From: an uncultured Verrucomicrobiota bacterium
Lineage (GTDB): Bacteria; Verrucomicrobiota; Verrucomicrobiia; Opitutales; Opitutaceae
Assembly (NCBI GenBank): GCA_903960515.1
Contig: CAJCBL010000302.1
Coordinates: 28,820 to 92,819, forward strand
DNA length: 64,000 nucleotides
Reading direction: 5' to 3'
The translations under genes were made by a program, and so were the position numbers. Shown piece after piece: positions 1 to 64,000 of the stretch. The stretch's first letter is position 1, and each line of letters begins with the position of its first letter. The notes below the pieces were generated by a model. That model saw only the letters and a list, made by a program, of their open reading frames with translations. It made no database searches and was not told where the DNA came from.

Positions 1-89
1 CGGTCGTAATAGACCCACAACCCGAGAAGCAGCGCAACGGCCACGCCGACTGGGAGGACCACAAAGGAAGTGAAGTCGAACGCGGGCAC
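1..89 (-). CDS. Partial N-terminus of a possible small membrane protein
   Basis: Reading the minus strand from a GTG at 89 gives about 29 residues, MPAFDFTSFVVLPVGV followed by a hydrophobic run ending LWVYYDR, before the window edge cuts it. This looks like an N-terminal membrane anchor. It lies downstream of rplQ in the same direction, beyond a hairpin. The ORF track does not list it because it is partial. No family is assigned, and the start codon is a guess. Confidence 0.35.
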   Translation of the reverse strand, partial: MPAFDFTSFVVLPVGVAVALLLGLWVYYD

Positions 90-118
90 AGTTGCGGGTG
101 AAGCGAGCTGGGAAAGCG

Positions 119-152
119 CAAGACGCGCCCCGGGGAATCGGGACGCGTCTTG
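119..152 (-). terminator. Hairpin after rplQ, possible terminator
   Basis: Arms CAAGACGCG and CGCGTCTTG flank a GC-rich loop about 50 bp past the rplQ stop. The stem is strong but no clear U-tract follows on the minus strand, so it may be a factor-dependent or processing site rather than a classical terminator of the alpha operon. Confidence 0.45.
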
Positions 153-200
153 GTAAACTGGACCTAAACGGGCGGAAGAGCCCTAAGGCAACACGAGGAC

Positions 201-710
201 TCAGGCCTGGGGCTGCTCAGCGGCGGGGGCCGCAGCGGCAGGAGCCTCGGCAGCTACCGCAGCCTTCTTGGCAGCTTTGCGGGGGCGGCTGGTCTTCTTA
301 TAGCCGGGATCGTCGGCGCTGACGAACTCGATGAGAGCCATCTCGGCGGCATCACCCAAGCGCTGGTTGCCCAGCTTGTAGATGCGGGAGTAGCCACCGT
401 TGCGCTTGGCGAACTGCGCAACCTTCTCGTTGAAAAGAAGGCTGATGGCGTCCTCGTTGCGCACCTCGGCCATGGCGAGACGGCGCAGATGCAGAGCGGC
501 GGGCTGAACCTTGCCGTCCTTGCGCTCGATGGCCGCGGCCTTCTTGGCCTTGGTGATGATCTTCTCGATGAACGGACGCAGCGCGCGGGCTTTCGCGAGG
601 GTGGTCTTGATACGACCACTCGTGATGAGCGACGCGGCGAGGTTGGCAAGGAGCGCCGAGCGATGCTCCTTGGTGAGTCCGAGCTGGTGATTGTGTTTGC
701 AGTGACGCAT
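201..710 (-). CDS. rplQ: Large ribosomal subunit protein L17
   Basis: The N-terminus MRHCKHNHQLGLTKEHRSAL and the block LITSGRIKTTLAKARALRPF are diagnostic of bacterial L17, a 50S protein near the exit tunnel. The core takes about the first 125 residues. A low-complexity Lys/Ala/Pro tail (KAAKKAAVAAEAPAAAA) brings it to 169 residues, longer than the usual 115-130. It is the last gene of the alpha operon, about 100 bp after rpoA, as is standard. Confidence 0.97.
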   Translation of the reverse strand: MRHCKHNHQLGLTKEHRSALLANLAASLITSGRIKTTLAKARALRPFIEKIITKAKKAAAIERKDGKVQPAALHLRRLAMAEVRNEDAISLLFNEKVAQFAKRNGGYSRIYKLGNQRLGDAAEMALIEFVSADDPGYKKTSRPRKAAKKAAVAAEAPAAAAPAAEQPQA

Positions 711-811
711 TGTCGTAAAACTTAGATTGGGGGCCGGGCTCCGGGTAGCTCAACGGGCGGCGCGAGTGGCGCGCTGCCCGTGGAAGCGGGAATCGGGGGG
801 CCGGAGTCGGT

Positions 812-1813
812 TCAGGCTTCCTTCTTGGAGTCGAGGAGGCGTTCGTCGAACTTCATGCCCAGCGACAGGCCGAGTGCTTCGAGCTTCTCCTTGATTTCGT
901 TGAGCGACTTCTTGCCGAAGTTGCGGTACTTGAGCATCTCCTGCTCGGTCTTCATAGCCAACTCGCCCACGGTGGTGATGTTGGCGTTGTTGAGGCAGTT
1001 GGCGGCGCGCACCGAGAGTTCGATCTCGTTGACGGACATGTTGAGCAGCTTGCGCAACTTGTTCTGCTCTTCGCTGACCTCAGGCTGGATGCTCTCGAAC
1101 TCGAAGTGCTCCTGCGACACACGGTCGAAGACGTCGAGGTGGTGCTTGAGGATCGAGGCGGACTGCTTGAGGGCGTCGTCCGGGTTGATGCGCCCGTCGG
1201 TCCAGACTTCGAGTACGAGTTTGTCGTAATCGGTGATCTGGCCCACGCGGGTAGCTTCGACCGAATACTTCACCAAGCGCACGGGAGAGAAGAGGGAATC
1301 GATCGGAATAACGCCGATGGGTTGGTCCTCCTTCTTGTTCTCGGAGCCGGGGCAGTAACCGCGACCAGTCTTGATCTCGATCTCGGCCTCGAAGGTGCGA
1401 ACACGGTCGAGGGTGCAGATGAGCTGCTCGGGATTGATGATCTCGATGTTGGAGTCGGCACTGATGTCGGCGGCGGTGATCGCCCCCTCCTTGTGCACCT
1501 TGATACTGAGAGCGATCGGCTCGCGTTTATGCGAGATGATCAGGATCTTCTTGAGGTTGAGCACGACGTCGGTGACGTCCTCGACGACTCCGTCGATGCT
1601 CTGGAACTCGTGGTTGACGCCATCAATCCGGATGGAGGAGATGGCGGCTCCCTCGATGGAGCTGAGGAGGACACGGCGCAGCGAATTGCCAACGGTGTGT
1701 CCATAGCCGGCCTCGAACGGTTCGGCGATGAATTTGGCGTAGGTGGGCGTGGAGCCTTCCTCGACCTTCACCAGCTTGTTGGGCAGTTCGAACTTACCGA
1801 GACGCTTGGGCAT
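812..1813 (-). CDS. rpoA: DNA-directed RNA polymerase subunit alpha
   Basis: At 333 residues this is the normal length for RpoA. The N-terminal dimerisation domain carries FEAGYGHTVGNSLRRVLLSS. The C-terminal domain carries the helix-hairpin-helix segment SVRAANCLNNANITTVGELA and KYRNFGKKSLNEIKEKL, the part that touches UP elements and activators. The product assembles the core polymerase. It sits between rpsD and rplQ, the canonical alpha-operon order. Confidence 0.98.
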   Translation of the reverse strand: MPKRLGKFELPNKLVKVEEGSTPTYAKFIAEPFEAGYGHTVGNSLRRVLLSSIEGAAISSIRIDGVNHEFQSIDGVVEDVTDVVLNLKKILIISHKREPIALSIKVHKEGAITAADISADSNIEIINPEQLICTLDRVRTFEAEIEIKTGRGYCPGSENKKEDQPIGVIPIDSLFSPVRLVKYSVEATRVGQITDYDKLVLEVWTDGRINPDDALKQSASILKHHLDVFDRVSQEHFEFESIQPEVSEEQNKLRKLLNMSVNEIELSVRAANCLNNANITTVGELAMKTEQEMLKYRNFGKKSLNEIKEKLEALGLSLGMKFDERLLDSKKEA

Positions 1814-1880
1814 GGCGCAAAAAGATGAGGGTTGCGATAGGTAATGAGGTTGATCAGCGGAGGCGGGTTCAACGAGCCGA

Positions 1881-2492
1881 TTAGCGGCTGTAGAACTCGA
1901 CGATCAACTGCTCATTGATGCTCGGGTCCATCTCCTCACGGGTGGGGAGGCGGACGACGCCGGCCTTAAGGCCCTCGGCGTTGAGGGTGAGCCACGGCGG
2001 GGGCGTGCGCAGGCGGTTCTCCTCGAGATTGCGCACGACGACCTGGCGGGAGCCGGGGTTGGCGCGCACCTCGATCTCGTCGCCAGCAGCCAAGGTGTAG
2101 GACGGGATGTCCACCTTGTGTCCGTTGATACGGATATGGCCGTGGTTTACGAACTGGCGTGCTGCGCGGCGGGTCTTGGCGAAGCCGAGCAGGTACACCA
2201 CGCTGTCGAGACGGGTTTCCAGCAATTGCAGGAAACGCGAGCCGGTGACGCCGCGCTCGTGCTTGGCGATGGCGAAGATGCGGCGGAACTGGCGCTCGAG
2301 CAGGCCGTAGGTGTAACGGAGCTTCTGCTTCTCGATGAGGCCTTTGGAGTACTCGCTCGTCTTGCGACGGGCGGCTTTGGGGCCGTGCTGGCCAGGGGGG
2401 AAGTTGCGTTTCTCAAGCGCCTTGGTGAAGCCCATGATGGGCGCACCGAAACGGCGGTTAATTCTGGCAACAGGACCGGTATAACGAGCCAT
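1881..2492 (-). CDS. rpsD: Small ribosomal subunit protein S4
   Basis: The start MARYTGPVARINRRFG and the S4 RNA-binding domain (RLDSVVYLLGFAKTRRAARQF, then HGHIRINGHKVDIPSY) identify S4, a 30S assembly initiator. The N-terminus lacks the four zinc-binding cysteines seen in some bacteria, so this is the C-minus type. At 203 residues it has normal length. It lies between rpsK and rpoA. Confidence 0.97.
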   Translation of the reverse strand: MARYTGPVARINRRFGAPIMGFTKALEKRNFPPGQHGPKAARRKTSEYSKGLIEKQKLRYTYGLLERQFRRIFAIAKHERGVTGSRFLQLLETRLDSVVYLLGFAKTRRAARQFVNHGHIRINGHKVDIPSYTLAAGDEIEVRANPGSRQVVVRNLEENRLRTPPPWLTLNAEGLKAGVVRLPTREEMDPSINEQLIVEFYSR

Positions 2493-2540
2493 GGAAAAGG
2501 AACGGTCGAAAGTGAAAAGTGGTGGTGATGGCGCGCGCGA

Positions 2541-3113
2541 TTAGACGCGGCGTGCCTTGCGGGGACGGCACCCGTTGTGCGGGATGGGCGTCACGTCGAT
2601 GATGGCGGTCACTTCCAAGCCTACGGCCTGGAGGGCGCGCACTGCGGAATCACGACCGAGGCCGGGACCGGCCACGCGGATGGTGATGTCCTTGAGACCG
2701 TGGGCCATGGCGCCGCGAGCGGCTTCCTGGGCTACGATCTGGGCAGCATAGGCGGTGGACTTGCGCGAACCGCGGAAATTGCACTTCCCGGCGCTGGCCC
2801 AGGAGATGACATTACCCTTCAGATCGGTGATCGAAACGATCGTGTTGTTGAAGGAGGCGGTCACGAAGGCGATGCCTGTCGTGATATTCTTGGCGCCCTT
2901 GGCCTTGCGGACCTTGAGGGCGACAATCTCGTCCTTAAGGAGGTCGGCACCGGTCGCAACCTTGGGAGCTTCGGCCACAGCGGCTTCGGCGCCGGCAGCG
3001 GCGGATTTATCGGCGGCGGGTGCGCCCTTGGTCTTGGTCTCCTCAACGGAAGCCTCGACGGGTTTGGCCTCTTTCTTCGGGGCCTTCTTGGAAACGGATT
3101 TCTCTTCAGCCAT
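2541..3113 (-). CDS. rpsK: Small ribosomal subunit protein S11 with long N-terminal extension
   Basis: The S11 core begins near residue 75 ([22 protein letters not shown]) and ends with the typical [19 protein letters not shown]. In front of it lies an unusual low-complexity extension of about 65-70 residues, [20 protein letters not shown] and onwards, rich in Lys, Glu and Ala. The extension makes the protein 190 residues against the usual 125-130. The extension start sits 11 bp after rpsM, which fits tight operon packing and supports the long form. Confidence 0.95.
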
Positions 3114-3124
3114 GGTGGTACGTG

Positions 3125-3502
3125 TTACTCGGCTTTCTTAGCGACACCAACGGTCTTGCGGGGGCCCTTACGGGTACGCGCGTTGGTCTTGGTGCGCTGG
3201 CCGCGCACGGGCAGGCTGCGACGATGACGCATGCCTCGGTAGCAGTTGATCGCCTGGAGGCGGCGGATGTTGGTGGTGATCTCACGACGGAGATCGCCCT
3301 CAACCACCCACTTCTTCTCAGCAATGAGGGTCATGATCTTGTTGAGCTGCTCTTCCGAAAGGTCGGAAGCGCGCATGTTGGGATCGATGCCGATTTGTGC
3401 GACGATCAGGTCGGCCCGGTCGGGACCGATACCGTAGATGTAGCGCAAGGCGTACGGGACTTTTTTCTTAGCGGGGATTTCCACCCCAAGGAGGCGAGGC
3501 AT
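3125..3502 (-). CDS. rpsM: Small ribosomal subunit protein S13
   Basis: [20 protein letters not shown], the helix-two-turn-helix [19 protein letters not shown] and the basic tail [20 protein letters not shown] are characteristic of S13, which forms subunit bridges at the 30S head. It has 125 residues, normal for the family. It follows map directly. The infA and rpmJ genes that often separate the two are missing, since only 38 bp lie between them. Confidence 0.97.
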
Positions 3503-3540
3503 GGTATGAGTTTAGATTATTAGGAAAGGGAAGATGGAGC

Positions 3541-4314
3541 TTAGGCACCCTGGATCGTGAGGATCTCGGGGCCGTTCTCTGTGGTGAGCACGGTATGTTC
3601 GAAGTGGGCGGAAGGGCGGCGGTCGGCGCTGACGACGGTCCATCCGTCGGAGAGAGTCTCTATGCGGTGAGTGCCCGTGTTGACCATCGGTTCGATTGCG
3701 AGTGTCATGCCGGGGCGGATCTTGTCGCCGGTGCCTTTGCGTCCGAAGTTTGGAATCTGCGGTTCCTCATGCATCGAGCGGCCGACCCCGTGGCCAACCA
3801 TGTCGCGCACCACGCTGAAACCCTCGGCTTCTACGAAGCTTTGGACTGCGTGGGAGATGTCGCCTATGCGATTCCCTACCTTGGCGAAGCTGATCCCGTG
3901 GTAAAGCGCTGCTTCGGTCACCTTGAGGAGTCGCTCGACGGCCGGTGAAACCGGGTCGATGCGCACCGTGGTGGCGTTGTCGCCTATCCAACCTTCGTAT
4001 TCGAGAACAACGTCTAGCGAGACGATGTCGCCGGGGCGAAGGATGCGCTTGATCGTGCCGATCCCGTGAACGACCTCCTCGTTGACCGAGATACAGGTGT
4101 AAGCGGGATAGGCGCGATGGCTGCGGCTAGGGCGATAGTTGAAGCAGGCACTGCGGGCTCCGAACGACTCCATGAGTCGCTTCGCTTCCTGGTCGAGGTC
4201 GTAGGTGCTCACACCCGGGAGGGCTAGCGTGCGCATCTTGGCCAACACAGTGGCGGCGATGCGGCAAGCTTCGCGCATTCCAGCAATCCCCTCCTGGTTC
4301 TTGATCGGAATCAT
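3541..4314 (-). CDS. map: Methionine aminopeptidase, type I
   Basis: This metalloprotease removes the initiator methionine from nascent proteins. The pita-bread fold ligands are visible: Asp in PGDIVSLDVV and IGDNATT, His in VGHGVGRSMHEEP, Glu in TLAIEPMV and Glu in HFEHTVL. At 257 residues without a zinc-finger N-terminus it is the short bacterial form. Its ATG overlaps the stop of the upstream adk-like gene (ATGA), implying translational coupling. Its place between secY and rpsM is the usual spc-operon site. Confidence 0.96.
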   Translation of the reverse strand: MIPIKNQEGIAGMREACRIAATVLAKMRTLALPGVSTYDLDQEAKRLMESFGARSACFNYRPSRSHRAYPAYTCISVNEEVVHGIGTIKRILRPGDIVSLDVVLEYEGWIGDNATTVRIDPVSPAVERLLKVTEAALYHGISFAKVGNRIGDISHAVQSFVEAEGFSVVRDMVGHGVGRSMHEEPQIPNFGRKGTGDKIRPGMTLAIEPMVNTGTHRIETLSDGWTVVSADRRPSAHFEHTVLTTENGPEILTIQGA

Positions 4315-4796
4315 GATTGGGTGGGGATCGTTTCGATGCCAGCATCGACAGTCAGCAGCACTCCCATTGAACGGTAGTGATCGGCGACCGGCGAGGCCTG
4401 TGGGTTCGGTACTCCAAACAGCACACAGGCGTCGAGTGATTCACCGCGAGCTTCGAGCCACTCGTCAAAGACGAGCGACTGGCGCAGATTGCGGGGGAAT
4501 CCCAGGAGCCGGAAGCCGGAGTCGGAGCGGCGGGCGAAGTACCAGCGGCGCAGAAGCGCGAGGAGCGTGTCATCGGCGGGCGGAGTTAGCGCCTTGGCCG
4601 AGCGGCGCAGCGCAGCGCCCAAGGGCGTCTGGCGGGCCGACTCATCGCGGAGAAGAGCTTCGGTTGATACGTGCTCAGAAATCAAAGAACGGACAAATGC
4701 GGGAACCGAACCTGAGCATTCGGCTCCCGATTGGAGAATCAGGAGTTTGGATTTGTCGGATCCAAGGAGGGAAAAGAGTTCAGCAATGGCAACCAT
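4311..4796 (-). CDS. Degenerate adenylate-kinase-like protein in the spc operon
   Basis: The gene occupies the adk slot between secY and map. The start is taken at ATG 4796 (MVAIAELFSLLG), 18 bp past the secY stop; the ORF track's longer version runs into secY. The product of about 161 residues aligns by eye with Adk: KLLILQSGAECSG for the P-loop strand, STEALLRDE for STGDMLR, RSDSGFRLLGFPRNLRQS for the GFxLDGFPRT block, and a C-terminal VADHYRSMGVLLTVDAG. The P-loop GxxGxGKGT has lost its glycines and lysine, and the LID with its arginines is deleted. Catalysis seems impossible; a structural or regulatory role is inferred. A true adk should lie elsewhere in the genome. Confidence 0.75.
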   Translation of the reverse strand: MVAIAELFSLLGSDKSKLLILQSGAECSGSVPAFVRSLISEHVSTEALLRDESARQTPLGAALRRSAKALTPPADDTLLALLRRWYFARRSDSGFRLLGFPRNLRQSLVFDEWLEARGESLDACVLFGVPNPQASPVADHYRSMGVLLTVDAGIETIPTQS

Positions 4797-4813
4797 CCCA
4801 ACAAAGTAAAGAA

Positions 4814-6316
4814 CTATGTTTGGGAAAAGTAGCGCACGGCCCAAGCGACCAGTCCGATGAGCAGCAAACTGCCGCAAGCCAAGAGCAAGGGCTGGATGTT
4901 GCGCGCCTCTGCCGCATCCGAGAATCCGGGGAGCGAGGTGCTACGGGAGCGCAGACGACCCTTCTTGAGGAAACCGTCGTAGTGGCGCTGAAGCAGGAAA
5001 GTCTCGAGCTGGCGCATCGTGTCGAGCATTACGCCCACGGTGATCAGCATGCCGGTGCCGCCGAAGAAGTAGGCCACGCGCGGGGCCACCTTCATGTTAT
5101 AGAGCAACAGATCGGGCATTACGGCGATGGCGGTGAGCGCGAGGGCTCCGAAGAGCGTCAGGCGCGTCATAATGAAATCAAGGAACTTGGCGGTGGGTTC
5201 GCCGGGGCGCACTCCGGGGATGTAGCCACCGTACTTCTTGAGGTCATCGGCGATCTGGATGGGCTTGAACATTACAGACACCCAGAAGTAGCTGAAGAAG
5301 AGGATCAGCACGCCGTCCAAGGTGTAGTAGATCCAGTCGCCGCGCAGCAGCTTGCCGGCGAGATCTGAGAGGAAGGGCAAGTTGAAGGTCGCTCCCACCC
5401 AAGCCAAGATCTGCTGGGGGAAAAGGAGGATGGCGCTGGCGAAGATCACGGGCATGACGCCCGAGTAATTGATCTTCAAGGGCAGGAAGGAGCTCTGGCC
5501 GCCGTAGACGCGCTGGCCGATCACGCGCTTGGCGTACTGGACCGGAATCTTGCGCTGCGCCTGGGTGATGGCGACGATGAAGGCCGTGACGCCGAAGAAC
5601 AGGGTGAGCATCACCACCGCATGGATCAGGCCGAAGCTCTGGCCCGTGCCGACAGGAGCGAAGAACAACTGCCAGGTCTGCACTGCTGCGTTGGGGATAT
5701 CGGCGAGAATGCCGATGGTGATCAGGATCGAGATACCGTTGCCGATACCGCGCTGGGTGATCTGCTCGCCCAACCACATCATCAAGAGTGTTCCGGCGGT
5801 GAGGAAAATCGTGGAGGTGACCAGGAACCAGCCCTTGCTGGCGATCACGATGCTGCCGTACTGGGCCTCGTTGTATCCAGGGAAGAGGCGGCTGGGGTTC
5901 TCAAGGGCGCCCAAGAGCAGCAGGCCCTGGACGATGCAGATCACCACAGTGAGATACCGGGTGTACTGCTGCACCTTCTGGCGGCCCACGTCGCCCTCCT
6001 GCTGGAGGCGGGCGAGCTGGGGCACCACGGCGACCATCAACTGCATGATGATCGAAGCGCTCACATTGGGCATGATGCCCATGGCGCAGATGGCGCCCTT
6101 GAGGAGCGCGCCACCGGTGAACATGTTGTACAGACCCATCACGGCTCCTGCCGCCGATCCCGACTGTTGCCGGAAGAATTCCTGCAACGGTGCCGGGTCG
6201 ATGCCCGGCAGCGGGATGTGGGCGCCAACGCGCGCCACGAAGATAAGGGCCAGCGTGAAGAAGATCCGTTGCCGGAGCTCCGGTATCTTCAGGCAGTTCG
6301 CAAAGGCGGAGAACAC
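4814..6316 (-). CDS. secY: Preprotein translocase subunit SecY
   Basis: This is the channel subunit of the SecYEG translocon in the inner membrane. The start MFSAFANCLKIPELRQRIFF, the plug/TM2 region LYNMFTGGAL and MPNVSASIIMQLM, and the loop GEQITQRGIGNGISILI are classic SecY. About ten hydrophobic segments are visible. At 500 residues it is longer than the usual 430-440, with the extra length in loops (around ENPSRLFPGYNEAQYGS) and at the C-terminus. It follows rplO, as in most spc operons. Confidence 0.97.
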   Translation of the reverse strand: MFSAFANCLKIPELRQRIFFTLALIFVARVGAHIPLPGIDPAPLQEFFRQQSGSAAGAVMGLYNMFTGGALLKGAICAMGIMPNVSASIIMQLMVAVVPQLARLQQEGDVGRQKVQQYTRYLTVVICIVQGLLLLGALENPSRLFPGYNEAQYGSIVIASKGWFLVTSTIFLTAGTLLMMWLGEQITQRGIGNGISILITIGILADIPNAAVQTWQLFFAPVGTGQSFGLIHAVVMLTLFFGVTAFIVAITQAQRKIPVQYAKRVIGQRVYGGQSSFLPLKINYSGVMPVIFASAILLFPQQILAWVGATFNLPFLSDLAGKLLRGDWIYYTLDGVLILFFSYFWVSVMFKPIQIADDLKKYGGYIPGVRPGEPTAKFLDFIMTRLTLFGALALTAIAVMPDLLLYNMKVAPRVAYFFGGTGMLITVGVMLDTMRQLETFLLQRHYDGFLKKGRLRSRSTSLPGFSDAAEARNIQPLLLACGSLLLIGLVAWAVRYFSQT

Positions 6317-6381
6317 GGGATGGAGTGGTCGGGATGTAAAATGGGTAGGCGCGCCCGAAGGCGCGCCTGCTCAGGCAACGA

Positions 6382-6828
6382 TCAGGCTACGATAGCCTGG
6401 CCGCCAGCCTTCTCGATCTTCTCCTGGGCGGACCCGGAGAATTTCGAGGCGGTAATCTTGAAGATGCGGGTAACCTCACCCACACCGAGAATCTTCAACG
6501 GCAGTTCGGCGTAGCGGATAAGGCCAGCCTGGACCAGAACCTCGGAGTTCACTTCAACCACCGAATCCTCGAGGCAATCGAGATCGCCTACGTTGATGAT
6601 GGAGAATACCGTCTTGAAGTTCTTGTTGTTGAAACCGCGGTGCGGGAGCTTGCGGTACAGGGGCATCTGGCCGCCTTCGAAGCCGGGGCGAATGCCCGAG
6701 CCCGAACGGGCGGTCTGGCCCTTGCCTCCCCTACCCGAGGTTTTGCCATGTCCGCTGCCTTCGCCGCAACCCACGCGCTTGCGGCGGTGGACGGCTCCGG
6801 GAGTGTTCTTGAGATCGTGTAGCTTCAT
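6382..6828 (-). CDS. rplO: Large ribosomal subunit protein L15
   Basis: The true start is ATG 6828 (MKLHDLKNTPGAVHRRKRVG); the longer track ORF extends into rpsE in the wrong frame. The Gly/Arg-rich segment GSGHGKTSGRGGKGQTARSG and GFEGGQMPLYRKLPHRGF are the L15 signature. It has 148 residues, normal length. rpmD (L30), usually between rpsE and rplO, is absent: only 26 bp separate them. Confidence 0.96.
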   Translation of the reverse strand: MKLHDLKNTPGAVHRRKRVGCGEGSGHGKTSGRGGKGQTARSGSGIRPGFEGGQMPLYRKLPHRGFNNKNFKTVFSIINVGDLDCLEDSVVEVNSEVLVQAGLIRYAELPLKILGVGEVTRIFKITASKFSGSAQEKIEKAGGQAIVA

Positions 6829-6854
6829 ATGCGCTGTGTGGTTGGTGCCTGCGA

Positions 6855-7379
6855 TCAACCCTGAACCTGGCGGACTTGTTGGAACTGCTCGGCCGTGCGC
6901 AATTGGCGCAGACCGCTCAGGGTGGCATTGACAACCGCGATATGGTTGCTGGAGCCCATCGACTTGGAGAGCACGTTGTGGATGCCGGCCGCCTCGAGCA
7001 CAGCGCGCACGCCGCCACCAGCAATGATGCCGGTACCGGGGCTGGCTGGGCGCAGGAGAACCTTGCCGCCATCGCACACGCCAAGCACTTCATGGGGGAT
7101 GGTATCACCCTTGAGCTTGACGGGAACCATGTTCTTGCGGGCGTTTTCAGTGCCCTTCTTGATGGAATCGGGCACTTCGTTGGCCTTGCCGTAGCCGATG
7201 CCCACGCTGCCCTTACCGTCGCCTACGACGACGAGAGCGGAGAAGCTGAAGCGCCGGCCGCCCTTCACAACCTTGGAGCATCGGTTGATGAACACGACTT
7301 TTTCGATCAAGCCGGATTCTGGGGGCGGAGGGCCGCCGCGGCCGGAGGAGGAGGAACGGGAGTCTTTATAGGTCGCCAT
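6855..7379 (-). CDS. rpsE: Small ribosomal subunit protein S5
   Basis: The double-stranded RNA-binding segment [20 protein letters not shown] and [20 protein letters not shown], followed by [19 protein letters not shown], identify S5, which acts in 30S decoding fidelity. A Ser/Gly/Pro-rich N-terminus ([16 protein letters not shown]) precedes the domain. At 174 residues the length is normal. It lies between rplR and rplO. Confidence 0.97.
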
Positions 7380-7389
7380 GGTCGCGGTG

Positions 7390-7752
7390 TTAGAACTTCA
7401 GGCCGGCCTCACGGACGGCTTCAGCGAAGATTTTGACCTTACCGTGGTAACGGAGGCCGTTGCGGTCGAAGACCACAGTGTTGATCCCGGCAGCGGTGGC
7501 TTTGGCGGCGAAAGTGCCGGCCAAGGTCTTGGCGCTGTTGCCGTTGGCGGCGAGCTTCTGGGCCCGCAGATCGGGGGTGAGCGTCGAGACGGCGACAAGG
7601 GTGGTGCCCAAGACGTCGTCGATGGCCTGGGCGTAAATGTGCTTGCCACTGAAGTGCACGCAGAGACGGGGGCGAACGGCGGTGCCGGTAACCTTCTTGC
7701 GGATGCGCCACTTGCGCTTCTGGAGCAGCTGGGCTTTGCGAATGGTGTTCAT
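7390..7752 (-). CDS. rplR: Large ribosomal subunit protein L18
   Basis: The basic N-terminus followed by [20 protein letters not shown] and the C-terminal [20 protein letters not shown] match L18, the 5S rRNA-binding protein of the 50S central protuberance. It has 120 residues, typical. The gene starts 10 bp before rpsE in transcription order and follows rplF. Confidence 0.97.
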
Positions 7753-7781
7753 CGCTGGATTGGTGTTCTGGTGTCGCGCGC

Positions 7782-8318
7782 TTAGGCGACAGTCTTGCCT
7801 TCCTTGCGGCGGACGCGTTCGCCAACAATGCGGACGCCTTTGCCCTTGTAGGGTTCCGGCGGATAATAGGCGCGAATTTCTGAGGCTACCTTGCCGACGA
7901 GTTGCTTGTCGCAGCCCTCGATCTTGACCTTGGTCTGGTCGGCGACCACGACCTTGATGCCTTCGGGGATCTCGTACTTGATGGGGTGCGAGTAGCCGAG
8001 AGCGAGGTCGACAAATTTGCCGACGACGGCGGCCTTGAAACCGACGCCTTGGATCTCGAGATCCTTGACGTAGGGGGCGACCACTCCGTTGACCATGCCG
8101 TTCACGATGGAACGGGCGGTGCCGTACATCGCCTTGGCGAAACGGCTCTCGGAGGTGGGGCTGAAGATCAGCTTGCCGTCGATCTGTTCGATCTTTACGG
8201 CGGAAGCGAAGGAGTGCTGGACCTTGCCCTTGGGGCCTTCCACCAGGACGTTGCCGTCCTTGATGGTAACCTTGACTTTGGCAGGGACAGGGATGGGAAG
8301 TTTTCCGATTCGGCTCAT
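7782..8318 (-). CDS. rplF: Large ribosomal subunit protein L6
   Basis: [20 protein letters not shown] opens the first of two L6 repeats. The C-terminal segment [20 protein letters not shown] carries the family signature. The 50S protein lies near the GTPase-associated centre. It has 178 residues, normal length. It sits between rpsH and rplR, the standard order. Confidence 0.97.
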
Positions 8319-8331
8319 GGTGGGCGGCTCC

Positions 8332-8724
8332 TTACCAGATGCTGCAGAGGAGTTCGCCGCCGAGCTTCTGGCGCCGGGCGTCCTGATCTTTCATCGGCCC
8401 CTTGGAGGTCGAGACGATCGAGATGCCCAGGCCATTGAGCACACGGGGAATTTCACGGTAGCCGTAGTAGAGACGGCAGCCGGGCGTGCTGTTGCGGCGG
8501 AGGTTGGTGATGGCGGGGGTGTTGTCGACGTACTTGAGCTTGAGAACGACGGTCTTGTGACCGGCCTCGTCGCGCCCTTCAGTGCTGTCGAGGATGTACC
8601 CCTCGTTCTTGAGGATGCCGGCGATGGCAGCCTTCAAAATGCTATGCGGCACAACGCACTCGGCCTGACCGGCCTTGAGTGAGTTGCGAACTCGCGTGAG
8701 AAAATCGCTGATTGGATCTGTCAT
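8332..8724 (-). CDS. rpsH: Small ribosomal subunit protein S8
   Basis: MTDPISDFLTRVRNSLKAGQ and the C-terminal RVLNGLGISIVSTSKGPMKD (a GxxxxSTSxG motif) followed by GGELLCSIW identify S8, a primary 16S rRNA binder and a known translational repressor of spc operons in enterobacteria. It has 130 residues, normal length. It ends 13 bp before rplF. Confidence 0.97.
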   Translation of the reverse strand: MTDPISDFLTRVRNSLKAGQAECVVPHSILKAAIAGILKNEGYILDSTEGRDEAGHKTVVLKLKYVDNTPAITNLRRNSTPGCRLYYGYREIPRVLNGLGISIVSTSKGPMKDQDARRQKLGGELLCSIW

Positions 8725-8775
8725 GATGCTTGCTGTTGTGGGCCGACCGATATCCGACTGCCGGCCCGAAAATGT

Positions 8776-9081
8776 TTACCAGGAACTCTTAGTGACGCCG
8801 GGGATTTTTCCGTTCAGCGCGAGTTCACGGAAAGTGATACGCGAGACGCGGAAGCGGCGGAGGTAGCCACGGGGGCGACCACTTAGCAAGCAGCGATTGC
8901 GCACGCGAATCGCCGAAGCGTCGCGGGGCTGCTTGGCCAAGGCCTTCTGGGCCGCGAAGAACTCTTCGTCGGTGGCCTTCGGGTTGGCGAGGATGGCCTT
9001 GAGCTCAGCACGCTTGACCGCGAATTTCTCGACGGTGGCGATGCGGCGTTTGTTCTTCTCGATGGCGGAAGTTTTCGGCAT
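8776..9081 (-). CDS. rpsN: Small ribosomal subunit protein S14 (zinc-free type)
   Basis: The start is ATG 9081 ([20 protein letters not shown]); the track ORF extends wrongly into rplE. The C-terminal block [20 protein letters not shown] and [18 protein letters not shown] is S14. It has 101 residues and no CxxC pair, so it is the longer zinc-independent class. A zinc-dependent paralogue, if any, is not in this window. Confidence 0.95.
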
Positions 9082-9088
9082 GGCAGTA

Positions 9089-9670
9089 TCAGGCGGCTGC
9101 GGTGGGAGTCTTGGCGTGGACCACTTCCACGCGGCGGAAGGGGAATCCGAGCAGCTTGAGCAGCTCGCGTCCTTCGTCGTCGGTGCCGGCGGTGGTGACC
9201 AGGGAAATATCGAGACCCATGGTGCGCTTGGTGTTCTCCAACGAGATCTCGGGGAAGATCGAGTAGTCGGAAACGCCCAAGTTGTAGTTGCCGTTGCCGT
9301 CAAACTTGGTGGGCACGCCGCGGAAATCGCGGATGGCCGGCAAAGCGACCACGAGCAGGCGGGAGAGGAAGTGCCACATATTGTCGCTGCGAAGAGTGAC
9401 GGTGGCACCCACGACCTGGCCGGCGCGGAGCTTGAAGTTGGCGATGTCCTTGCGGGCCTTCGTGAGCACGGCCTTCTGGCCGGCGATCGACGAGAGGTCG
9501 CGCTGGCTGTCGGCGATGACATTCTTGTCGGCGCCAGCATTGATGCCAGTGTTGAGAACCACCTTGACAATGCGAGGCAGTTGATGCGGGTTCGTGTATC
9601 CACGGCTCTGTTTAAGAGCGGGAATGACGACCTCGAGATAGTGTTTCTTAAGTTGCGGAACGTTCTTCAT
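9089..9670 (-). CDS. rplE: Large ribosomal subunit protein L5
   Basis: [40 protein letters not shown] and the [16 protein letters not shown] block are diagnostic of L5, the 5S rRNA-binding protein that contacts P-site tRNA. It has 193 residues, normal for the family. It starts 56 bp after rplX and ends 8 bp before rpsN. Confidence 0.97.
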
Positions 9671-9725
9671 GGGTGTGCGCCGGATTACCGACCCGGCAGC
9701 GTGGTAAGTTGGTCAGACTGACAAC

Positions 9726-10001
9726 TCAGGACGCAGCTTTACCAGCTTTTTTTGAAGCGGGTTTGTCGGCTGCGGTCACCACCTTAAGGTTGGAGACATG
9801 TACAGAGCCTTCGCGCTCTACGATACGGCCCTGGGGATTCGCCTGCGATTTCTTCTCGTGGCGCTTGATCATGGCGACTCCTTCAACAATGGCGCGCTGC
9901 TTGATGGGCAGGATATCGAGTACCTTGCCCTGCTTGCCAGTGTGGGAGCCGGAGATAACGGTGACAGCGTCGCCGCGTTTGATGTGGAATTTCTGCTTCA
10001 T
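9726..10001 (-). CDS. rplX: Large ribosomal subunit protein L24
   Basis: The KOW motif is clear in FHIKRGDAVTVISGSHTGKQ and GKVLDILPIKQRAIVEGV. L24 is an early 50S assembly protein. At 91 residues it is a little shorter than average and ends in a Lys/Ala tail. Its ATG overlaps the rplN stop by one base (TGATG), so translation is probably coupled. Confidence 0.96.
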   Translation of the reverse strand: MKQKFHIKRGDAVTVISGSHTGKQGKVLDILPIKQRAIVEGVAMIKRHEKKSQANPQGRIVEREGSVHVSNLKVVTAADKPASKKAGKAAS

Positions 10002-10366
10002 CAGAGAACCTCCGGAGCCAACGAGACGATCTTCATGAAATTTTTCGCACGCAGTTCGCGAGCGACGGGCCCGAAGATACGGGTGCCCTTCGGGTTGCCA
10101 TCGGCGTCGATGATGACGACGGCGTTGCTGTCGAAGCGCAGATAGCTGCCATCGGCGCGATGCAAGGCGGCGCGAGTGCGAACGATGACGGCCTTTACGA
10201 CCTCACCCTTCTTCACGGTCGCATCCGGAGTGCTTTCCTTGATGTGGATAGTGATGGTATCACCCACACCCGCAGTGCGGGTGTTTTGGCCCATGCGACT
10301 AATCATCATCGCCCTGCGGGCGCCGGTGTTGTCGGCAACATCTACCCATGAACGCATTTGGATCAT
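10001..10366 (-). CDS. rplN: Large ribosomal subunit protein L14
   Basis: [20 protein letters not shown] and [20 protein letters not shown] with [20 protein letters not shown] are the L14 signature. The protein sits at the 50S interface and is the binding site of the silencing factor RsfS. It has 121 residues, normal length. It lies between rpsQ and rplX. Confidence 0.97.
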
Positions 10367-10372
10367 AGTATG

Positions 10373-10675
10373 TTACTCCTTGGGGGCTTCGAGGTTGGCT
10401 TCGACCGCGACGACTGCGTCGGTGTGGACGATCTTGATCAAGCGCCAGCGCTTGAGGCGGCTGAGCGGACGAGTCTCCATGATCTGGACCTGATCACCGA
10501 TCTTGGTCTCGTTCTTTTCGTCGTGCACGTGCAGAACGGTCTTGCGATTGATGACCTTCCGATAACGCGGGTGCGGGATCTTGTAGGCGATGGTGACCTT
10601 GACGGACTTGTCACCCATGCGGCTTGTGACAAAGCCCAGCAGGGTTTTCCGTTGGGTACGAATGGCGGCTTCCAT
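10373..10675 (-). CDS. rpsQ: Small ribosomal subunit protein S17
   Basis: The OB-fold core RKTLLGFVTSRMGDKSVKVT and KIGDQVQIMETRPLSRLKRW matches S17, which binds the 5' domain of 16S rRNA. It has 100 residues, slightly longer than the 80-90 average because of its C-terminal tail (VAVEANLEAPKE). It lies between rpmC and rplN, as usual. Confidence 0.96.
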   Translation of the reverse strand: MEAAIRTQRKTLLGFVTSRMGDKSVKVTIAYKIPHPRYRKVINRKTVLHVHDEKNETKIGDQVQIMETRPLSRLKRWRLIKIVHTDAVVAVEANLEAPKE

Positions 10676-10693
10676 AGTCTGGGGCGCTCCGGG

Positions 10694-10909
10694 TTATCGG
10701 GCGGCCGCGGGAGCCGCGGCGACCTGCTTCTTTTCGGTGAGGATGGTTTCCAGCCGGGCGATGTCCTTGCGATACGCCTTGAACGTATGCGGCTTCTCGA
10801 CCTGACCGGTGTGCTTGCGCAGGTTGGACTGCAGCAAAGTCTCGCGGGTCTCGCTGAGCTTTTTTTCAATCTCCTTTACGGAGAGCTCGCGGATGTCCTT
10901 GGGTTTCAT
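10694..10909 (-). CDS. rpmC: Large ribosomal subunit protein L29
   Basis: [20 protein letters not shown] and [20 protein letters not shown] form the two-helix L29 protein, which lies at the exit tunnel near the signal recognition particle and trigger factor site. It has 71 residues, normal. It follows rplP, as in standard S10 operons. Confidence 0.95.
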
Positions 10910-10944
10910 GGCGTATCTATAGGTGGCTGCTGTGGGGGGCGCGC

Positions 10945-11367
10945 TTAGGCCGCAACGCCCTCACGGGCGATGAAACGGCAACGGCAGGGCAGCTTGGTGT
11001 CAGCCAAGCGCATGGCCTCGCGGGCGATGGTGAGAGAAACACCGGCGACCTCGAAGAGGATCGCGCCGGGCTTGATGAGGGCAACGTAGAACTCGACCGG
11101 GCCCTTACCGCGACCCATGCGGGTCTCGGCAGGCTTCTTGGTCACCGGAGTGTGCGGGAACACCCGGATCCAGACTTTGCCCTTACGCTTGAGGTGGCGG
11201 TTGATGGCCACACGAGCGGCTTCGAGTTGCTTGCCGTCCATACGGACGCGAGACATTGCCTGGATGCCGAATTCGCCGAAGGCGAGCGTGTTACCGCGTT
11301 TGGCATTGCCAGCGTTGCTACCCTTCTGGGCGCGACGGTATTTGGTGCGTGCAGGTTGGAGCGCCAT
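10945..11367 (-). CDS. rplP: Large ribosomal subunit protein L16
   Basis: [40 protein letters not shown] and [20 protein letters not shown] are the L16 signature. The protein supports A-site tRNA accommodation. It has 140 residues, normal length. It begins 8 bp after rpsC in transcription order. Confidence 0.97.
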
Positions 11368-11374
11368 GGCGAAA

Positions 11375-12010
11375 TCAGTTGTTGTTGTCGGTATCCTTCT
11401 TGCAGATCCAGCACTTCACGCCGATCTTGCCATATACGGTGTGGGCCTCGGCGAAACCATAGTCAATGTTTTCGCGGAGGGTGTGGAGCGGCACGCGGCC
11501 GATGCGCTGAAGTTCGCGACGGGCGATTTCCGAACCGCCCAAGCGGCCGGAGGCCTGAATCTTGATGCCGTCGGCGCCGATGCTCATGGCCATCTGCATG
11601 GCCTTCTTCATGGCGCGGCGGTAGGAGATGCGGCGCTCGATTTGCAGAGCTACGTTCTCGGCCACGAGCTGCGCTTCGATCTCCGGCTTCTTGACCTCCT
11701 GAATGTCGAGGAGGATCTCCTTACCGGTGAGCTTGGCGAGGTCTTCTTTGATCTTCTCGACCTCCTGGCCCTTGCGTCCGATGACGATGCCGGGGCGGGC
11801 GGTGAAGATCTTGACACGCACGCGGTTTGCGGCGCGCTCGATAAAGATGCGCGGCACGGAGGCAAGCTTAAGCTTCTCCATGAGCTGAGCGCGGATCTTG
11901 TGGTCCTCAATGATGAGGAGGCCGAATTCCTTCTTGCGTGCGAACCAGCGCGACTGCCAGTTGCGGCGGACGGCCAGGCGGAACCCGATCGGATTGGTCT
12001 TTTGTCCCAT
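11375..12010 (-). CDS. rpsC: Small ribosomal subunit protein S3
   Basis: The start is ATG 12010 ([20 protein letters not shown]); the track ORF extends 41 residues into rplV in the wrong frame. A KH domain with [19 protein letters not shown] and the C-terminal [20 protein letters not shown] identify S3, part of the mRNA entry channel and its helicase activity. It has 211 residues, normal length. Confidence 0.97.
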
Positions 12011-12014
12011 GGCG

Positions 12015-12359
12015 TTACTTAGTTGCAGCGACTTCGGAGACGATGATGCGGATGTGCGACATCTTCTTACGGCGGGGCATCGCGGTACCGCGAGCTCCGG
12101 CCTTGAAGCGCTTAAGCACGGGGCCATTCTCAATCACGGCGCTGGACACGATGAGATTATCGGCGGAGAGGTTGTTGTTGTTTTCGGCATTGGCGATGGC
12201 CGACTTCAACGTCTTGGCAATGAGGCGGGCGGACTTGCGCGGGACCAGTGTCACCAGTGCGAGGGCCTCGGGCGCGGGCATTCCCTGGATTTCGCGAGCG
12301 ACCTCGCGCATCTTCTTGGGGGACATCCGGGCGAACCGGGTAATGGCTTGGACTTCCAT
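12015..12359 (-). CDS. rplV: Large ribosomal subunit protein L22
   Basis: [20 protein letters not shown] and the tunnel-loop region [22 protein letters not shown] are L22. Its extended hairpin lines the exit tunnel, and macrolide resistance changes map there in other bacteria. It has 114 residues, normal length. It ends 4 bp before rpsC. Confidence 0.96.
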
Positions 12360-12426
12360 GTTTGTGGTGTTTTGGGGGTGGCCGCCGGGCCCGCTTTGGC
12401 GGGCTTAGGCGGCGCGTCCAGTTACA

Positions 12427-12702
12427 TCAGGCGACCTTGGCGGTGTGGGAGCCGTGCGCTTTGAAGAAGCGCGTCGGGGCGAATTCGCCAAGTTTGTGGC
12501 CGACCATGTTTTCCGTCACGAAGACGGGGACGAAGGCCTTGCCATTATGGACGTTGAAGGTGACACCGACAAAGTCGGGAGTAATGGTCGAGCGGCGCGA
12601 CCACGTCTGGATGGGCTTCTTGTTGCCCGACTTCTTCGCTTTCTCGAATTTCTCGAGAACGTGAGCATCTACGAAGAAGCCTTTCTTGATTGAACGAGCC
12701 AT
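12427..12702 (-). CDS. rpsS: Small ribosomal subunit protein S19
   Basis: [40 protein letters not shown] and [17 protein letters not shown] are the S19 signature. S19 pairs with S13 at the 30S head. It has 91 residues, normal length. It lies between rplB and rplV. Confidence 0.97.
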
Positions 12703-12737
12703 GGCGTGAAAACGTTTGGGTTACGCGGCGACGGGGT

Positions 12738-13601
12738 TTACTTTTTGCCGCGCGGCGGACGGCCGTTCTTGCGGGTGATAATTTGCGAACTGGTGGTCTT
12801 GGAGCGCTTGCGCGTCGGGAAACCCTTGCACAATTGACCCCACGGGGAGACGAGATGCTGGCGACCGCCACCACCCTTGGATTTGCCCTGGCCACCACCG
12901 TTGGGGTGATCGCAAGGATTCATCGCCACACCGCGAACGCGGGGGCGGATGCCCAGCCAACGAGCGCGGCCGGCCTTGCCGAGGGACTGGTTCATATGGT
13001 CACCGTTGCCGACTTCACCGATGGTGGCGCGGCAGCGTTTGTTGACCATGCGGATTTCACCGCTGGGGAGGCGAATGATGGCGTTGTCGCCTTCGATATT
13101 CACCAACTGAGCGCTATTGCCAGCCGAGCGGGCGAGCACAGCACGCTGGCCGGGCTTGAGCTCCACGCAGTGGATGTAGGTGGAAGCCGGGATCATCGAC
13201 AGCGGGTAGGAGCAGCCAACGAGAAACTCGTCGGGCACCTTGTTGCTGGAAATCACCTTGGCTCCGACCTTCAGCCCCTTGGGGGCGATGATGTAGCGCT
13301 TCTCGCCATCGACATAGGCGAGCAGGGCCAGATTGGCCGAGCGATTGGGATCGTACTCGAGCGCCTGGACGGCTGCCGGAATATCGAGCTTGTCGCGACG
13401 GAAATCGATGATGCGATAGCGGCGCTTGTGGCCACCGCCGCGGCGGAAGGAGGTCGCGCGACCGTGGCAGTTGCGACCGCCGGATTTGCGAGCTGCCTCG
13501 GTGAGGCGGGGCTCGGGGCGCTTCTTCGAGAGCTCCTGATCCACATTGAGGATCGTGAAGCGCAGCGAGGGCGTGAGAGGACGGAATGACTTGAGAGGCA
13601 T
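12738..13601 (-). CDS. rplB: Large ribosomal subunit protein L2
   Basis: [17 protein letters not shown], the central SH3-like domain and [20 protein letters not shown] identify L2, the core 50S protein at the peptidyl-transferase region. The highly conserved loop reads [11 protein letters not shown] instead of the common MNPVDHPHGGG, so two positions differ while the first His is kept. It has 287 residues, slightly longer than average. Confidence 0.97.
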
Positions 13602-13623
13602 GGTGGTGTCTCCAGGGTGCGGC

Positions 13624-13908
13624 TCAAATGAGCTCGATCTTGTCGCCCTGTTTGAGGGTCACGATAGCCTTCTTGTAGTCCGAGCGAACGCTGGGGCGAC
13701 CGGCGCGGGACTTCTTGGGCTTTCCTTTGATGTTCATGGTGTTCACCCGTGTGACGGTCACCTTGAACGTGGCTTCGACGGCGGAGCGGATGTGCTGCTT
13801 CGTGGCGTCGCGAAAGACCTCGAAAGTATATTGGCCAAAATCGGAAGAGAGCTTGTTGGTCTTCTCCGTGAGGCGAACGGTTTTAAGAACTTCGTAGGCG
13901 GGTTTCAT
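13624..13908 (-). CDS. rplW: Large ribosomal subunit protein L23
   Basis: The start is ATG 13908 ([20 protein letters not shown]), which overlaps the rplD stop by one base (TGATG); the longer track ORF enters rplD. The segment [20 protein letters not shown] with [19 protein letters not shown] is L23, the docking site for trigger factor and SRP at the tunnel exit. It has 94 residues, normal length. Confidence 0.96.
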
Positions 13909-14543
13909 CAATTGCCTCCCTTTGTCATGCGGGCGAGGACGTTCTCGAGGGCCTTCTCGGAAAGAATCAACTTCCGGTATTGGCACAGATCGAGGGTGTT
14001 GAGCAACGCTGCGTCCTGGGTGGACACGCGGTCAATATTGCGGGCAGCCAAGCGTACTTCCTTGGCGAACGGGGCGTCGACGATGAGGATCTTGCCCTCG
14101 GGGGCGATCGCACCCATGAGTTGGCTGATCACCTTGGTCTTGGAGGCCTTGGCCTCAAAACGCTCGATGATCTCGATCTCGCCGGCTACGGCGCGATCGA
14201 AGAACGCGCGCTTCAGCGCGAGGCTCTTCACCTTCTCGTTAATCTTCTGGGAGAAGTCGCGGGGACGCGGGCCGAAAACGACGCCGCCACCCGACCAAAG
14301 CGGGGAACGAGTCGAGCCAGCACGAGCGCGGCCGGTGCCCTTCTGCTTGAAAGGCTTCTTGCCGCCGCCGCGCACTTCACCCTTGGTCTTGGTGCTGCGC
14401 GTGCCCTGACGGGCGTTGGCTCGGTGGGCAACGACGACCTGCTTGACTGCCTGCAGGCCCTTATCGCCTTCGAAAACCTCGATGCCGTCGAATTCCTTTT
14501 CGACCGACTGCGAGCCATCAACTGTATAAACTTTTAGCTTCAT
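13908..14543 (-). CDS. rplD: Large ribosomal subunit protein L4
   Basis: [40 protein letters not shown] and [20 protein letters not shown] are the L4 signature, with the long tunnel loop intact. In enterobacteria L4 also represses the S10 operon; that role is not shown here. The start is preceded on the minus strand by AAGGAG about 8 bp upstream, one of the few clear Shine-Dalgarno sites in this cluster. It has 211 residues. Confidence 0.97.
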
Positions 14544-14566
14544 GTCTTGGCGCTCCTTATAGCGGT

Positions 14567-15205
14567 TCAGGCTTTGACCGCCTTGATGGCGGAGCGGATG
14601 ATGACGTCGGAGCCATTGGCACCGGGAATCGCGCCGCGGACGAGCAGCAGATTCTTGTCGGCCAAGACCTTGACGACTTTGAGGTTTTGCACGGTACGGC
14701 TCACCGAGCCCATGTGTCCGGGCATCTTCTGGTTCTTGAAGACGCGGCCGGGGGTCTGGCGCATGCCGATGGCACCGATACGGCGATGGAACATCGAACC
14801 GTGGGAGGCGGGACCGCCTGCAACCCGGAAACGACGTACTACGCCTTGGAAGCCCTTGCCCTTGGTGACGCCGATGACGTCCACAAGCTGGCCTTCCTTG
14901 AAAATTTCGACGGTGACTACATCGCCGGCCTTGGCTGTGGGAGCGGCCGGGAGGCGCACTTCGGACAGACGGCTGACGGGTGCAACACCGGCCTTCTTAA
15001 GATGACCGAGCTCAGGCTGGCTGAGACGGCTCTCTTTTTGGGGGCCGAAACCGAGCTGGACGGCATTATAGCCATCGCTAGCCACGGTCTTGACCTGGAC
15101 TACCGGGCAGGGACCGGCTTCGACTACGGTGACGGGGATGAGGGCGTTGTCGCCATCATACACCTGCGTCATCCCTACTTTCTTACCTAGGAGTGTTTGG
15201 ATCAT
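14567..15205 (-). CDS. rplC: Large ribosomal subunit protein L3
   Basis: MIQTLLGKKVGMTQVYDGD and GVTKGKGFQGVVRRFRVAGG followed by PASHGSMFHR identify L3, an early 50S assembly protein whose loop approaches the peptidyl-transferase centre. It has 212 residues, normal length. About 100 bp separate it from rpsJ, unusually long for this cluster. Confidence 0.97.
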   Translation of the reverse strand: MIQTLLGKKVGMTQVYDGDNALIPVTVVEAGPCPVVQVKTVASDGYNAVQLGFGPQKESRLSQPELGHLKKAGVAPVSRLSEVRLPAAPTAKAGDVVTVEIFKEGQLVDVIGVTKGKGFQGVVRRFRVAGGPASHGSMFHRRIGAIGMRQTPGRVFKNQKMPGHMGSVSRTVQNLKVVKVLADKNLLLVRGAIPGANGSDVIIRSAIKAVKA

Positions 15206-15255
15206 GTTTCTAAGCGGTAGGTGGAGGTTATCCGTTTACGTGACCTACATTAGAC

Positions 15256-15285
15256 GCGGCGCCCGCGAGGGCGGGCCGTCGCCTA
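15256..15285 (-). promoter_or_regulatory. GC-rich hairpin between rpsJ and rplC
   Basis: In the 91-bp spacer after rpsJ, the minus strand can fold GCCCGC with GCGGGC around a 4-base loop, extended by GGCG/CGCC with a bulge. No U-tract follows. It could be a processing or attenuation structure within the S10 operon; this is a structural observation only. Confidence 0.3.
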
Positions 15286-15306
15286 AAGATTGGAAGGTTC
15301 AGACCG

Positions 15307-15615
15307 TCATACGTTGATCGTGATGTCAACGCCAGAAGGGAGGTTTAATTTTTTAAGTTCGTCGACCGTCTGCGCCGTCGGCTCGATGATGTCGAGCAGA
15401 CGCTTGTGCGTACGGATTTCGAACTGCTCCATGGACTTCTTGTCCACGTGGGGCGAGCGATTGACCGAGAGCTTCTCGATGCGTGTGGGGAGCGGGATCG
15501 GGCCGGACACGCGGGCGCCGGAGCGCTTCGCGGTCTCTACGATCTCGGCGGCCGACTGATCGATGATACGATAGTCGTAGCCCTGAAGTTTGATGCGGAT
15601 GCGTTGACCTTTCAT
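15307..15615 (-). CDS. rpsJ: Small ribosomal subunit protein S10
   Basis: The start is ATG 15615 ([20 protein letters not shown]); the track ORF extends into fusA in another frame. [20 protein letters not shown] and the RTHKRLLDI block are the S10/NusE signature. Besides its place in the 30S head, S10 is the antitermination partner of NusB. It has 102 residues, normal length. It directly follows fusA; the tuf gene usual at this point is missing. Confidence 0.97.
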
Positions 15616-15628
15616 GGGAGCGTCGGGC

Positions 15629-17806
15629 TTACGTGCGCGCAGGTGCGCGGGTGGACGTTTCAACGATGCGGGTAAGAACCTGGTTGGGCACTTGATCGAA
15701 GTGCGAAGGTTCCATCGAGTAAGAGGCACGGCCCTTGGACAGGGAGCGAATGTCGGTTGCGTAACCGAACATGGTTTCGAGCGGCACAATGGCGGTGATG
15801 ATGCAGGCGCCGTCGCGCATCTCTTGGCCTTGGATCTGGCCGCGGCGACGGTTGATGTCGCCCATGATGTCGCCCTGGTATTCTTCCGGGACGGTCACTT
15901 CGACCTTCATGTTGGGCTCGAGCAGGATGGGAGCAGCGGTCTTCATCGCCTCCTTGAAGGCGAAAATACCGGCCATCTTAAAGGCGATTTCCGAGCTATC
16001 AACCGGATGGAAGGAACCGTCGACCAAGCGGGCGCAGATATCGACCACCGGGTAACCGGCGATCGTGCCGTTCTTGGCACCTTCGTGGATGCCTTCGATC
16101 GAGGGCTTGATGAATTCCTTCGGGATAACGCCGCCTACGGTGTCGTTGACGACCTCGTTGCCCTTGCCCTTTTCGTTGGGCTCCAGCGTGATGCACACGT
16201 GTCCGTACTGGCCCTTACCACCGGTCTGGCGGATGAACTTTCCTTCGCCTTCGGCCTTCTTGGTAATGGTTTCGCGGTACGCGATCTGGGGCTTGCCGGC
16301 TTCGGCATCAACCTTGAATTCGCGCAACATACGATCGCGGATGATCTCCAGATGCAACTCGCCCATGCCGGCGATGATGGTCTGACCGGTTTCGGCATCG
16401 GTGGAGACGCGGAAGGTCGGATCCTCGGCGGCGAGGCGGGCCAACGCGGTACCCATCTTCTCCTGGTCGGCCTTGGTCTTGGGCTCGATCGACATGGAGA
16501 TAACGGTTTCCGGGAAGGACGGCGGCTCGAGGCGGATATCGACATCCTCGTCACGCAGCGTGTCGCCGGTGATGACATCCTTGATGCCAACCACCGCGCA
16601 GATGTCGCCGGCGTAGGCGATATCGATCTCTTCCTTGTCCATGGCGCGCATCAGCAGCAGGCGCGAAACGCGTTCGCTGCGGCGGGTGCGGGGGTTGTAC
16701 ATCGACTGCCCCTTCTTGAGCTGGCCCTGGTAGACGCGGCAGAAAACCAAACGTCCGACAAAGGGATCGCTCCAAAGCTTGAAGGCGATGGCCACGGTCT
16801 TCTCGCGATCGTCAGCCTTGGCAACAACGGGCTCGCCGTCGCTGTTCTGGGCCTTGCACTCAGGAATATCGGTGGGGGCCGGGAGATAGTTGACCACGCA
16901 GTCGAGGAGGCGCTGCACGCCCTTCTTCTTGAAAGCGGAGCCGGGGATCACACCGACGATCTTCATCGCAACGGTGGCCTTGCGGATACCGATGGCGAGC
17001 TCAGCGGCGCTGATTTCGCCGCCGGCGAGATACTTCTCGGCGATGGCGTCATCGCTGTCGGCCACGGCTTCGATCAGGGCATCGCGATATTGCTTCGCGT
17101 CGTCCTTCATATCGGCCGGGATCTCGACGATCTTCGGAATCATGCCCAGCGGGTCGGCGGCATTCTCTTCGAAGAGATAGGCGACACCGTGCACCAGATC
17201 GACCAAACCGGCGAAGTTTTCCTCGGCACCGATCGGCAAATAGAGCGGATGGGCGTTGGCCTTCAGCTTGGAACGCATCTCATCGACGCAAGCCAAGAAG
17301 TTGGCGCCCACGCGATCCATCTTATTGACGAACGCCAAACGCGGCACGCGGTACTTGTTGGCCTGGCGCCAGACCGTCTCGGACTGGGGCTGCACACGAC
17401 CTACGGCGCAGAAAACGGCAACTGCACCATCGAGCACGCGCAGGGAGCGCTCCACCTCGGCCGTGAAATCCACGTGTCCGGGGGTGTCGATGATATTGAT
17501 GCGGGTCTTGATGCCCTTGAAGGCGCCCACGGAGGGCACCCAAGCGCAGGAAATAGCGGCGGAGGTGATCGTGATACCACGCTCGCGCTCCTGCTCCATC
17601 CAGTCGGTTACGGTGCTACCTTCATGCACCTCGCCCATCTTGTGGACGGCGCCGGTGTAGAAAAGGATGCGCTCGGTGCAGGTGGTTTTACCTGCATCGA
17701 TGTGGGCCGCGATGCCGATATTGCGCGTCCACTCCATAGGAGCGGGACGAGCGGGGGCATTGACTGCGGACAGTTGGGATTTCTCCGTGACGATCGAGAG
17801 TGACAT
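15629..17806 (-). CDS. fusA: Translation elongation factor G
   Basis: EF-G catalyses GTP-driven translocation and, with RRF, ribosome recycling. The G motifs are complete: AHIDAGKTT (G1), RGITITSAA (G2), DTPGHVDF (G3), and NKMDRVGA (G4). Domains II-V follow, including GMGELHLEI and the C-terminal [12 protein letters not shown]. Three starts are possible: GTG 17830 (GTGA overlap with the rpsG stop), ATG 17806 used here, or ATG 17737, which would give the usual length of about 700. None has a good Shine-Dalgarno sequence. Confidence 0.97.
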
Positions 17807-17826
17807 GTCGGTCGAGGGAGTGCGGC

Positions 17827-18300
17827 TCACCAGCGCAGGTGGGCGAAGGCGCGATTGGCCTGCGCCATCTTGTGGGTGTCTTCCTTCTTCTTCACCACGG
17901 TGCCCGTATTGTTATAGGCATCGACGATCTCGGCGGCCAAGGCGTCGCGCATCGTCGTGCCCTTGCGGGAGTAGGCGGCGTCGACCACCCAGCGAATCCC
18001 GAGGGATTCCTGGCGCTCGAAAGAAAGTTCTACCGGCACCTGGTAGGTGGCGCCACCAACGCGGCGGCTCTTCACCTCGATGCGGGGGCGGGCGTTTTCC
18101 AACGCACCGGTGAGAATTTCGACGGGGTTGCCCTTTTCGAGCTTCTCCGAGGCCTTCTCGAAGGCACCGTAAACGATGCGCTGCGCGAGGCTCTTCTTGC
18201 CGCTCACCATGATCGCGTTGATCAGGTGGGAGACGAGGGTATTCTGGTAGCGGATGTCCGGAGTTACCGGCCGCTTGGTTGCTCTACGACGGCGTGACAT
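17827..18300 (-). CDS. rpsG: Small ribosomal subunit protein S7
   Basis: MSRRRRATKRPVTPDIRYQN, VSHLINAIMVSGKKSLAQRI and ARPRIEVKSRRVGGATYQVP are the S7 signature. S7 nucleates 30S head assembly and represses the str operon in enterobacteria. It has 157 residues, normal length. The rpsL-rpsG-fusA order is conserved. Confidence 0.97.
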   Translation of the reverse strand: MSRRRRATKRPVTPDIRYQNTLVSHLINAIMVSGKKSLAQRIVYGAFEKASEKLEKGNPVEILTGALENARPRIEVKSRRVGGATYQVPVELSFERQESLGIRWVVDAAYSRKGTTMRDALAAEIVDAYNNTGTVVKKKEDTHKMAQANRAFAHLRW

Positions 18301-18308
18301 GGCGGAGG

Positions 18309-18695
18309 TTAGGCTTTCTTGGCTTCCTTGGGACGTTTCACGCCGTACTTGGAACGGCTGCGGCGGCGCTTCTCCACACCCACGGCATCAAGGGCGCCGC
18401 GGACGATATGGTAACGCACGCCAGGGAGATCCTTCACGCGGCCGCCGCGCACGAGCACAATTGAATGCTCCTGCAGGTTATGGCCCTCGTCAGGGATGTA
18501 GGAAATCACCTCGGTGCCGTTGGTGAGACGCACCTTCGCCACCTTACGGATGGCCGAATTCGGCTTCTTCGGGGTGCGGGTCATGACCTGCACGCAGACT
18601 CCACGGCGAAAAGGGTTACAGGCCAGAGCCGGCGACTTGGATTTCGCGCGGACTTTCTGGCGACCTTTTCTCACTAGTTGGTTGATCGTAGGCAT
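18309..18695 (-). CDS. rpsL: Small ribosomal subunit protein S12
   Basis: The start is ATG 18695 ([20 protein letters not shown]); the track ORF adds 29 residues of leader. [20 protein letters not shown] and [20 protein letters not shown] cover the decoding-centre loop with its conserved Lys (the classical streptomycin position), and [20 protein letters not shown] completes the family signature. It has 128 residues. This is the first gene of the large cluster, so the main promoter should lie upstream on the minus strand. Confidence 0.97.
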
Positions 18696-19074
18696 GGACG
18701 AAGAAGGAGGAGAATGATGGAAAAGAGGCAGAAGCTGGGGAAGGCCCCAAACCCGTGCAAGCAGTTTTTTGGCAACCTGCACTAATTGTTGTTTTCAGAG
18801 GTGAAATACCCGTCCGGGGCACTGGTCTGGACTGGGGCCCCGGCGCCGAAAACAGGCTACGAGGTCGAAAAATACGAAGCCGGCAGATACGCCAGCGCCC
18901 GGGGGTGTTGTCAACACCGCTGTCGGGACTTTTTTGTGCGCGGCCCGTTTTCCCCTATGAAACGCGCCACAAACACCCGGTAATCCGATACACTCACCGG
19001 GGCCCTCCCGGCCGTGGCCAGCCGTGTCTCCGCAAGCTGCCCACACTCCCCGCCCCTCCCGCCCGCACCCGCGC
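18696..19074. other. Intergenic leader of the ribosomal cluster
   Basis: This gap separates rpsL from the next minus-strand gene. It holds the candidate promoter and palindrome described separately. Otherwise no gene or clear terminator is seen for the upstream transporter gene. rpoB and rpoC, which often precede rpsL, are not here. Confidence 0.5.
18904..18918 (-). promoter_or_regulatory. Palindrome GGTGTTG-T-CAACACC overlapping a TTGACA box
   Basis: A perfect 7+1+7 palindrome lies about 210 bp upstream of rpsL. Read on the minus strand its right half forms TTGACA (18909-18914), an ideal -35 box. The downstream -10 candidate is weak: TATCTG at 19-bp spacing. The palindrome could be an operator, or the box could be chance. 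Confidence 0.4.
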
Positions 19075-19980
19075 TCACCACGGGCGTCCACAAACGGTAA
19101 GCACAATTCCGGCGAGCACGCCCAGCACCGCCGGCAGCTTGCGCAGGCCGTTGCCCTCTGCGAAGAGCAGCAGCCCCCCGGCGAAGGCCACCAGCGTGCT
19201 GCCGCGGCGCAGGCTCGACACCAGCGACACCAGAGAATGGGGATCGCGCAGCGCCCCGAAGTACAGGTAGTCGGATACCAACAGCATCAGCGCTATGCAC
19301 GGTATGCTCCAGCGCCAGTGGAACTCGTTGCGCACCCACCAGCGCCGCTTCCACCCCAGGGCCAGCGGCAGGAACAGCACCGCCAGGTAGATGGAGAACC
19401 ACGCCTGCACCGTGGGCACCGTGAAGCCGGCCCGGGCGAGCAGGAACTTGTCGTAGAGCGAGCTCACCGCCCCCAGCAGCGTGCCGCCCACCATGTAGCC
19501 GATCCACCGATCCCGGTGAAAACGGATACCCTCCGCCCTTCCCGCCAGCGAGAGCCCCACAAACGACGCCAGCGTGGTGGCTATGCCCGCCCACTCCAGC
19601 GCCGTGGGCCGCTCGGCCAGCACCACCAGCGCCCCCGCCAGCGTCCAGATCGGCCCCGTGGCCCGGATGGGCGAGGTGATGGAGAGAGGCAGGTGCTTCA
19701 TGGCGAAGTAGGTGAACATCCACGAACTTGCGACGATGGCCGACTTCAGCGCCAGCAGCAGGTGCTCGCCCCAGGTGAGCGGTGCCACCCGCAGCCCTGC
19801 CGGCAGCGCCCCCGGGGCCGCGGCATCCAGCGCCATCAGCGCCAGCCACACGCTGGCCGCGCACACCGTGCTCAGGCACAGCACAGGCACCACGGCATTC
19901 TCGCGCACCGCGTGTTTGGTGCAGAGCTCATAGATGCCGAGGAACACTGCCGCTAGCAGGCTGGCTGCGATCCAGTTCAT
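19075..19980 (-). CDS. EamA/DMT-superfamily transporter
   Basis: The likely start is ATG 19980 (MNWIAASLLAAVFLGIYELC); the longer track ORF merely translates a DNA repeat into Gly-Pro-Thr units. Ten hydrophobic segments in two five-helix halves, with an ITSPIRATGPIWTLAGALVV segment and a second-half repeat ending LLLFAEGNGLRKLPAVLGVL, fit the drug/metabolite transporter fold. It has 301 residues, normal for EamA proteins. The substrate cannot be read from sequence. It faces away from the NERD gene across a palindromic repeat. Confidence 0.75.
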   Translation of the reverse strand: MNWIAASLLAAVFLGIYELCTKHAVRENAVVPVLCLSTVCAASVWLALMALDAAAPGALPAGLRVAPLTWGEHLLLALKSAIVASSWMFTYFAMKHLPLSITSPIRATGPIWTLAGALVVLAERPTALEWAGIATTLASFVGLSLAGRAEGIRFHRDRWIGYMVGGTLLGAVSSLYDKFLLARAGFTVPTVQAWFSIYLAVLFLPLALGWKRRWWVRNEFHWRWSIPCIALMLLVSDYLYFGALRDPHSLVSLVSSLRRGSTLVAFAGGLLLFAEGNGLRKLPAVLGVLAGIVLTVCGRPW

Positions 19981-20037
19981 GGAGGCATGTGTTGTGCCCC
20001 ACCGTGGGCCCCGTAGCGAGTGGGGATTGTCCCCGCC

Positions 20038-20100
20038 CGTCGGACCTGTCGGACCCGTCGGACCTGTCCGACTCGTCCGACCCGTCCGACTCGTCCGACC
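20038..20100. repeat. Seven-unit 9-bp array with inverted halves
   Basis: Three units of (C/T)GTCGGACC are followed by four units of (C/T)GTCCGAC(C/T). GTCGGAC is the reverse complement of GTCCGAC, so the array folds into one long imperfect hairpin. It lies between the divergent transporter and NERD genes. A related copy sits inside the histidine-kinase gene at 24598-24647. Confidence 0.85.
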
Positions 20101-20216
20101 CGTCCCCCTCCCCTCAAAAATCCGTTTGCTTGTCCCCCACCCCGCATCCGGGTTTGCACGCCACTGCACCACAGCCGATCCTGCCCGCATCCCCATCTCG
20201 GGTACCCCAGGCTCCA

Positions 20217-21101
20217 ATGAACACACTACTTACAGGCATCTTCGGCTACGGGCTGCTGCTCTCCACGGCCAGCGCAGCCCTCTTTCATTGGCGGATCCGC
20301 TCGCGGCACCGCCGGCCACCGGTGGAGTTCAGGCTCCTGCGCGGCCCCGGCGAGCTCACCCTGCGCACCCTGCGCGGCCTTGAGGCCCAAATGCCCGTTC
20401 TCCTGCTGGGCAGCGTAGCCCTGCCCCTCTTCACCGGGCTGGCCCTTATCCTTTACGTGGGCGCCCTCTCCGGCCCCACCTTTGTCACCACCGCGCTGCT
20501 CGGCAGCCTGCTTACCCTCGCCCTCATCTTCCTCTGCGGCCGACACCTGCTCAAGCAGCTCAACCTGCGCCGCGACCTCGAACTGCGCTACCTGGGCGAG
20601 CGCGCCGTGGCCGAAGAGCTCGCCCCGCTCATCCCCTTGGGCTATCGAATGTTCCACGACGTCGCCATCCACGGCGTGGACTCCCACCTCGACCTCGACC
20701 ACGTGCTCGTAGGCCCCAACGGCGTAACCGTAATCGAGGCCGAAACCCGCCGCCGCGAGACCAAGAAGGCCACCGCCCACCAGCACGAGGTCTCCTTCGA
20801 CGGCAAACAGTTGTTCTGGCCGTGGGGCCCCGACCGCGACAGCGTGGCCGACGTGGAGACCGAGGCGGTCCACTTCACCAGGTGGCTCATGCAGACCACC
20901 GGCTTCCGGGTGCAGGCGATGGCGGTGCTCACCCTGCCGGGCTGGTGGATCAACATCACCGGCCGTGGCCTCGTCACCGTGGTCAACCACAAGCAGGTGT
21001 TCTCCGCGGTCACCGAGCGCAGCACAGCGATGCTCACCGCCGAGCAGGTTGAAAAGATCTGCAAGGAGCTCGAGTCGCACTGCCGCGACGTCGAGGCCTG
21101 A
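20217..21101 (+). CDS. NERD-domain membrane protein
   Basis: The start is ATG 20217 (MNTLLTGIFGYGLLLSTASA); the track ORF is too long. Residues 5-25 and roughly 60-110 hold three hydrophobic segments. A nuclease-related (NERD) domain follows: LGERAVAEELAPLIPLGYRM, HLDLDHVLVGPNGVTVIEAE. In active-looking NERD proteins the last strand reads as I-E-x-K; here it is VIEAET, so the lysine of the E-x-K pair is missing. Activity is therefore doubtful. It has 294 residues. Role unknown. Confidence 0.7.
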   Translation: MNTLLTGIFGYGLLLSTASAALFHWRIRSRHRRPPVEFRLLRGPGELTLRTLRGLEAQMPVLLLGSVALPLFTGLALILYVGALSGPTFVTTALLGSLLTLALIFLCGRHLLKQLNLRRDLELRYLGERAVAEELAPLIPLGYRMFHDVAIHGVDSHLDLDHVLVGPNGVTVIEAETRRRETKKATAHQHEVSFDGKQLFWPWGPDRDSVADVETEAVHFTRWLMQTTGFRVQAMAVLTLPGWWINITGRGLVTVVNHKQVFSAVTERSTAMLTAEQVEKICKELESHCRDVEA

Positions 21102-21151
21102 GCCGGCGGCGTTCACTCTCGCTGGTCTTCGCCCCGCTACCCGCCCCTCCA

Positions 21152-21178
21152 CCCGGCGCCCCCGTTGTAGGCGCCGGG
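21152..21178 (+). terminator. Hairpin after the NERD gene
   Basis: CCCGGCGCC and GGCGCCGGG form a perfect 9-bp stem around a 9-base loop about 50 bp past the stop codon. No U-tract follows, so it is at best a weak or factor-aided terminator. Confidence 0.35.
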
Positions 21179-21386
21179 GGCACCCGCTCAACCCGCACCG
21201 GCTTGGGGGCTCCCGGTACCATCAATTTTCACACCAGGGCTCGCGATTTGTGTCGCACTTCGGGCGTTACCGTTTCACCGTCCCAGCGCTCCGAAACGTC
21301 ATCGAAGGTGCCCGGGCTGCGGGGGAAAATGGATGTGAGCGTAACTTAGCCGGGCATACAACAAACCCCAAGGGACCACTATCGCC

Positions 21387-24300
21387 ATGCCCCGGAAAAA
21401 GATCGCTGCCGCCGCGCCCAAGCGCCCACCGCTCCCCGCCTCCCCGGCGCCCGCCTCGCCCGCCCAGGATCCGACTTGCCCCGAAGCCGCCTGCGTGTCG
21501 CCCGATGCCCCTTCCCTTTGCGCGGCCGCCCCTTCGCCCCCTTCCGCTTTCCCCGCTCTCGACCCCGACTCTTTTCCTCCCCCGACCGGCTTCCCCATCG
21601 TGGGTATCGGCGCCTCCGCTGGAGGGTTGGCGGCCTTCGAGGCCTTCTTCTCCGGCATGCCGGCGGTCACCGATACTGACATGGCCTTCGTGCTGGTGCA
21701 GCACCTGGCTCCGGACCACAAAAGCATCCTCGCCGAGCTCATCCGCCGCTACACCCGCATGCAGGTCTTCGAGGTCGAGGACGGCATGGTGGTGAAACCC
21801 AACTGCGCCTACATCATCCCGCCGGGCCACGACATGGCCTTCCTCAACGGCGCCCTGCAGTTGCTGGATCCTTCCGAGCCTCGAGGCCAGCGCCTGCCCA
21901 TCGACTTCTTCTTCCGCTCCCTCGCGCAGGACCAGCATGAGCGCGCCATCGGTATCATACTTTCCGGCACCGGCAGCGACGGCACCCTGGGCGTGCGCGC
22001 CATCAAGGGCGAGGGCGGCATGGTCATGGCCCAGAACCCCGTCACCACCGAGTTCGGCGGCATGCCCCGCAGCGCCATCGCCACCGGCATGGTCGACTTC
22101 CAACTGCCTCCGGCCGAGATGCCCGCCCAGCTCGTAGCCTACGCCATCCACGCCTTCGGCAAGCCGCCCAAGCCGGGCACTGTGCAACCACCCAAGAGCG
22201 AGAACGCCCTCAAGAAGGTCTTCATCCTCCTGCGCGACCATACCGGCCACGATTTCTCCCAATACAAGCCCAGCACCATCCACCGCCGTATCGATCGGCG
22301 CATGGCCGTGCACCAGATCGAGTCGCTGGAGAGCTATGTGCGCTACCTCCAGCAGACTCCCGCCGAGGTGGAGGCGCTCTTCCGCGACCTGTTGATCGGC
22401 GTCACCAACTTCTTCCGCGACCCGGCTGTCTACACGGTGCTGGTGGAGCGGGCGATCCCAAGGCTCTTCGATGGCCGGCCCACCGGCGCTCCGGTGCGCG
22501 TGTGGTCGGCGGGCTGTTCCACCGGCGAGGAGGCCTACTCCCTCGCCATCCTGCTGGTGGAGCACATGGAGCTGCTCAAACGCAACTACGCCGTGCAGGT
22601 GTTCGCCACCGACATCGACAGCGCAGCCATCGCCTCTGCCCGCACCGGACTCTACCCGGCCAGCATCGCAGCCGACATCTCCCCCGAGCGCCTGGCTCGC
22701 TTCTTCACCCCCGAGGCCGACGGCAGCGCCTACCGCATCCACAAAAGCATCCGCGATCTGTTGATCTTCTCCGAGCAGGATGTGATCAAGGACCCGCCCT
22801 TCTCCAGGCTCGACCTGATCAGTTGCCGCAACCTGCTCATCTACATGGGCGCGGATCTGCAGAAGAAACTCATTCCGCTCTTCCACTACGCCCTGAGGCC
22901 CGGCGGCATGCTCCTCCTGGGCACCTCCGAGGGCGTGAGCGAGTTTGGCGAACTCTTCACCGTGCTCGACCGCAAGGCCAAGCTGTACTCCCGCCAGGAC
23001 GATTTCCATGGTCGCCAGCGCGCGGCCCTGGGGCGCTTCCTGCCGCTGATGGCCGAGGGCGAGGTAACGCTGCCGCGCGGCAGCACCAAACCGGCAGGCC
23101 CCGGCGGCAAGTCGCTGCGCGAGCTCACTGAGCAAGCGTTGCTGGCACACGTCGTGGCCACCGGCGCGCTGGTCAATGCCCACGGCGACATCCTTTACCT
23201 CTACGGCCGTACCGGGATGTTCCTGGAGCCGGCCCCGGGCGAGGCAGGCATCAACAACATCCTCAAGATGGCCCGCCAAGGACTGCGCCGTGAACTCGCC
23301 ACTCTCCTGCGCGAAGCGGCCACCAGCAAGGACACTGTGCACTGTCCGGGCGTGAGCGTGAAGACCAACGGCCACTTTACCCTCGTCAACCTCACGGTGC
23401 GGCCGTTGGCCAGCGGCTTGGCCGCTCAAGTCGCTGCCAGCACCGAGCCGGGCCGCAGGGCCGCCCCGGGCGAATCGCCGCTCTATCTGGTGATCATGGA
23501 GGAGATACCCGCCTCGGCCGGGGCCGCAGCGGGCCAAGGCGAAGCCCTACCGGGCCCGAAGGGCGCTCGCACTTTGCCCGGCCCCGATTCCGATGCCGGC
23601 GTGGCCGCGCTCAAGCAGGAGCTGCACGCCAAGGAGGAATACCTCCAGAGCCTCAACGAGGAGCTGGAGAGCTCCTCCGAAGAGCTCAAATCCTCCAACG
23701 AGGAGATGCAGTCCGTAAACGAGGAGCTCCAGTCCACCAACGAGGAACTGGAGACATCCAAGGAGGAGCTGCAGTCGGTTAACGAGGAACTGGCCACAGT
23801 AAACACCGAGCTGCAGACTAAGGTGGCCGACCTCACGCGTGCCAACAACGACATGAACAACCTGCTCGCCGGCACCGGCATCGGCACCGTGTTTGTGGAC
23901 CACCAGTTGAGCATCCTGCGCTTCACCCCTGCCGCCAGCCAGATCATCAATCTGATCTTGAGCGACGTGGGCCGCCCCGTGTCCCATCTGGTCTCCAATC
24001 TGGTGGGCTACGACCGCCTGGTTCTCGACGTGCAATCGGTGCTCGACACCCTGGTAGCCAAGGAGGTGACCGTGCAGACTCGGGATGGCCGCTGGTACAC
24101 GATGCGTATCCTGCCCTACCGCACTCTGGATAACATGATCGAGGGTGCGGTGATCACCTTCGTGGATATCACCGAGATGCATCAATCGCAGGAGGCTCTG
24201 CGCAAGGCCAACGAGGGGCTGCGCCTGGCGGTGGTAGTGCGCGATGCCAGCGATGCCATCACCGTGCAGGACCTGGAGGGGCGCACCATCGCCTGGAATC

Positions 24301-24578
24301 CGGGCGCGGCACGCCTCTACGGCTGGAGCGAGCCTGAGGCCCTCGTGCTCAACGTGAGCGACCGCATCCCGGAGGCGCTGAGGGAAGGGGCGCTCGCCAA
24401 GCTGCGCCACCTCGCCCGGGCGGAGGTACTGGAGCCGTATCGCACCCAACGCCTCACCAAGGCGGGTGCCGTGGTGGAGGTATCGATCACCTCCACCGCG
24501 CTGGTCAACGAAGCCGGCCAGTGCTACGCGATCGCGACTACGGAAAGGGTTCTAGAAACAAGGAGGGTGCATCCATGA
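21387..24578 (+). CDS. CheB-CheR-PAS fusion chemotaxis-like signalling protein
   Basis: This 1063-residue protein starts with a Pro/Ala-rich leader. A CheB methylesterase domain (about 70-250) follows with Ser in GASAGG, His in VQHLAPDH and Asp in GTGSDGT. The CheR methyltransferase (about 275-540) has HRRIDRRM, TNFFRDP, WSAGCSTGEEAYS and LISCRNLLIYM. A coiled coil of near-heptad repeats (ELESSSEELKSSNEEMQSVN and on, about 745-825) leads to two PAS domains (about 830-1055). No kinase domain is present. The stop overlaps the next gene's start (ATGA), so the histidine kinase there is the likely partner. The methylation target is unknown; the only MCP in the window is 35 kb away. Confidence 0.88.
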   Translation: MPRKKIAAAAPKRPPLPASPAPASPAQDPTCPEAACVSPDAPSLCAAAPSPPSAFPALDPDSFPPPTGFPIVGIGASAGGLAAFEAFFSGMPAVTDTDMAFVLVQHLAPDHKSILAELIRRYTRMQVFEVEDGMVVKPNCAYIIPPGHDMAFLNGALQLLDPSEPRGQRLPIDFFFRSLAQDQHERAIGIILSGTGSDGTLGVRAIKGEGGMVMAQNPVTTEFGGMPRSAIATGMVDFQLPPAEMPAQLVAYAIHAFGKPPKPGTVQPPKSENALKKVFILLRDHTGHDFSQYKPSTIHRRIDRRMAVHQIESLESYVRYLQQTPAEVEALFRDLLIGVTNFFRDPAVYTVLVERAIPRLFDGRPTGAPVRVWSAGCSTGEEAYSLAILLVEHMELLKRNYAVQVFATDIDSAAIASARTGLYPASIAADISPERLARFFTPEADGSAYRIHKSIRDLLIFSEQDVIKDPPFSRLDLISCRNLLIYMGADLQKKLIPLFHYALRPGGMLLLGTSEGVSEFGELFTVLDRKAKLYSRQDDFHGRQRAALGRFLPLMAEGEVTLPRGSTKPAGPGGKSLRELTEQALLAHVVATGALVNAHGDILYLYGRTGMFLEPAPGEAGINNILKMARQGLRRELATLLREAATSKDTVHCPGVSVKTNGHFTLVNLTVRPLASGLAAQVAASTEPGRRAAPGESPLYLVIMEEIPASAGAAAGQGEALPGPKGARTLPGPDSDAGVAALKQELHAKEEYLQSLNEELESSSEELKSSNEEMQSVNEELQSTNEELETSKEELQSVNEELATVNTELQTKVADLTRANNDMNNLLAGTGIGTVFVDHQLSILRFTPAASQIINLILSDVGRPVSHLVSNLVGYDRLVLDVQSVLDTLVAKEVTVQTRDGRWYTMRILPYRTLDNMIEGAVITFVDITEMHQSQEALRKANEGLRLAVVVRDASDAITVQDLEGRTIAWNPGAARLYGWSEPEALVLNVSDRIPEALREGALAKLRHLARAEVLEPYRTQRLTKAGAVVEVSITSTALVNEAGQCYAIATTERVLETRRVHP

Positions 24579-26539
24579 AACCAGAAACCGGGCACGAGTC
24601 GGACAGGTCCGACCAGTCAGCCCTGTCGGACCCGTCCGACTCGTCCCACGCCCGCACCGCGGAACTGCGCCGGCGGGCAGAGGCCCTCGCCGGTGAACTT
24701 GCGGCTGCAGCTACCGCTGCCCCCCTCTCTCCGGAGGCCATGCAACGGGTGCTCCACGAACTGCGCGTCCACCAGATCGAGTTGGAAATGCAAAACGAGG
24801 AACTGCGCCGAACGCAGGAGGCGCTGGATGCATCCCGGGAGCGCTATTTCGACCTCTACGACTTGGCTCCCGTGGGCTACCTCACCGTGGGCGAGAAAGG
24901 GGTGATCCTGGAGGCCAACCTTGCAGCCGCCACCCTGCTGGGGGTGCCCCGTGGCGCGCTGGTCAACAGGGGGATGTTCTCCCAGTTCATCGCCACGGAG
25001 GACTTGGATAGCTACTACCTGCATCGCAACCGCCTGTTTGCCACCGGCCAGCCCCAGTCGTGGGAGGCACGTATGGTGGATATAACAGGCACGATTTTTT
25101 GGGCCCATCTGGCTGCGACCGCCGCCACCGATTCCACGAAGGGGATCCCTCAGGCGAAGCCTGAGCTAGAACAACAGCCCGAGCAGGGCGCGCCGGGTAG
25201 GCGGCGAGTGTGCCGGGTGGTGATTAGCGACATCACCGAACGCAAGCTGGTGGAGGCGGAGAAGGAGCGGCTGGAGTCCGAGAAACGCCAGTTGCGCAAG
25301 GCCGAAAGCCTCACCTGCATGGCCGGTGCGATCGCCCACAACTTCAACAATCTCCTACAGGGCGTGATGATGGGGCTGGAACTGGCCAAGGGCGATGTGC
25401 TCAGGCTGGAAAGCCCCGACGAAAGCCTAGACTTGGCCATGCAGTCGGCACGCAAGGCCGCCCGAGTCAGCGGCATGATGCTCACCTACCTCGGGCAGAC
25501 CACAGGCAAGCGAGAGAGGCTGGATCTGGCCGAAGTATGCCGGCAGAGCCTGCCTTTATTGAGAGCAGAATTACCGACGGCCTTCGATCCTACAGGAGAG
25601 CCCGGAGCAGGGCGGGCGGCGGTGCTGTTGGCGGCCGAGCTGCCCAGCCCCGGACCGGCGGTAGTGGCCGATTCCGGGCAGATCCAGCAGATCCTTTCCA
25701 GCCTGCTGGAGAACGCCTGGGAATCCATGGGAGCGGCAGGGGGCAGCGTGCGACTGAGCGTAAAGTCGGTAGAGGCGGCGGCGCTGCCGGTGACCAACCG
25801 TTTCCCCCTCGACTACCGGCCAAAGAGCGGCGCCTATGCGTGTATCGAGGTGGCGGACATAGGGTGCGGGATCTCGCGCCAGGACATGGAGAAGCTCTTC
25901 GATCCGTTCTTCACGCGAAAGTTTACCGGCCGCGGGCTGGGGTTGTCGGTGGTGCTGGGGATTGTGCGCGCCCATGGGGGGGCCATCGCTGTGGAGAGCG
26001 AACTGGGCCGAGGCAGCGTTTTCAGGGTGTATTTGCCGGTGGCGGGTAAAGCCGTAGGCCGGGTGGCGGTGGCCGGAGGCCTCGCACCGGTCGAGGGCTC
26101 GGGGCATGTGTCGGAGGCGGCAGCGGCTGCCGCGCTGGAGCACCGCGGCACTGTATTGGTGGTGGAGGACGATTCAGTGGAACGCAAAGCGACGGCGCTG
26201 GTGCTCAAGCGGGCCGGGTTTGGCGTGCTGGTGGCGGAGGACGGGGTGGCTGGCGTGGAGGTATTCCGGCAGTACGCCGAGCAGATCCGCTGTGTGCTGT
26301 GCGATGTGGCCCTGCCCCGGCTGGGCGGCTGGGAGACGATGGAGGCAGTGCGCAAGCTCTCCCCCGAAGTCCCGGTGATATTGACCAGTGGTTACAGCGA
26401 AGCGCAGACGCGGGAGCTGGCGAAGGTAAGCGCCGAGCCGCCGGAGGCCTTTCTGCGCAAGCCCTATGGGGCGGCGGTGCTGGTGGAGGTGGTCGGGCAA
26501 GCTCTGGCCCGGCAGCAGGAGCAGAAGAAGGCTTGGTGA
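24575..26539 (+). CDS. PAS-histidine kinase-receiver hybrid
   Basis: The start is ATG 24575 (MKPETGHESDRSD), set by AGGAGG 8 bp upstream and an ATGA overlap with the CheB-CheR gene. A repeat-derived Ser/Asp tract (residues about 8-25) precedes a helical region, then a PAS domain (DLYDLAPVGYLTVGEKG), a phosphoacceptor helix (GAIAHNFNNLLQGVMMGLEL), a HATPase domain (ENAWES N-box, DIGCGIS, GRGLGLSVVLGIV) and a C-terminal receiver (VVEDD, phospho-Asp in VLCDVALPR, Lys in LRKPYG). It has 654 residues. No DNA-binding output is attached, so a further response regulator or phosphotransfer protein is expected. Confidence 0.88.
   Translation: MKPETGHESDRSDQSALSDPSDSSHARTAELRRRAEALAGELAAAATAAPLSPEAMQRVLHELRVHQIELEMQNEELRRTQEALDASRERYFDLYDLAPVGYLTVGEKGVILEANLAAATLLGVPRGALVNRGMFSQFIATEDLDSYYLHRNRLFATGQPQSWEARMVDITGTIFWAHLAATAATDSTKGIPQAKPELEQQPEQGAPGRRRVCRVVISDITERKLVEAEKERLESEKRQLRKAESLTCMAGAIAHNFNNLLQGVMMGLELAKGDVLRLESPDESLDLAMQSARKAARVSGMMLTYLGQTTGKRERLDLAEVCRQSLPLLRAELPTAFDPTGEPGAGRAAVLLAAELPSPGPAVVADSGQIQQILSSLLENAWESMGAAGGSVRLSVKSVEAAALPVTNRFPLDYRPKSGAYACIEVADIGCGISRQDMEKLFDPFFTRKFTGRGLGLSVVLGIVRAHGGAIAVESELGRGSVFRVYLPVAGKAVGRVAVAGGLAPVEGSGHVSEAAAAAALEHRGTVLVVEDDSVERKATALVLKRAGFGVLVAEDGVAGVEVFRQYAEQIRCVLCDVALPRLGGWETMEAVRKLSPEVPVILTSGYSEAQTRELAKVSAEPPEAFLRKPYGAAVLVEVVGQALARQQEQKKAW
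24598..24647. repeat. GTCGGAC/GTCCGAC repeat inside the kinase coding region
   Basis: The same 9-bp family as at 20038 occurs within the first codons of the kinase gene, giving SDRSDQSALSDPSDSS. It keeps the reading frame because the unit is 9 bp. This shows the repeat invading a coding region. Confidence 0.75.
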
Positions 26540-27872
26540 CGAAGCCGGAGAGCCGGGACCGGTATGGGCGAAAGCCGAAGGCTGAGCGCAGACCGAGGAA
26601 TGGGAAAGTGGAGCTCGTCCGCGCAGCTTCCCCTCCCCCGCAGCTCCGGCAGCCCCGGCAGCAATTCGCCGCCCCCCCCTCCCCTCGGGGCAACACCTTC
26701 CGCAAGAGACGAAAATCCCCCGGGAAATCGGATCGAGCGCAACCGTTTGGGTTCACGACCGTGAGGGCAAACGGTTTTGGAAGTGCCCACTCTTTTCATA
26801 CATGCCCCGCACCCAGGCTTCCCCCGGCTCCGGATAGCCTCCGGATGCTATGGTCCGCGGCCGCGGATGATAGCATCCCGGAGCATTCCCACCTTCCACC
26901 CGCACCACATCCCTGCCCCGGCAGCAATTCGCCGTTCCCCCACTCGGGGCCACACGTCGCTCAAGAGACGAAATCCCAGAAAGCGGATCGCGCGCAACCG
27001 TTCGGGCTCACGACCGTGAGGGCAAACGGTTTTGGTAGTGCCGAAGGGTGGGCATTCCGAGTGGGGAGAAATCCCCCAGAAACGGATCGTGTCAGCACAT
27101 CGCCCCCCGCGCACATTTCCAGGGGCGCACACACGGCACTGAATTACCTCCGGATGCTATCGTCCGCGGCCGCGAACGATAGCATCCGGAAGCAATTCCC
27201 GATCAGCACCGCCCCTGTGAGCGGCCAGTACCGCAAGTCGTCCCCTAATCACCACTTCCATTCGCCGTTTCCACTTCGTCCCCGGCAACACGTCGGGCGC
27301 GAAGAATTTCCCCAGAAAACGAGTCGCCCCCCAACCGTTTGGGTTCACGACCGTGAGGGTAAACGGTTTTGGTAGTGTAGGGTCGGTGGCGTTCCGCGAG
27401 GAGAAATCCCCGTCACAGCGGGTCGTTCGCGCAACCGTTTGGGCTCACGACCGTGAGCGCAAACGGTCTAGGATGCACCCACTATTTCCGTACACTCCCC
27501 GCACCCAGGCTTCCCCCGTCTCCGGATAACCTCCGGATGCTATGGTCCGCGGCCGCGGATGATAGCATCCCGGAGCATTCCCGCCCTCCACCCGCACCGC
27601 ATCCCTGCCCCGGCAGCAATTCGCCGTTCCCCCACTCGGGGCCACTCCTCGCTCAAGTGCCGAAAATCCCCAGAAAGCGGATCGCGCGCAACCGTTTGGG
27701 CTCACGACCGTGAGGTTAAACGGTTTTGTTAGTGTAGCGTCGGTTGCGTTCCGCGAGGAGAAATCCCCGTCACAGCGGGTCATTCGCGCAACCGTTTGGG
27801 TTCACGGCCGTGAGGGCAAACGGTTTTTGTAGTGCCGGCCCCGGGGCGTGGTAAGCTCCCGATTTCGGGAAA
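26540..27872. repeat. 1.3-kb nested repeat region
   Basis: No gene is supported here; all track ORFs are repeat translations. Six copies of a family-A palindrome (beginning AACCGTTTGGGTTCACGACC and ending AAACGGTTTT) lie at 26741, 26996, 27333, 27433, 27690 and 27790. Three family-B palindromes (CCGGATGCTAT core) are interleaved at 26841, 27150 and 27533. Spacings of 255, 337, 100, 257 and 100 bp show two kinds of duplicated unit, and 26800-27040 is nearly identical to 27495-27735. It lies between the kinase 3' end and the XRE gene 3' end, that is, between convergent genes. Confidence 0.85.
27150..27189. repeat. Family-B palindrome, perfect 14-bp arms
   Basis: CCGGATGCTATCGT is mirrored exactly by ACGATAGCATCCGG around a CCGCGGCCGCGA centre. 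The sister copies at 26841 and 27533 carry small mismatches. Three more copies lie at 48096, 48241 and 48382. Confidence 0.85.
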
Positions 27873-28571
27873 TCAGGCGCTCTTGCGGAGCTCTTCCACA
27901 GCGCGTTTCTCCACCGCTCTCCACTGTCTCCATTCCGCCGCTGGCACACCCGCCTCGTGCAGTTTCACTCGGGCGCGACTCAGCGCTGCGGCGAGATACT
28001 GGCGGTAGTCGTAGTCGCTGCCGTGGGCGCTGCGCTCCATTGCGGCCAGATCAAAATAGGGAGCCGCCACGGGAGGAGCCACCGCGATGGCAGCCTTGGG
28101 CGTAACTGCTGGCGCGCTGAAGATACGCGGCGGCACTGCCGGAACTGAAGGAGTGGCAGGGGCAACCGCCGAAACTGGGGCAACCGCCGCAATGGGTGCA
28201 ACAGGCGATACCGATCGAGCCGGAGTCGCCGGCTTAGCGGGCACCGCAAGTGCAACCGGCGCTACCCGAAGAACTGGTCCCACTGACGGCCCAGAAGGTG
28301 CCAGTGTCGCCACGGGCAGGGCCGCGCCCTCATTTGTGCCCGCAAGCCATTGGGGGGCCACGCCCAGCGCCTTCGCCAGCGCCTCCACTTCGCTCCATTC
28401 GGCGTCGGCATAGCCCGCCTCCAGCCGGGAGATACGGCTGGCCTTGCAGTCCGCCAACCCACTTGTCCGCGCCTTCTCGGCCAAACCAGTCTGCGATAGT
28501 GCCGGCTGAAAGCCTCGGCGCGCCTGGGCCAAGCGTTCAGCGATTCTGAATTTCTTCGTGGGGTATGCCAT
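27873..28571 (-). CDS. XRE-family helix-turn-helix protein with Ala/Pro/Val linker
   Basis: The N-terminal part (about 5-70) is an HTH_3 domain: FRIAERLAQARRGFQPALSQ, then SRISRLEAGYADAEWSEVEA and LAKALGVAPQWLAG. A linker of roughly 90 residues made mostly of Ala, Pro and Val follows. A helical C-terminal segment of about 65 residues (YDYRQYLAAALSRARVKLHE) closes the protein. It has 232 residues. Likely a DNA-binding regulator; targets are unknown. It stands alone and diverges from the PilU-like gene with a gap of about 400 bp. Confidence 0.8.
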   Translation of the reverse strand: MAYPTKKFRIAERLAQARRGFQPALSQTGLAEKARTSGLADCKASRISRLEAGYADAEWSEVEALAKALGVAPQWLAGTNEGAALPVATLAPSGPSVGPVLRVAPVALAVPAKPATPARSVSPVAPIAAVAPVSAVAPATPSVPAVPPRIFSAPAVTPKAAIAVAPPVAAPYFDLAAMERSAHGSDYDYRQYLAAALSRARVKLHEAGVPAAEWRQWRAVEKRAVEELRKSA

Positions 28572-28968
28572 GCCAGGAGCTGAAAACAGACTGTGTTCGG
28601 AGGAGTTGATCTGCGCTCCTCAGATCTAGAAGGCGGAATATCCCCGGGTGGCGAGGGTGTTTTCGCATTTTGGCGATTCACCTGGCGATTTGGCCGAATT
28701 GCGGCCTCCGAAGTGGCGCAACAGTGGGGCCTCAATGCCCTGCGCGATGCGCACACCAGGCTGCCCGCCCCTCCCCCTCGGGGTATTCACCCCAGCCGAC
28801 TTCTCGTACCCAACCCCAGTAGACAGGATTTGATCCCCCGATCACCCGCTTGCACTCAAGCGCCGCCTCCTCCCGCCCGAAGGGTCGCTGCGCGCCCGCC
28901 GGTCCCCCCCGGTTCAAACCCGCGCAATTCCGCCCCTTCCCTAGCCAACCGCGTCGCCCCGACCCGCC
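28572..28968. other. Divergent intergenic region, no gene seen
   Basis: This 397-bp gap separates the XRE gene (minus) from the PilU-like gene (plus). Both promoters should lie here, but no convincing -35/-10 pair or operator stood out. No RNA gene was recognised. Confidence 0.4.
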
Positions 28969-30165
28969 GTGTCCCACGATTTCGCCGCCCTCGCAGCCAA
29001 CCCTCTCTTCGTCGATCCCCAACTCGACGATACCAAGGTCCGCTCCGCCATGCCCCGCCTGCTCGCCGACTGTCAGGCCGCCGGCGTGAGCGACCTCCAC
29101 CTCAGCGCCCAGGCGCGACCCTTCGTGCGCCGTCATGGCCTGATCCACTACCTTACGGAGACTCCGCTGCCCTCCGATGTCGCCGAGGCCGCCAACCTCA
29201 CCCTGCTCGACGAGAAGCAGTTCGGCGCGCTCCAGAAGACCTCGGACCTCGAACTCGCCCTCGCGTTGGGCCCCGACCAGCGCTTCCGCGCCTGCATCAC
29301 CCTGCACAAATGGGGCGTATCCGGCGCCTACCGCATCGTGCCCCCCCGCGCCCTGCCCATGGCCGAACTCGGCTATCCCGACATCGCCGTGCTCCAGCGC
29401 CTGCTCGCCTACCACAACGGCCTCATTCTCATCACCGGGCCGGTCAACTCCGGCAAGACCGCCACCCTCACCGCCATGGTCGAGGAGGTGAACCGCTCCC
29501 GCAACGACCACATCATCACCGTAGAGGACCCGATCGAATACGTGGTAGCCTCAAAGAGCTGCAACGTCACCCAACGGCAGGTGGGCGACCACACCAAGAC
29601 CTTTGCCACCGCCCTGCGCGCCGCGCTGCGCCAGGACCCCGATGTGATGGCCATCGGCGAGCTCCGCGATCTGGAGACAATCAACATCGCCATCACCGCC
29701 GCCGAAACCGGACACCTCGTGCTGGGCACCATGCACACGGCCGACGTCACCTCCACGCTCAGCCGCCTGCTCGACGTCTTCCCTCCCTCACAACAGGCGC
29801 AGATCCGCGCGATGGTCTCGGAGTCGCTGCGGGGCATCGTCTGCCAGCGCCTCCTGCCCGCCATCGACGGCGGTACGGCCCTGGCCTGCGAGATCCTCGT
29901 GGGCAACCTGGCCGTTGGAAATCTCATCCGGGAGAACAAGCTGCAGAACCTCGCCAGCGTGCTCGAAACCGGGATGCGCGACGGGATGCTCTCGATGGAC
30001 TCCTCCGTGCTGGAGCTTTTCAAGGCCGGCCGCATCTCCGAGGAGGTCGCGCTGGCCAATATCGGCAACCGCGCCCTGCGCACCCTGCTGCAAAACACCA
30101 CTCACCCGCCCACCGAAGCCGCCGTCACCGCGCAAACCGCCCGCAAGCGTTTCGGGCTCTTCTAA
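28969..30165 (+). CDS. PilT/PilU-type ATPase (type IV pilus retraction family)
   Basis: The start is GTG 28969 (MSHDFAALAANPLFVDPQLD). A PilT-family N-domain (GVSDLHLSAQARPFVRRHGL) is followed by a RecA-like ATPase with a Walker A variant GPVNSGKT, Asp box VEDPIEYVV, Walker B DPDVMAIGELRD and His box TGHLVLGTMHTADVTSTLSR. It has 398 residues. The variant P-loop (GPTGSGKS is usual) and the longer N-terminus suggest the PilU-like member of a pair with the next gene. It would act as a hexamer on the cytoplasmic side of the pilus motor. Confidence 0.85.
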   Translation: MSHDFAALAANPLFVDPQLDDTKVRSAMPRLLADCQAAGVSDLHLSAQARPFVRRHGLIHYLTETPLPSDVAEAANLTLLDEKQFGALQKTSDLELALALGPDQRFRACITLHKWGVSGAYRIVPPRALPMAELGYPDIAVLQRLLAYHNGLILITGPVNSGKTATLTAMVEEVNRSRNDHIITVEDPIEYVVASKSCNVTQRQVGDHTKTFATALRAALRQDPDVMAIGELRDLETINIAITAAETGHLVLGTMHTADVTSTLSRLLDVFPPSQQAQIRAMVSESLRGIVCQRLLPAIDGGTALACEILVGNLAVGNLIRENKLQNLASVLETGMRDGMLSMDSSVLELFKAGRISEEVALANIGNRALRTLLQNTTHPPTEAAVTAQTARKRFGLF

Positions 30166-30354
30166 ACCGTAACCAATCTATGGCAGCAGCGTGCTTGCAC
30201 GCGATGCCCGGCGTCGGCCCAGTGCCAGCACGCGCCCAGCCCCCGAGTCGCTCGCCCCTAGCCCCGCCTTCCGGTCTCCGCATTCCGAATTCCGCCTTCC
30301 GCACTCCGGTCTCCGCCCTTCCGCACTCCGCCTTCCGAATTCCGCATTTCCCCG
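30166..30354. repeat. Half REP plus polypyrimidine tract before pilT
   Basis: A single REP half with core GCGTGCTTGCACGCGAT lies at about 30189-30205. It is followed by a C/T-rich run of units such as CTTCCG and CATTCCGAATTCCGCC (30255-30352) that ends right before the pilT ATG. No gene is present. Confidence 0.65.
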
Positions 30355-31446
30355 ATGCCCGCCCTCGACAAACTCCTCGCCGAACTGCTCCGCCTTGGCG
30401 GCTCCGACCTCCATCTCACCGTGGGCCTGCCTCCCCGCGGCCGAGTGTCGGGCGACCTGCAACCACTCGCTCCCGACGTGCTCACTGCCGAAACCCTTGA
30501 GCCCCTCCTTCAGGAGATCTGCCCCGAGCCCCGCTGGGCGCACTTCCGGGAACACTGCGACCTCGACTTCGCCTACGAGGTCCCCGGCCTTGCCCGCTTC
30601 CGCTGCAACTACCTTCACAACCATTGGGGCATGGCCGCCGTGCTGCGGCAGATCCCCTCCCGTATCCTGTCCTTCGAGCAACTCGCGCTCCCGGAGGCCT
30701 TGAAGAAGCTCTGCAACCTGCGCTCGGGTCTTGTCCTGGTCACCGGCCCCACCGGCTCCGGCAAGAGCACCACCCTGGCGGCGATGATCGACCACATCAA
30801 CGCCACCCAGACCCGCCACATCATCACCCTCGAGGACCCCGTGGAGTTCGTCCACCCCTGCCGGCGCTCCGTGATCGTGCACCGCGAGGTGGGCGACCAC
30901 ACCCAGTCCTTCGCCGCCGGGCTGCGCAGCGCGATGCGCTCCGACCCCGACCTCATCCTGCTCGGCGAGATGCGCGAACTGGAGACCATCAAGCTCGCCC
31001 TCAACGCCGCCTCCATGGGCATCCTCGTTTTCGGTACCCTCCACACCAACTCAGCCCCGAAGACAGTCGACCGCATCATCAACGCCTTCCCCTCCGAGGA
31101 ACAAAACCAGGTGCGTGTGCTCCTGGCCGGTTGCCTGGCCGGCATCGTCTCCCAACTCCTCTGCAAGAAGCAGGGCGGCGGCCGGGTGGCCGTGCACGAA
31201 ATCCTGCTCCAACACGAAGCCCTGCCCAACGTCATCCGCAGCGGTCGCATCTCCGACATCCGCTCGATCATCGAATCGGGCGCCGCCGATGGTATGTGCG
31301 GAATGGACAGCATGCTCATGCACCACTTGGACGCCGGCACGATCAACGCCCACGAGGCCTACATGAAGGCTCTCGACAAGAAACTTTTCGACTCCCGCCT
31401 GGCAGCCCCCCCAACGCCCGTCCTCGCCGAAGCAGCCGCCTCATAG
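30355..31446 (+). CDS. pilT: Type IV pilus twitching motility ATPase PilT
   Basis: LLAELLRLGGSDLHLTVGLP opens the PilT N-domain. The ATPase core has GPTGSGKSTTLAAMIDHIN (Walker A), LEDPVEFVH, DPDLILLGEMRELETIK (Walker B) and LVFGTLHTNSAPKTVDRIIN (His box). It has 363 residues, normal for PilT. The protein powers pilus retraction. No pilin or assembly genes are nearby, so the rest of the machine is encoded elsewhere. The tandem PilU-like/PilT arrangement is known in other phyla. Confidence 0.88.
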   Translation: MPALDKLLAELLRLGGSDLHLTVGLPPRGRVSGDLQPLAPDVLTAETLEPLLQEICPEPRWAHFREHCDLDFAYEVPGLARFRCNYLHNHWGMAAVLRQIPSRILSFEQLALPEALKKLCNLRSGLVLVTGPTGSGKSTTLAAMIDHINATQTRHIITLEDPVEFVHPCRRSVIVHREVGDHTQSFAAGLRSAMRSDPDLILLGEMRELETIKLALNAASMGILVFGTLHTNSAPKTVDRIINAFPSEEQNQVRVLLAGCLAGIVSQLLCKKQGGGRVAVHEILLQHEALPNVIRSGRISDIRSIIESGAADGMCGMDSMLMHHLDAGTINAHEAYMKALDKKLFDSRLAAPPTPVLAEAAAS

Positions 31447-31869
31447 GCGGCCGGCGGGGACGGGCCCTTCGATGCCCCTCCGCTGGGGGCGTTCGCTGGG
31501 CTGTAACCATCCACTTGCCACGGCTCTACTCGCTTGCGTTGGAAAGTGGCTTCGGTGTCCGGTCGTAGGAGCGCGCCTGCACGCGATCCGGGCTCTGAAT
31601 CGCGTGCACGCACGCTCCACTGAATGGTTACACCCAAGCCGTTACCAACCCGGCCCCCGGTGGGCCCGGAGCCTGTGGCCGTACCACCGAGCAACGCCGG
31701 CTGGGAACCGGCGCTCCGCCTTCCGCCCTCCGGTTTCCCGTCTCCGCCTTCCGCCTTCAGCCTTCAAGTTTCAGCCTACCGCCCTTCCTCGCCGCCGCGG
31801 CCCCCCCCGCCCCAATTCTGCTGGTCACCCCGCCACCCTGAGGGCTTCATCAGCGTACTCCATTCCCCG
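31447..31869. repeat. Intergenic region with REPIN and polypyrimidine tract
   Basis: A degenerate REPIN (two inverted REPs) lies at 31565-31619, followed by GAATGGTTACACC, a flank that recurs beside other copies. A C/T-rich run (CTTCCGCC, CCTTCAGCC units) fills about 31715-31795 just upstream of the protease gene. No gene is seen. Confidence 0.7.
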
Positions 31870-33468
31870 ATGACTCTTCCTGCCTGCACCTCTGTTCGCC
31901 TCGCACTGCTTGGGCTCGCCGCCGCGCTGTCCTTGACTCCCTGCCACGCCGGCACCGAAGACACCCCTTTGGCGGTGGCCACACCAGCCCTTCCCTCCCT
32001 GCCCACTACGCCGCTGCCTGTCGCCGAGGCTCCTGGTCGGGTCGAAAACTCCGTGGTGAAGATCTTCTCCACCATGCGCTATCCGGATGCATTCCGACCG
32101 TGGACGAAACAAGCGCCCACCGAGGCCACCGGCAGTGGTGTGGTGATCGAGGGCAACCGCATCCTCACCAACGCCCACGTCGTGCGCTACGCCAGCCAGG
32201 TGCAGGTGCAGGCCAACCAGTCCGGCGAAAAGATTTCCGCCACCGTAGAGTACATCGCCTACGGCATCGACCTGGCCGTGCTCAAGCTCGACGACGAGAC
32301 GCTCTTCGCCACCCGCCCGCCCCTGCCCCGCGCCAACACCCTGCCCGACGTGAAGGACATCGTAATGGCCTATGGTTACCCGACAGGCGGTACCGAGCTC
32401 TCAATCACCAAGGGCATCGTCTCCCGCATCGAGTTCACCGGCTACAACGGCCCCACCTCCGGCCTGCGCATCCAGATCGACGCCGCAATCAATCCCGGCA
32501 ACTCAGGAGGCCCCGCCGTGGTCGGCGACAAGATGATCGGCCTCGCTTTCAGCGGCCTAGGCGGCGCCGACAACATCGGCTACATCATCCCCAGCGAGGA
32601 GATCGAGCTGTTCCTGGCCGATGTCGCCGACGGCACCTACGACGGCAAACCGGGACTCTTCGACGATCTCCAGACTTTGGAGAACCCGGCGCTGCGGGCC
32701 TTCCTCAAGCTCAGCCCCACGGCCAAGGGCATGGTGGTGCATAGCCCCTCCAGCGACTCCGCCAGCTACCCGCTGCGCGAATGGGACCTGATCACCCACA
32801 TCGGCACCACCCCCATCGACGAGGACGGCATGATCCGTATCGGCCCCAACTTGCGGGTACGCTTCGCCTATCTCGTCCAGAAGGCCGCGCGCAACGGCAC
32901 GGTGCCTCTCACAGTGGTTCGCGCAGGCAAGGAGCTCGCGATCGAGTTGCCCGTGGTTACAGAGCGGGTGCAGTTGCTCCCGGAGTTGCGCGGCGACTAC
33001 CCGCCGTACTTCATCTTTGGGCCCATGGTTTTTTCGCGGGCCACCTCGTCGTTCGTCTCCGGCGTCGCCGGCAACAAGGTGCAAATCCCGTTCCTGTACT
33101 GCTACGGTGCCAGCCCGCTGATGCTGCGCCTGGGCGACCAGCCCGCCTTCCCCGGCGAGGAGCTCGTCGTGGTGTGCTCCCCATTTTTCCCCCACAAGCT
33201 GTCCAAGGGCTACTCCAACCCGGTTACCTCCGTGGTGAAATCGGTCAATGGCATCGCCATCAAGAACCTCGCCCACCTTGTCGAGGTGCTGCGCGACAAC
33301 CGCGACGAGTTCATCGTGATCGAATCCGACCAGCGCGGCGGCGAAGGCCTCGTATTCAAGCGCAAGGAAATGCTCTCAGCCACCGACGAGATTCTCTCCG
33401 ACAACGGCGTGCGCGCCCAGGGTTCCGCCTCCATGCTGACAATCTGGAACGCCAAGCCGGCCCAGTAG
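31870..33468 (+). CDS. Secreted trypsin-like serine protease with PDZ-like region
   Basis: The start is ATG 31870 (MTLPACTSVRLALLGLAAAL), a signal peptide ending near CHAGTED; the track ORF is 82 residues too long. The protease domain carries His in ILTNAHVVRY, Asp in YGIDLAVLKL and Ser in NPGNSGGPAV, the HtrA/DegP-type triad. A PDZ-like segment follows (LSPTAKGMVVHSPSSDSASY, LITHIGTTPIDEDGMI). The C-terminal 170 residues resemble a second PDZ-like region. It has 532 residues. The closest general match is plant and bacterial Deg-like proteases; a periplasmic quality-control role is inferred. Confidence 0.85.
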   Translation: MTLPACTSVRLALLGLAAALSLTPCHAGTEDTPLAVATPALPSLPTTPLPVAEAPGRVENSVVKIFSTMRYPDAFRPWTKQAPTEATGSGVVIEGNRILTNAHVVRYASQVQVQANQSGEKISATVEYIAYGIDLAVLKLDDETLFATRPPLPRANTLPDVKDIVMAYGYPTGGTELSITKGIVSRIEFTGYNGPTSGLRIQIDAAINPGNSGGPAVVGDKMIGLAFSGLGGADNIGYIIPSEEIELFLADVADGTYDGKPGLFDDLQTLENPALRAFLKLSPTAKGMVVHSPSSDSASYPLREWDLITHIGTTPIDEDGMIRIGPNLRVRFAYLVQKAARNGTVPLTVVRAGKELAIELPVVTERVQLLPELRGDYPPYFIFGPMVFSRATSSFVSGVAGNKVQIPFLYCYGASPLMLRLGDQPAFPGEELVVVCSPFFPHKLSKGYSNPVTSVVKSVNGIAIKNLAHLVEVLRDNRDEFIVIESDQRGGEGLVFKRKEMLSATDEILSDNGVRAQGSASMLTIWNAKPAQ

Positions 33469-33772
33469 TCACCGGACCAATTCGGTGCCGCTAATGCCCC
33501 AGGCAGGACTGTCCGTAGTAGGAGCGTGCCTGCACGCGATAAGGCGCCATTCGCTTCCGCGATGAGCTGAATGCCGGATCCGTGTAGGAGCGTGCTTGCA
33601 CGCGATCTGCGCTCTGGATCGCGTGCCAGCACGCTCCTACGACAGAATGGTTACAGCCACGGCCTCGTCCCGCAGGCGCAGCCAAAGAGTGGAACAAGTG
33701 GAATAGCGTCCCCCAAACGCCGAACAACCGCCCATGGGATGCTCGACGCCTGGGGCCCGACCGACGGCAAAC
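33469..33772. repeat. REP and REPIN between protease and lipoprotein genes
   Basis: A single REP (33518-33540) is followed by a complete 57-bp REPIN (33584-33640). The REPIN has GTAGGAGCGTGCTTGCACGC on one side and its mirror on the other, separated by CTGCGCTCTGG. GAATGGTTACAGCC follows. The element sits between convergent genes. No coding sequence is supported. Confidence 0.85.
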
Positions 33773-34438
33773 TCAACGGGCCAGCGCCGCGCCCAGTTCC
33801 CGTCCGAGCTCGGCAACGGCCTCGCCCAGCTTGGCGGTGAGCGCGGCATAGTCGCCCGCGGCCCAGTCGGCCGGGGCGCTCTCGAAGGTGCCCGATGCCA
33901 GCACTGCGCCACTGTCGGCGGGGGAACGAATCTCCCACGTAGCCGCGAAGCGGGTCCGCTGGCCGCCCCCCCCAGTAAGGCCCTCGCAGGCCTGCACTGA
34001 TACCGAAATCTCGCGCTCCGGCGTAGCTGCCTGCGGGGCCGGATAGGAGACGACCGAGCGCACCGCCGGCTGGGCCTGCAAGGTTTCCTTGAGCACGCGG
34101 GCGATCCCCAGATCCAAAGGCTCGGCCCAGCGGGCGGCCGGCGCCTGGCGCAGCTCCGTGCCGCCGGGACGCAGCACCAGCGCCACCGACCTCAAATAGG
34201 CGGGCAGTTCAACACGACTCAACCCCACGGTGACAGCTTTCGAGGAGGCCCTCTCCGCCGCTGTGCCCGCGGCGGGCGTCGCCGCCACCGATGAGGGCAC
34301 CGACAACAGGTAGTAGCGGGTCGGATCCGGCTTGGCGGACGGGAACGAGCAACCGGCGAGCACGACCAGCGCGACCGGGGCAACCAAGCGGGCAAAAATG
34401 GAGAACGGGCAGGATTTCATGGGGACACCGGGATTCAC
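33773..34438 (-). CDS. PqiC/ABC-transport auxiliary lipoprotein
   Basis: A lipoprotein signal peptide ends in LVVLAGC, with the lipobox cysteine at about residue 30. The rest fits the ABC_trans_aux/PqiC family, which bridges MCE transporters to the outer membrane. The GTG start gives a 4-base GTGA overlap with the MCE gene; ATG 34420 is the alternative. It has 221 residues. It is last in the four-gene lipid-transport operon. Confidence 0.78.
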   Translation of the reverse strand: MNPGVPMKSCPFSIFARLVAPVALVVLAGCSFPSAKPDPTRYYLLSVPSSVAATPAAGTAAERASSKAVTVGLSRVELPAYLRSVALVLRPGGTELRQAPAARWAEPLDLGIARVLKETLQAQPAVRSVVSYPAPQAATPEREISVSVQACEGLTGGGGQRTRFAATWEIRSPADSGAVLASGTFESAPADWAAGDYAALTAKLGEAVAELGRELGAALAR

Positions 34439-35460
34439 TTACGCCTCTCGGCAGCTTCCGGGCCGGCCGAGGGCCGGCCGAGCAGCAGGGCGTTGGGATT
34501 GCGTTCGAGGAAGTCGACCAGCCGCTGCATCGCCTCGGCGGCGTGGCCCACCCGTTCAAAGGTGCGCAGCGCCTCCTCGCCAAGCCCGGTCTGTGGACCG
34601 GTAAAACGGCGCACCGAGGCTGCGGCGGCGTTGAGCTGCTCCATCGCGCCTCGGGCCTCGGCAAGGGTGCGGTGCAACTCGTCGCCGGCAGGCACCACCA
34701 CTCCGTCGATATGACCGATCGTGGTCTGCAACTGGGCGAGCGTGCGGTTCACGTTGCCAAAGGCCGCGACCAGTTGCGGGTCGGAGGCGAGCACACGCAC
34801 CGCCGCGGCTGCCGCCTTCACCTCGTCTACGGCGGGCTGCACCTGGAGCGCGTCGATCTTGGTGCGCGCGCCCACCAGCAACGCCTTGAGATCGGTCGAG
34901 ATCCCCGAGTAGTCGACCTGCCGCAGCTTTGCCAACAAATCGGTGATGCTCGCGGTGAACTCCGCGATCGCCGAGGGGACCGAGGGCACCACCGGGCAGT
35001 CCACCTGAGGCAGGTCGGAGCGCAACGGATACTCCTGCTCCTCATGGAAGCTCAGCTCCACGTAGAGCAGCCCGGTGGCCAAACCCATCACCGCCAACTC
35101 GGCTCGCATGCCGTCCTTGACCAACTGCGCGACCTGTCCTTGGGCGGCGAAGTCGATGCGCCGGCCGTCTGGTCCCACCAGCACATTCTTGGAAATCTCG
35201 CAGATGACCTCGACCTGGGACACGTGCTTGGCGGAGTCGAACCGCACGTTGACGTCGGCCACCCGGCCCACGCGCACGCCGCGCACCTTCACAGGAGCGC
35301 CGGGGTCGAGCCCGTGCACGGACTCGTCGAAGAACACGGCGAAGCGCTGGGGCTTGGTGAAGAGCGAGGAGCCGCCGAAGGCGAGCACGGCAACCAGCAT
35401 CAGCGCGAGGCCACCGATCACAAATACGCCGATGAGCGTGGGACTAATCTTTGTTTTCAC
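34435..35460 (-). CDS. mlaD: MlaD-type MCE-domain protein
   Basis: A single N-terminal membrane helix (LIGVFVIGGLALMLVAVLAF) is followed by the MCE domain (RFAVFFDESVHGLDPGAPVK then VRGVRVGRVADVNV). A helical C-terminal part of about 180 residues follows, longer than in E. coli MlaD and more like PqiB/LetB-linked or Mycobacterium-type single-MCE proteins. It has 341 residues. It would form the hexameric lipid-binding ring on the periplasmic side. It starts with GTG inside the ATPase stop (GTGA). Confidence 0.85.
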   Translation of the reverse strand: MKTKISPTLIGVFVIGGLALMLVAVLAFGGSSLFTKPQRFAVFFDESVHGLDPGAPVKVRGVRVGRVADVNVRFDSAKHVSQVEVICEISKNVLVGPDGRRIDFAAQGQVAQLVKDGMRAELAVMGLATGLLYVELSFHEEQEYPLRSDLPQVDCPVVPSVPSAIAEFTASITDLLAKLRQVDYSGISTDLKALLVGARTKIDALQVQPAVDEVKAAAAAVRVLASDPQLVAAFGNVNRTLAQLQTTIGHIDGVVVPAGDELHRTLAEARGAMEQLNAAAASVRRFTGPQTGLGEEALRTFERVGHAAEAMQRLVDFLERNPNALLLGRPSAGPEAAERRK

Positions 35461-36248
35461 GGGGAACTTGGGGCGGCGAGCACATCTTCGGGTGCCAGGA
35501 ACTCGCGTACGCGTGGGTCGGCCGACTCGGCCAGCAACCGGCGGGGCGGGCCCTCGGCAAGAATGCCCTGCACGTCACGGTGCAGGAGGATCGCACGGTC
35601 GGCAATGCCGAGGATGCTCGGCAGTTCGTGCGAGACGATGACCATGGTCGTATGCAGATTGTCGCGGATCTCGAGGATGGTCCGGTCGAGCGAACGCGCG
35701 GTGATCGGGTCGAGGCCGGCGGCCGGTTCGTCGAAGAAGAGGATCTGCGGGTCCAGCGCCAGTGCCCGTGCGATGGCGGCGCGCTTGCGCATGCCTCCAC
35801 TCACCTCGGACGGATACTGGTCCTCGCAACCACCCAGGCCCACCTGTGCCAGCTTCCAGCGCACGATCTCGCCGCGCTCCACGGCGGTGAGCTTGGTGTG
35901 CTCCTGCAGCGGCAGGGCCACATTCTCGGCCAGCGTCATCGAACTCCAGAGCGCTCCGTATTGGTAGGATACACCGAAAGCCTTCTGCATCTCGCGCCGC
36001 GCCGCCGGGTCCGCACTGGTGAAGTCGCGCCCGAAATAGGCCACGCGCCCGGCAGCCACCGGCAGCAGGCCGATGAGGTGCTTGAGCAGCGTGCTCTTGC
36101 CGCAGCCGCTGCCTCCGATGACAAAGAACAGCTCCCCCGGCGCCACCGAGAAAGTGACATCGTGCAGGATGGTGCGCTCACCCTGGCGACACTCCAGTCC
36201 CTGCACCTCGATCGCGTTGGCGGTAGTTGAATTCATCGGGCGCGTCAC
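35457..36248 (-). CDS. mlaF: MlaF-type ABC transporter ATP-binding protein
   Basis: Walker A is GGSGCGKSTLLKHLIG, the signature is SGGMRKRAAIARALALD, Walker B is ILFFDEPAAGLDP and the switch His is in VSHELPS. SGGMRKR is typical of MlaF/Mkl lipid importers. It has 263 residues. GTG 36248 overlaps the permease stop (GTGA); ATG 36236 is an alternative start. Cytoplasmic, energising the permease. Confidence 0.9.
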   Translation of the reverse strand: MTRPMNSTTANAIEVQGLECRQGERTILHDVTFSVAPGELFFVIGGSGCGKSTLLKHLIGLLPVAAGRVAYFGRDFTSADPAARREMQKAFGVSYQYGALWSSMTLAENVALPLQEHTKLTAVERGEIVRWKLAQVGLGGCEDQYPSEVSGGMRKRAAIARALALDPQILFFDEPAAGLDPITARSLDRTILEIRDNLHTTMVIVSHELPSILGIADRAILLHRDVQGILAEGPPRRLLAESADPRVREFLAPEDVLAAPSSP

Positions 36249-37360
36249 AGTCCGAGGATGTTGAAGACCACCGCGAACACCGCGTCGGACACGATGACAC
36301 AGAGGATGCTGGTGACGACCGCGGAGGTCGCCGCCTTGCCCACCCCCGCCGCGCTGCGGTCGGCCTGCAACCCGCGCAGGCAGCCCGCGAAGCCGATCAG
36401 CGCACCGAATACCACGCTCTTGAACAAACCGGTGCCCAGATCGGAGAGGTCGAGCACTCCCTTGGTCTCGATCCAGTAGGTGACCGGGGGCAGGTCGAGC
36501 AGGCCCCAGGCCACGAGCAGTCCTCCAAGCACGCCCAGCGCATTGGCGTAGAGCGCCAGCAGGGGCATCATCAGTTGCAGGGCGAGCAACCGCGGCAGCA
36601 CCAGGAAACGCACCGGGCTCAGGCCCAGCGTCTCCAGTGCGTCGATCTCCTCGTTGGCCTTCATGTTGCCGAGCTCGGCGGCGAAGGCCGCCCCGGTGCG
36701 CCCGGCCACCACCACCGCGGCCATCATCGGTCCCATCTCTCGCACCACACCAAGCCCCACAAGGTCGGCCACATAGATGTCGGCCCCGAACTGCCGCAGC
36801 AGCACGGCCGACTGGTACGCCATGATCACTCCCACCAGAAAGCTGATCAGCCCGATGATGGGCAGTCCCTGGGCACCGCAGAGCTGCATCTGCTCAAGGC
36901 AGTCGCCCCAGCGGAAGTGCACCGGGTTCCGCAGGAACTGGGCGCAGGCGATCGCGCAATTGCCCACGAAGCGCGCGTAGTCCACCAGATCGGCACCGAC
37001 CTTTCGCGTGGCCAGCCCCAGGTAGGCCACCCAAGGCCACGCGTAGCCGCCGGCTGCGGCGGGGCCGGTAGGCACCAGCACCAGTGCCGGCGGTATCCCC
37101 GCGGGCAGGCCATGGACTGCCAACGTCCAGCCACGTTTCCCGCACAGCCGCCGCACCTCGCCCAAAAAGAGCACCAGCGAGCTGTCCCAGCGCTCCAGCG
37201 GCGTCACCACGATTTCAACCTGCCGGAAGGCCGCAGCCTTCGCCGGAGTCCAGCGCGGACGAGAGGCGGAGCTGTCCCAGCGGCCGCCGACGGTGAGGCG
37301 GCAGAGCTCCGGGGTCTCCTCGACCGACACGGTGGCGGCGGTGGCTGGCTGGGTTGACAT
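36245..37360 (-). CDS. mlaE: MlaE-type permease with N-terminal STAS-like domain
   Basis: The start is taken at ATG 37360 (MSTQPATAATVSVEETPELC); the track ORF is too long and ATG 37372 is possible. Residues about 10-100 resemble a STAS domain (LTVGGRWDSS, IVVTPLERWDSSLVLFLGEV), taking the place of a separate MlaB. The MlaE permease domain follows (GLISFLVGVIMAYQSAVLLR, REMGPMMAAVVVAGRTGAAF, EIDALETLGLSP). It has 371 residues and five to six membrane helices. It is first in the operon and divergent from the HAD gene. Confidence 0.88.
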   Translation of the reverse strand: MSTQPATAATVSVEETPELCRLTVGGRWDSSASRPRWTPAKAAAFRQVEIVVTPLERWDSSLVLFLGEVRRLCGKRGWTLAVHGLPAGIPPALVLVPTGPAAAGGYAWPWVAYLGLATRKVGADLVDYARFVGNCAIACAQFLRNPVHFRWGDCLEQMQLCGAQGLPIIGLISFLVGVIMAYQSAVLLRQFGADIYVADLVGLGVVREMGPMMAAVVVAGRTGAAFAAELGNMKANEEIDALETLGLSPVRFLVLPRLLALQLMMPLLALYANALGVLGGLLVAWGLLDLPPVTYWIETKGVLDLSDLGTGLFKSVVFGALIGFAGCLRGLQADRSAAGVGKAATSAVVTSILCVIVSDAVFAVVFNILGL

Positions 37361-37522
37361 GGCGCGCAGCATCCAAAGTGCCGCCCACCCCGAGCCGTTG
37401 CGATGATAATTTGGGGGCAGCAGCGCAGGGTTGGAGAAAGGGCGCCAGCCCCGCTGTGCCGGCGCAGGTCCGCATGCTTGGCGGTTGCCCTCGCTCCCCC
37501 TCCCCGGGAGAAAGGCCGGCGC

Positions 37523-38179
37523 ATGGCCGCCTTCCGCACTGTTCTCTTCGACCTCGACGGCACTCTGGTGGACGCCTTCACCACGATCCACCGCGCCTAC
37601 TGCCACACCCTGCCCCAGTTCGGCCTGCCCGCCCCCTCCGCCGAGCAAGTACGCCGCGCGGTCGGCGGCGGGTTGGAGAACGCTATGTCCCATTTCCTGC
37701 CGCCCGAGCACATCGCCGAAGCCTGCCGCTCGCATGTGGCCTACACCGAGCAGATCCAACTCGAGGATCCCACCGTGTACCCCGGCGGGCGTGAGATCAT
37801 CACCGCGCTACGAGCACAGGGTATCCGCACCGGAGTACTCACCAACAAGATCGGCGACCACGCGCGCCTCATCCTCGCCCACCTCGGCCTCGCACCGCAG
37901 CTCGACCTCATCCTGGGCGCGCGCGACTGCCCCTGGCGCAAGCCCGCCGCCGAATTCACCGCCGAGGCGCTGCGCCTGCTCGGCGCCGAAGCTGAATCCA
38001 CTTGCCTGATAGGCGATTCGCCCTTCGACCTGGCCACCGCCGCCAACGCCGCATTCCCCTGCTTCTGCGTAACCACCGGCACACACGACGAGGCCTCGCT
38101 TCGCGCGGCCGGAGCCGGCGCGGTATTCCCCGATCTGCACAGCCTGGCCGCCGCTGTATTCCGGCTCACACTGAGCTGA
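37523..38179 (+). CDS. HAD-family hydrolase, phosphoglycolate phosphatase-like
   Basis: The start is ATG 37523 (MAAFRTVLFDLDGTLVDAFT). Motif I is DLDGT, motif II is VLTNKIG, the motif III Lys is in PWRKPAAEF and motif IV is LIGDSPFDLATA. The helical cap between I and II is of the PGP/Gph type. It has 218 residues, normal. The reaction is a phosphate-ester hydrolysis; the exact substrate cannot be deduced. It diverges from the lipid-transport operon by about 160 bp. Confidence 0.85.
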   Translation: MAAFRTVLFDLDGTLVDAFTTIHRAYCHTLPQFGLPAPSAEQVRRAVGGGLENAMSHFLPPEHIAEACRSHVAYTEQIQLEDPTVYPGGREIITALRAQGIRTGVLTNKIGDHARLILAHLGLAPQLDLILGARDCPWRKPAAEFTAEALRLLGAEAESTCLIGDSPFDLATAANAAFPCFCVTTGTHDEASLRAAGAGAVFPDLHSLAAAVFRLTLS

Positions 38180-38228
38180 TCGCATCGGGGGGCGGCTCCC
38201 CGCAGGTGGGAGCAGAGTTCCTCAGCCC

Positions 38229-38291
38229 GTAGCAGATGCGTGCTTGCACGCGATCTGCGCCCCTGATCACGCGCAAGGACGTTCCTGCTAC
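38229..38291. repeat. Degenerate REPIN between HAD gene and recQ
   Basis: GTAGCAGATGCGTGCTTGCA and its partial mirror ending GTTCCTGCTAC surround CTGCGCCCCTGAT. It matches the 57-63-bp REPIN family in this window and lies between convergent genes. Confidence 0.75.
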
Positions 38292-38315
38292 AAATTGCCT
38301 AGCGGGTGCCAGGCT

Positions 38316-40334
38316 CTATCGCTGCCGCGGGGAGGCGAGCGCCGCCTTAGCCGCCTCCATCACCCCCGCAAACGGGGCCTCTGCTGCGGATCCAAACCTC
38401 GGATGCCTCGTGAGCTTCCCCGCCACCAAAGCGGGCGAGGCGATCCCGCAGAGGAAACGCGCCAGCTGGCGCGCCCCGCCCAGTGCGCGCGGATTCTCGG
38501 CGCTTAGGGCGGCCAGCTCCCCCGACGCCAGATCGACGTTCGCCGGGGCGCGCTCCAGCACCACCCTGCGGTCGCCGGCACAGGGCCCGCAATGCCCGCA
38601 GTCGTGCCCAAGCTCCTCTCCGAAGTATCCAAGCAGTCGGCGCACCAGGCAGCCCTCGCCTGCGACGAGTGCGGCCACGCCGGCCACTCGCGCGATGTCT
38701 CCGGATTCCCGGGCGGCGAAGCGCCGGCGCAGGTCATGCCACACTGCAGAATGATCGGCGGGCACACGCACCACGCGGTAGCCCTGCCGCACGCCGGCCA
38801 CCTGAAGCTCCAGATCGCCCTTCTCCTCGAGGTAGGTGAGCGCCTTCACCACCCGTTCGCGCTGGTTGCCGGGCACCTCGGCGCCACGCTCGTGATCGCC
38901 GCCCTGCGCCGGTATCTCGGGTTCGCGGATGCTCTCGAGCGCTTGTACCGCATCCGCGAGCACCACCGAATTCCAGATCCGGCCCACCTTCGCCAGCCCG
39001 AACAGCCGCCCGAGAAACGCGCGCCGCTGCGCATCGAAGCGCGCGAGGATGGTTTCGGGCTCCCTCAGGAATTTCCACTGGTAGGTGGTGTAGAAGGGCG
39101 CCGTGGCCTCGATCAGCCCCTCAAGCTCCAGATAGGTGAGCGCCGTGGATACCACGAGCTGGCGGATGTCGTGGCGCGCCGACAGCTCGTAGCCGGAGAT
39201 GTCGAAGGTCTCGCCCTGCGCCCGGCCCTGCAGCAGCTCTTTGAGCAGATCTCGCAGCGCCTCGGCGGTTGGGGTGTCCCCGTAGGTGAAGTTTTCCAAC
39301 ACCGTAAGGTCCGCCGCCGCCGCGAGAATCTCGCAGTGCGCAGGGGCGCCGTCGCGGCCGGCGCGGCCGATCTCCTGGGCGTAGTTCTCCTGGCTCTTGG
39401 GGAGGTTGTAGTGGAAAACGGCGCGAATGTTGGCCTTGTCGATACCCATGCCGAAGGCGATGGTGGCGACCACGATGGCGTCGTCGGCCGCCATGAACCG
39501 GTTCTGCACCGCCTCGCGTGCCTCCGCCTCCATGCCCGCATGATAGGCCTCGGCCGGGAAACCGGCGGAGGCCAGCGCGGTGGCGACCTGCTCGGCAGTC
39601 TTCTGCAAGGTCACATAGACGATGGTCGGGCCAGGCGGCCTGGCCTTCAACCGCGCCAGCAACACTCCGATACGCTCGCCCGCTGCGCAGGCGGTGGCTC
39701 GCAGGAAGAGGTTGGGCCTGTAAAAACCGGTGTTCACATGCGCCTCGGGTGCGATGGCGAATTCGCGGCAGATGTCAGCGGCCACCGCCGGGGTCGCCGT
39801 AGCTGTGAGCGCCAGCACCCGGCCCACCTTCAACTCCCTCGCGTAGCGGGCGAGCTTGAGGTAGTCGGGCCGGAAGTTGTGCCCCCACTCCGAGATGCAG
39901 TGAGCCTCGTCGATCACCAACAAGTCGATGCGCAGCGACTTGAGCCGGGCCAGGAAGCGCTCGTTGGAGAATCGCTCGGGTGCCACGTAGAGCAGCTTGA
40001 GCCGGTGCGTGCGCAGCGCGTCCTGGATTTCCTCAAACACCTCGCGGCTCACCGAGGAATCCAGCCGCGCCGCCTCGATGCCTCGCCCCCGCAGGAAGTC
40101 GACCTGATCCTTCATCAGTGCGATCAACGGGGACACCACGACCGTGAGCCCTTCCAGCAGCAGCGCCGGCAATTGGTAGCACAGGCTCTTGCCGCTGCCG
40201 GTGGGGCACACCGCCAGCGCGGAATTTCCAGCGAGCAGTTGCCCGATCACCGCCTCCTGCCCCGGGCGGAAGCCGGCAAAACCAAAGCGTTCGCTGAGAA
40301 GGGTACGGGCGGCGTTAAGAGGAGGCATCGTCAA
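38316..40334 (-). CDS. recQ: ATP-dependent DNA helicase RecQ
   Basis: A 3'-5' superfamily-2 helicase used in recombination and fork repair. Motifs are FRPGQEAVIGQLL (motif 0), CPTGSGKSLCYQLPAL (I), DEAHCISEWGHNFRPDY (II with aromatic loop), LTATATP (III), ATIAFGMGIDK (V) and QEIGRAGRDGA (VI). A zinc-binding region has four Cys (GCLVRRLLGYFGEELGHDC then GHCGPC). A winged-helix part lies between the helicase core and the zinc region, an order worth checking. No HRDC domain is recognised. It has 672 residues. Confidence 0.93.
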   Translation of the reverse strand: MTMPPLNAARTLLSERFGFAGFRPGQEAVIGQLLAGNSALAVCPTGSGKSLCYQLPALLLEGLTVVVSPLIALMKDQVDFLRGRGIEAARLDSSVSREVFEEIQDALRTHRLKLLYVAPERFSNERFLARLKSLRIDLLVIDEAHCISEWGHNFRPDYLKLARYARELKVGRVLALTATATPAVAADICREFAIAPEAHVNTGFYRPNLFLRATACAAGERIGVLLARLKARPPGPTIVYVTLQKTAEQVATALASAGFPAEAYHAGMEAEAREAVQNRFMAADDAIVVATIAFGMGIDKANIRAVFHYNLPKSQENYAQEIGRAGRDGAPAHCEILAAAADLTVLENFTYGDTPTAEALRDLLKELLQGRAQGETFDISGYELSARHDIRQLVVSTALTYLELEGLIEATAPFYTTYQWKFLREPETILARFDAQRRAFLGRLFGLAKVGRIWNSVVLADAVQALESIREPEIPAQGGDHERGAEVPGNQRERVVKALTYLEEKGDLELQVAGVRQGYRVVRVPADHSAVWHDLRRRFAARESGDIARVAGVAALVAGEGCLVRRLLGYFGEELGHDCGHCGPCAGDRRVVLERAPANVDLASGELAALSAENPRALGGARQLARFLCGIASPALVAGKLTRHPRFGSAAEAPFAGVMEAAKAALASPRQR

Positions 40335-40572
40335 GCCAGGAGAATGGTCCCCGCGCAGGGATGCCGCAACCGAAGTTCCGTCGACGAAATACCGCTCGCG
40401 ACGACGGCAGTCTCGCTATCCACCCCGGCCCCGACTGCCAGCCCGACCCCAATAGCAGGGGAATCGGTACATAACGGGACAAGCCAACCGATAGCTGGAG
40501 TCGCTACGGGAACGCATGCAGGGCAGGTCCCCTCGCCCACCGTTTCCCCCGTTAGCAAAGGAATTTCCATTT
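40335..40572. other. Upstream region of the esterase gene
   Basis: The 238-bp gap holds the presumed recQ promoter (minus) and esterase promoter (plus). An AAAGGA sequence 10 bp before ATG 40573 serves as a ribosome binding site. No known riboswitch was recognised. Confidence 0.4.
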
Positions 40573-42432
40573 ATGAAATACTCCGTCGCCATCGGATTGT
40601 TCTCTTCCGCCGCCCTCCTCGCTTGCAGCGCCTCCCACGCGGCCGAGTTCAACCAGTTCATCGGGCTTGGGGACAGCACCCTCGACAGCGGGTATTTCCG
40701 CTACAACTCAATCGGCAACGCCGAAGATGATCAGGCCATCGCGCTCGCTATCACCCAAGGAGCCAAGGGTGGCTATGCCGGTCCCGGGACAATGGATTCC
40801 ACGCTGCTGGCCGAGCGCTTTGGTCTGAGCGCCGCCCCGCTGGGCAATGGCGGCACCAACTTTGCCAACGGCGGCGCCCATACCCTCACCGAAGTCCTCG
40901 GCCATGTCGCCACCATCGATCAGATCCAGCACTACCTGGCCTCCGTCAACGGAGCCGCCAACCCCCGCGGTCTCTACCTAATCAGCACCGGCAACAACGA
41001 CCTGATCTGGGTCCAGCAACAGGGTGAAGCTTGGATGGCCGCGAATCCCAACTACTTGGCCGGGTTGTCCGCCTCCCTCGCACCGGAGGTCGCCGCACTC
41101 CAAGCGGCCGGTGCCCGCACCATCGTGGTGCCGAATTCGTACATGTATGCCACCATGGCTGATCTTGGGGGAACGCTTCCCACTAGCAAAGCCGCCAACG
41201 ACGAGCGTAGGGCCGCGTTCAATTCGGCCCTATGGTCGCGCCTCACTGCGGCCGGGGTGAACTACATCCCGGCCGACATGGACAGCGTCTTCAAGTACGT
41301 GGTGCGCCATCCCGTCGCGTTCGGATTCACCGCCGAATCCGTATTGGCGGCCAATGCGCCGAGCCACGCCAGTGCCCTTTTGACAACCTCAGCCATGCTC
41401 AGCCCGGAGCAGGAACACACGTATCTCTTCATCGACGGAGCGCACGTGACCACCGCAGGCCAACAGATCGAGGCTGACTATATCTACAGCCTGCTCACCG
41501 CACCCAGCTTGGTCTCCTTGGTCGCGAAAAGTGCAGTACAGGAGGGCTTGGCTCACCTGACCAGCCTCCTAGCGCAGCTCAAACATTCCGGACCGCCACG
41601 CGAGCCGGGCACTATCGGCACCTGGTTCGCCGCCGGCACCGGCTCTATGCATCTCCAAAACGCCCCCGGCTTTCCGCACATCTCCGTCACCCCGTTCGGC
41701 AGCACCGTCGGCCTGGACTACACGACCGACGGAAAACTACTCCTCGGTGCCGCCCTCTCCGTGGGCGGCCAACACCAGCAGTTCTCCACCGGAGGCCACG
41801 GCAACCAGACCGATGAGGCAGCGAGCCTCCTCGTTAGCTACAATTCAGAACGCTGGTGGGTCGACGCGGTGTCCACCTTCGGCGTGCTGCAGAATCGCAT
41901 CGATCGGCCGGTACCACTCGGCCTCTTCACCGACCAAAACCACGCCAACACCAGCGGGCAATCCAGCGCCTTCGCGTTGCGCGGCGGTCGCGATTTCAGT
42001 CTCGGCTCACTCACCACCGGCCCGGTGGTTGGCGTAGTGCTGCAGCAGATCCACCTCGACGGCTTCACCGAAACCGGCACCAGCGTCGTCACCGCCCTCT
42101 CCTTCGCCGGCCAGACGCGCAACGCGTCCATCGGCCAGCTCGGCTGGCGCGCCATGACCAACATGGGCGACTGGCAACTTTCCGTCGAGGCGGCATGGAA
42201 CCACGACTGGGCCGGCCGGAACCGCGAGGTCACCGCCGCGCTCACCTCGGTGGCCGCCGCCCCATTCACCGCAGCCGTCACGCCGACATCGGCCGATTGG
42301 GCTATCGGCTCGCTCGGAGCCTCCTGCCGTCTCAATTCACGTATCATACTCCATGCGACCGGCTCGGTGATGATCGGCAATCCACAGGTCACCCGTTTCG
42401 GCGGCGAGGTAAGCCTGGATATAGGATTCTGA
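40573..42432 (+). CDS. Autotransporter SGNH/GDSL esterase
   Basis: The start is ATG 40573 (MKYSVAIGLFSSAALLACSA), a signal peptide ending near SHAAEF. The SGNH passenger (about 25-320) has the nucleophile block FIGLGDSTLDSGYF, STGNNDLIW and FIDGAHVTTAG with the catalytic Asp-His. The C-terminal 270 residues form an autotransporter barrel (GTWFAAGTGSMHLQN, ending VSLDIGF with a terminal Phe). This matches the EstA type of outer-membrane lipase/esterase. It has 619 residues. The substrate is unknown. Confidence 0.88.
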   Translation: MKYSVAIGLFSSAALLACSASHAAEFNQFIGLGDSTLDSGYFRYNSIGNAEDDQAIALAITQGAKGGYAGPGTMDSTLLAERFGLSAAPLGNGGTNFANGGAHTLTEVLGHVATIDQIQHYLASVNGAANPRGLYLISTGNNDLIWVQQQGEAWMAANPNYLAGLSASLAPEVAALQAAGARTIVVPNSYMYATMADLGGTLPTSKAANDERRAAFNSALWSRLTAAGVNYIPADMDSVFKYVVRHPVAFGFTAESVLAANAPSHASALLTTSAMLSPEQEHTYLFIDGAHVTTAGQQIEADYIYSLLTAPSLVSLVAKSAVQEGLAHLTSLLAQLKHSGPPREPGTIGTWFAAGTGSMHLQNAPGFPHISVTPFGSTVGLDYTTDGKLLLGAALSVGGQHQQFSTGGHGNQTDEAASLLVSYNSERWWVDAVSTFGVLQNRIDRPVPLGLFTDQNHANTSGQSSAFALRGGRDFSLGSLTTGPVVGVVLQQIHLDGFTETGTSVVTALSFAGQTRNASIGQLGWRAMTNMGDWQLSVEAAWNHDWAGRNREVTAALTSVAAAPFTAAVTPTSADWAIGSLGASCRLNSRIILHATGSVMIGNPQVTRFGGEVSLDIGF

Positions 42433-42840
42433 AGACCCGATTCAGCCCGGCCACTCCCCCACGACAGCCATGCCCGCCCCTTCTCACCGGCTCCGTATCG
42501 TTGCCCGCCACCGCCCTCCTCGTACGCGGTCGGGTTTCCGCGATTTGCACCGATCTGGGCTAGGGTTTCCGACCTCTACCCGCTAGCCGCAGCACTTCGC
42601 CAAATGCGGTCGGCGCGATGAAGGCTCCGTAGTGGCGCGGGGCCGCCCCGGTGCCAAACAGGCCGATACGGTGGGCGGCGCGGGCTTGTTGCCATTTCAC
42701 GCTGTCTAAGATTTTCGACCTGTCCCTTATTGAGGTGGGAATCCTCCGAAACTCTTCGCTCGCCCGCTCGGAGCGCATGAGCTGCACAGCAGCGCGCTCC
42801 AGCTACACGGCTGGAACGCGCGGCATACCTCCAACTCCGC
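42433..42840. other. Intergenic region without a supported gene
   Basis: The 408-bp gap lies between the esterase and pheT 3' ends. A 75-codon minus-strand ORF (42560-42787) has no recognisable domain and no good start context. No terminator with a U-tract was found for either gene. Confidence 0.4.
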
Positions 42841-45303
42841 CTACTTGCGGATGGCGTAGGCGGCGTTCTTGGCGATCTCGTCCTGGGTCTTCAGGAAGGC
42901 CCCATTCACCTCGTCGTCGGTGAGCGTGCGATCCTCAGCCCGATACACCAGCGAGAAGGCGAAGCTCTTCTTCCCCTCGGGCAGCCCGGCCCCGCGGTAG
43001 ACGTCGAAGAGGCGCACGTTCTCCAGTACGAATTTCCCGGCGACGACTGCCGCTCGCGCAGCCTTCGCCACATCGCGGCGCACCGCCTCGGCGGCGGCGC
43101 CCTCATCGACCACCAGCGCCAGATCGCGCAGCGCGGGCGGGAATACACTGAAGGGCTTGAACTTCGCCCGGGGACGCGCCGTGGCTACGCGCTCCGGCAG
43201 CAGGTGCAGGATACCGGCCACCACCCCGCCGGTGATGCCGAGCTTGCGCAGCATCTCCAAGTTGAGGAGACCGCAGCGGGCCTCGAAGCCCTCGGTCAAC
43301 CGCCCGAACGTTGCCGAGTGCCCGGCCTGCCAGCCGGCGTTGGCGGCGGCCACGGCCTCCACTCGAAGGTTCTCCAACGATACGCCTGCATTGGCCGCCA
43401 CCACTGCGAGGTGACGCTTGGCAGTGTAGAAATCGCCCGGAGCACGGGCGAGCCACTGCGTATCCTCGGAGCCGGTGGCGATGACAAAGCCCACGGAGAG
43501 GCACTCGAAGATCTTGCCGTCCTGCTCGCGGAAGGTGCGCCCGCACTCGAAGAGCTTGGTGGCGCCGGTGCGGCGGTCCTGGTTGAGGCGCAGGTTGTCG
43601 AGCAAGCCGTTGATCAGCGAGGCTCGCAGATGCGAATACTCCTCGGTAAACGGGTTCGCCAGCGCCAAGGCTTGCGCGGCGGCCTCGGAAACCCAGGCGG
43701 CGGTCTCGGGCCCCGGGCGCTGCGAGTAATTCACGCACTCGTTGAAATGCTGGCCCACCAGATACGCGGTGGCCGCGCGGTTGAACTCGGTGATCGGATC
43801 GTCGGCCTCGGGCAAGGCCACAGCGACCACAGGGGCGGGAGGGATCTTCTCGCAGCCGTAGAGGCGCACAACCTCCTCGACCAGATCCACCGGGCGGTCG
43901 AGATCGCCGCGCCAGCTGGGGACCTTCACCGTCCAGAAGAAGCCAGGGGCCTCGGAGGAGAGGCGCTGCTCGATGTCGAGTTCGAGCGACTCGAGTATCC
44001 CACGCATGGCGTCGTCGGGGATGTCGTAGCCCGCACGGCGGCGGATGAACTCCGGGGTCACCTCGATGGCGGTCTCGGTGGCGGGCTCGCCGCCCACCTT
44101 GAAGAGCGGGCCCACGAGCTGGCCGCCGGCAGTCTCCAGAATGAGATCGAGCGCTCGGCGGGCTCCGTCCAATACGCCACAGGGATCGATGCCGCGCTCG
44201 AAACGGTAGGCGCTGTCCGAGGACAGGCCGAGCTTCTTCGAGGTCCAGCGGATGCCGGTGGGCCTGAAATAGGCCGACTCGAGCACGAGGTCGGTGGTGG
44301 TGGAGTCGACCTCGGCGCTGGCCCCGCCCATGATGCCGGCGATGACGAGGGGCTTCTCGGCGTCGGCGATCACGAGCATGCGGCCGTTGAGGCTGCGCTC
44401 CTTGTTGTCGAGCGTGACGAGCTTCTCGCCATCGCCCGCACGGCGGATCACCAGGCGGTGGCCGGCGATCTTGGCGGCGTCGAAGGCGTGCAGGGGCTGG
44501 CCGGTCTCGTGCAGGACAAAGTTGGTGACATCTACGACGTTGTTGATCGGACGCAGGCCCACGGCCTGGAGCGCCTCCTGCAACCACGCGGGGCTGGGAC
44601 CGATCTTCACTCCGGCGATGACGTGGGCGGTGTAGTGCGGGCAGTCCTCCTCGGCGGTGACTGCGACCGACTCCAACAACTGCGCCACGACGGGGGCGCC
44701 GACGGCGGGCGACTTGGCCCGAATCTCAGGATACCGTAGCGGCAGGCGGAACCACGCGGCGAGCTCGCGGGCCAGGCCGAGGTGGGAGAGGCAGTCGGGG
44801 CGGTTGGGCGTAATCTCCAGGTCGAATACAACATCGCCGGCGCCCAGCGCCTCATGTATGGGCGTGCCAAGCGGGAGGCTGGAGGCGAGCACGAGCAGGC
44901 CGCCGGTGTCCTCGCCCAGGCCGAGCTCGCGCGCCGAACACATCATGCCGTTGGACTCCACGCCCCGGATCTTGGACACCTTGATCTTGAAGTCGCCGGG
45001 CATCACCGCGCCGGGCAACGCGACGGGCACCCGGTGGCCGGCATCGCAGTTGGGCGCGCCGCAGACGATCTGCGTGGGGGCGCCGTCGGGGGCGATGCGC
45101 ACGGTGCACACGGAGAGCTTGTCGGCGCCGGGGTGCTTGTCGCGGGTGAGTATCTCACCCACCACCACGTTGGCCATCGGCGCCAGCCCGGTGCGGGCGA
45201 TGCCCTCGACCTCGAAACCGATCATGGTGAGGGCGTGGGCGATTTCCTCGACCGGGCGATCGAGGGCGAGATAGCGGCGGAGCCAATTGAGGGAGAGTTT
45301 CAT
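42841..45303 (-). CDS. pheT: Phenylalanine--tRNA ligase beta subunit
   Basis: MKLSLNWLRRYLALDRPVEE opens the subunit. An EMAP-type tRNA-binding domain (VVVGEILTRDKHPGADKLSV) is followed by B3/B4 (ITPNRPDCLSHLGLARELA), the B5 domain (with RRAGYDIPDDAMRGILESL), a synthetase-like core and the C-terminal anticodon-binding FDX-ACB domain (FSVFPPALRDLALVVDEGA). It has 820 residues, normal length. It charges tRNA-Phe as an alpha2-beta2 tetramer with PheS, which lies upstream on the other side of a foreign insert. Confidence 0.96.
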   Translation of the reverse strand: MKLSLNWLRRYLALDRPVEEIAHALTMIGFEVEGIARTGLAPMANVVVGEILTRDKHPGADKLSVCTVRIAPDGAPTQIVCGAPNCDAGHRVPVALPGAVMPGDFKIKVSKIRGVESNGMMCSARELGLGEDTGGLLVLASSLPLGTPIHEALGAGDVVFDLEITPNRPDCLSHLGLARELAAWFRLPLRYPEIRAKSPAVGAPVVAQLLESVAVTAEEDCPHYTAHVIAGVKIGPSPAWLQEALQAVGLRPINNVVDVTNFVLHETGQPLHAFDAAKIAGHRLVIRRAGDGEKLVTLDNKERSLNGRMLVIADAEKPLVIAGIMGGASAEVDSTTTDLVLESAYFRPTGIRWTSKKLGLSSDSAYRFERGIDPCGVLDGARRALDLILETAGGQLVGPLFKVGGEPATETAIEVTPEFIRRRAGYDIPDDAMRGILESLELDIEQRLSSEAPGFFWTVKVPSWRGDLDRPVDLVEEVVRLYGCEKIPPAPVVAVALPEADDPITEFNRAATAYLVGQHFNECVNYSQRPGPETAAWVSEAAAQALALANPFTEEYSHLRASLINGLLDNLRLNQDRRTGATKLFECGRTFREQDGKIFECLSVGFVIATGSEDTQWLARAPGDFYTAKRHLAVVAANAGVSLENLRVEAVAAANAGWQAGHSATFGRLTEGFEARCGLLNLEMLRKLGITGGVVAGILHLLPERVATARPRAKFKPFSVFPPALRDLALVVDEGAAAEAVRRDVAKAARAAVVAGKFVLENVRLFDVYRGAGLPEGKKSFAFSLVYRAEDRTLTDDEVNGAFLKTQDEIAKNAAYAIRK

Positions 45304-45312
45304 GACGGAAAA

Positions 45313-45790
45313 GTAGCGAGAAGCGAGTAGCGGGGAGCGGGGAGGTCGGAACTCGAAGCGTGGGGTGATCGGGCCTACCCCTGATTGCGCTCGAGTCCGT
45401 TGATGTAGCCTTGGAGCAGCCGGCTCACCTCCTCGGTGGCGGCTTGGAGTTCCTGAGTATCGGGATAGCCGAGATCATGGGCGAGTATCAGGTGGTAAAG
45501 CGTCTCGTCGGCGGAGGACTGGGCGAGGTTGTAGAAGCGAAGCTTGTCGGCCGTGGTGCGTGGTCGAAACCCCTCGACGACGTTCGCAGGAATACTGCCA
45601 GCGGAGCGGCGAACCTGTGAAGTGAGGCCATAGGTTTCGGTTTTCGGGAATGAGTCGGTGGCTCGATAGACGGCGAGGGTGAACGCGTGCGCCTTCTGCC
45701 AGACCAGTAGGTCGCGGAATGATTTGGATGGTCCGTCCATGCTCACTACTGGCCTTGGCCCCTCGCTACACACTACTCACCACTCGCTAC
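45313..45790. mobile_element. Four-helix-bundle element with inverted terminal repeats
   Basis: The left end GTAGCGAGAAGCGAGTAGCG (45313-45344) is matched on the opposite strand by the right end, which reads GTAGCGAGTGGTGAGTAGTG in reverse complement (about 45759-45790). Between them lies one gene, the four-helix-bundle protein. The element fills the pheS-pheT spacer almost exactly, ending 2-3 bp before the pheS stop codon. No transposase is present, so any mobility would need help in trans. Confidence 0.55.
45375..45740 (-). CDS. Four-helix-bundle protein (23S rRNA IVP family)
   Basis: The start is ATG 45740 (MDGPSKSFRDLLVWQKAHAF); the track start is 11 codons further up. FRDLLVWQKAH, YGLTSQVRRSAGSIPANVVE and the helical AQSSADETLYHLILAHDLGY are diagnostic of the family first seen as ORFs in intervening sequences of 23S rRNA. 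It has 121 residues. The family often occurs as stand-alone single genes, and its function is not established. Here it splits pheS and pheT and is enclosed by inverted repeats. Confidence 0.85.
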   Translation of the reverse strand: MDGPSKSFRDLLVWQKAHAFTLAVYRATDSFPKTETYGLTSQVRRSAGSIPANVVEGFRPRTTADKLRFYNLAQSSADETLYHLILAHDLGYPDTQELQAATEEVSRLLQGYINGLERNQG

Positions 45791-45792
45791 TG

Positions 45793-46833
45793 CTAGGCAA
45801 ACTGCCGCAGGAAGCGCGCGTCGTTCTGGTAGAAGTAGCGGATGTCGTCCACCCCGTAGAGCATCATGGCGATGCGCTCGATGCCCAGACCGAAGGCGTA
45901 GCCAGTCCACTCTTTGGAGTCGTAGCCCACGGTCTCGAACACGGCCGGGTCGACCATGCCGCAGCCCATGATCTCGATCCACTCCTTGCCCACCTTGCCC
46001 AGATGCTTGGCGGAGAGGTCGACCTCGAAGCTGGGCTCGGTGTAGCCGAAATAGTGGGGGCGGAAGCGGGTCTTCACGTCCTTGCCGAGCAGAGACTGGA
46101 AGAGGTAGTCGAGCATCGCCTTGAGGTCCTTCACGGTGACGTTGCGGTCCACGTAGAGCCCCTCGAGCTGGTGGAAGTTGGCGCTGTGGGTGGCGTCTAC
46201 AGTATCGCGGCGAAACACACGGCCGGGGGAGATGATGCGGATCGGCGGCGGCTGCTTGAGCATCGTGCGGATCTGCACCGAGGAGGTGTGGGTGCGCAGC
46301 AGGTAGCGCTCCTTGGTGCGTTGGGAAACGTTGGCTACAAGCGCGTTCTCCTGCAGGTAAAAAGTATCCTGAAGATCGCGCGCTGGGTGGTCGGGCGGCG
46401 TGTTCAGCGCGTCGAAGCAAAACCACTCCGTCTCGACCTCAGGGCCCTCGACCACGGCGAAGCCGGCCTTGCGGAAGATGCGGCACAGCTCCTCGCGCAC
46501 GAGTGTGAGCGGATGGGTGGCGCCGGGGCCGGAGTCGGGCGAGGGCAGAGTGGGGTCGATGGCCGGCCCGAGCTGGGCGGCTATCTCAGCCTGTTCGATA
46601 CGCACGAGGGCGGCGTCGAGCAGGGGCTGGAGCTGGCCCTTGGCCTCGTTGATGAGCTTGCCCAGGATGGGCTTCTGCTCCTTGGGGGCGGCACCGAGCT
46701 GCTTCATCAGCGCGGTGAGCTCGCCGTTGGGGCCGACATAGCGGGCCTTGGCGGCCTCAAATTCGGGGCGGGCGCGGAGTGCGGCCAGTTCACCGCGGGC
46801 TTTCTCTACGAGGGCTTGGAGGGCGGCTTGCAT
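45793..46833 (-). CDS. pheS: Phenylalanine--tRNA ligase alpha subunit
   Basis: The N-terminal coiled-coil tRNA-binding part (MQAALQALVEKARGELAAL) is followed by the class II catalytic core: motif 2 LLRTHTSSVQIRTM with SPGRVFRRDTVDATHSANFH, and motif 3 GYAFGLGIERIAMMLYGVDD. It has 346 residues, normal length. It catalyses Phe activation together with PheT. It lies about 0.5 kb downstream of the rplT terminator, so it probably has its own promoter. Confidence 0.96.
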   Translation of the reverse strand: MQAALQALVEKARGELAALRARPEFEAAKARYVGPNGELTALMKQLGAAPKEQKPILGKLINEAKGQLQPLLDAALVRIEQAEIAAQLGPAIDPTLPSPDSGPGATHPLTLVREELCRIFRKAGFAVVEGPEVETEWFCFDALNTPPDHPARDLQDTFYLQENALVANVSQRTKERYLLRTHTSSVQIRTMLKQPPPIRIISPGRVFRRDTVDATHSANFHQLEGLYVDRNVTVKDLKAMLDYLFQSLLGKDVKTRFRPHYFGYTEPSFEVDLSAKHLGKVGKEWIEIMGCGMVDPAVFETVGYDSKEWTGYAFGLGIERIAMMLYGVDDIRYFYQNDARFLRQFA

Positions 46834-47278
46834 GATGAAAGTGGAAAGTGGAGCACAAGTGCGGGCGGGAAACGAAGGAAATGTTGGAGAAACCGACCGG
46901 CCGGCGACGATCCCGGCCCCGCCCCTCCCCCAACTGGATGATCTAGCCCTTCAGGCGCCTCACCCCTTGCAGGATGGCGAGGTCGTTTGGCCGGGCCGAA
47001 CCGTAGCCGGATGGCGGAGCCGTTCGGACAGCCCCTTCCGTAGCAGGATGGCGCAACCATTCAGCCCGCCTGAAGCGTGACACACCGCGCGGGGGCTGGG
47101 GCGATCCCAGGGCGAGGCACTCCACAGCTCCACATTCCAGCGCCACACGCCTCCCCGTCGCCATCCGATGGCCACCTGCCCGGGAGAGCGGTAGAAATAC
47201 CAAGGCGGATGTCCTTGCGCGTTGGGCACAGGGCGGGCCGGGACCCTGTCGCCCTCCCAGTGCGGCAGCGCAGGGCAC
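46834..47278. repeat. pheS upstream region with three ~37-bp imperfect repeats
   Basis: Three imperfect units sharing GGATGGCG follow each other at about 46962-47073 (CAGGATGGCGAGGTCGTTTG, CCGGATGGCGGAGCCGTTCG, CAGGATGGCGCAACCATTCA). The stretch between the rplT terminator and pheS should hold the pheS promoter. The track ORFs here lack any recognisable domain. Confidence 0.5.
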
Positions 47279-47307
47279 AAAAAAGGCCGGGCGCTAAGCG
47301 CCCGGCC
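47279..47307 (-). terminator. Intrinsic terminator after rplT
   Basis: On the minus strand a perfect 10-bp stem, GGCCGGGCGC with GCGCCCGGCC around TTA, is followed by six T residues about 30 bp past the rplT stop. It is the clearest intrinsic terminator in the window and separates rpmI-rplT from pheS-pheT. Confidence 0.93.
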
Positions 47308-47334
47308 TTGGAGAGATCGATACAGTATCCGGCT

Positions 47335-47712
47335 TTAGACCTTCGCGGCCGACTTGGTCACGAGGGCGGCGCGGACCTGCGCAACGATGGCGCCGAAAGC
47401 AGCCTCATCGCGGATGGCGATGTCGGAAAGGACCTTGCGGTCGAGCCCGATATTGGCGGCCTTGAGGCCTTCGATGAAGCGGCTGTAGCTGATGCCGGCG
47501 CTGCGGCAGGCTGCGTTCAGACGCACGATCCAAAGCCCGCGGGCGTTGGACTTCTTCTTCTTGCGATCCCGGTAGGCATACTGGAGCGCATGATCGAGCG
47601 CTTCGTTGGCGTACCGGTAGAGCTTGGACTTGTTTCCGAAGTAGCCCCTGGCTTGCTTCAGAACCTTTTTCCGCCGTTTGCGGGAGGCGGGACCGTTTGT
47701 GACACGAGGCAT
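47335..47712 (-). CDS. rplT: Large ribosomal subunit protein L20
   Basis: RKRRKKVLKQARGYFGNKSK, LYRYANEALDHALQYAYRDR and SYSRFIEGLKAANIGLDRKV are the L20 signature. L20 is needed early in 50S assembly and in several bacteria represses its own operon. It has 125 residues, normal length. It follows rpmI by about 80 bp and ends in a strong terminator. Confidence 0.97.
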   Translation of the reverse strand: MPRVTNGPASRKRRKKVLKQARGYFGNKSKLYRYANEALDHALQYAYRDRKKKKSNARGLWIVRLNAACRSAGISYSRFIEGLKAANIGLDRKVLSDIAIRDEAAFGAIVAQVRAALVTKSAAKV

Positions 47713-47791
47713 GTTGTGTGGTGTGTTTGGGGACCGGCGGGTCGCCTGTGATGGGAGTTACCCGCCGAGTCAGTTGTTCTTGGTTCCGGGT

Positions 47792-47989
47792 TCAGCCCAG
47801 ACCGTGCGGGAGTCCGCGCATGAGCGCGGCCGCATGGCCGGGAGACACGAGCTTGTCCTTGGAGGCGCGACGCTTCTGCTTCGAGCTCTTCGTGGAAAGC
47901 AGGTGACGGAAGCCCGGAGTGCGGCGGATCAGCTTTCCGGTGCCGGAAATCTTGAACCGCTTGGCGATGGACTTCTTTGTCTTCTGCAT
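47792..47989 (-). CDS. rpmI: Large ribosomal subunit protein L35
   Basis: The start is ATG 47989 (MQKTKKSIAKRFKISGTGKL); the two longer track ORFs over it are artefacts of upstream repeats. KSSKQKRRASKDKLVSPGHA is the L35 signature. It has 65 residues, exactly the family size. infC, which normally precedes rpmI, is not upstream: palindromic repeats fill that space instead. Confidence 0.95.
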   Translation of the reverse strand: MQKTKKSIAKRFKISGTGKLIRRTPGFRHLLSTKSSKQKRRASKDKLVSPGHAAALMRGLPHGLG

Positions 47990-48728
47990 GGTGAGTTGGG
48001 CAGAAAGAGGACCGCCCCGGTCGAACGCAAGGGAGAATTTTCGGCTCATCGTTGGGCGCGCCGCCGATTTCGGCACGCCAGCGCCGGAACGAGTGCCGGA
48101 TGCTATCGTCCGCGGCCGCGGATGATAGCGTCCGGCGCGCTGCAGCGTTGCTCGCCACCGATCTCCAACGACAACACTCCCCCATTCGGGCATAGACCCA
48201 GGGTCCGCCCCCTCCGTCGGGGCCCTGCGCACTAAAACCTCCGGATGCTATCGTCCGCGGCCGCGGACGATAACGTCCGGAACGCGACATCGCGGCCCGC
48301 CACCACGCCCTAGCGGCAACGCTCCCCCGCTCGGGGGCCAGCCCCAATTCGCCCCCCCAGGGATTCTGCCCCCCCGAACCTCCGGATGCTATCGTCCGCG
48401 GCCGCGGACGATAGCGTCCGGAACCGGGCGCCGGCCTGGACCGACTACCAGCCCAACAGGGCCATGATAGCGACTCCACAGGACCAGCACACTGGCTGCA
48501 CTCGCCCGCCCGCGCACCGCTGGACCGCCGCCCCTCGGCCGGACGCCCCGCAAAAACGGGGTGCCCGTATCGCGGGGCGCGATGCGAACTCGCCGCCAGC
48601 GATCTTGCGCCACGCGTCGCAGACGGTCCACCACATGTTTGGGGTATTCACACATTGAAACAACCGCCCCATTGCCCGCGTTTGCGCTCGCCGCCCGCCC
48701 TCCCCGGCCCGACAACGCCCCGCCGCCC
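47990..48728. repeat. Divergent region with three family-B palindromes
   Basis: Copies of the CCGGATGCTATCGT palindrome lie at 48096-48135, 48241-48280 and 48382-48421, spaced 145 and 141 bp. Each is followed by a less conserved tract with CTCCCCC..CGGGG. They sit between rpmI (minus) and the MFS gene (plus), where both promoters must lie. No gene or RNA was recognised. Confidence 0.85.
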
Positions 48729-49955
48729 ATGCAACGCTTCCTCACCATCGCCCGAACCATCCTCGCCCGCCGCGACTTCATGGCGTTGCTGGGCTGCAAC
48801 GTCCTGCTGGGCCTCGCCTACTCCTTCGTGGGGCCGTTCATGTCGATGTTCGGCACCCAGGAGGTGAAGATGAGCAACTTCACCTTCGGAGTATTCATGA
48901 CCTTCACCTCCATCTCCTCCATCGTGCTCAGCACCCTGCTCGCCCATTGGTCGGACACCCGCATCTCGCGCCGCTCGATGCTCGTGCTGGGCGCAGCCTG
49001 CGGCACGGCCGGCTACGCCGCCTACGCCATGGTGCGCGACGTGGTGGCGTTGACACTGATCGGCTCTCTCGTGCTCGGCATCGCCTCGATCACCTTCTCC
49101 CAACTCTTCGCCCACGCCCGCGAGATGCTCAGCCGCTCCGATATCCCGGCGGGCGACACACCGCTCTACATGAACGTATTCAGGCTCTTCTTCGCCCTGG
49201 CATGGACGGTGGGCCCGGCCACGGCGGCATGGTGCCTTTCACTGTATTCGTATCGCGGCACCTTCCTGGTGGCTGCACTGGTCTTCTTCCTCTTCCTGCT
49301 GGCGGTGCTGCGCTACGTGCCCTACGCGCCGCCTTTCGCCCGGAGCCAATCCACCCCGCCGATGCCCCTGCGCCAGGCCTTGGTGCGCCCCGTGGTGCTG
49401 GCGCACTTCATCGCCTTCTCGCTGGTGTTCACCGCGGCTACGATCTGCATGAGCAACCTGCCGCTGCTGGTCCTGAACACCCTCGCGGGCACCGAGCGCC
49501 AGGTGGGCATCGTCTACAGCGTGGCCCCTGTATTCGAACTTCCGTTTATGTTCATCGCCGGCATGCTCGCCACCAAGGGCGACCAGGCCCGGCTCATCCG
49601 CCTCGCCGTCATCCTCTCCGTGGTCTACTACGCCGGCCTCTCGGTGGTTGGATCCCCATGGCACATCTATCCGCTGCAGGTCATCAGCGCCGCGATCGTC
49701 GCCGTCACCTCGGGCATCGCGATCACCTTCTTCCAGAACTTCCTCCCCGACCAGGTGGGCACGGCAACCAATCTCTACTCAACGTCCATGCGCCTGGGCG
49801 GCATCGCTGGATACCTCTCCTACGCCGGACTCGCCGATCGCATCGGCCACCGCTGGGTCTTCGTCTTCTGCACTGCGATCTGCGTACTGGCGCTGGCGAT
49901 TCTCTCCGCCTACAGGCGGCCCCTGCACGACACCATTCCAGCCCGGCCAGCCTGA
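48729..49955 (+). CDS. MFS transporter, sugar-efflux (SET) type
   Basis: The start is ATG 48729 (MQRFLTIARTILARRDFMAL); the track ORF begins too early. Twelve hydrophobic segments are visible. The loop between helices 2 and 3 reads AHWSDTRISRRSML, the MFS G-x-x-x-D-R-x-x-R/K position, and the second-half counterpart is GLADRIGHRW. Overall pattern and length (408 residues) fit the SetA/SotB sugar-efflux group. The substrate is not certain. It stands alone. Confidence 0.78.
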   Translation: MQRFLTIARTILARRDFMALLGCNVLLGLAYSFVGPFMSMFGTQEVKMSNFTFGVFMTFTSISSIVLSTLLAHWSDTRISRRSMLVLGAACGTAGYAAYAMVRDVVALTLIGSLVLGIASITFSQLFAHAREMLSRSDIPAGDTPLYMNVFRLFFALAWTVGPATAAWCLSLYSYRGTFLVAALVFFLFLLAVLRYVPYAPPFARSQSTPPMPLRQALVRPVVLAHFIAFSLVFTAATICMSNLPLLVLNTLAGTERQVGIVYSVAPVFELPFMFIAGMLATKGDQARLIRLAVILSVVYYAGLSVVGSPWHIYPLQVISAAIVAVTSGIAITFFQNFLPDQVGTATNLYSTSMRLGGIAGYLSYAGLADRIGHRWVFVFCTAICVLALAILSAYRRPLHDTIPARPA

Positions 49956-50158
49956 GCCGCGGAGGCACCGCCCGGACCCGATGCAATATCCCGGCGTATC
50001 CGCCATTTTGGCGTACTCGCAAATCATGCCGCGCATTGGCCAAGCCATGCGGCGTGCCCGAGCCGGCGAAACAATAGACTGCCATCTCCTCCAATCCAGT
50101 TGCTGGTCCCCGCCCCCGCTTTCCACGCCGACTCCGCAATTTTCCCGCCCCCCCAGCC

Positions 50159-51124
50159 ATGAACAACCGTCGCGACTTCCTCAAAACCGGCCTCGCCCTC
50201 GGCGCCACCGCCTCGCTCCTCGACCTGGGCGGCCTCTTCGCCGCCGATCTCACCACCACGGTCCCCTCCGGTGCCGCGGCGTCCCCAGCCCCCGAAGCCC
50301 CGCCCACCGGGCCGCGCCCCGTGCTCGTGGCGGTCAAGGACGGCGACCGCATCGCCATGCTCGACAAGGCCCTCGCCTCCCTGGGCGGCATCGGCGCCTT
50401 CGTGAAACCCGGCCAGACGGTACTCATCAAGCCGAACATCGGCTGGGACGCCTCGCCCGAGCGCGGGGCCAACACCCACCCCTCCCTCGTGGGCCGGCTC
50501 GTGGAGCTCTGCCTTGGGGCCGGCGCGAAGTCGGTGAGCATCTTCGACAACACCTGCGACCAGTGGCAGCTCACCTACGCCAACAGCGGTATCGAGAAAG
50601 CTGCTCGCGACGCCGGCGCCCGCATCGTCAACGGCAAGGACGAGTCCCTCTACCGCGAAACCGCCATCCCCAAGGGCCTCAAGCTCAAGCATGCCAGGGT
50701 CCATGACCTGGTGCTCGACAGCGATGTATTCATCAACGTCCCCGTCCTCAAGCACCACGGCGGCGCCCAGATGTCGGCCGCGATGAAAAACCTCATGGGC
50801 TGCGTCTGGGACCGCGGGATCTACCACAACACCGACCTCCAGCAGACCATCGCCGACTTCCTCACCCTGCGGAAACCCGACCTCAACATCATCGACGCCT
50901 ACCACCCGATGGTGCGCAACGGCCCGCGCGGCAAATCCGTGGAGGACTGCGTGGAGATGCGCGCCCTGCTCGCCTCCACCGACCCGGTGCTCATCGATGC
51001 CGCCGCCGCCAAGATGCTTGGATACACCGCCGACAAGGTCACCCATGTGAAGATCGGCGCCGAGATGAAGCTCGGCTCCATGGACTTGGCCACCGCCGAC
51101 GTGCGCCGCTTCAAGCTCACCTGA
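50159..51124 (+). CDS. DUF362-domain protein with Tat-type signal
   Basis: NRRDFLKTGLALGATASLLD is a twin-arginine signal peptide. The DUF362 domain follows, with VKPGQTVLIKPNIGWDASPE, SVSIFDNTCDQW, DVFINVPVLKHHGGAQMSAA and MKNLMGCVWDRG. DUF362 proteins are often found with ferredoxins, and the function is not established. It has 321 residues. The next gene, 50 bp on, is a polyferredoxin membrane protein, so the two probably form one redox unit with this part exported to the periplasm. Confidence 0.83.
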   Translation: MNNRRDFLKTGLALGATASLLDLGGLFAADLTTTVPSGAAASPAPEAPPTGPRPVLVAVKDGDRIAMLDKALASLGGIGAFVKPGQTVLIKPNIGWDASPERGANTHPSLVGRLVELCLGAGAKSVSIFDNTCDQWQLTYANSGIEKAARDAGARIVNGKDESLYRETAIPKGLKLKHARVHDLVLDSDVFINVPVLKHHGGAQMSAAMKNLMGCVWDRGIYHNTDLQQTIADFLTLRKPDLNIIDAYHPMVRNGPRGKSVEDCVEMRALLASTDPVLIDAAAAKMLGYTADKVTHVKIGAEMKLGSMDLATADVRRFKLT

Positions 51125-51173
51125 GGCTCGGCGCCTCCCGGCGGTTACGCCCTCCACCTCGCCCGCTAGCTGA

Positions 51174-52853
51174 ATGGCGAATTGCCTCGCCCGCCCCCAC
51201 CCCATGCCCCGCCACTGGTTGAAACTCAGCCGCGCCGCCCTCGCCATCGCGGTGCTCGCCCTCGCCACGGCCGCCTTCGTCGATTTCCGCGGCTCCGTAC
51301 CCACTCGGCTAGGGCACGCACTGGCCTCCGTGCAGTTCGTGCCCGCCGCGCTCGCCCTGGCCACCGGGGCCTCCGCCACCCTGGCCGCCGCCGCCATCCT
51401 CGTGGCCACCCTCGCCATCGGGCGTATCTACTGTTCGGTGCTCTGCCCGCTCGGCCTGCTGCAGGACGCCGTTGCCCGCCTGGCCGGCTGGCTGCGCCGC
51501 AAGCCGCTCCTGCTGCGCTTCGCCCGCCCGGCCACCTGGGTGCGGCAGCTCTTCCTCTGGTCCACAGTGGCCGGCATCGCCGCCGGCTGGAGCGGGCTCA
51601 CCTTGGCGCTGCTCGATCCGTACAGCATCTTTGGACGCATCGGCTCGATGCTCTTCCGCCCCCTGGTCACCGTAGTGAACAACTGGTTGGTGGGGCCGGC
51701 CAACGCCGCCGGCATCGACGCGCTCTACCGGGTGCCTCCACAGTGGGCCGCCGTAGGCGCCCTCGCCCTGCCCGCCGCGCTGGCGCTTCTTATCGCCATC
51801 CTCGCCGCCAGCCGCGGCCGGCTCTACTGCAACAGTATCTGCCCGGTGGGCACCCTCCTAGGCCTCCTCTCGGCCCGCAGCGCGTGGCGGCTGGAGATCG
51901 ACCGGGCGCTCTGCCGCAAGTGCGGCGACTGCCTGCGCGTGTGCAAGGCCCAGTGTATCGACCTGCGCACCGCCACCATCGACCACTCCCGCTGCGTGGC
52001 CTGCTACAACTGCATCGGCGCCTGCGACGAGTTGGGCATCCACCACCGTTTCAAGTGGAGACCGGAAGGCGGGCACCGGAAACCGGAGACAGGTTGCCAG
52101 CAGCCGGCGGCCCCCGCCACGCCGGCCACCGTAGTCAAGAACCTCGCGAGCCAAACCACTCCCCCTCCCGACGCCTCCCGCCGCGCCTTCATCACCGGCA
52201 CAGCCGCCGCGCTCACAGCGGCCGCCGGCGCCAGTGTAGCCGCTGCAGTAGGACTCGCCGACAAGTCGCCGCCCACCCTCCCTGTCGCCTCCGGCCCGGT
52301 CTGCCCGCCCGGCTCCGGCGGAGTCGCCCGCTTTCTCGACCGTTGCACCGCCTGCCAGCTCTGCGTGAGCGCCTGCCCCACCCACGTCCTCCAGCCCGCG
52401 TTCCTGCACTACGGATGGTCCGGCGTCATGAAGCCGCGCTTGGATTTCAACCTCTCGTTCTGCAACTTCGAGTGCCACCGCTGCGCGGAGGTCTGCCCCG
52501 ACGGCGCCATCCTGCCGATGGACCTCGCCGAGAAGAAGCGCACCCGCCTGGGCCTGGCCCACATCGACTACGAGAAATGCGTGGTGAAGGCCAACGGCAC
52601 CGACTGCGCCGCCTGCTCCGAACACTGCCCCACCCAGGCCGTAAGCACCGAGCCCTACGGCAACAACCTGCGCCTGCCCAGGATGCACGACGAACTCTGC
52701 ATCGGCTGCGGCGCCTGCGAATACGCCTGCCCGGTGCGCCCCACGCGCGCCATCACCGTGAAGGCCGACTCCGTGCACAGCAAAGCCGCCCTCAAGATCG
52801 AAGCCCCCGCCGCCGCCCCCACTCCAGCGCCGGGCGAGGAGTTTCCTTTTTAG
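51174..52853 (+). CDS. Membrane polyferredoxin, NapH-NapG-like fusion
   Basis: The N-terminal half has four to five membrane helices and two NapH/NosR-type motifs (YCSVLCPLGLLQD and YCNSICPVGTLLG), then a first pair of 4Fe-4S motifs (CRKCGDCLRVCKAQC, CVACYNCIGACDE). A linker leads to a second Tat-like signal (SRRAFITGTAAALTAAAGAS) and a NapG-like part with several more 4Fe-4S motifs (CTACQLCVSACPT, CHRCAEVCPDG, CAACSEHCPT, CIGCGACEYACPV). It has 559 residues; ATG 51204 is an alternative start. Likely it carries electrons across the membrane. A second 559-codon ORF in another frame is a shadow. Confidence 0.85.
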   Translation: MANCLARPHPMPRHWLKLSRAALAIAVLALATAAFVDFRGSVPTRLGHALASVQFVPAALALATGASATLAAAAILVATLAIGRIYCSVLCPLGLLQDAVARLAGWLRRKPLLLRFARPATWVRQLFLWSTVAGIAAGWSGLTLALLDPYSIFGRIGSMLFRPLVTVVNNWLVGPANAAGIDALYRVPPQWAAVGALALPAALALLIAILAASRGRLYCNSICPVGTLLGLLSARSAWRLEIDRALCRKCGDCLRVCKAQCIDLRTATIDHSRCVACYNCIGACDELGIHHRFKWRPEGGHRKPETGCQQPAAPATPATVVKNLASQTTPPPDASRRAFITGTAAALTAAAGASVAAAVGLADKSPPTLPVASGPVCPPGSGGVARFLDRCTACQLCVSACPTHVLQPAFLHYGWSGVMKPRLDFNLSFCNFECHRCAEVCPDGAILPMDLAEKKRTRLGLAHIDYEKCVVKANGTDCAACSEHCPTQAVSTEPYGNNLRLPRMHDELCIGCGACEYACPVRPTRAITVKADSVHSKAALKIEAPAAAPTPAPGEEFPF

Positions 52854-52916
52854 CCAGTTAACGGTATCCGCGCCTCGGTCACCGGCTCCGATTCCGCCCA
52901 GGCAAACCCCTGCCCC

Positions 52917-53918
52917 ATGCACGCCCAACTCGTCGCCCGCGACTGCTGCGCCTGGCCGGTGCTCACCCGTTGGCCCGACGCCACCCTCGGGCTGGTCCAC
53001 TTCGACCGTCCCACCCACGGCCGCACCGAGGGCAACCTCGCCGCTCTGGTCAGCCGCGACAACGGCGCCACCTGGGAATCCGCCGGGCTGGCCGCCCGCC
53101 ACGAGCCCGACTCCAACCGCATGCATCAGGCCTCCGGGCTCGACCACTCGGGCCGCTGGCTGGTGCTCTCCACCGGCTTCCGCTTCGCCGGCGGCGAGTG
53201 GGCCGGCCTGGCGCCCCTCCGGCTCTCCGTAGCCGATGCTCCGGGACAACCATGGGCCACCGAGCACGAGGTATCCGTAGCCCTACCATCTCCCTCGCTG
53301 ATCCCCCATGGGCGCATCTGCCCGCTGCCCGACGGGAGGTTGGCGGCCACGTTCTATTGGTCCGAGGGCCGCGACCACCCCAGCCGCGCCTGGCTGGCCT
53401 TCAGCCGCGACGGCGGACGCAGCTGGGGCGACGCCGTAGAACTGGGCAACGGCGACGCCAACGAAGTCGTCCTCCTGTCGCGCCCTGCCGGAGACTGGCT
53501 GGCGGTCGTGCGCACGCACCTCGACCACCACCTGCGCCTCCTGCGCTCGGCCGACAGCGGCGCGAGTTGGGCGGCCCCCATCGATCTCACCCTGCCGATG
53601 CAACACCCCGGCGACCTCACCGACCTGGGCGAGGGCCGTATCCTGCTCACCTACGGTATCCGCAACCGCGGACTGATGGCGATCGGCACCCGGCTCACCC
53701 GCGATGGGGGCCGCACCTGGGGGGCGCCGGCCGTACTGTATCAGTTCGGTGAAGCGCGCGATTGCGGTTATCCCTCCACCGTGACCTGCGCCGACGGGCT
53801 GCTGCTCACCGCCGCCTACGCCGACCGCTCCCCGCTACACGAGGGCTACCACCTGCTCACGCTCAAGTGGTCGCTGGACGAGTGCTTCGGGCCGCGCCCA
53901 GCCGCCACCGGAGTCTGA
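52917..53918 (+). CDS. Sialidase-superfamily (BNR/Asp-box) protein
   Basis: Four Asp-boxes of the S-x-D-x-G-x-x-W type are visible: SRDNGATW, SRDGGRSW, SADSGASW and TRDGGRTW. These mark a six-bladed sialidase propeller. An Arg-rich start typical of active sialidases is not clear and there is no signal peptide, so a cytoplasmic exo-glycosidase or a non-sialidase propeller are both possible. It has 333 residues. It follows the polyferredoxin gene by about 60 bp, but no functional link is evident. Confidence 0.75.
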   Translation: MHAQLVARDCCAWPVLTRWPDATLGLVHFDRPTHGRTEGNLAALVSRDNGATWESAGLAARHEPDSNRMHQASGLDHSGRWLVLSTGFRFAGGEWAGLAPLRLSVADAPGQPWATEHEVSVALPSPSLIPHGRICPLPDGRLAATFYWSEGRDHPSRAWLAFSRDGGRSWGDAVELGNGDANEVVLLSRPAGDWLAVVRTHLDHHLRLLRSADSGASWAAPIDLTLPMQHPGDLTDLGEGRILLTYGIRNRGLMAIGTRLTRDGGRTWGAPAVLYQFGEARDCGYPSTVTCADGLLLTAAYADRSPLHEGYHLLTLKWSLDECFGPRPAATGV

Positions 53919-54077
53919 ACACGGGGCGCGCCTGCCCCCAGGATTCGGCATCCGCCCCCCCGGCCGTCCCCGGTCGCCGCAGTGGGCTGTGCCCTCCGCC
54001 CGGCAGCAGTCCGCAGCTCTGCCCGCCGGCGAAACCTGTAGTTGCCCAACCTGGGCACGCAGCACCGCGCGCCACGC

Positions 54078-55154
54078 TCACCCCAGCGCCGGCGGCCCAG
54101 CCTTGGTCTTGAACAGTGGCGACAGTATCACCGCCACCAACCCGCCCAGGACCAGCCACGCCGCGCTCTTCAGCGCCGCGCCCAGCACCACCTGAGCAAC
54201 CGCCATCACCAGACCGAGCACCGCCTCCACCGCCAGCACCGGCGCCTCCGGCGGCAACAGCGGCGCGATCACGATACGGAAAAACCAGCCGCCCATCGCC
54301 GCACCAGGCAGGGCAAACACCGCCGCCACCACCCCGGCGATCAGGCACGGGAGGCCCCACCACAGCAGCAACCCTCGCACCGAGCGCACCCCAAACACCC
54401 CCACGCCCGCCAGCAGCACCACCGCCAACACCCAGCTCCAGCGCGCGACCAGGGCGGAAGTCCGGAGCCTGGCCCGGAATGCATCCATCCCCCGGTACAC
54501 CCTCTCGGCTTGGGCGCCGTCCTTCGCCGCAAACAAGTCCACCGAGTCCGCCAGCTCCTTCGCCGCCGGCTCGACCATCGCGCGAAACTGCGCCCGTACC
54601 TCCGGCAGTCGCTCCTCCGGCGGGCAGCAGCCCACGGGCAGCGCAGCAGCCGTTCCCTGGTCGCCAACACAGGGCGGCTTGCCCTGCAGCAGCTTCACAT
54701 ACGCATCCTCCAGCACCCCACCGGAGAGCCGCTGCTTGAGATCGACCAGCGAAATCTTCACCGAGGGCCTGGGGGCCGCCGAGTTCACGTACCCGAAAAG
54801 CTGATCGATCACGCTGTCGAACTGGCCGTTCACATAGTCGGCCGGCACCATGGCGGAGATCAGCGTCTGCGTATCCTGGGTGGAGAACGCCTGCAACCAG
54901 CCCCCGAAATCGCCCGCGCCCGCCGTGGTTGCCCGCTCCGGCTTCTTCCCCGCGGAGGTCAGCGCACGGCCGATGGTGTCGGCTGCCAACTCCGGCAACC
55001 TCTCGCCTATGCGCTGGTCGCGCACCACATCCTTGTAGGTTCGCGGTTCGAGCAATTGGGTAGCCACAGGCCGGAGAAAGACGACGGCGACTGCCGTGCA
55101 CACAAACAGGGCGGCCAACACCACCGCAAGGAAACGGGCGAGGAAGCTCAGCAT
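54078..55154 (-). CDS. Membrane protein of unknown function
   Basis: An N-terminal helix (FLARFLAVVLAALFVCTAVA) is followed by a soluble region of about 215 residues, then four or five hydrophobic segments (WSWVLAVVLLAGVGVFGV, GLLLWWGLPCLIAGVVAAVF and on). The soluble part contains three close cysteines (PPCVGDQGTAAALPVGCCPP), which could form disulphides outside the cytoplasm. It has 358 residues. No family is recognised. A second minus-strand ORF of 412 codons overlapping it is an out-of-frame shadow. Confidence 0.7.
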   Translation of the reverse strand: MLSFLARFLAVVLAALFVCTAVAVVFLRPVATQLLEPRTYKDVVRDQRIGERLPELAADTIGRALTSAGKKPERATTAGAGDFGGWLQAFSTQDTQTLISAMVPADYVNGQFDSVIDQLFGYVNSAAPRPSVKISLVDLKQRLSGGVLEDAYVKLLQGKPPCVGDQGTAAALPVGCCPPEERLPEVRAQFRAMVEPAAKELADSVDLFAAKDGAQAERVYRGMDAFRARLRTSALVARWSWVLAVVLLAGVGVFGVRSVRGLLLWWGLPCLIAGVVAAVFALPGAAMGGWFFRIVIAPLLPPEAPVLAVEAVLGLVMAVAQVVLGAALKSAAWLVLGGLVAVILSPLFKTKAGPPALG

Positions 55155-55664
55155 GATTGCAGTGTCCTAACCTCCACCACGCGCGGCGTCCAGCCCGGCA
55201 GTGGACCGCGTTTTCCAGGATTCCCGTTCAGCCCTGGCCGGTCGGTAGGATCTGACGGTTCACCTCGATTCCTGCCCCGCTTCGCCCACCGATCCCGCCC
55301 CCCGACATCCGCCTTCCGCATTCGTCTTTCCGCCCTCCGACATCAGCCTTCAGCCCTCATCTTTCCGCCCTCCGACATCAGCCTTCAGCCCTCATCTTTC
55401 CGCCCTCCGCCTTCTTCACTCCGTCTCCCTCCCTCGGACTCCCGCCCTCCGCCTCCTCCCTCGGCCTTCTGCCCGCCAGCCTTCCGCCTTCAGCCTTCAG
55501 CCCTCCGCACTCCCCCAGCCCTCTGCCTTCCTCCTTCAGCCATCAGCCTTCCGCCTTCAGCCTTCCGCCTTCAGCCTTCTCCCTTAGGCCTCCGTATTCC
55601 GGCTTCCCATCCGCCCGCTCATCCTTCTCAATTCCCGCTTCAGCCAACCCCAACTTTCTCCTCG
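55155..55664. repeat. Polypyrimidine repeat tract upstream of etfB
   Basis: From about 55315 to 55620 the plus strand is almost purely C/T with units such as CTTTCCGCC, CATCAGCC and CCTTCAGCC. A ~34-bp unit starting CATCTTTCCGCCCTCCGACA is duplicated in tandem near 55340-55400. It ends about 50 bp before the etfB start. The same type of tract precedes pilT and the protease gene. Confidence 0.8.
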
Positions 55665-56477
55665 ATGAGCAATCCGTATCACATCGTCGTCTGTGGCAGC
55701 ATCGTCCCCGATCCGCTGCAGACCCTCGAACCCGTCGCCACGCCCACCGGCCCGGCGCTGAAAAACGAGCTCATGCTCCCCGCCGTGCTCGACCCCTGGG
55801 CCGGCCACGCCCTCTTCGAAGCTGCCAACCTCGCCAAGCAGCTCCCCGGCTCCAAGGTCTGGCTCGTCGCCCTCGGCCCGAAGGCCAAGCTCCAGCAAGT
55901 GCTCATGACCATCGCCCAGAAGGTGCCCTTCGAGCTGGTGGCCATCGACGGCCCCTCCGGCGGCTTCACCGAGTCGGCCGAGGTCGCCGCCGCCTTGGCC
56001 GAGGCCATCAACGCCATCCCCGCCCTCGACAAGTCCAAGCTCCTCGTATTCGGCGGCTGGGAATCCGCCTCCCGCGGCACCGGCTCGACCATGCAGATGG
56101 TGGGCGAGCGCCTGGGAGTCATCGACCAGTTTCAGGGAGTCGACCAGCTCAGCGTGAAGGCCGACGGCTCCATCGAAATCCTCGAGCGCGTCGAGGGCGG
56201 CAAACACCAGGTATCCGTGTGCTCCGGCGCCCCGGCCCTCCTGGGCTGGGCCACGGGCAACCTCCCCGAGCCCGCCAACAACCCGCAGGTGGGCATGCTC
56301 AACATGCGCACCGCCATGCCCGCCCTCCAGCGCGCCAAGCCCGCCAAGATCGCCAACGACGGCCTCGCCTTCGCCAGCGTCTCCCTCCCCAAGCAACGCC
56401 GCGAGACCCGTATCGTAAAAGACCTCTCGGCCGACGCCATCGCCCAGGAGATCGTCGCCTGGATCAAGCAGGACTGA
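55665..56477 (+). CDS. etfB: Electron transfer flavoprotein beta-subunit-like protein
   Basis: The start is ATG 55665 (MSNPYHIVVCGSIVPDPLQT); the 811-codon track ORF is spurious upstream. The fold markers of EtfB are present in weakened form: LGPKAKLQQVLMTIAQK for the nucleotide-binding helix, GGWESASRGTGSTMQMVGER for the usual GKQAxDxDTGQ, and MLNMRTAMPALQRAKPAKI for the LNEPRYxxxPxIMKAKKK block. It has 270 residues. EtfB carries AMP or a second FAD and pairs with EtfA to shuttle electrons from dehydrogenases. Confidence 0.8.
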   Translation: MSNPYHIVVCGSIVPDPLQTLEPVATPTGPALKNELMLPAVLDPWAGHALFEAANLAKQLPGSKVWLVALGPKAKLQQVLMTIAQKVPFELVAIDGPSGGFTESAEVAAALAEAINAIPALDKSKLLVFGGWESASRGTGSTMQMVGERLGVIDQFQGVDQLSVKADGSIEILERVEGGKHQVSVCSGAPALLGWATGNLPEPANNPQVGMLNMRTAMPALQRAKPAKIANDGLAFASVSLPKQRRETRIVKDLSADAIAQEIVAWIKQD

Positions 56478-56486
56478 GCAAGCAGT

Positions 56487-56585
56487 AGCGCAGAGTGAGT
56501 AGCGGCCAGCGAGCATCCGGAACTCGAAGACCAAACGCCCGCCCGCCGTCCGCCCCTCCCCTCGCTACTCCCCGCTCCCATCGCT
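56487..56585. repeat. MITE-like inverted repeat between etfB and etfA
   Basis: A left arm beginning GTAGCGCAGAGTGAGTAGCG and a right arm reading GGAGCGGGGAGTAGCGAGGG in reverse complement enclose about 40 bp. The inner GGAACTCGAAG also occurs beside the left repeat of the four-helix-bundle element at 45348. It looks like a gene-less relative of that element. Confidence 0.55.
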
Positions 56586-56649
56586 CCGTCTCCTCTCTTA
56601 AACTTTATACTTTCCACTTAAACTGGCGGCGCTCGCGCCGCCCTCCGCC

Positions 56650-57681
56650 ATGGAAACCATCCTCTTTCTCGCCTTCACCGAAGCCGACGGCTCCCTGAGC
56701 AAGCTCGCTCTCGAAACCCTCGCCTCCGCCCAGTCCCTGGCCGCCTCCCTGCCCGGCTCCAAGCTCCTCGCCGGCCTCGTAGGGGCCACCATCCAGCCCG
56801 CCGCCGACTCCATCGCCGCCTGCGGTGCCTCCCGCATCCTCGGCGTCTGCGGGGCCGAGTTCGCCCAGTCCCGCTATTCCACCGACGCCGCTGCCTCCGA
56901 GGCCATCGCCAAGGCCGCCGCGGCCTCCATCATCCTCGCACCCGCCGGCTCACGCGCCAACCGCACCCTCGCCGGCGTCGCCCAGCGCCTGGGCGGCCGT
57001 ATCGACACCCATGTCACCGCCCTCGCCGCCGCCGAAGGCAAGCTCGCCGTCACCCGCTGGTACTACCGCCAGCGCATGGAAGGCACCCTCTCCCGCACCT
57101 CCCGCCCTTGGGTAGTGTTGTTGGAATCCGGTTGCGCCGAGGCCTACGCCGGCCCCTCCGGCTCCGCCACCGTCGAAGGCGTTCTCGTGGCCCTGCCTGC
57201 GATCCGCACCGAAGTCACCGGCCTCAAGTCCCCGCCCGCCGACCAGCAGACCATCCGCCCCGACGCCAAGCTGCTCTTCGTGGCCGGCGCCGGCTGGACC
57301 AAGAAGCAGCCCGACGGCCAGGCCCATCCCGCCGAGGCCGAGCAGCTCATCCTCGGTTTCCTCAGCCGCGCACAAGCCTCGCTGGGCAGCACCAAGTCGC
57401 TGGTCGACCTCAGCGGCGAGGGCCAGGAGGTGCTCAAGTTCATGACCCACCTCAACCAGATCGGGCAGACCGGCGCCACCCCGCGTCACCAGAAAGGTCT
57501 GGCCACCTGCTGCCATGGCGAGGAGCCGCACACGGTGGGCTGGCGTTTCATCAACGAGCGCCGCGCCATCAATCTCAATGCCGCCTGCAGTTGGGCGCAG
57601 GGCAAGGCCGACGTGCTCTACGTGGCCGACTCCTTCGAGGTGATGCGCAAGGTCAACGCGCTCCTGGGCGCCTCCTCTTGA
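56650..57681 (+). CDS. etfA: Electron transfer flavoprotein alpha-subunit-like protein with altered FAD domain
   Basis: The N-terminal domain fits EtfA (SIILAPAGSRANRTLAGVAQ, RLGGRIDTHVTAL). The C-terminal FAD domain is divergent: FMTHLNQIGQTGATPRHQKG retains the QxGQTG core, but the usual arginine-glycine segment before it and the LYIAxGISGAxQHxAGM block after it are not recognisable, replaced by GLATCCHGEEPHTVGWRFIN. The end (INLNAACSWAQGKADVLYVA) echoes the AINxDxxAPIFxxAD strand. It has 343 residues. FAD binding is therefore uncertain. It is downstream of etfB in the usual order. Confidence 0.78.
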   Translation: METILFLAFTEADGSLSKLALETLASAQSLAASLPGSKLLAGLVGATIQPAADSIAACGASRILGVCGAEFAQSRYSTDAAASEAIAKAAAASIILAPAGSRANRTLAGVAQRLGGRIDTHVTALAAAEGKLAVTRWYYRQRMEGTLSRTSRPWVVLLESGCAEAYAGPSGSATVEGVLVALPAIRTEVTGLKSPPADQQTIRPDAKLLFVAGAGWTKKQPDGQAHPAEAEQLILGFLSRAQASLGSTKSLVDLSGEGQEVLKFMTHLNQIGQTGATPRHQKGLATCCHGEEPHTVGWRFINERRAINLNAACSWAQGKADVLYVADSFEVMRKVNALLGASS

Positions 57682-57718
57682 TTCACTCCCCGGCGGCGCG
57701 CACAAACGCGACGCCCAA

Positions 57719-57754
57719 GGCGGCGGCTGCCCCGGCGGCCGCCGCCCTTTTTTT
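57719..57754 (+). terminator. Intrinsic terminator after etfA
   Basis: GGCGGCGGC and GCCGCCGCC pair around a C/G-rich loop and are followed by C and seven T residues, about 38 bp past the etfA stop. Confidence 0.9.
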
Positions 57755-58081
57755 GCCTCCACCGCGGCTAAGGCATTGCCCTGCAGTCCGTGGTAGGGGC
57801 GGACCTTGAGTCCGGACCGCTGCCTGAGTTCAGCCTTCGGCATTCCGCTTTCAGTCTTCGCTTCCCGTAGAGTCGGACCTTGAGTCCGTACCGGTTCGAT
57901 CGCGGACGGTGCGTCGTGCCAGCGTTCTTCGCGGCGAAGAATGCGGGGGCTACGGCCCTACACCACCGCTGGAGAACTGACCTGAGTGCAAATGCCGTCG
58001 AACTGCTTGATCACGGCTCAGCCGCCACCATGCATTCGTACCACTTTGCGCTCTGGCAGTGCGCAAACTCCGGTGTCCGCC

Positions 58082-58136
58082 GTAGGAGCGCGCTTGCACG
58101 CGATCTGCGATCCGAATTGCGTGCCAGCACGGCCCC
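58082..58136. repeat. REPIN copy (extended form)
   Basis: GTAGGAGCGCGCTTGCACGC on the left and a decayed mirror on the right enclose CTGCGATCCGAA. The preceding 60 bp match those of the copy at 58499 and, inverted, those at 63226-63300. Confidence 0.8.
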
Positions 58137-58498
58137 GCGAAGGAATTGTTGCGGCTAAGCCTTAACCATTCGGTCGAGAGCCCAGCGCAGAGTGCCGAGA
58201 GCCTGATCACCGAGCCAGCCCTCGGAATCAGGCCCGCTTCTGAGCCGATCACTGGTGGTTCGCTCTCGCTACTCGACTCGGGGCCGCATCGTTACGGCTC
58301 AGGCAAAAGGCGGGATTAAAACTCTCGATTGGCTCAAGCGCGGTTTTGCGGGGCCGATAGGAGCAGCAGTCGGAAACATTGCTCCCCCTGCCTTCTCCAA
58401 GACCCACTGCCAGCGCACCACTCGCTTCATCCACTTAGCCGCAACCATGCAATCGTACCGCTTTGCGCTCTGGCAGTGCACGACCTCCGGTGTCCGCC

Positions 58499-58555
58499 GT
58501 AGGAGCGTGCGTGCACGCGAACTGCGCTCTGAATCGCGTGCCAGCACCCTTCTAC
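58499..58555. repeat. REPIN copy (extended form)
   Basis: GTAGGAGCGTGCGTGCACGC and its mirror enclose CTGCGCTCTGAAT. It shares the GTGTCCGCC flank and the TGAATCGTTACACC tail with other copies. Confidence 0.85.
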
Positions 58556-58672
58556 GCCTGAATCGTTACACCTTAGTGACCCACCTTCCCGACCGTTGCC
58601 CCGCAGATTTCACCTGAGCTTGGGGCAAAGATCCCGCAGTTCCCAAATTCCACGCCCTGCATAGTCGTTACC

Positions 58673-59152
58673 ATGAACAAAACCTTCCGCGCCTCTTTCT
58701 CGGCCTTCGTCGGCCTGCTAATTTTCGTCCTGCCGGCTCTGGCCATCCCGGCCTCCGACAATCCCCAGGCGAAAATCGCCGTGGATCTCATCGCTCAAGC
58801 CCAGGCACTCATCAAAGAGCAGGGCTTGGAAAAGACCGTCCCGCTCATCAATGACCCCAAAGGCAGTTTCGTACAGGGCGATATTTACGTTTTCGTCTTC
58901 AACCTGAGCAATGTATGCCAGGCCCATGGCGCCAACAGCAAGATGGCAGGCAAGGATATGAGCGACCTGAAAGACCCAAATGGGGTTTATATAATTCGCT
59001 CCTTTACCCAGACCGTCAAGGATTCCACCCGCGGCTGGGTTGACTATTCCTGGACCAACCCGGTAACCAAGAAGCTCGGATCAAAGTCCTCCTATGTAGA
59101 ACGAATCCCTGGCACAGACTATTATGTGGGTGCCGGTATTTACAATCCCTGA
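58673..59152 (+). CDS. Periplasmic single-Cache-domain protein
   Basis: A signal peptide (MNKTFRASFSAFVGLLIFVL, ending near ALAIPASD) is followed by an sCache_2-type domain: AQALIKEQGLEKTVPLINDP, GDIYVFVFNLSNVCQAHGAN, GWVDYSWTNPVTKKLGSKSS and RIPGTDYYVGAGIYNP. The last block is the hallmark of cache proteins that bind small ligands. It has 159 residues. Its base composition looks more AT-rich than neighbours. It lies 180 bp upstream of an MCP gene and may be its soluble sensor. Confidence 0.8.
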   Translation: MNKTFRASFSAFVGLLIFVLPALAIPASDNPQAKIAVDLIAQAQALIKEQGLEKTVPLINDPKGSFVQGDIYVFVFNLSNVCQAHGANSKMAGKDMSDLKDPNGVYIIRSFTQTVKDSTRGWVDYSWTNPVTKKLGSKSSYVERIPGTDYYVGAGIYNP

Positions 59153-59160
59153 TTCAACGC

Positions 59161-59238
59161 CGCGTTCAAGATGACACTTATGCCACCCCAGTCTACGAGC
59201 GTGCTTGCACGCGCTAGGGCATCATTTTGAACGCGAGC
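59161..59238. repeat. REP-bearing cassette with terminal inverted repeats
   Basis: CGCGTTCAAGATGA on the left and TCATTTTGAACGCG on the right enclose a single REP core GAGCGTGCTTGCACGCG. Similar cassettes lie at 60881, 62719 and 62931. It separates the cache and MCP genes. Confidence 0.7.
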
Positions 59239-59333
59239 GTGAATAGCAAATCGGATTCCCCGGCTCGGGCGGCCGCCACCTCACCATGGCGGCCCTGTGT
59301 TTACTGACGATACGTTAATAGGTTCGTACTTTT

Positions 59334-60848
59334 ATGCTCCGCCGCCTCCTGCTAAGTCTAGTCGCAGCCCTGTTTTGTGGTGTGATTTCGCTTGGCCTAT
59401 TGGCGCTATTAACCCACCGCAATATCATCGAAGCCAAAGACATGTTCCGCGATTTGGCCGCTGTAAACCAGTTGCTTGCGCGGGATGTCGAAATTGTACA
59501 AAAGTACCAAGGCGGCAACGTCCTACTATACAAAGCACTCGTATGGTCGTCCGCAGGCTACGATGCGGCCAAGGTTAATGCGCTTATCCAAGAGCAGAAG
59601 CAGGTAGGGGAATCGTTGACCAAACTCCTTGAGGCCCAAGTGCTCCTTACGAGTGGGGATGAAAAGGCGTATTTCGCCGCACTGGTGACCGACCTTAAAA
59701 GCTATCAGAACAACGTGGCTACAGCCTTTGATATGTTGTCGGTAGATTTCAATGCCGCAGCCATTATGCTCTCCTCGGCCGAGGATCAGAGCAAGAGCCT
59801 GGATTTGCGCGTTAATATCTCATTGGAAAAGAGATCGGCAAGCATGGCCGCTGATTGCGCCACGGCCCTGCACCAAATGGAGCGCATGGCCTCGCGCTTC
59901 TTGCTTATCACCTGTTGCTTGATCGGGTCCGCACTGGCGGGCACCGGTGTAATGGGTTGGATGACGCGCCATATTGCCTTAAACAAAGTCCGCCCCATCA
60001 CCGACAACCTCGGGGCCTGCGCCCAGGATACCTGGCAAGCCGCCCGCGAAATCGCCCAAAGCAGCCTCACCCTCGCCGAAGTCACCAATCAACAGTCCGT
60101 ATCCTTGAAGCACATCAGCCAGTCGGTGGGGATAATGGCCAGCCAAACCGGCGCCAATGCAGCCAATGCCAACGAGGCTCGCGAACTATCCAAAAAGGCC
60201 CGAACTTCCGCCGACGCCGGCCAAGACGACATGCAGCGCATGACCAATTCCATGCAGGCCATCGGCCAATCCAGCCGCGATGTCGCCAATATCCTCAAGA
60301 CCATCGACGAAATCGCTTTTCAAACCAATATCCTTGCCCTCAATGCCGCGGTGGAGGCCGCCCGAGCTGGGAGCGTTGGCGCAGGCTTTGCGATAGTCGC
60401 TGAAGAGGTCCGCAATCTCGCGCAGCGCTCTGCCTCCGCCGCCCGGGAAACCGCCGACAAAATCGCCTCCTCCGTAACCAATAGCACCATCGGTTTACAA
60501 GTCACGGAGATCGTCGCCAATCGCCTCACCGAAATCCGCCGGCAATCGCAAGCGGTGGATGATTTGGTGGCGAAGATTGCACAGTCCTCAACCGAACAGG
60601 TTCAGGGCATCAGCCAAATCAATGCCTCACTTTCCGAGGTAGAGAATTCAACGGGTACAGCGGCAGCCATGGCTGAACAAACAGCCAGTGCCGCCGAGGA
60701 ATTGAACTCTCAGGCACAGCTATTGAATGAAAATTCCCGAGACATCAGCGGTCTATTTGGGTCCATCGATACCGCCGTGCACGGTGCCGCCGCCCACAGG
60801 GCAACCTCGCCAGCGCAGCCCGCACTTGGTGCACAAACTTGGGTGTAG
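59334..60848 (+). CDS. Methyl-accepting chemotaxis protein
   Basis: Two membrane helices (about 6-27 and 190-212) enclose a periplasmic helical bundle of roughly 160 residues. No clear HAMP consensus follows. The cytoplasmic signalling tip is intact: EIAFQTNILALNAAVEAARA then GFAIVAEEVRNLAQRSA. Methylation-type Glu/Gln-Ala patches flank it. It has 504 residues. The C-terminus (GAQTWV) has no CheR-docking pentapeptide. The gene is visibly more AT-rich than the rest. No cheA/cheW genes are in the window. Confidence 0.92.
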   Translation: MLRRLLLSLVAALFCGVISLGLLALLTHRNIIEAKDMFRDLAAVNQLLARDVEIVQKYQGGNVLLYKALVWSSAGYDAAKVNALIQEQKQVGESLTKLLEAQVLLTSGDEKAYFAALVTDLKSYQNNVATAFDMLSVDFNAAAIMLSSAEDQSKSLDLRVNISLEKRSASMAADCATALHQMERMASRFLLITCCLIGSALAGTGVMGWMTRHIALNKVRPITDNLGACAQDTWQAAREIAQSSLTLAEVTNQQSVSLKHISQSVGIMASQTGANAANANEARELSKKARTSADAGQDDMQRMTNSMQAIGQSSRDVANILKTIDEIAFQTNILALNAAVEAARAGSVGAGFAIVAEEVRNLAQRSASAARETADKIASSVTNSTIGLQVTEIVANRLTEIRRQSQAVDDLVAKIAQSSTEQVQGISQINASLSEVENSTGTAAAMAEQTASAAEELNSQAQLLNENSRDISGLFGSIDTAVHGAAAHRATSPAQPALGAQTWV

Positions 60849-61361
60849 CAGGTAGCTTGGATGCTTGGCGATGTTCCACGTCGCGTTCATAATGAGACTA
60901 ATGCCGATCCTATGCCGGAGCGTGCTTGCAGGCGCTAGGGCCTCACCTTAACCCGCCCCATTTATTCGCGCCGCGTTACCCGCGTACAGTGCCCGAACTT
61001 GTCCGCCATAGACGGAGCGTGCTTGCACGCGATGTGCACACTAAATCGCGTCCAAGCACGCTCCCACAACTGCATGGTCATGGCTTGCGAGCGAACAGGA
61101 ATCTAGGGTAGCCGCAAATTGTAACCATCCCTGAATGGCCCCGTCCGGTGCCCCCGCCAGCAGTGGCCGTTTCTTATCGCAACTTTTCCCCTTATTTTCC
61201 TCCATCAGCGGCCGAAGCATAGGACCCCCACGGTAACCATCCCCACGCACTCGCCGCATTTGAAACGCTTCAGTTCGGACTCACCGCCACGCCCGCGCAT
61301 GTCAGTCGGTCCATTACCGACCGATTAGTGAAAGAGATCAACCCAGCTACTATCGACACCT
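60849..61361. repeat. Repeat-bearing gap before the outer-membrane protein
   Basis: A decayed cassette (60881-60950) with REP core GAGCGTGCTTGCAGGCG and a REPIN at 61011-61067 (GGAGCGTGCTTGCACGCG and mirror) are present. The remaining 300 bp up to the next gene show no gene, RNA or clear promoter. Confidence 0.7.
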
Positions 61362-62711
61362 ATGACCTCCGATCGTTTGCACAACCCGCCGTCCGCCTTG
61401 GACGTTTCGCTTCACCATCGAATTGCCCGGCTCCCCCGCCTGCTTGCCCTCGCAGCCAGCGTGGGTTTGGCGGCCTCCAGCTTCGCCGAGAAGCCTGCGG
61501 CGCTCTCCGAACTCTCCATCACCATCAAAGAGACCTACGACACGAACGTCTTCGGCACGGAGTACAACCCCGTCCTCGCCGGCCGCCCCGAGATCGCCGA
61601 CCTCGAATCTTGGGTCACCACCGTGAGCCCCAAGGTCGGAGTGAACCTGATGCCCGTCTTCGGCCTCGGTAAAGACTCCGCCATCACTGCGCTCAGCCTC
61701 GGCTACCAGGGCGACTACGCCTTCTACCATTCCGCCTCCACCGAGACCAACCAGCGCCACAACTTCACCCAGCAGATCAAGACTAAGTCTGGCGACATCT
61801 CCTTCGCCCTCGACAACTCCTTCATCTATGTCGACGGCAAGACCACCACCCCGTTCTACAGCCTCTACAACGCCTACGGCACCCCCGCCGCCCGGGAGCG
61901 CCGCGAGCAGTTCCAGGACCGCGCCAAGTTCGTCTACCGCCAGAACTTCGACTCCGTGTTCGTGCGCTGCGTGGGCAGCCTACTCTACTACGACCTCAAG
62001 ACCCGGCTCAACCGCCCGGTGGGCAACTACCTCGGGTATCAGAACTTTGTAGATCGCAAGGACCTCAACGCCGGCTTGGATCTCGGCGAGAAGATCACCA
62101 AGGATGTCGCCGTGTGGGCCGGCTACCGTGTGGGCGCCCAGCAGCAGGACCGCCTGCCTTGGGCAGGCACCTTACACTGCAACAGCACCTACCAGCGGGT
62201 CCTCGTCGGTCTCGAAGGCAAGGTCGCTCCGTGGCTCAAGGTCGACCTGCAGGGCGGCCCCGACTACCGCAGCTACAGCGACGTCGCCCACCTCGGCCTT
62301 ATAGGCAAGCACCACACCTGGATCTATACCGAGGGCTCCATCACTGCCGACGTCTCCAAGAACGACTCGCTCGTCTTCACCAACAAGATCTGGCATTGGG
62401 TCTCCAGCACCAGCACCGCCGCCTATCGCGACAGCTCGTACACCCTCAACTACAAGCATAAGTTCTCCAGTGCCCTCTCCGGCACGATCGGCGCTCGCGC
62501 CCTGGGCTCCGAATACGACAAGCCCACCCTACGCAAGGATTGGCTCTTCGGCTACTCGCTAGGCCTGCGCTACGACATCACCAAGCAGTACGCGCTCACC
62601 CTGGACTACGCCCACAACGCCGCCCGCAACAAGTTCGACGACCACGTGAAGTATCCGGGCCGCGAGTTCAATCAGGACCTTATCTCCCTCGGGCTGCGCG
62701 CCGCCTTCTGA
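61362..62711 (+). CDS. Outer-membrane beta-barrel protein
   Basis: An N-terminal export signal (RLPRLLALAASVGLAASSFA, cleavage near FAEKPA) follows about 20 extra residues, so the true start may be further inside. The rest alternates polar and hydrophobic residues in many amphipathic strands (ALSLGYQGDYAFYHSAST, YALTLDYAHNAARNKFDD) and ends in ISLGLRAAF, a terminal Phe typical of OMP sorting. It has 449 residues. The fold resembles uncharacterised outer-membrane barrel families in Verrucomicrobia; no substrate is known. Confidence 0.78.
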   Translation: MTSDRLHNPPSALDVSLHHRIARLPRLLALAASVGLAASSFAEKPAALSELSITIKETYDTNVFGTEYNPVLAGRPEIADLESWVTTVSPKVGVNLMPVFGLGKDSAITALSLGYQGDYAFYHSASTETNQRHNFTQQIKTKSGDISFALDNSFIYVDGKTTTPFYSLYNAYGTPAARERREQFQDRAKFVYRQNFDSVFVRCVGSLLYYDLKTRLNRPVGNYLGYQNFVDRKDLNAGLDLGEKITKDVAVWAGYRVGAQQQDRLPWAGTLHCNSTYQRVLVGLEGKVAPWLKVDLQGGPDYRSYSDVAHLGLIGKHHTWIYTEGSITADVSKNDSLVFTNKIWHWVSSTSTAAYRDSSYTLNYKHKFSSALSGTIGARALGSEYDKPTLRKDWLFGYSLGLRYDITKQYALTLDYAHNAARNKFDDHVKYPGREFNQDLISLGLRAAF

Positions 62712-62718
62712 TGCTAAT

Positions 62719-62798
62719 TCGCGTTCAATGATGAGGCCCATGCCACGCCAGAGTAGGAGCGTGCTTGCACGCGATAGAGCATCACGTTGAAAGCGAAC
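62719..62798. repeat. REP-bearing cassette with terminal inverted repeats
   Basis: GCGTTCAATGATGA on the left and TCACGTTGAAAGCGAA on the right enclose a REP (GTAGGAGCGTGCTTGCACGC at 62753). It directly follows the outer-membrane protein gene. Confidence 0.75.
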
Positions 62799-62849
62799 CA
62801 AGTATCGCATTATTATCCGCGCTGACGACGTCAGCGAAACCGCCTCCTC

Positions 62850-62885
62850 AGCGCGGCTGCCTCCCCGGTAGCCGCGCTTTTTATT
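62850..62885 (+). terminator. Intrinsic terminator downstream of the outer-membrane protein
   Basis: AGCGCGGCT and AGCCGCGCT pair perfectly around an 11-base loop and are followed by TTTTATT. It lies about 140 bp past the stop, on the far side of a repeat cassette. Confidence 0.9.
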
Positions 62886-62930
62886 GCCCCTCCGGAAGGG
62901 CCCTTTGCCAGCCACTGACCTCAATTCTAA

Positions 62931-63002
62931 GTCGCGTTCAAGATCACCAAGTCCGTGTAGGAGCGTGCTTGCACGCGATAGAGCATCATCTTGAAAGCGA
63001 AC
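62931..63002. repeat. REP-bearing cassette with terminal inverted repeats
   Basis: TCGCGTTCAAGATCA and TCATCTTGAAAGCGAA flank a REP at 62957 (GTAGGAGCGTGCTTGCACGC). It is the cleanest member of this group. Confidence 0.8.
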
Positions 63003-63168
63003 TGGAATGCGCAGGGCCCATTTTGCCTCCACCTCGCCCGGCACCGAGATATCGTCGAGGCCGGTTTCAAACGAATTCCCGCCCACCCAGCGACGACAGA
63101 TTTCCTGCTCCCGCACCCGCTCGTGTCAGTATTCTAAGTCGAGCTCAAGAGACCGATGCCGAATCCGT

Positions 63169-63225
63169 GTAGGAGCGTGCTTGCACGCGATTCAGAGCGC
63201 AGATCGCGTGCAAGCACGCTCCTAC
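63169..63225. repeat. Complete REPIN, inverted orientation
   Basis: GTAGGAGCGTGCTTGCACGC and its exact mirror enclose ATTCAGAGCGCAGAT, the reverse complement of the loop in other copies. The following 75 bp (GGCGGACACCGGAGTTCGTG and on) is the inverse of the flank that precedes the copies at 58082 and 58499, so the whole element of about 130 bp is inverted here. Confidence 0.9.
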
Positions 63226-63439
63226 GGCGGACACCGGAGTTCGTGCACCGCCAGAGCGCAAAGCGGTACGACTGCATGGTCACAGCGAGGCCGTGGCGAT
63301 TCAGTCCACTTGTAGGGGCGAACCTTGCGACCAGTTGCCGGAGCGCCACTTATGCAAGCGGCCTACTTCGCGCGGACCAAGCCCAACCGGCACTTGATAA
63401 GTGCCGCTGCATGTCGAGCCGATAGCCCCCGGGCAAGGA

Positions 63440-63830
63440 TCGCTCCCGCTATTTCAGCCTTCAGCATTCAGCCTTCTCCGTGCCCTCCTCCGCCTCTGTG
63501 CCCTCTGTGACCGGTTCGAAATCTTTGTGCCCTCTGTGACCGGTTCGAGTTCCTTGTGCGCTCTGTGTTCCTTGCGGTTAATATGGTCAACCCTACTGCA
63601 AGCCTGTAGCCATGTATAGATTCCATGCAGCCTCGCGCAAAAACGCCGCAATATCTCAGGTTCAGCGTTCAGCCTTCAGCATTCAGGGTTCCGCCTTCTC
63701 TGTGCCCTCCTCCGCCTCTGTGTTCTCTGTGACCGGTTCGGGTTCCTTGTGCCCTCTGTGACCGGGTCGGGCTCCTTGGGCCCTCTGTTCCCGGTTCGAA
63801 TTCTTTGTGTTCTATGCGTTCATTGCTGTA
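63440..63830. repeat. CTCTGTG and TTCAGC low-complexity repeats
   Basis: Two blocks of CCTTCAGC-type units (63450-63475, 63660-63695) alternate with CCTCTGTGACCGGTTCG units repeated several times (63490-63560 and 63700-63800). There is no coding potential. The rest of the window up to 64000 shows no gene. Confidence 0.8.
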
Positions 63831-64000
63831 AAATGCCCCATCGCTTGTCCCCTTCCGGTCTTTCCGGGTAGTGCCGGCGGTTGCCCGCCGACACCCCCAC
63901 AGACCCGGACTAGCGCAATTCACGCATCCGGTTCTTCAAGGAGAGGATTCGCTACGCGCAGAACGTCCACGCGGTTTGCTGACTCTTGGCTATATGTACG

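Follow-up and report, generated by a model that had tools for sequence, protein, structure and literature searches.

The window, a 64,000-nucleotide stretch of contig C302 of a 5.5-Mb draft genome (G000), carries pheS and pheT separated by a spacer of 489 bp, in which sequence and ORF reading place a single open reading frame (Table 1). The frame encodes a four-helix-bundle (4HB) protein and is also open from an alternative GTG start at 45773. Around it lie two inward-facing arms, both of about 31 nt, complementary but imperfect, and made of GTAGCGA-type heptads; the arm on the pheT side has about four GTAGCGR heptads and coincides with a period-7 array (C302:74130-74163). The pheS stop codon is TAG here and TGA in most relatives. 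An earlier note on this DNA had described imperfect inverted repeats flanking one gene that fills the pheS-pheT spacer. This description stands; what escaped it is the tandem-heptad unit of the arms, with which the locus has the anatomy considered below, tandem-heptad inverted arms around a 4HB gene.

Table 1. Features of the window (strands and positions as in the window) and arm repeats of 4HB genes in the same genome.
Feature	Position or locus	Strand	Details
pheT	42841..45303	-	host gene, operon-downstream; outside element
Inverted arm, 3' of 4HB gene	45312..45342	+ (purine-rich X strand)	AGTAGCGAGAAGCGAGTAGCGGGGAGCGGGG
S23/23S_rRNA_IVP four-helix-bundle (4HB) gene	45375..45740	-	121 aa
Inverted arm, 5' of 4HB gene	45761..45791	- (X strand)	AGTAGCGAGTGGTGAGTAGTGTGTAGCGAGG; pairs with partner in predicted RNA fold
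pheS stop TAG	45793..45795	-	at element boundary
pheS	45793..46833	-	host gene, operon-upstream; outside element
Arm repeats GTAGCGA (window), GGTTGAA, GATGGGA	window genome		flank reading
Arm repeat GGCTGAA	4HB gene between atpA and atpG, window genome		flank reading
Arm repeat AAGTGAC	4HB gene between trpB and yicC, window genome		flank reading
Arm repeat GGGAATGA (8-mer)	another 4HB gene, window genome		flank reading
Arm repeat GGGCAGT	L009 (G000:C17:27228-29841)		4HB gene within pglX-like frame
Period-7 arrays, TCCGCCT/TTCAGCC type	30269-30348, 31714-31773, 55293-55414, 55478-55585, 63659-63698		long
REP-like palindromes	31548-31640, 33584-33640, 38229-38291, 58493-58561, 61014-61064, 63169-63225		GTAGGAGCGTGCTTGCACGCGAT...
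Perfect or near-perfect palindromes	48090-48286, 48381-48422		TCCGGATGCTATCGTCCGCGGCCGCGGACGATAGCATCCGGA type; near 47.3-48.5 kb

The gene product was assigned by profile search to the protein family of 23S rRNA intervening sequences (IVSs), as the earlier note had recognized, with 113 bits against PF05635 (S23/23S_rRNA_IVP; cut-off 33.8) and 115 bits against TIGR02436, "four helix bundle protein" (cut-off 24). Structures of S23/IVP proteins have been solved since 2006, their function being unassigned. The AF2 model of the window protein has four helices (pLDDT 95.1), and its best PDB matches are 2GSC (Xcc0516; TM 0.89) and 2RLD (BT_0352; TM 0.88), both five-chain toroids; Xcc0516 has been described as a pentamer (PMC4990558). 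The next structural matches were Avd (4DWL) and the DGR RNP (8UB7), at TM 0.75-0.78 with weak E-values. By analogy with these structures, the window protein may be an Avd-like pentamer.

Judged alone, the window arm pair exceeds chance only modestly: with a score of 27 it falls between the 95th (26) and 99th (33) percentiles for arms swapped between loci, and although the predicted RNA fold pairs the arms, its z was -1.28, with 12 of 100 shuffles folding equally well. The window pair being marginal alone, the case for the element rests on class statistics.

Seven genes of the window genome exceeded the PF05635 cut-off, and all seven are flanked by inverted low-complexity arms. Other copies of the ends with the same gene, which the earlier note had suggested looking for, therefore exist as clear gene copies with inverted arms, but the repeat sequence differs in each. 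Recent amplification of one element within the genome was rejected as their origin because the other six clear proteins are 23-35% identical to the window protein. Elsewhere in the genome, we observed a GGGCAGT-armed element (L009) within an 871-aa frame whose translation, read by eye, is that of a PglX-like methyltransferase; the frame is open across the element, with the 4HB gene on the same strand in another frame, and this is possibly an in-frame insertion which the PglX-like protein tolerates.

Across 36 loci of the family, the median arm score was 35.5 with an arm's own partner and 18 with mismatched partners, and the own partner was the best-scoring arm at 23 of them. Period 7 or 14 accounted for 46 of 49 significant arm periodicities at the family loci; control flanks 750-900 bp away gave two significant periods, neither of them 7. 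We extended the comparison to 80 loci from a 4HB-profile scan of public genomes, covering about 15 phyla as assigned by record title, and the same anatomy recurred throughout: 104 of 110 significant arm periodicities were 7 or 14, the typical arm has 4-5 heptads (28-36 nt), and elements measure about 420-500 bp. The heptad sequences vary (the commonest in the 80-locus set is TCAGCNN), and 75% of arms contain the dinucleotide AG, a share that falls to 39% (maximum 49%) on permutation of the heptad positions. Protein similarity tracks heptad similarity (Mantel r 0.32, p 0.002), and the heptad sequence is particular to each element lineage. The 4HB gene is co-oriented with both neighbors in 35 of 39 co-directional settings, with 4 against. 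The element encodes the single 4HB gene and no transposase, RT, nuclease or recombinase. Stem folding was stronger in one of the loci, L285 (z -3.88), than at the window. We also considered the heptads as a source of stop codons, since a repeat of period 7 brings one into each of the three frames. All-frame stops were found in 39% of arms in sense, 37% in antisense and 24% when permuted; the similar values in sense and antisense imply no strand-specific role, and the idea was rejected.

Comparison of relatives revealed turnover at operon junctions. At pheS-pheT the 4HB element is present in the window genome, G011, G028, G023 and G058, a GxxExxY (PF13366) element takes its place in G001, G005, G017 and G012, eight family genomes have spacers of 0-10 bp, and several others have gene-less inverted repeats. 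Two genomes of the same genus as the window genome differ from it: G001 has the GxxExxY element just mentioned, and G002 a 38-bp remnant. At atpA-atpG, the 4HB element of the window genome is matched by a gene-less GTAGCGA repeat in G001 and by spacers of 39-49 bp in G030 and G011, and gyrB-gyrA of the window genome has a GTAGCGA repeat without a gene. An orthologous 4HB gene lies at trpB-yicC in the window genome and G001, with a different 4HB gene and different arms in G002, and the 4HB element at rfbB-rfbA in the window genome differs from the 4HB element of G002 and G028. Close relatives of the window protein that share its arm type are found in other genera at other junctions: with GTAGCGA arms at gyrB-gyrA in G018 (L063), and at gatA-gatB in G011 (L070). 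Because the pheS-pheT copies are common to five genera, the pattern there may partly reflect an old insertion followed by loss. Empty sites are thus present in close relatives, where the earlier note had proposed to seek them; since these relatives belong to other species, no duplication can be fixed at their junctions, and strain-level junctions come from plasmid members only, in cyanobacteria.

Two further observations concern sites of this kind. In the gapA-pgk spacer of the window genome (L003, contig C90), GGCAGAA and GTAGCGA heptad types stand side by side, as though an element had inserted next to or within another one. The GxxExxY genes at L020, L027, L032 and L181 (all pheS-pheT) and at L077-L106 likewise have an inverted arm on either side, made of short direct repeats of the CACGGAGNN/CACAGAGNN type with a spacing of about 9-10 nt. 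These loci apparently form a second, independent single-gene element class at the same sites. They share with the 4HB elements a single gene, inverted direct-repeat arms and the pheS-pheT site, but their protein is nuclease-like (PDDEXK-like) and their arms are mostly of the CACGGAG type with 9-10-nt spacing, without a dominant period of 7.

Plasmids of Nostocales provided near-identical filled and empty insertion sites, with flank identity up to 97.6%. At the first site the empty sequence is AAAAAGTAATTAACAAATA and the filled one AAAAAGTAA[TAAATCAG...4HB...TTCTTCTTT]GTAATTAACAAATA (element in brackets), with flanks 97.6% identical and a 4-bp duplication (GTAA). At the second, seen between pNsp_a and pNsp_c of one strain and in relatives, GGTTCTAGGTTATG is empty and GGTTCTA[AATCAGG...TTCTGGA]TTCTAGTTATG filled, with a duplication of 3-5 bp (TTC/TTCTA). 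The third site is empty as GAGGTAATGGGATTTG and filled as GAGGTAATG[TTAGGGG...GTGAATT]ATGGGATTTG; it shows a 3-bp duplication (ATG), and the overlapping stop and start codons of the host genes are both kept. The fourth is a nested insertion, in which a gene-less heptad element lies in the 4HB gene of another element (L300) with a duplication of 0-1 bp. A fifth plasmid site has the 4HB element in L284 and L283, a gene-less inverted repeat in L298 and neither in L297 and L299; here filled and empty spacers differ beyond the insertion, and the junction is undefinable. The target duplications that the earlier note had proposed to look for are therefore found, at 3-5 bp in three plasmid sites, but their length is not constant, ranging from 0 to 5 bp over the four dissected sites. 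One 418-bp element, 78-82% identical between copies, occurs in three unrelated contexts (L285, L286 and L292), which places the ends of this element at its arms. The near-identical L285 and L296 differ in one arm by exactly two heptads (14 nt).

The mobility guessed in the earlier note is borne out by these comparisons: the gene is absent here from most relatives, has seven clear copies in its genome, and belongs to a class with empty sites on plasmids. It is neither present at this locus in all relatives nor alone in its genome. The label "non-autonomous" is less apt for the gene-bearing form, as the protein co-varies with the arms and may itself be the mobility factor; gene-less derivatives are better candidates for that label.

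Among known systems the closest is the 23S rRNA IVS. IVSs of 23S rRNA with an S23p ORF are known from Coxiella and Leptospira (Ralph and McClelland 1993; PMC4990558). The Coxiella IVS has a 28-bp terminal stem, is excised by RNase III and encodes S23p, and its 5' part has GACAGAT tandem heptamers upstream of the ORF in a copy number that varies between strains (PMC4990558). Such IVSs, described as selfish and suspected to be mobile, have in common with the heptad-armed element the PF05635 protein, the terminal stem, the size (428-444 nt in Coxiella) and the heptamers; the window copy and most others, in contrast, lie in protein-operon junctions and not in rRNA. Complementary terminal arms surround the S23p ORF at the window too, with a fold z of only -1.28, between pheS and pheT instead of inside a 23S rRNA gene. 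By this likeness, 23S rRNA IVSs look like the heptad-armed element sitting in rRNA, which would give the fragmentation of 23S rRNA by IVSs a source. Coxiella S23p is reported to be probably unexpressed in vivo (PMC4990558), which counts against the explanation proposed below. The IVS literature that we found does not recognize heptads as a general arm architecture and reports no empty sites outside rRNA. Our literature search, which covered few subscription papers, yielded no paper that joins heptad repeats to the S23/4HB gene or describes the element outside rRNA; the heptad-armed element may thus be new.

Like REPIN/RAYT and MITE-like elements (PMC3116915), the heptad-armed element is short, inverted-repeat, intergenic, multi-copy, mobile DNA with gene-less copies apparently moved in trans. 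It differs from REPIN/RAYT in its arbitrary-sequence tandem-heptad arms and its encoded protein, and in that Y1/RAYT is sometimes absent. Comparison with classical IS and MITE elements identified no transposase-bearing partner with shared ends. Avd of DGRs (4DWL, 8UB7; PMC10053308) shares the four-helix-bundle fold and has similar oligomeric relatives, and its partner role in the DGR RNP serves as a model for the putative function of the 4HB protein; the window gene has no adjacent RT, template or variable repeat. The arms provide a specific candidate ligand for the function-less S23/IVP proteins. 23S_rRNA_IVP genes occur in cas operons (PMC3936711), and insertion may simply explain their presence there. 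We observed a GCTAAAA-armed 4HB element of this kind between cas6 and cas4 on the Pseudanabaena galeata plasmid pPg_01 (L290).

We conclude, with a probability of roughly 0.7, that the pheS-pheT gene is one copy of a widespread minimal mobile element whose mobile unit would be a pentamer-heptad nucleoprotein. Its heptads would pair in the transcript of the operon, or in one strand of DNA, to form a stem that has the ORF in its loop. Based on the Avd-like fold and on arms that pair around the ORF, we propose that the candidate ligand of the pentamer is the set of heptads in its own element, with about one subunit per 7 nt and AG as the core. Binding of this kind would account for a period that stays fixed while the sequence is free, for arms close to five heptads long and for the co-variation of protein and arms. 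The complex would then be copied by host enzymes into gene junctions, and gene-less elements with the same heptads would move in trans. As with 23S rRNA IVSs, RNase III probably cuts the stem; since insertion at stop/start junctions spares both genes, and given such cutting, copies would be nearly neutral.

How the host would move the element admits other answers. Retrotransposition in trans, in which a host RT would copy the hairpin RNA with its bound S23/Avd-like protein and insert it, fits the resemblance of the protein to Avd and the DGR RNP (where Avd assists the DGR RT), a gene that runs in the direction of host transcription at 35 of 39 co-directional settings, the short variable duplications and the absence of a DNA transposase from the element. 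We nevertheless consider it unlikely, as 18 family genomes with 5-13 4HB copies have no RVT_1 match, and the presence of an RT shows no association with that of 4HB genes (Fisher p 0.74, Spearman 0.06); the sole RVT_1 match of the window genome is on C332, not C302. RT-free genomes that keep 5-13 copies make a resident RT unnecessary for retention, while past or divergent RTs could have acted.

Alternatively, a Y1/RAYT-type transposase acting in trans could move the element as a DNA hairpin, in the manner of REPINs and IS200/IS605 derivatives. This route draws on a correlation of 4HB copy number with Y1_Tnp count (Spearman 0.52, p 2e-5), on 17 Y1_Tnp matches in the window genome, and on arms that start with GTAG, similar to the feet of REPs, in a genome that has GTAGGAGCGTGC REP-like repeats. 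General mobile-element load confounds this correlation, since GxxExxY correlates too (0.61), and five genomes with 1-5 4HB genes have zero Y1 matches, including G018, which is 97% complete and has 5 copies. The arms of other lineages are also unrelated in sequence and lack GTAG, and we regard this route as quite doubtful.

A vertically inherited regulatory or processing cassette of the operon, with an RNase III-cut stem and a modulating protein, would account for co-oriented 4HB genes between the operon genes in the five genomes with the element at pheS-pheT, and a homologous stem in 23S rRNA is cut by RNase III (PMC4990558). It is improbable, because most relatives, two of the same genus among them, lack the cassette or have unrelated elements in its place, and the same element type occurs at other operons; near-identical plasmids, some bearing the element and some lacking it, provide the empty sites that contradict it as a sole explanation. 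Slippage, with satellite-like heptads gathering in intergenic gaps around an unrelated passenger gene, agrees with whole-unit heptad differences between near-identical copies (L285 and L296; Coxiella strains, PMC4990558) and with numerous solo arrays, and is very improbable. Alone, it would not be expected to give unrelated arm sequences of about 15 phyla a common period of 7, to set them as matched inverted pairs about a single protein family, to couple protein with heptad sequence or to insert gene and arms as one unit, and the far flanks gave no period 7.

The mobile-element reading bears on a wider class of repeats. Xanthomonas has GGGAATC and Nostoc GGGGA(T/C)T heptamers, those of Xanthomonas often in inverted pairs (PMC4692102), Beggiatoaceae have intergenic TAACTGA heptamers (PMC4679880), and in 7,006 prokaryotic genomes tandem heptamers are the most abundant intergenic periodic repeats, with no clear functional clue (PMC6344855). 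Where these papers suggest a role, it is in quadruplexes, translation or phase variation, and the passages found contain no link of heptamers to the S23/4HB gene. In one gammaproteobacterial genome, we re-observed gene-less inverted GGGAATC pairs at 3 of 4 arrays. Within 361 kb of the window genome, 7 is the commonest tandem period (9 of 18 arrays), and one of the nine period-7 arrays passes a strict threshold for an inverted partner, which indicates that many arrays are solo, extended or decayed. Six of 14 GTAGCGA arrays examined have an inward partner. Heptad arrays are not all intact elements, and inverted repeats in the 361 kb are mostly other palindromes (REP-like, fixed). Many unexplained 7-base repeats of bacteria probably derive from element arms, and the period-7 arrays found here as standard ends of a mobile element bear on the heptamer excess (PMC6344855). 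More tentatively, and at somewhat less than even odds, we suggest a hitherto unrecognized, bacteria-wide class of transposable element without a recombinase, which would move as a complex of a pentameric 4HB protein with its own heptad hairpin. IVSs would be one niche of this class, and its arms and gene-less derivatives would have given rise to the 7-nt tandem repeat excess in prokaryotic intergenic DNA.

Other repeats were seen in the window (Table 1). The TCCGCCT/TTCAGCC arrays have no strict close inverted partner and may be arms that have decayed or expanded, or else heptad loci of a different kind. Given the 17 Y1_Tnp matches in the genome, the REP-like palindromes probably belong to a RAYT/REP system. 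The TCCGGATGCTATCGTCCGCGGCCGCGGACGATAGCATCCGGA-type palindromes lie upstream of an ORF at 47335-47712, and are repeated elsewhere on C302.
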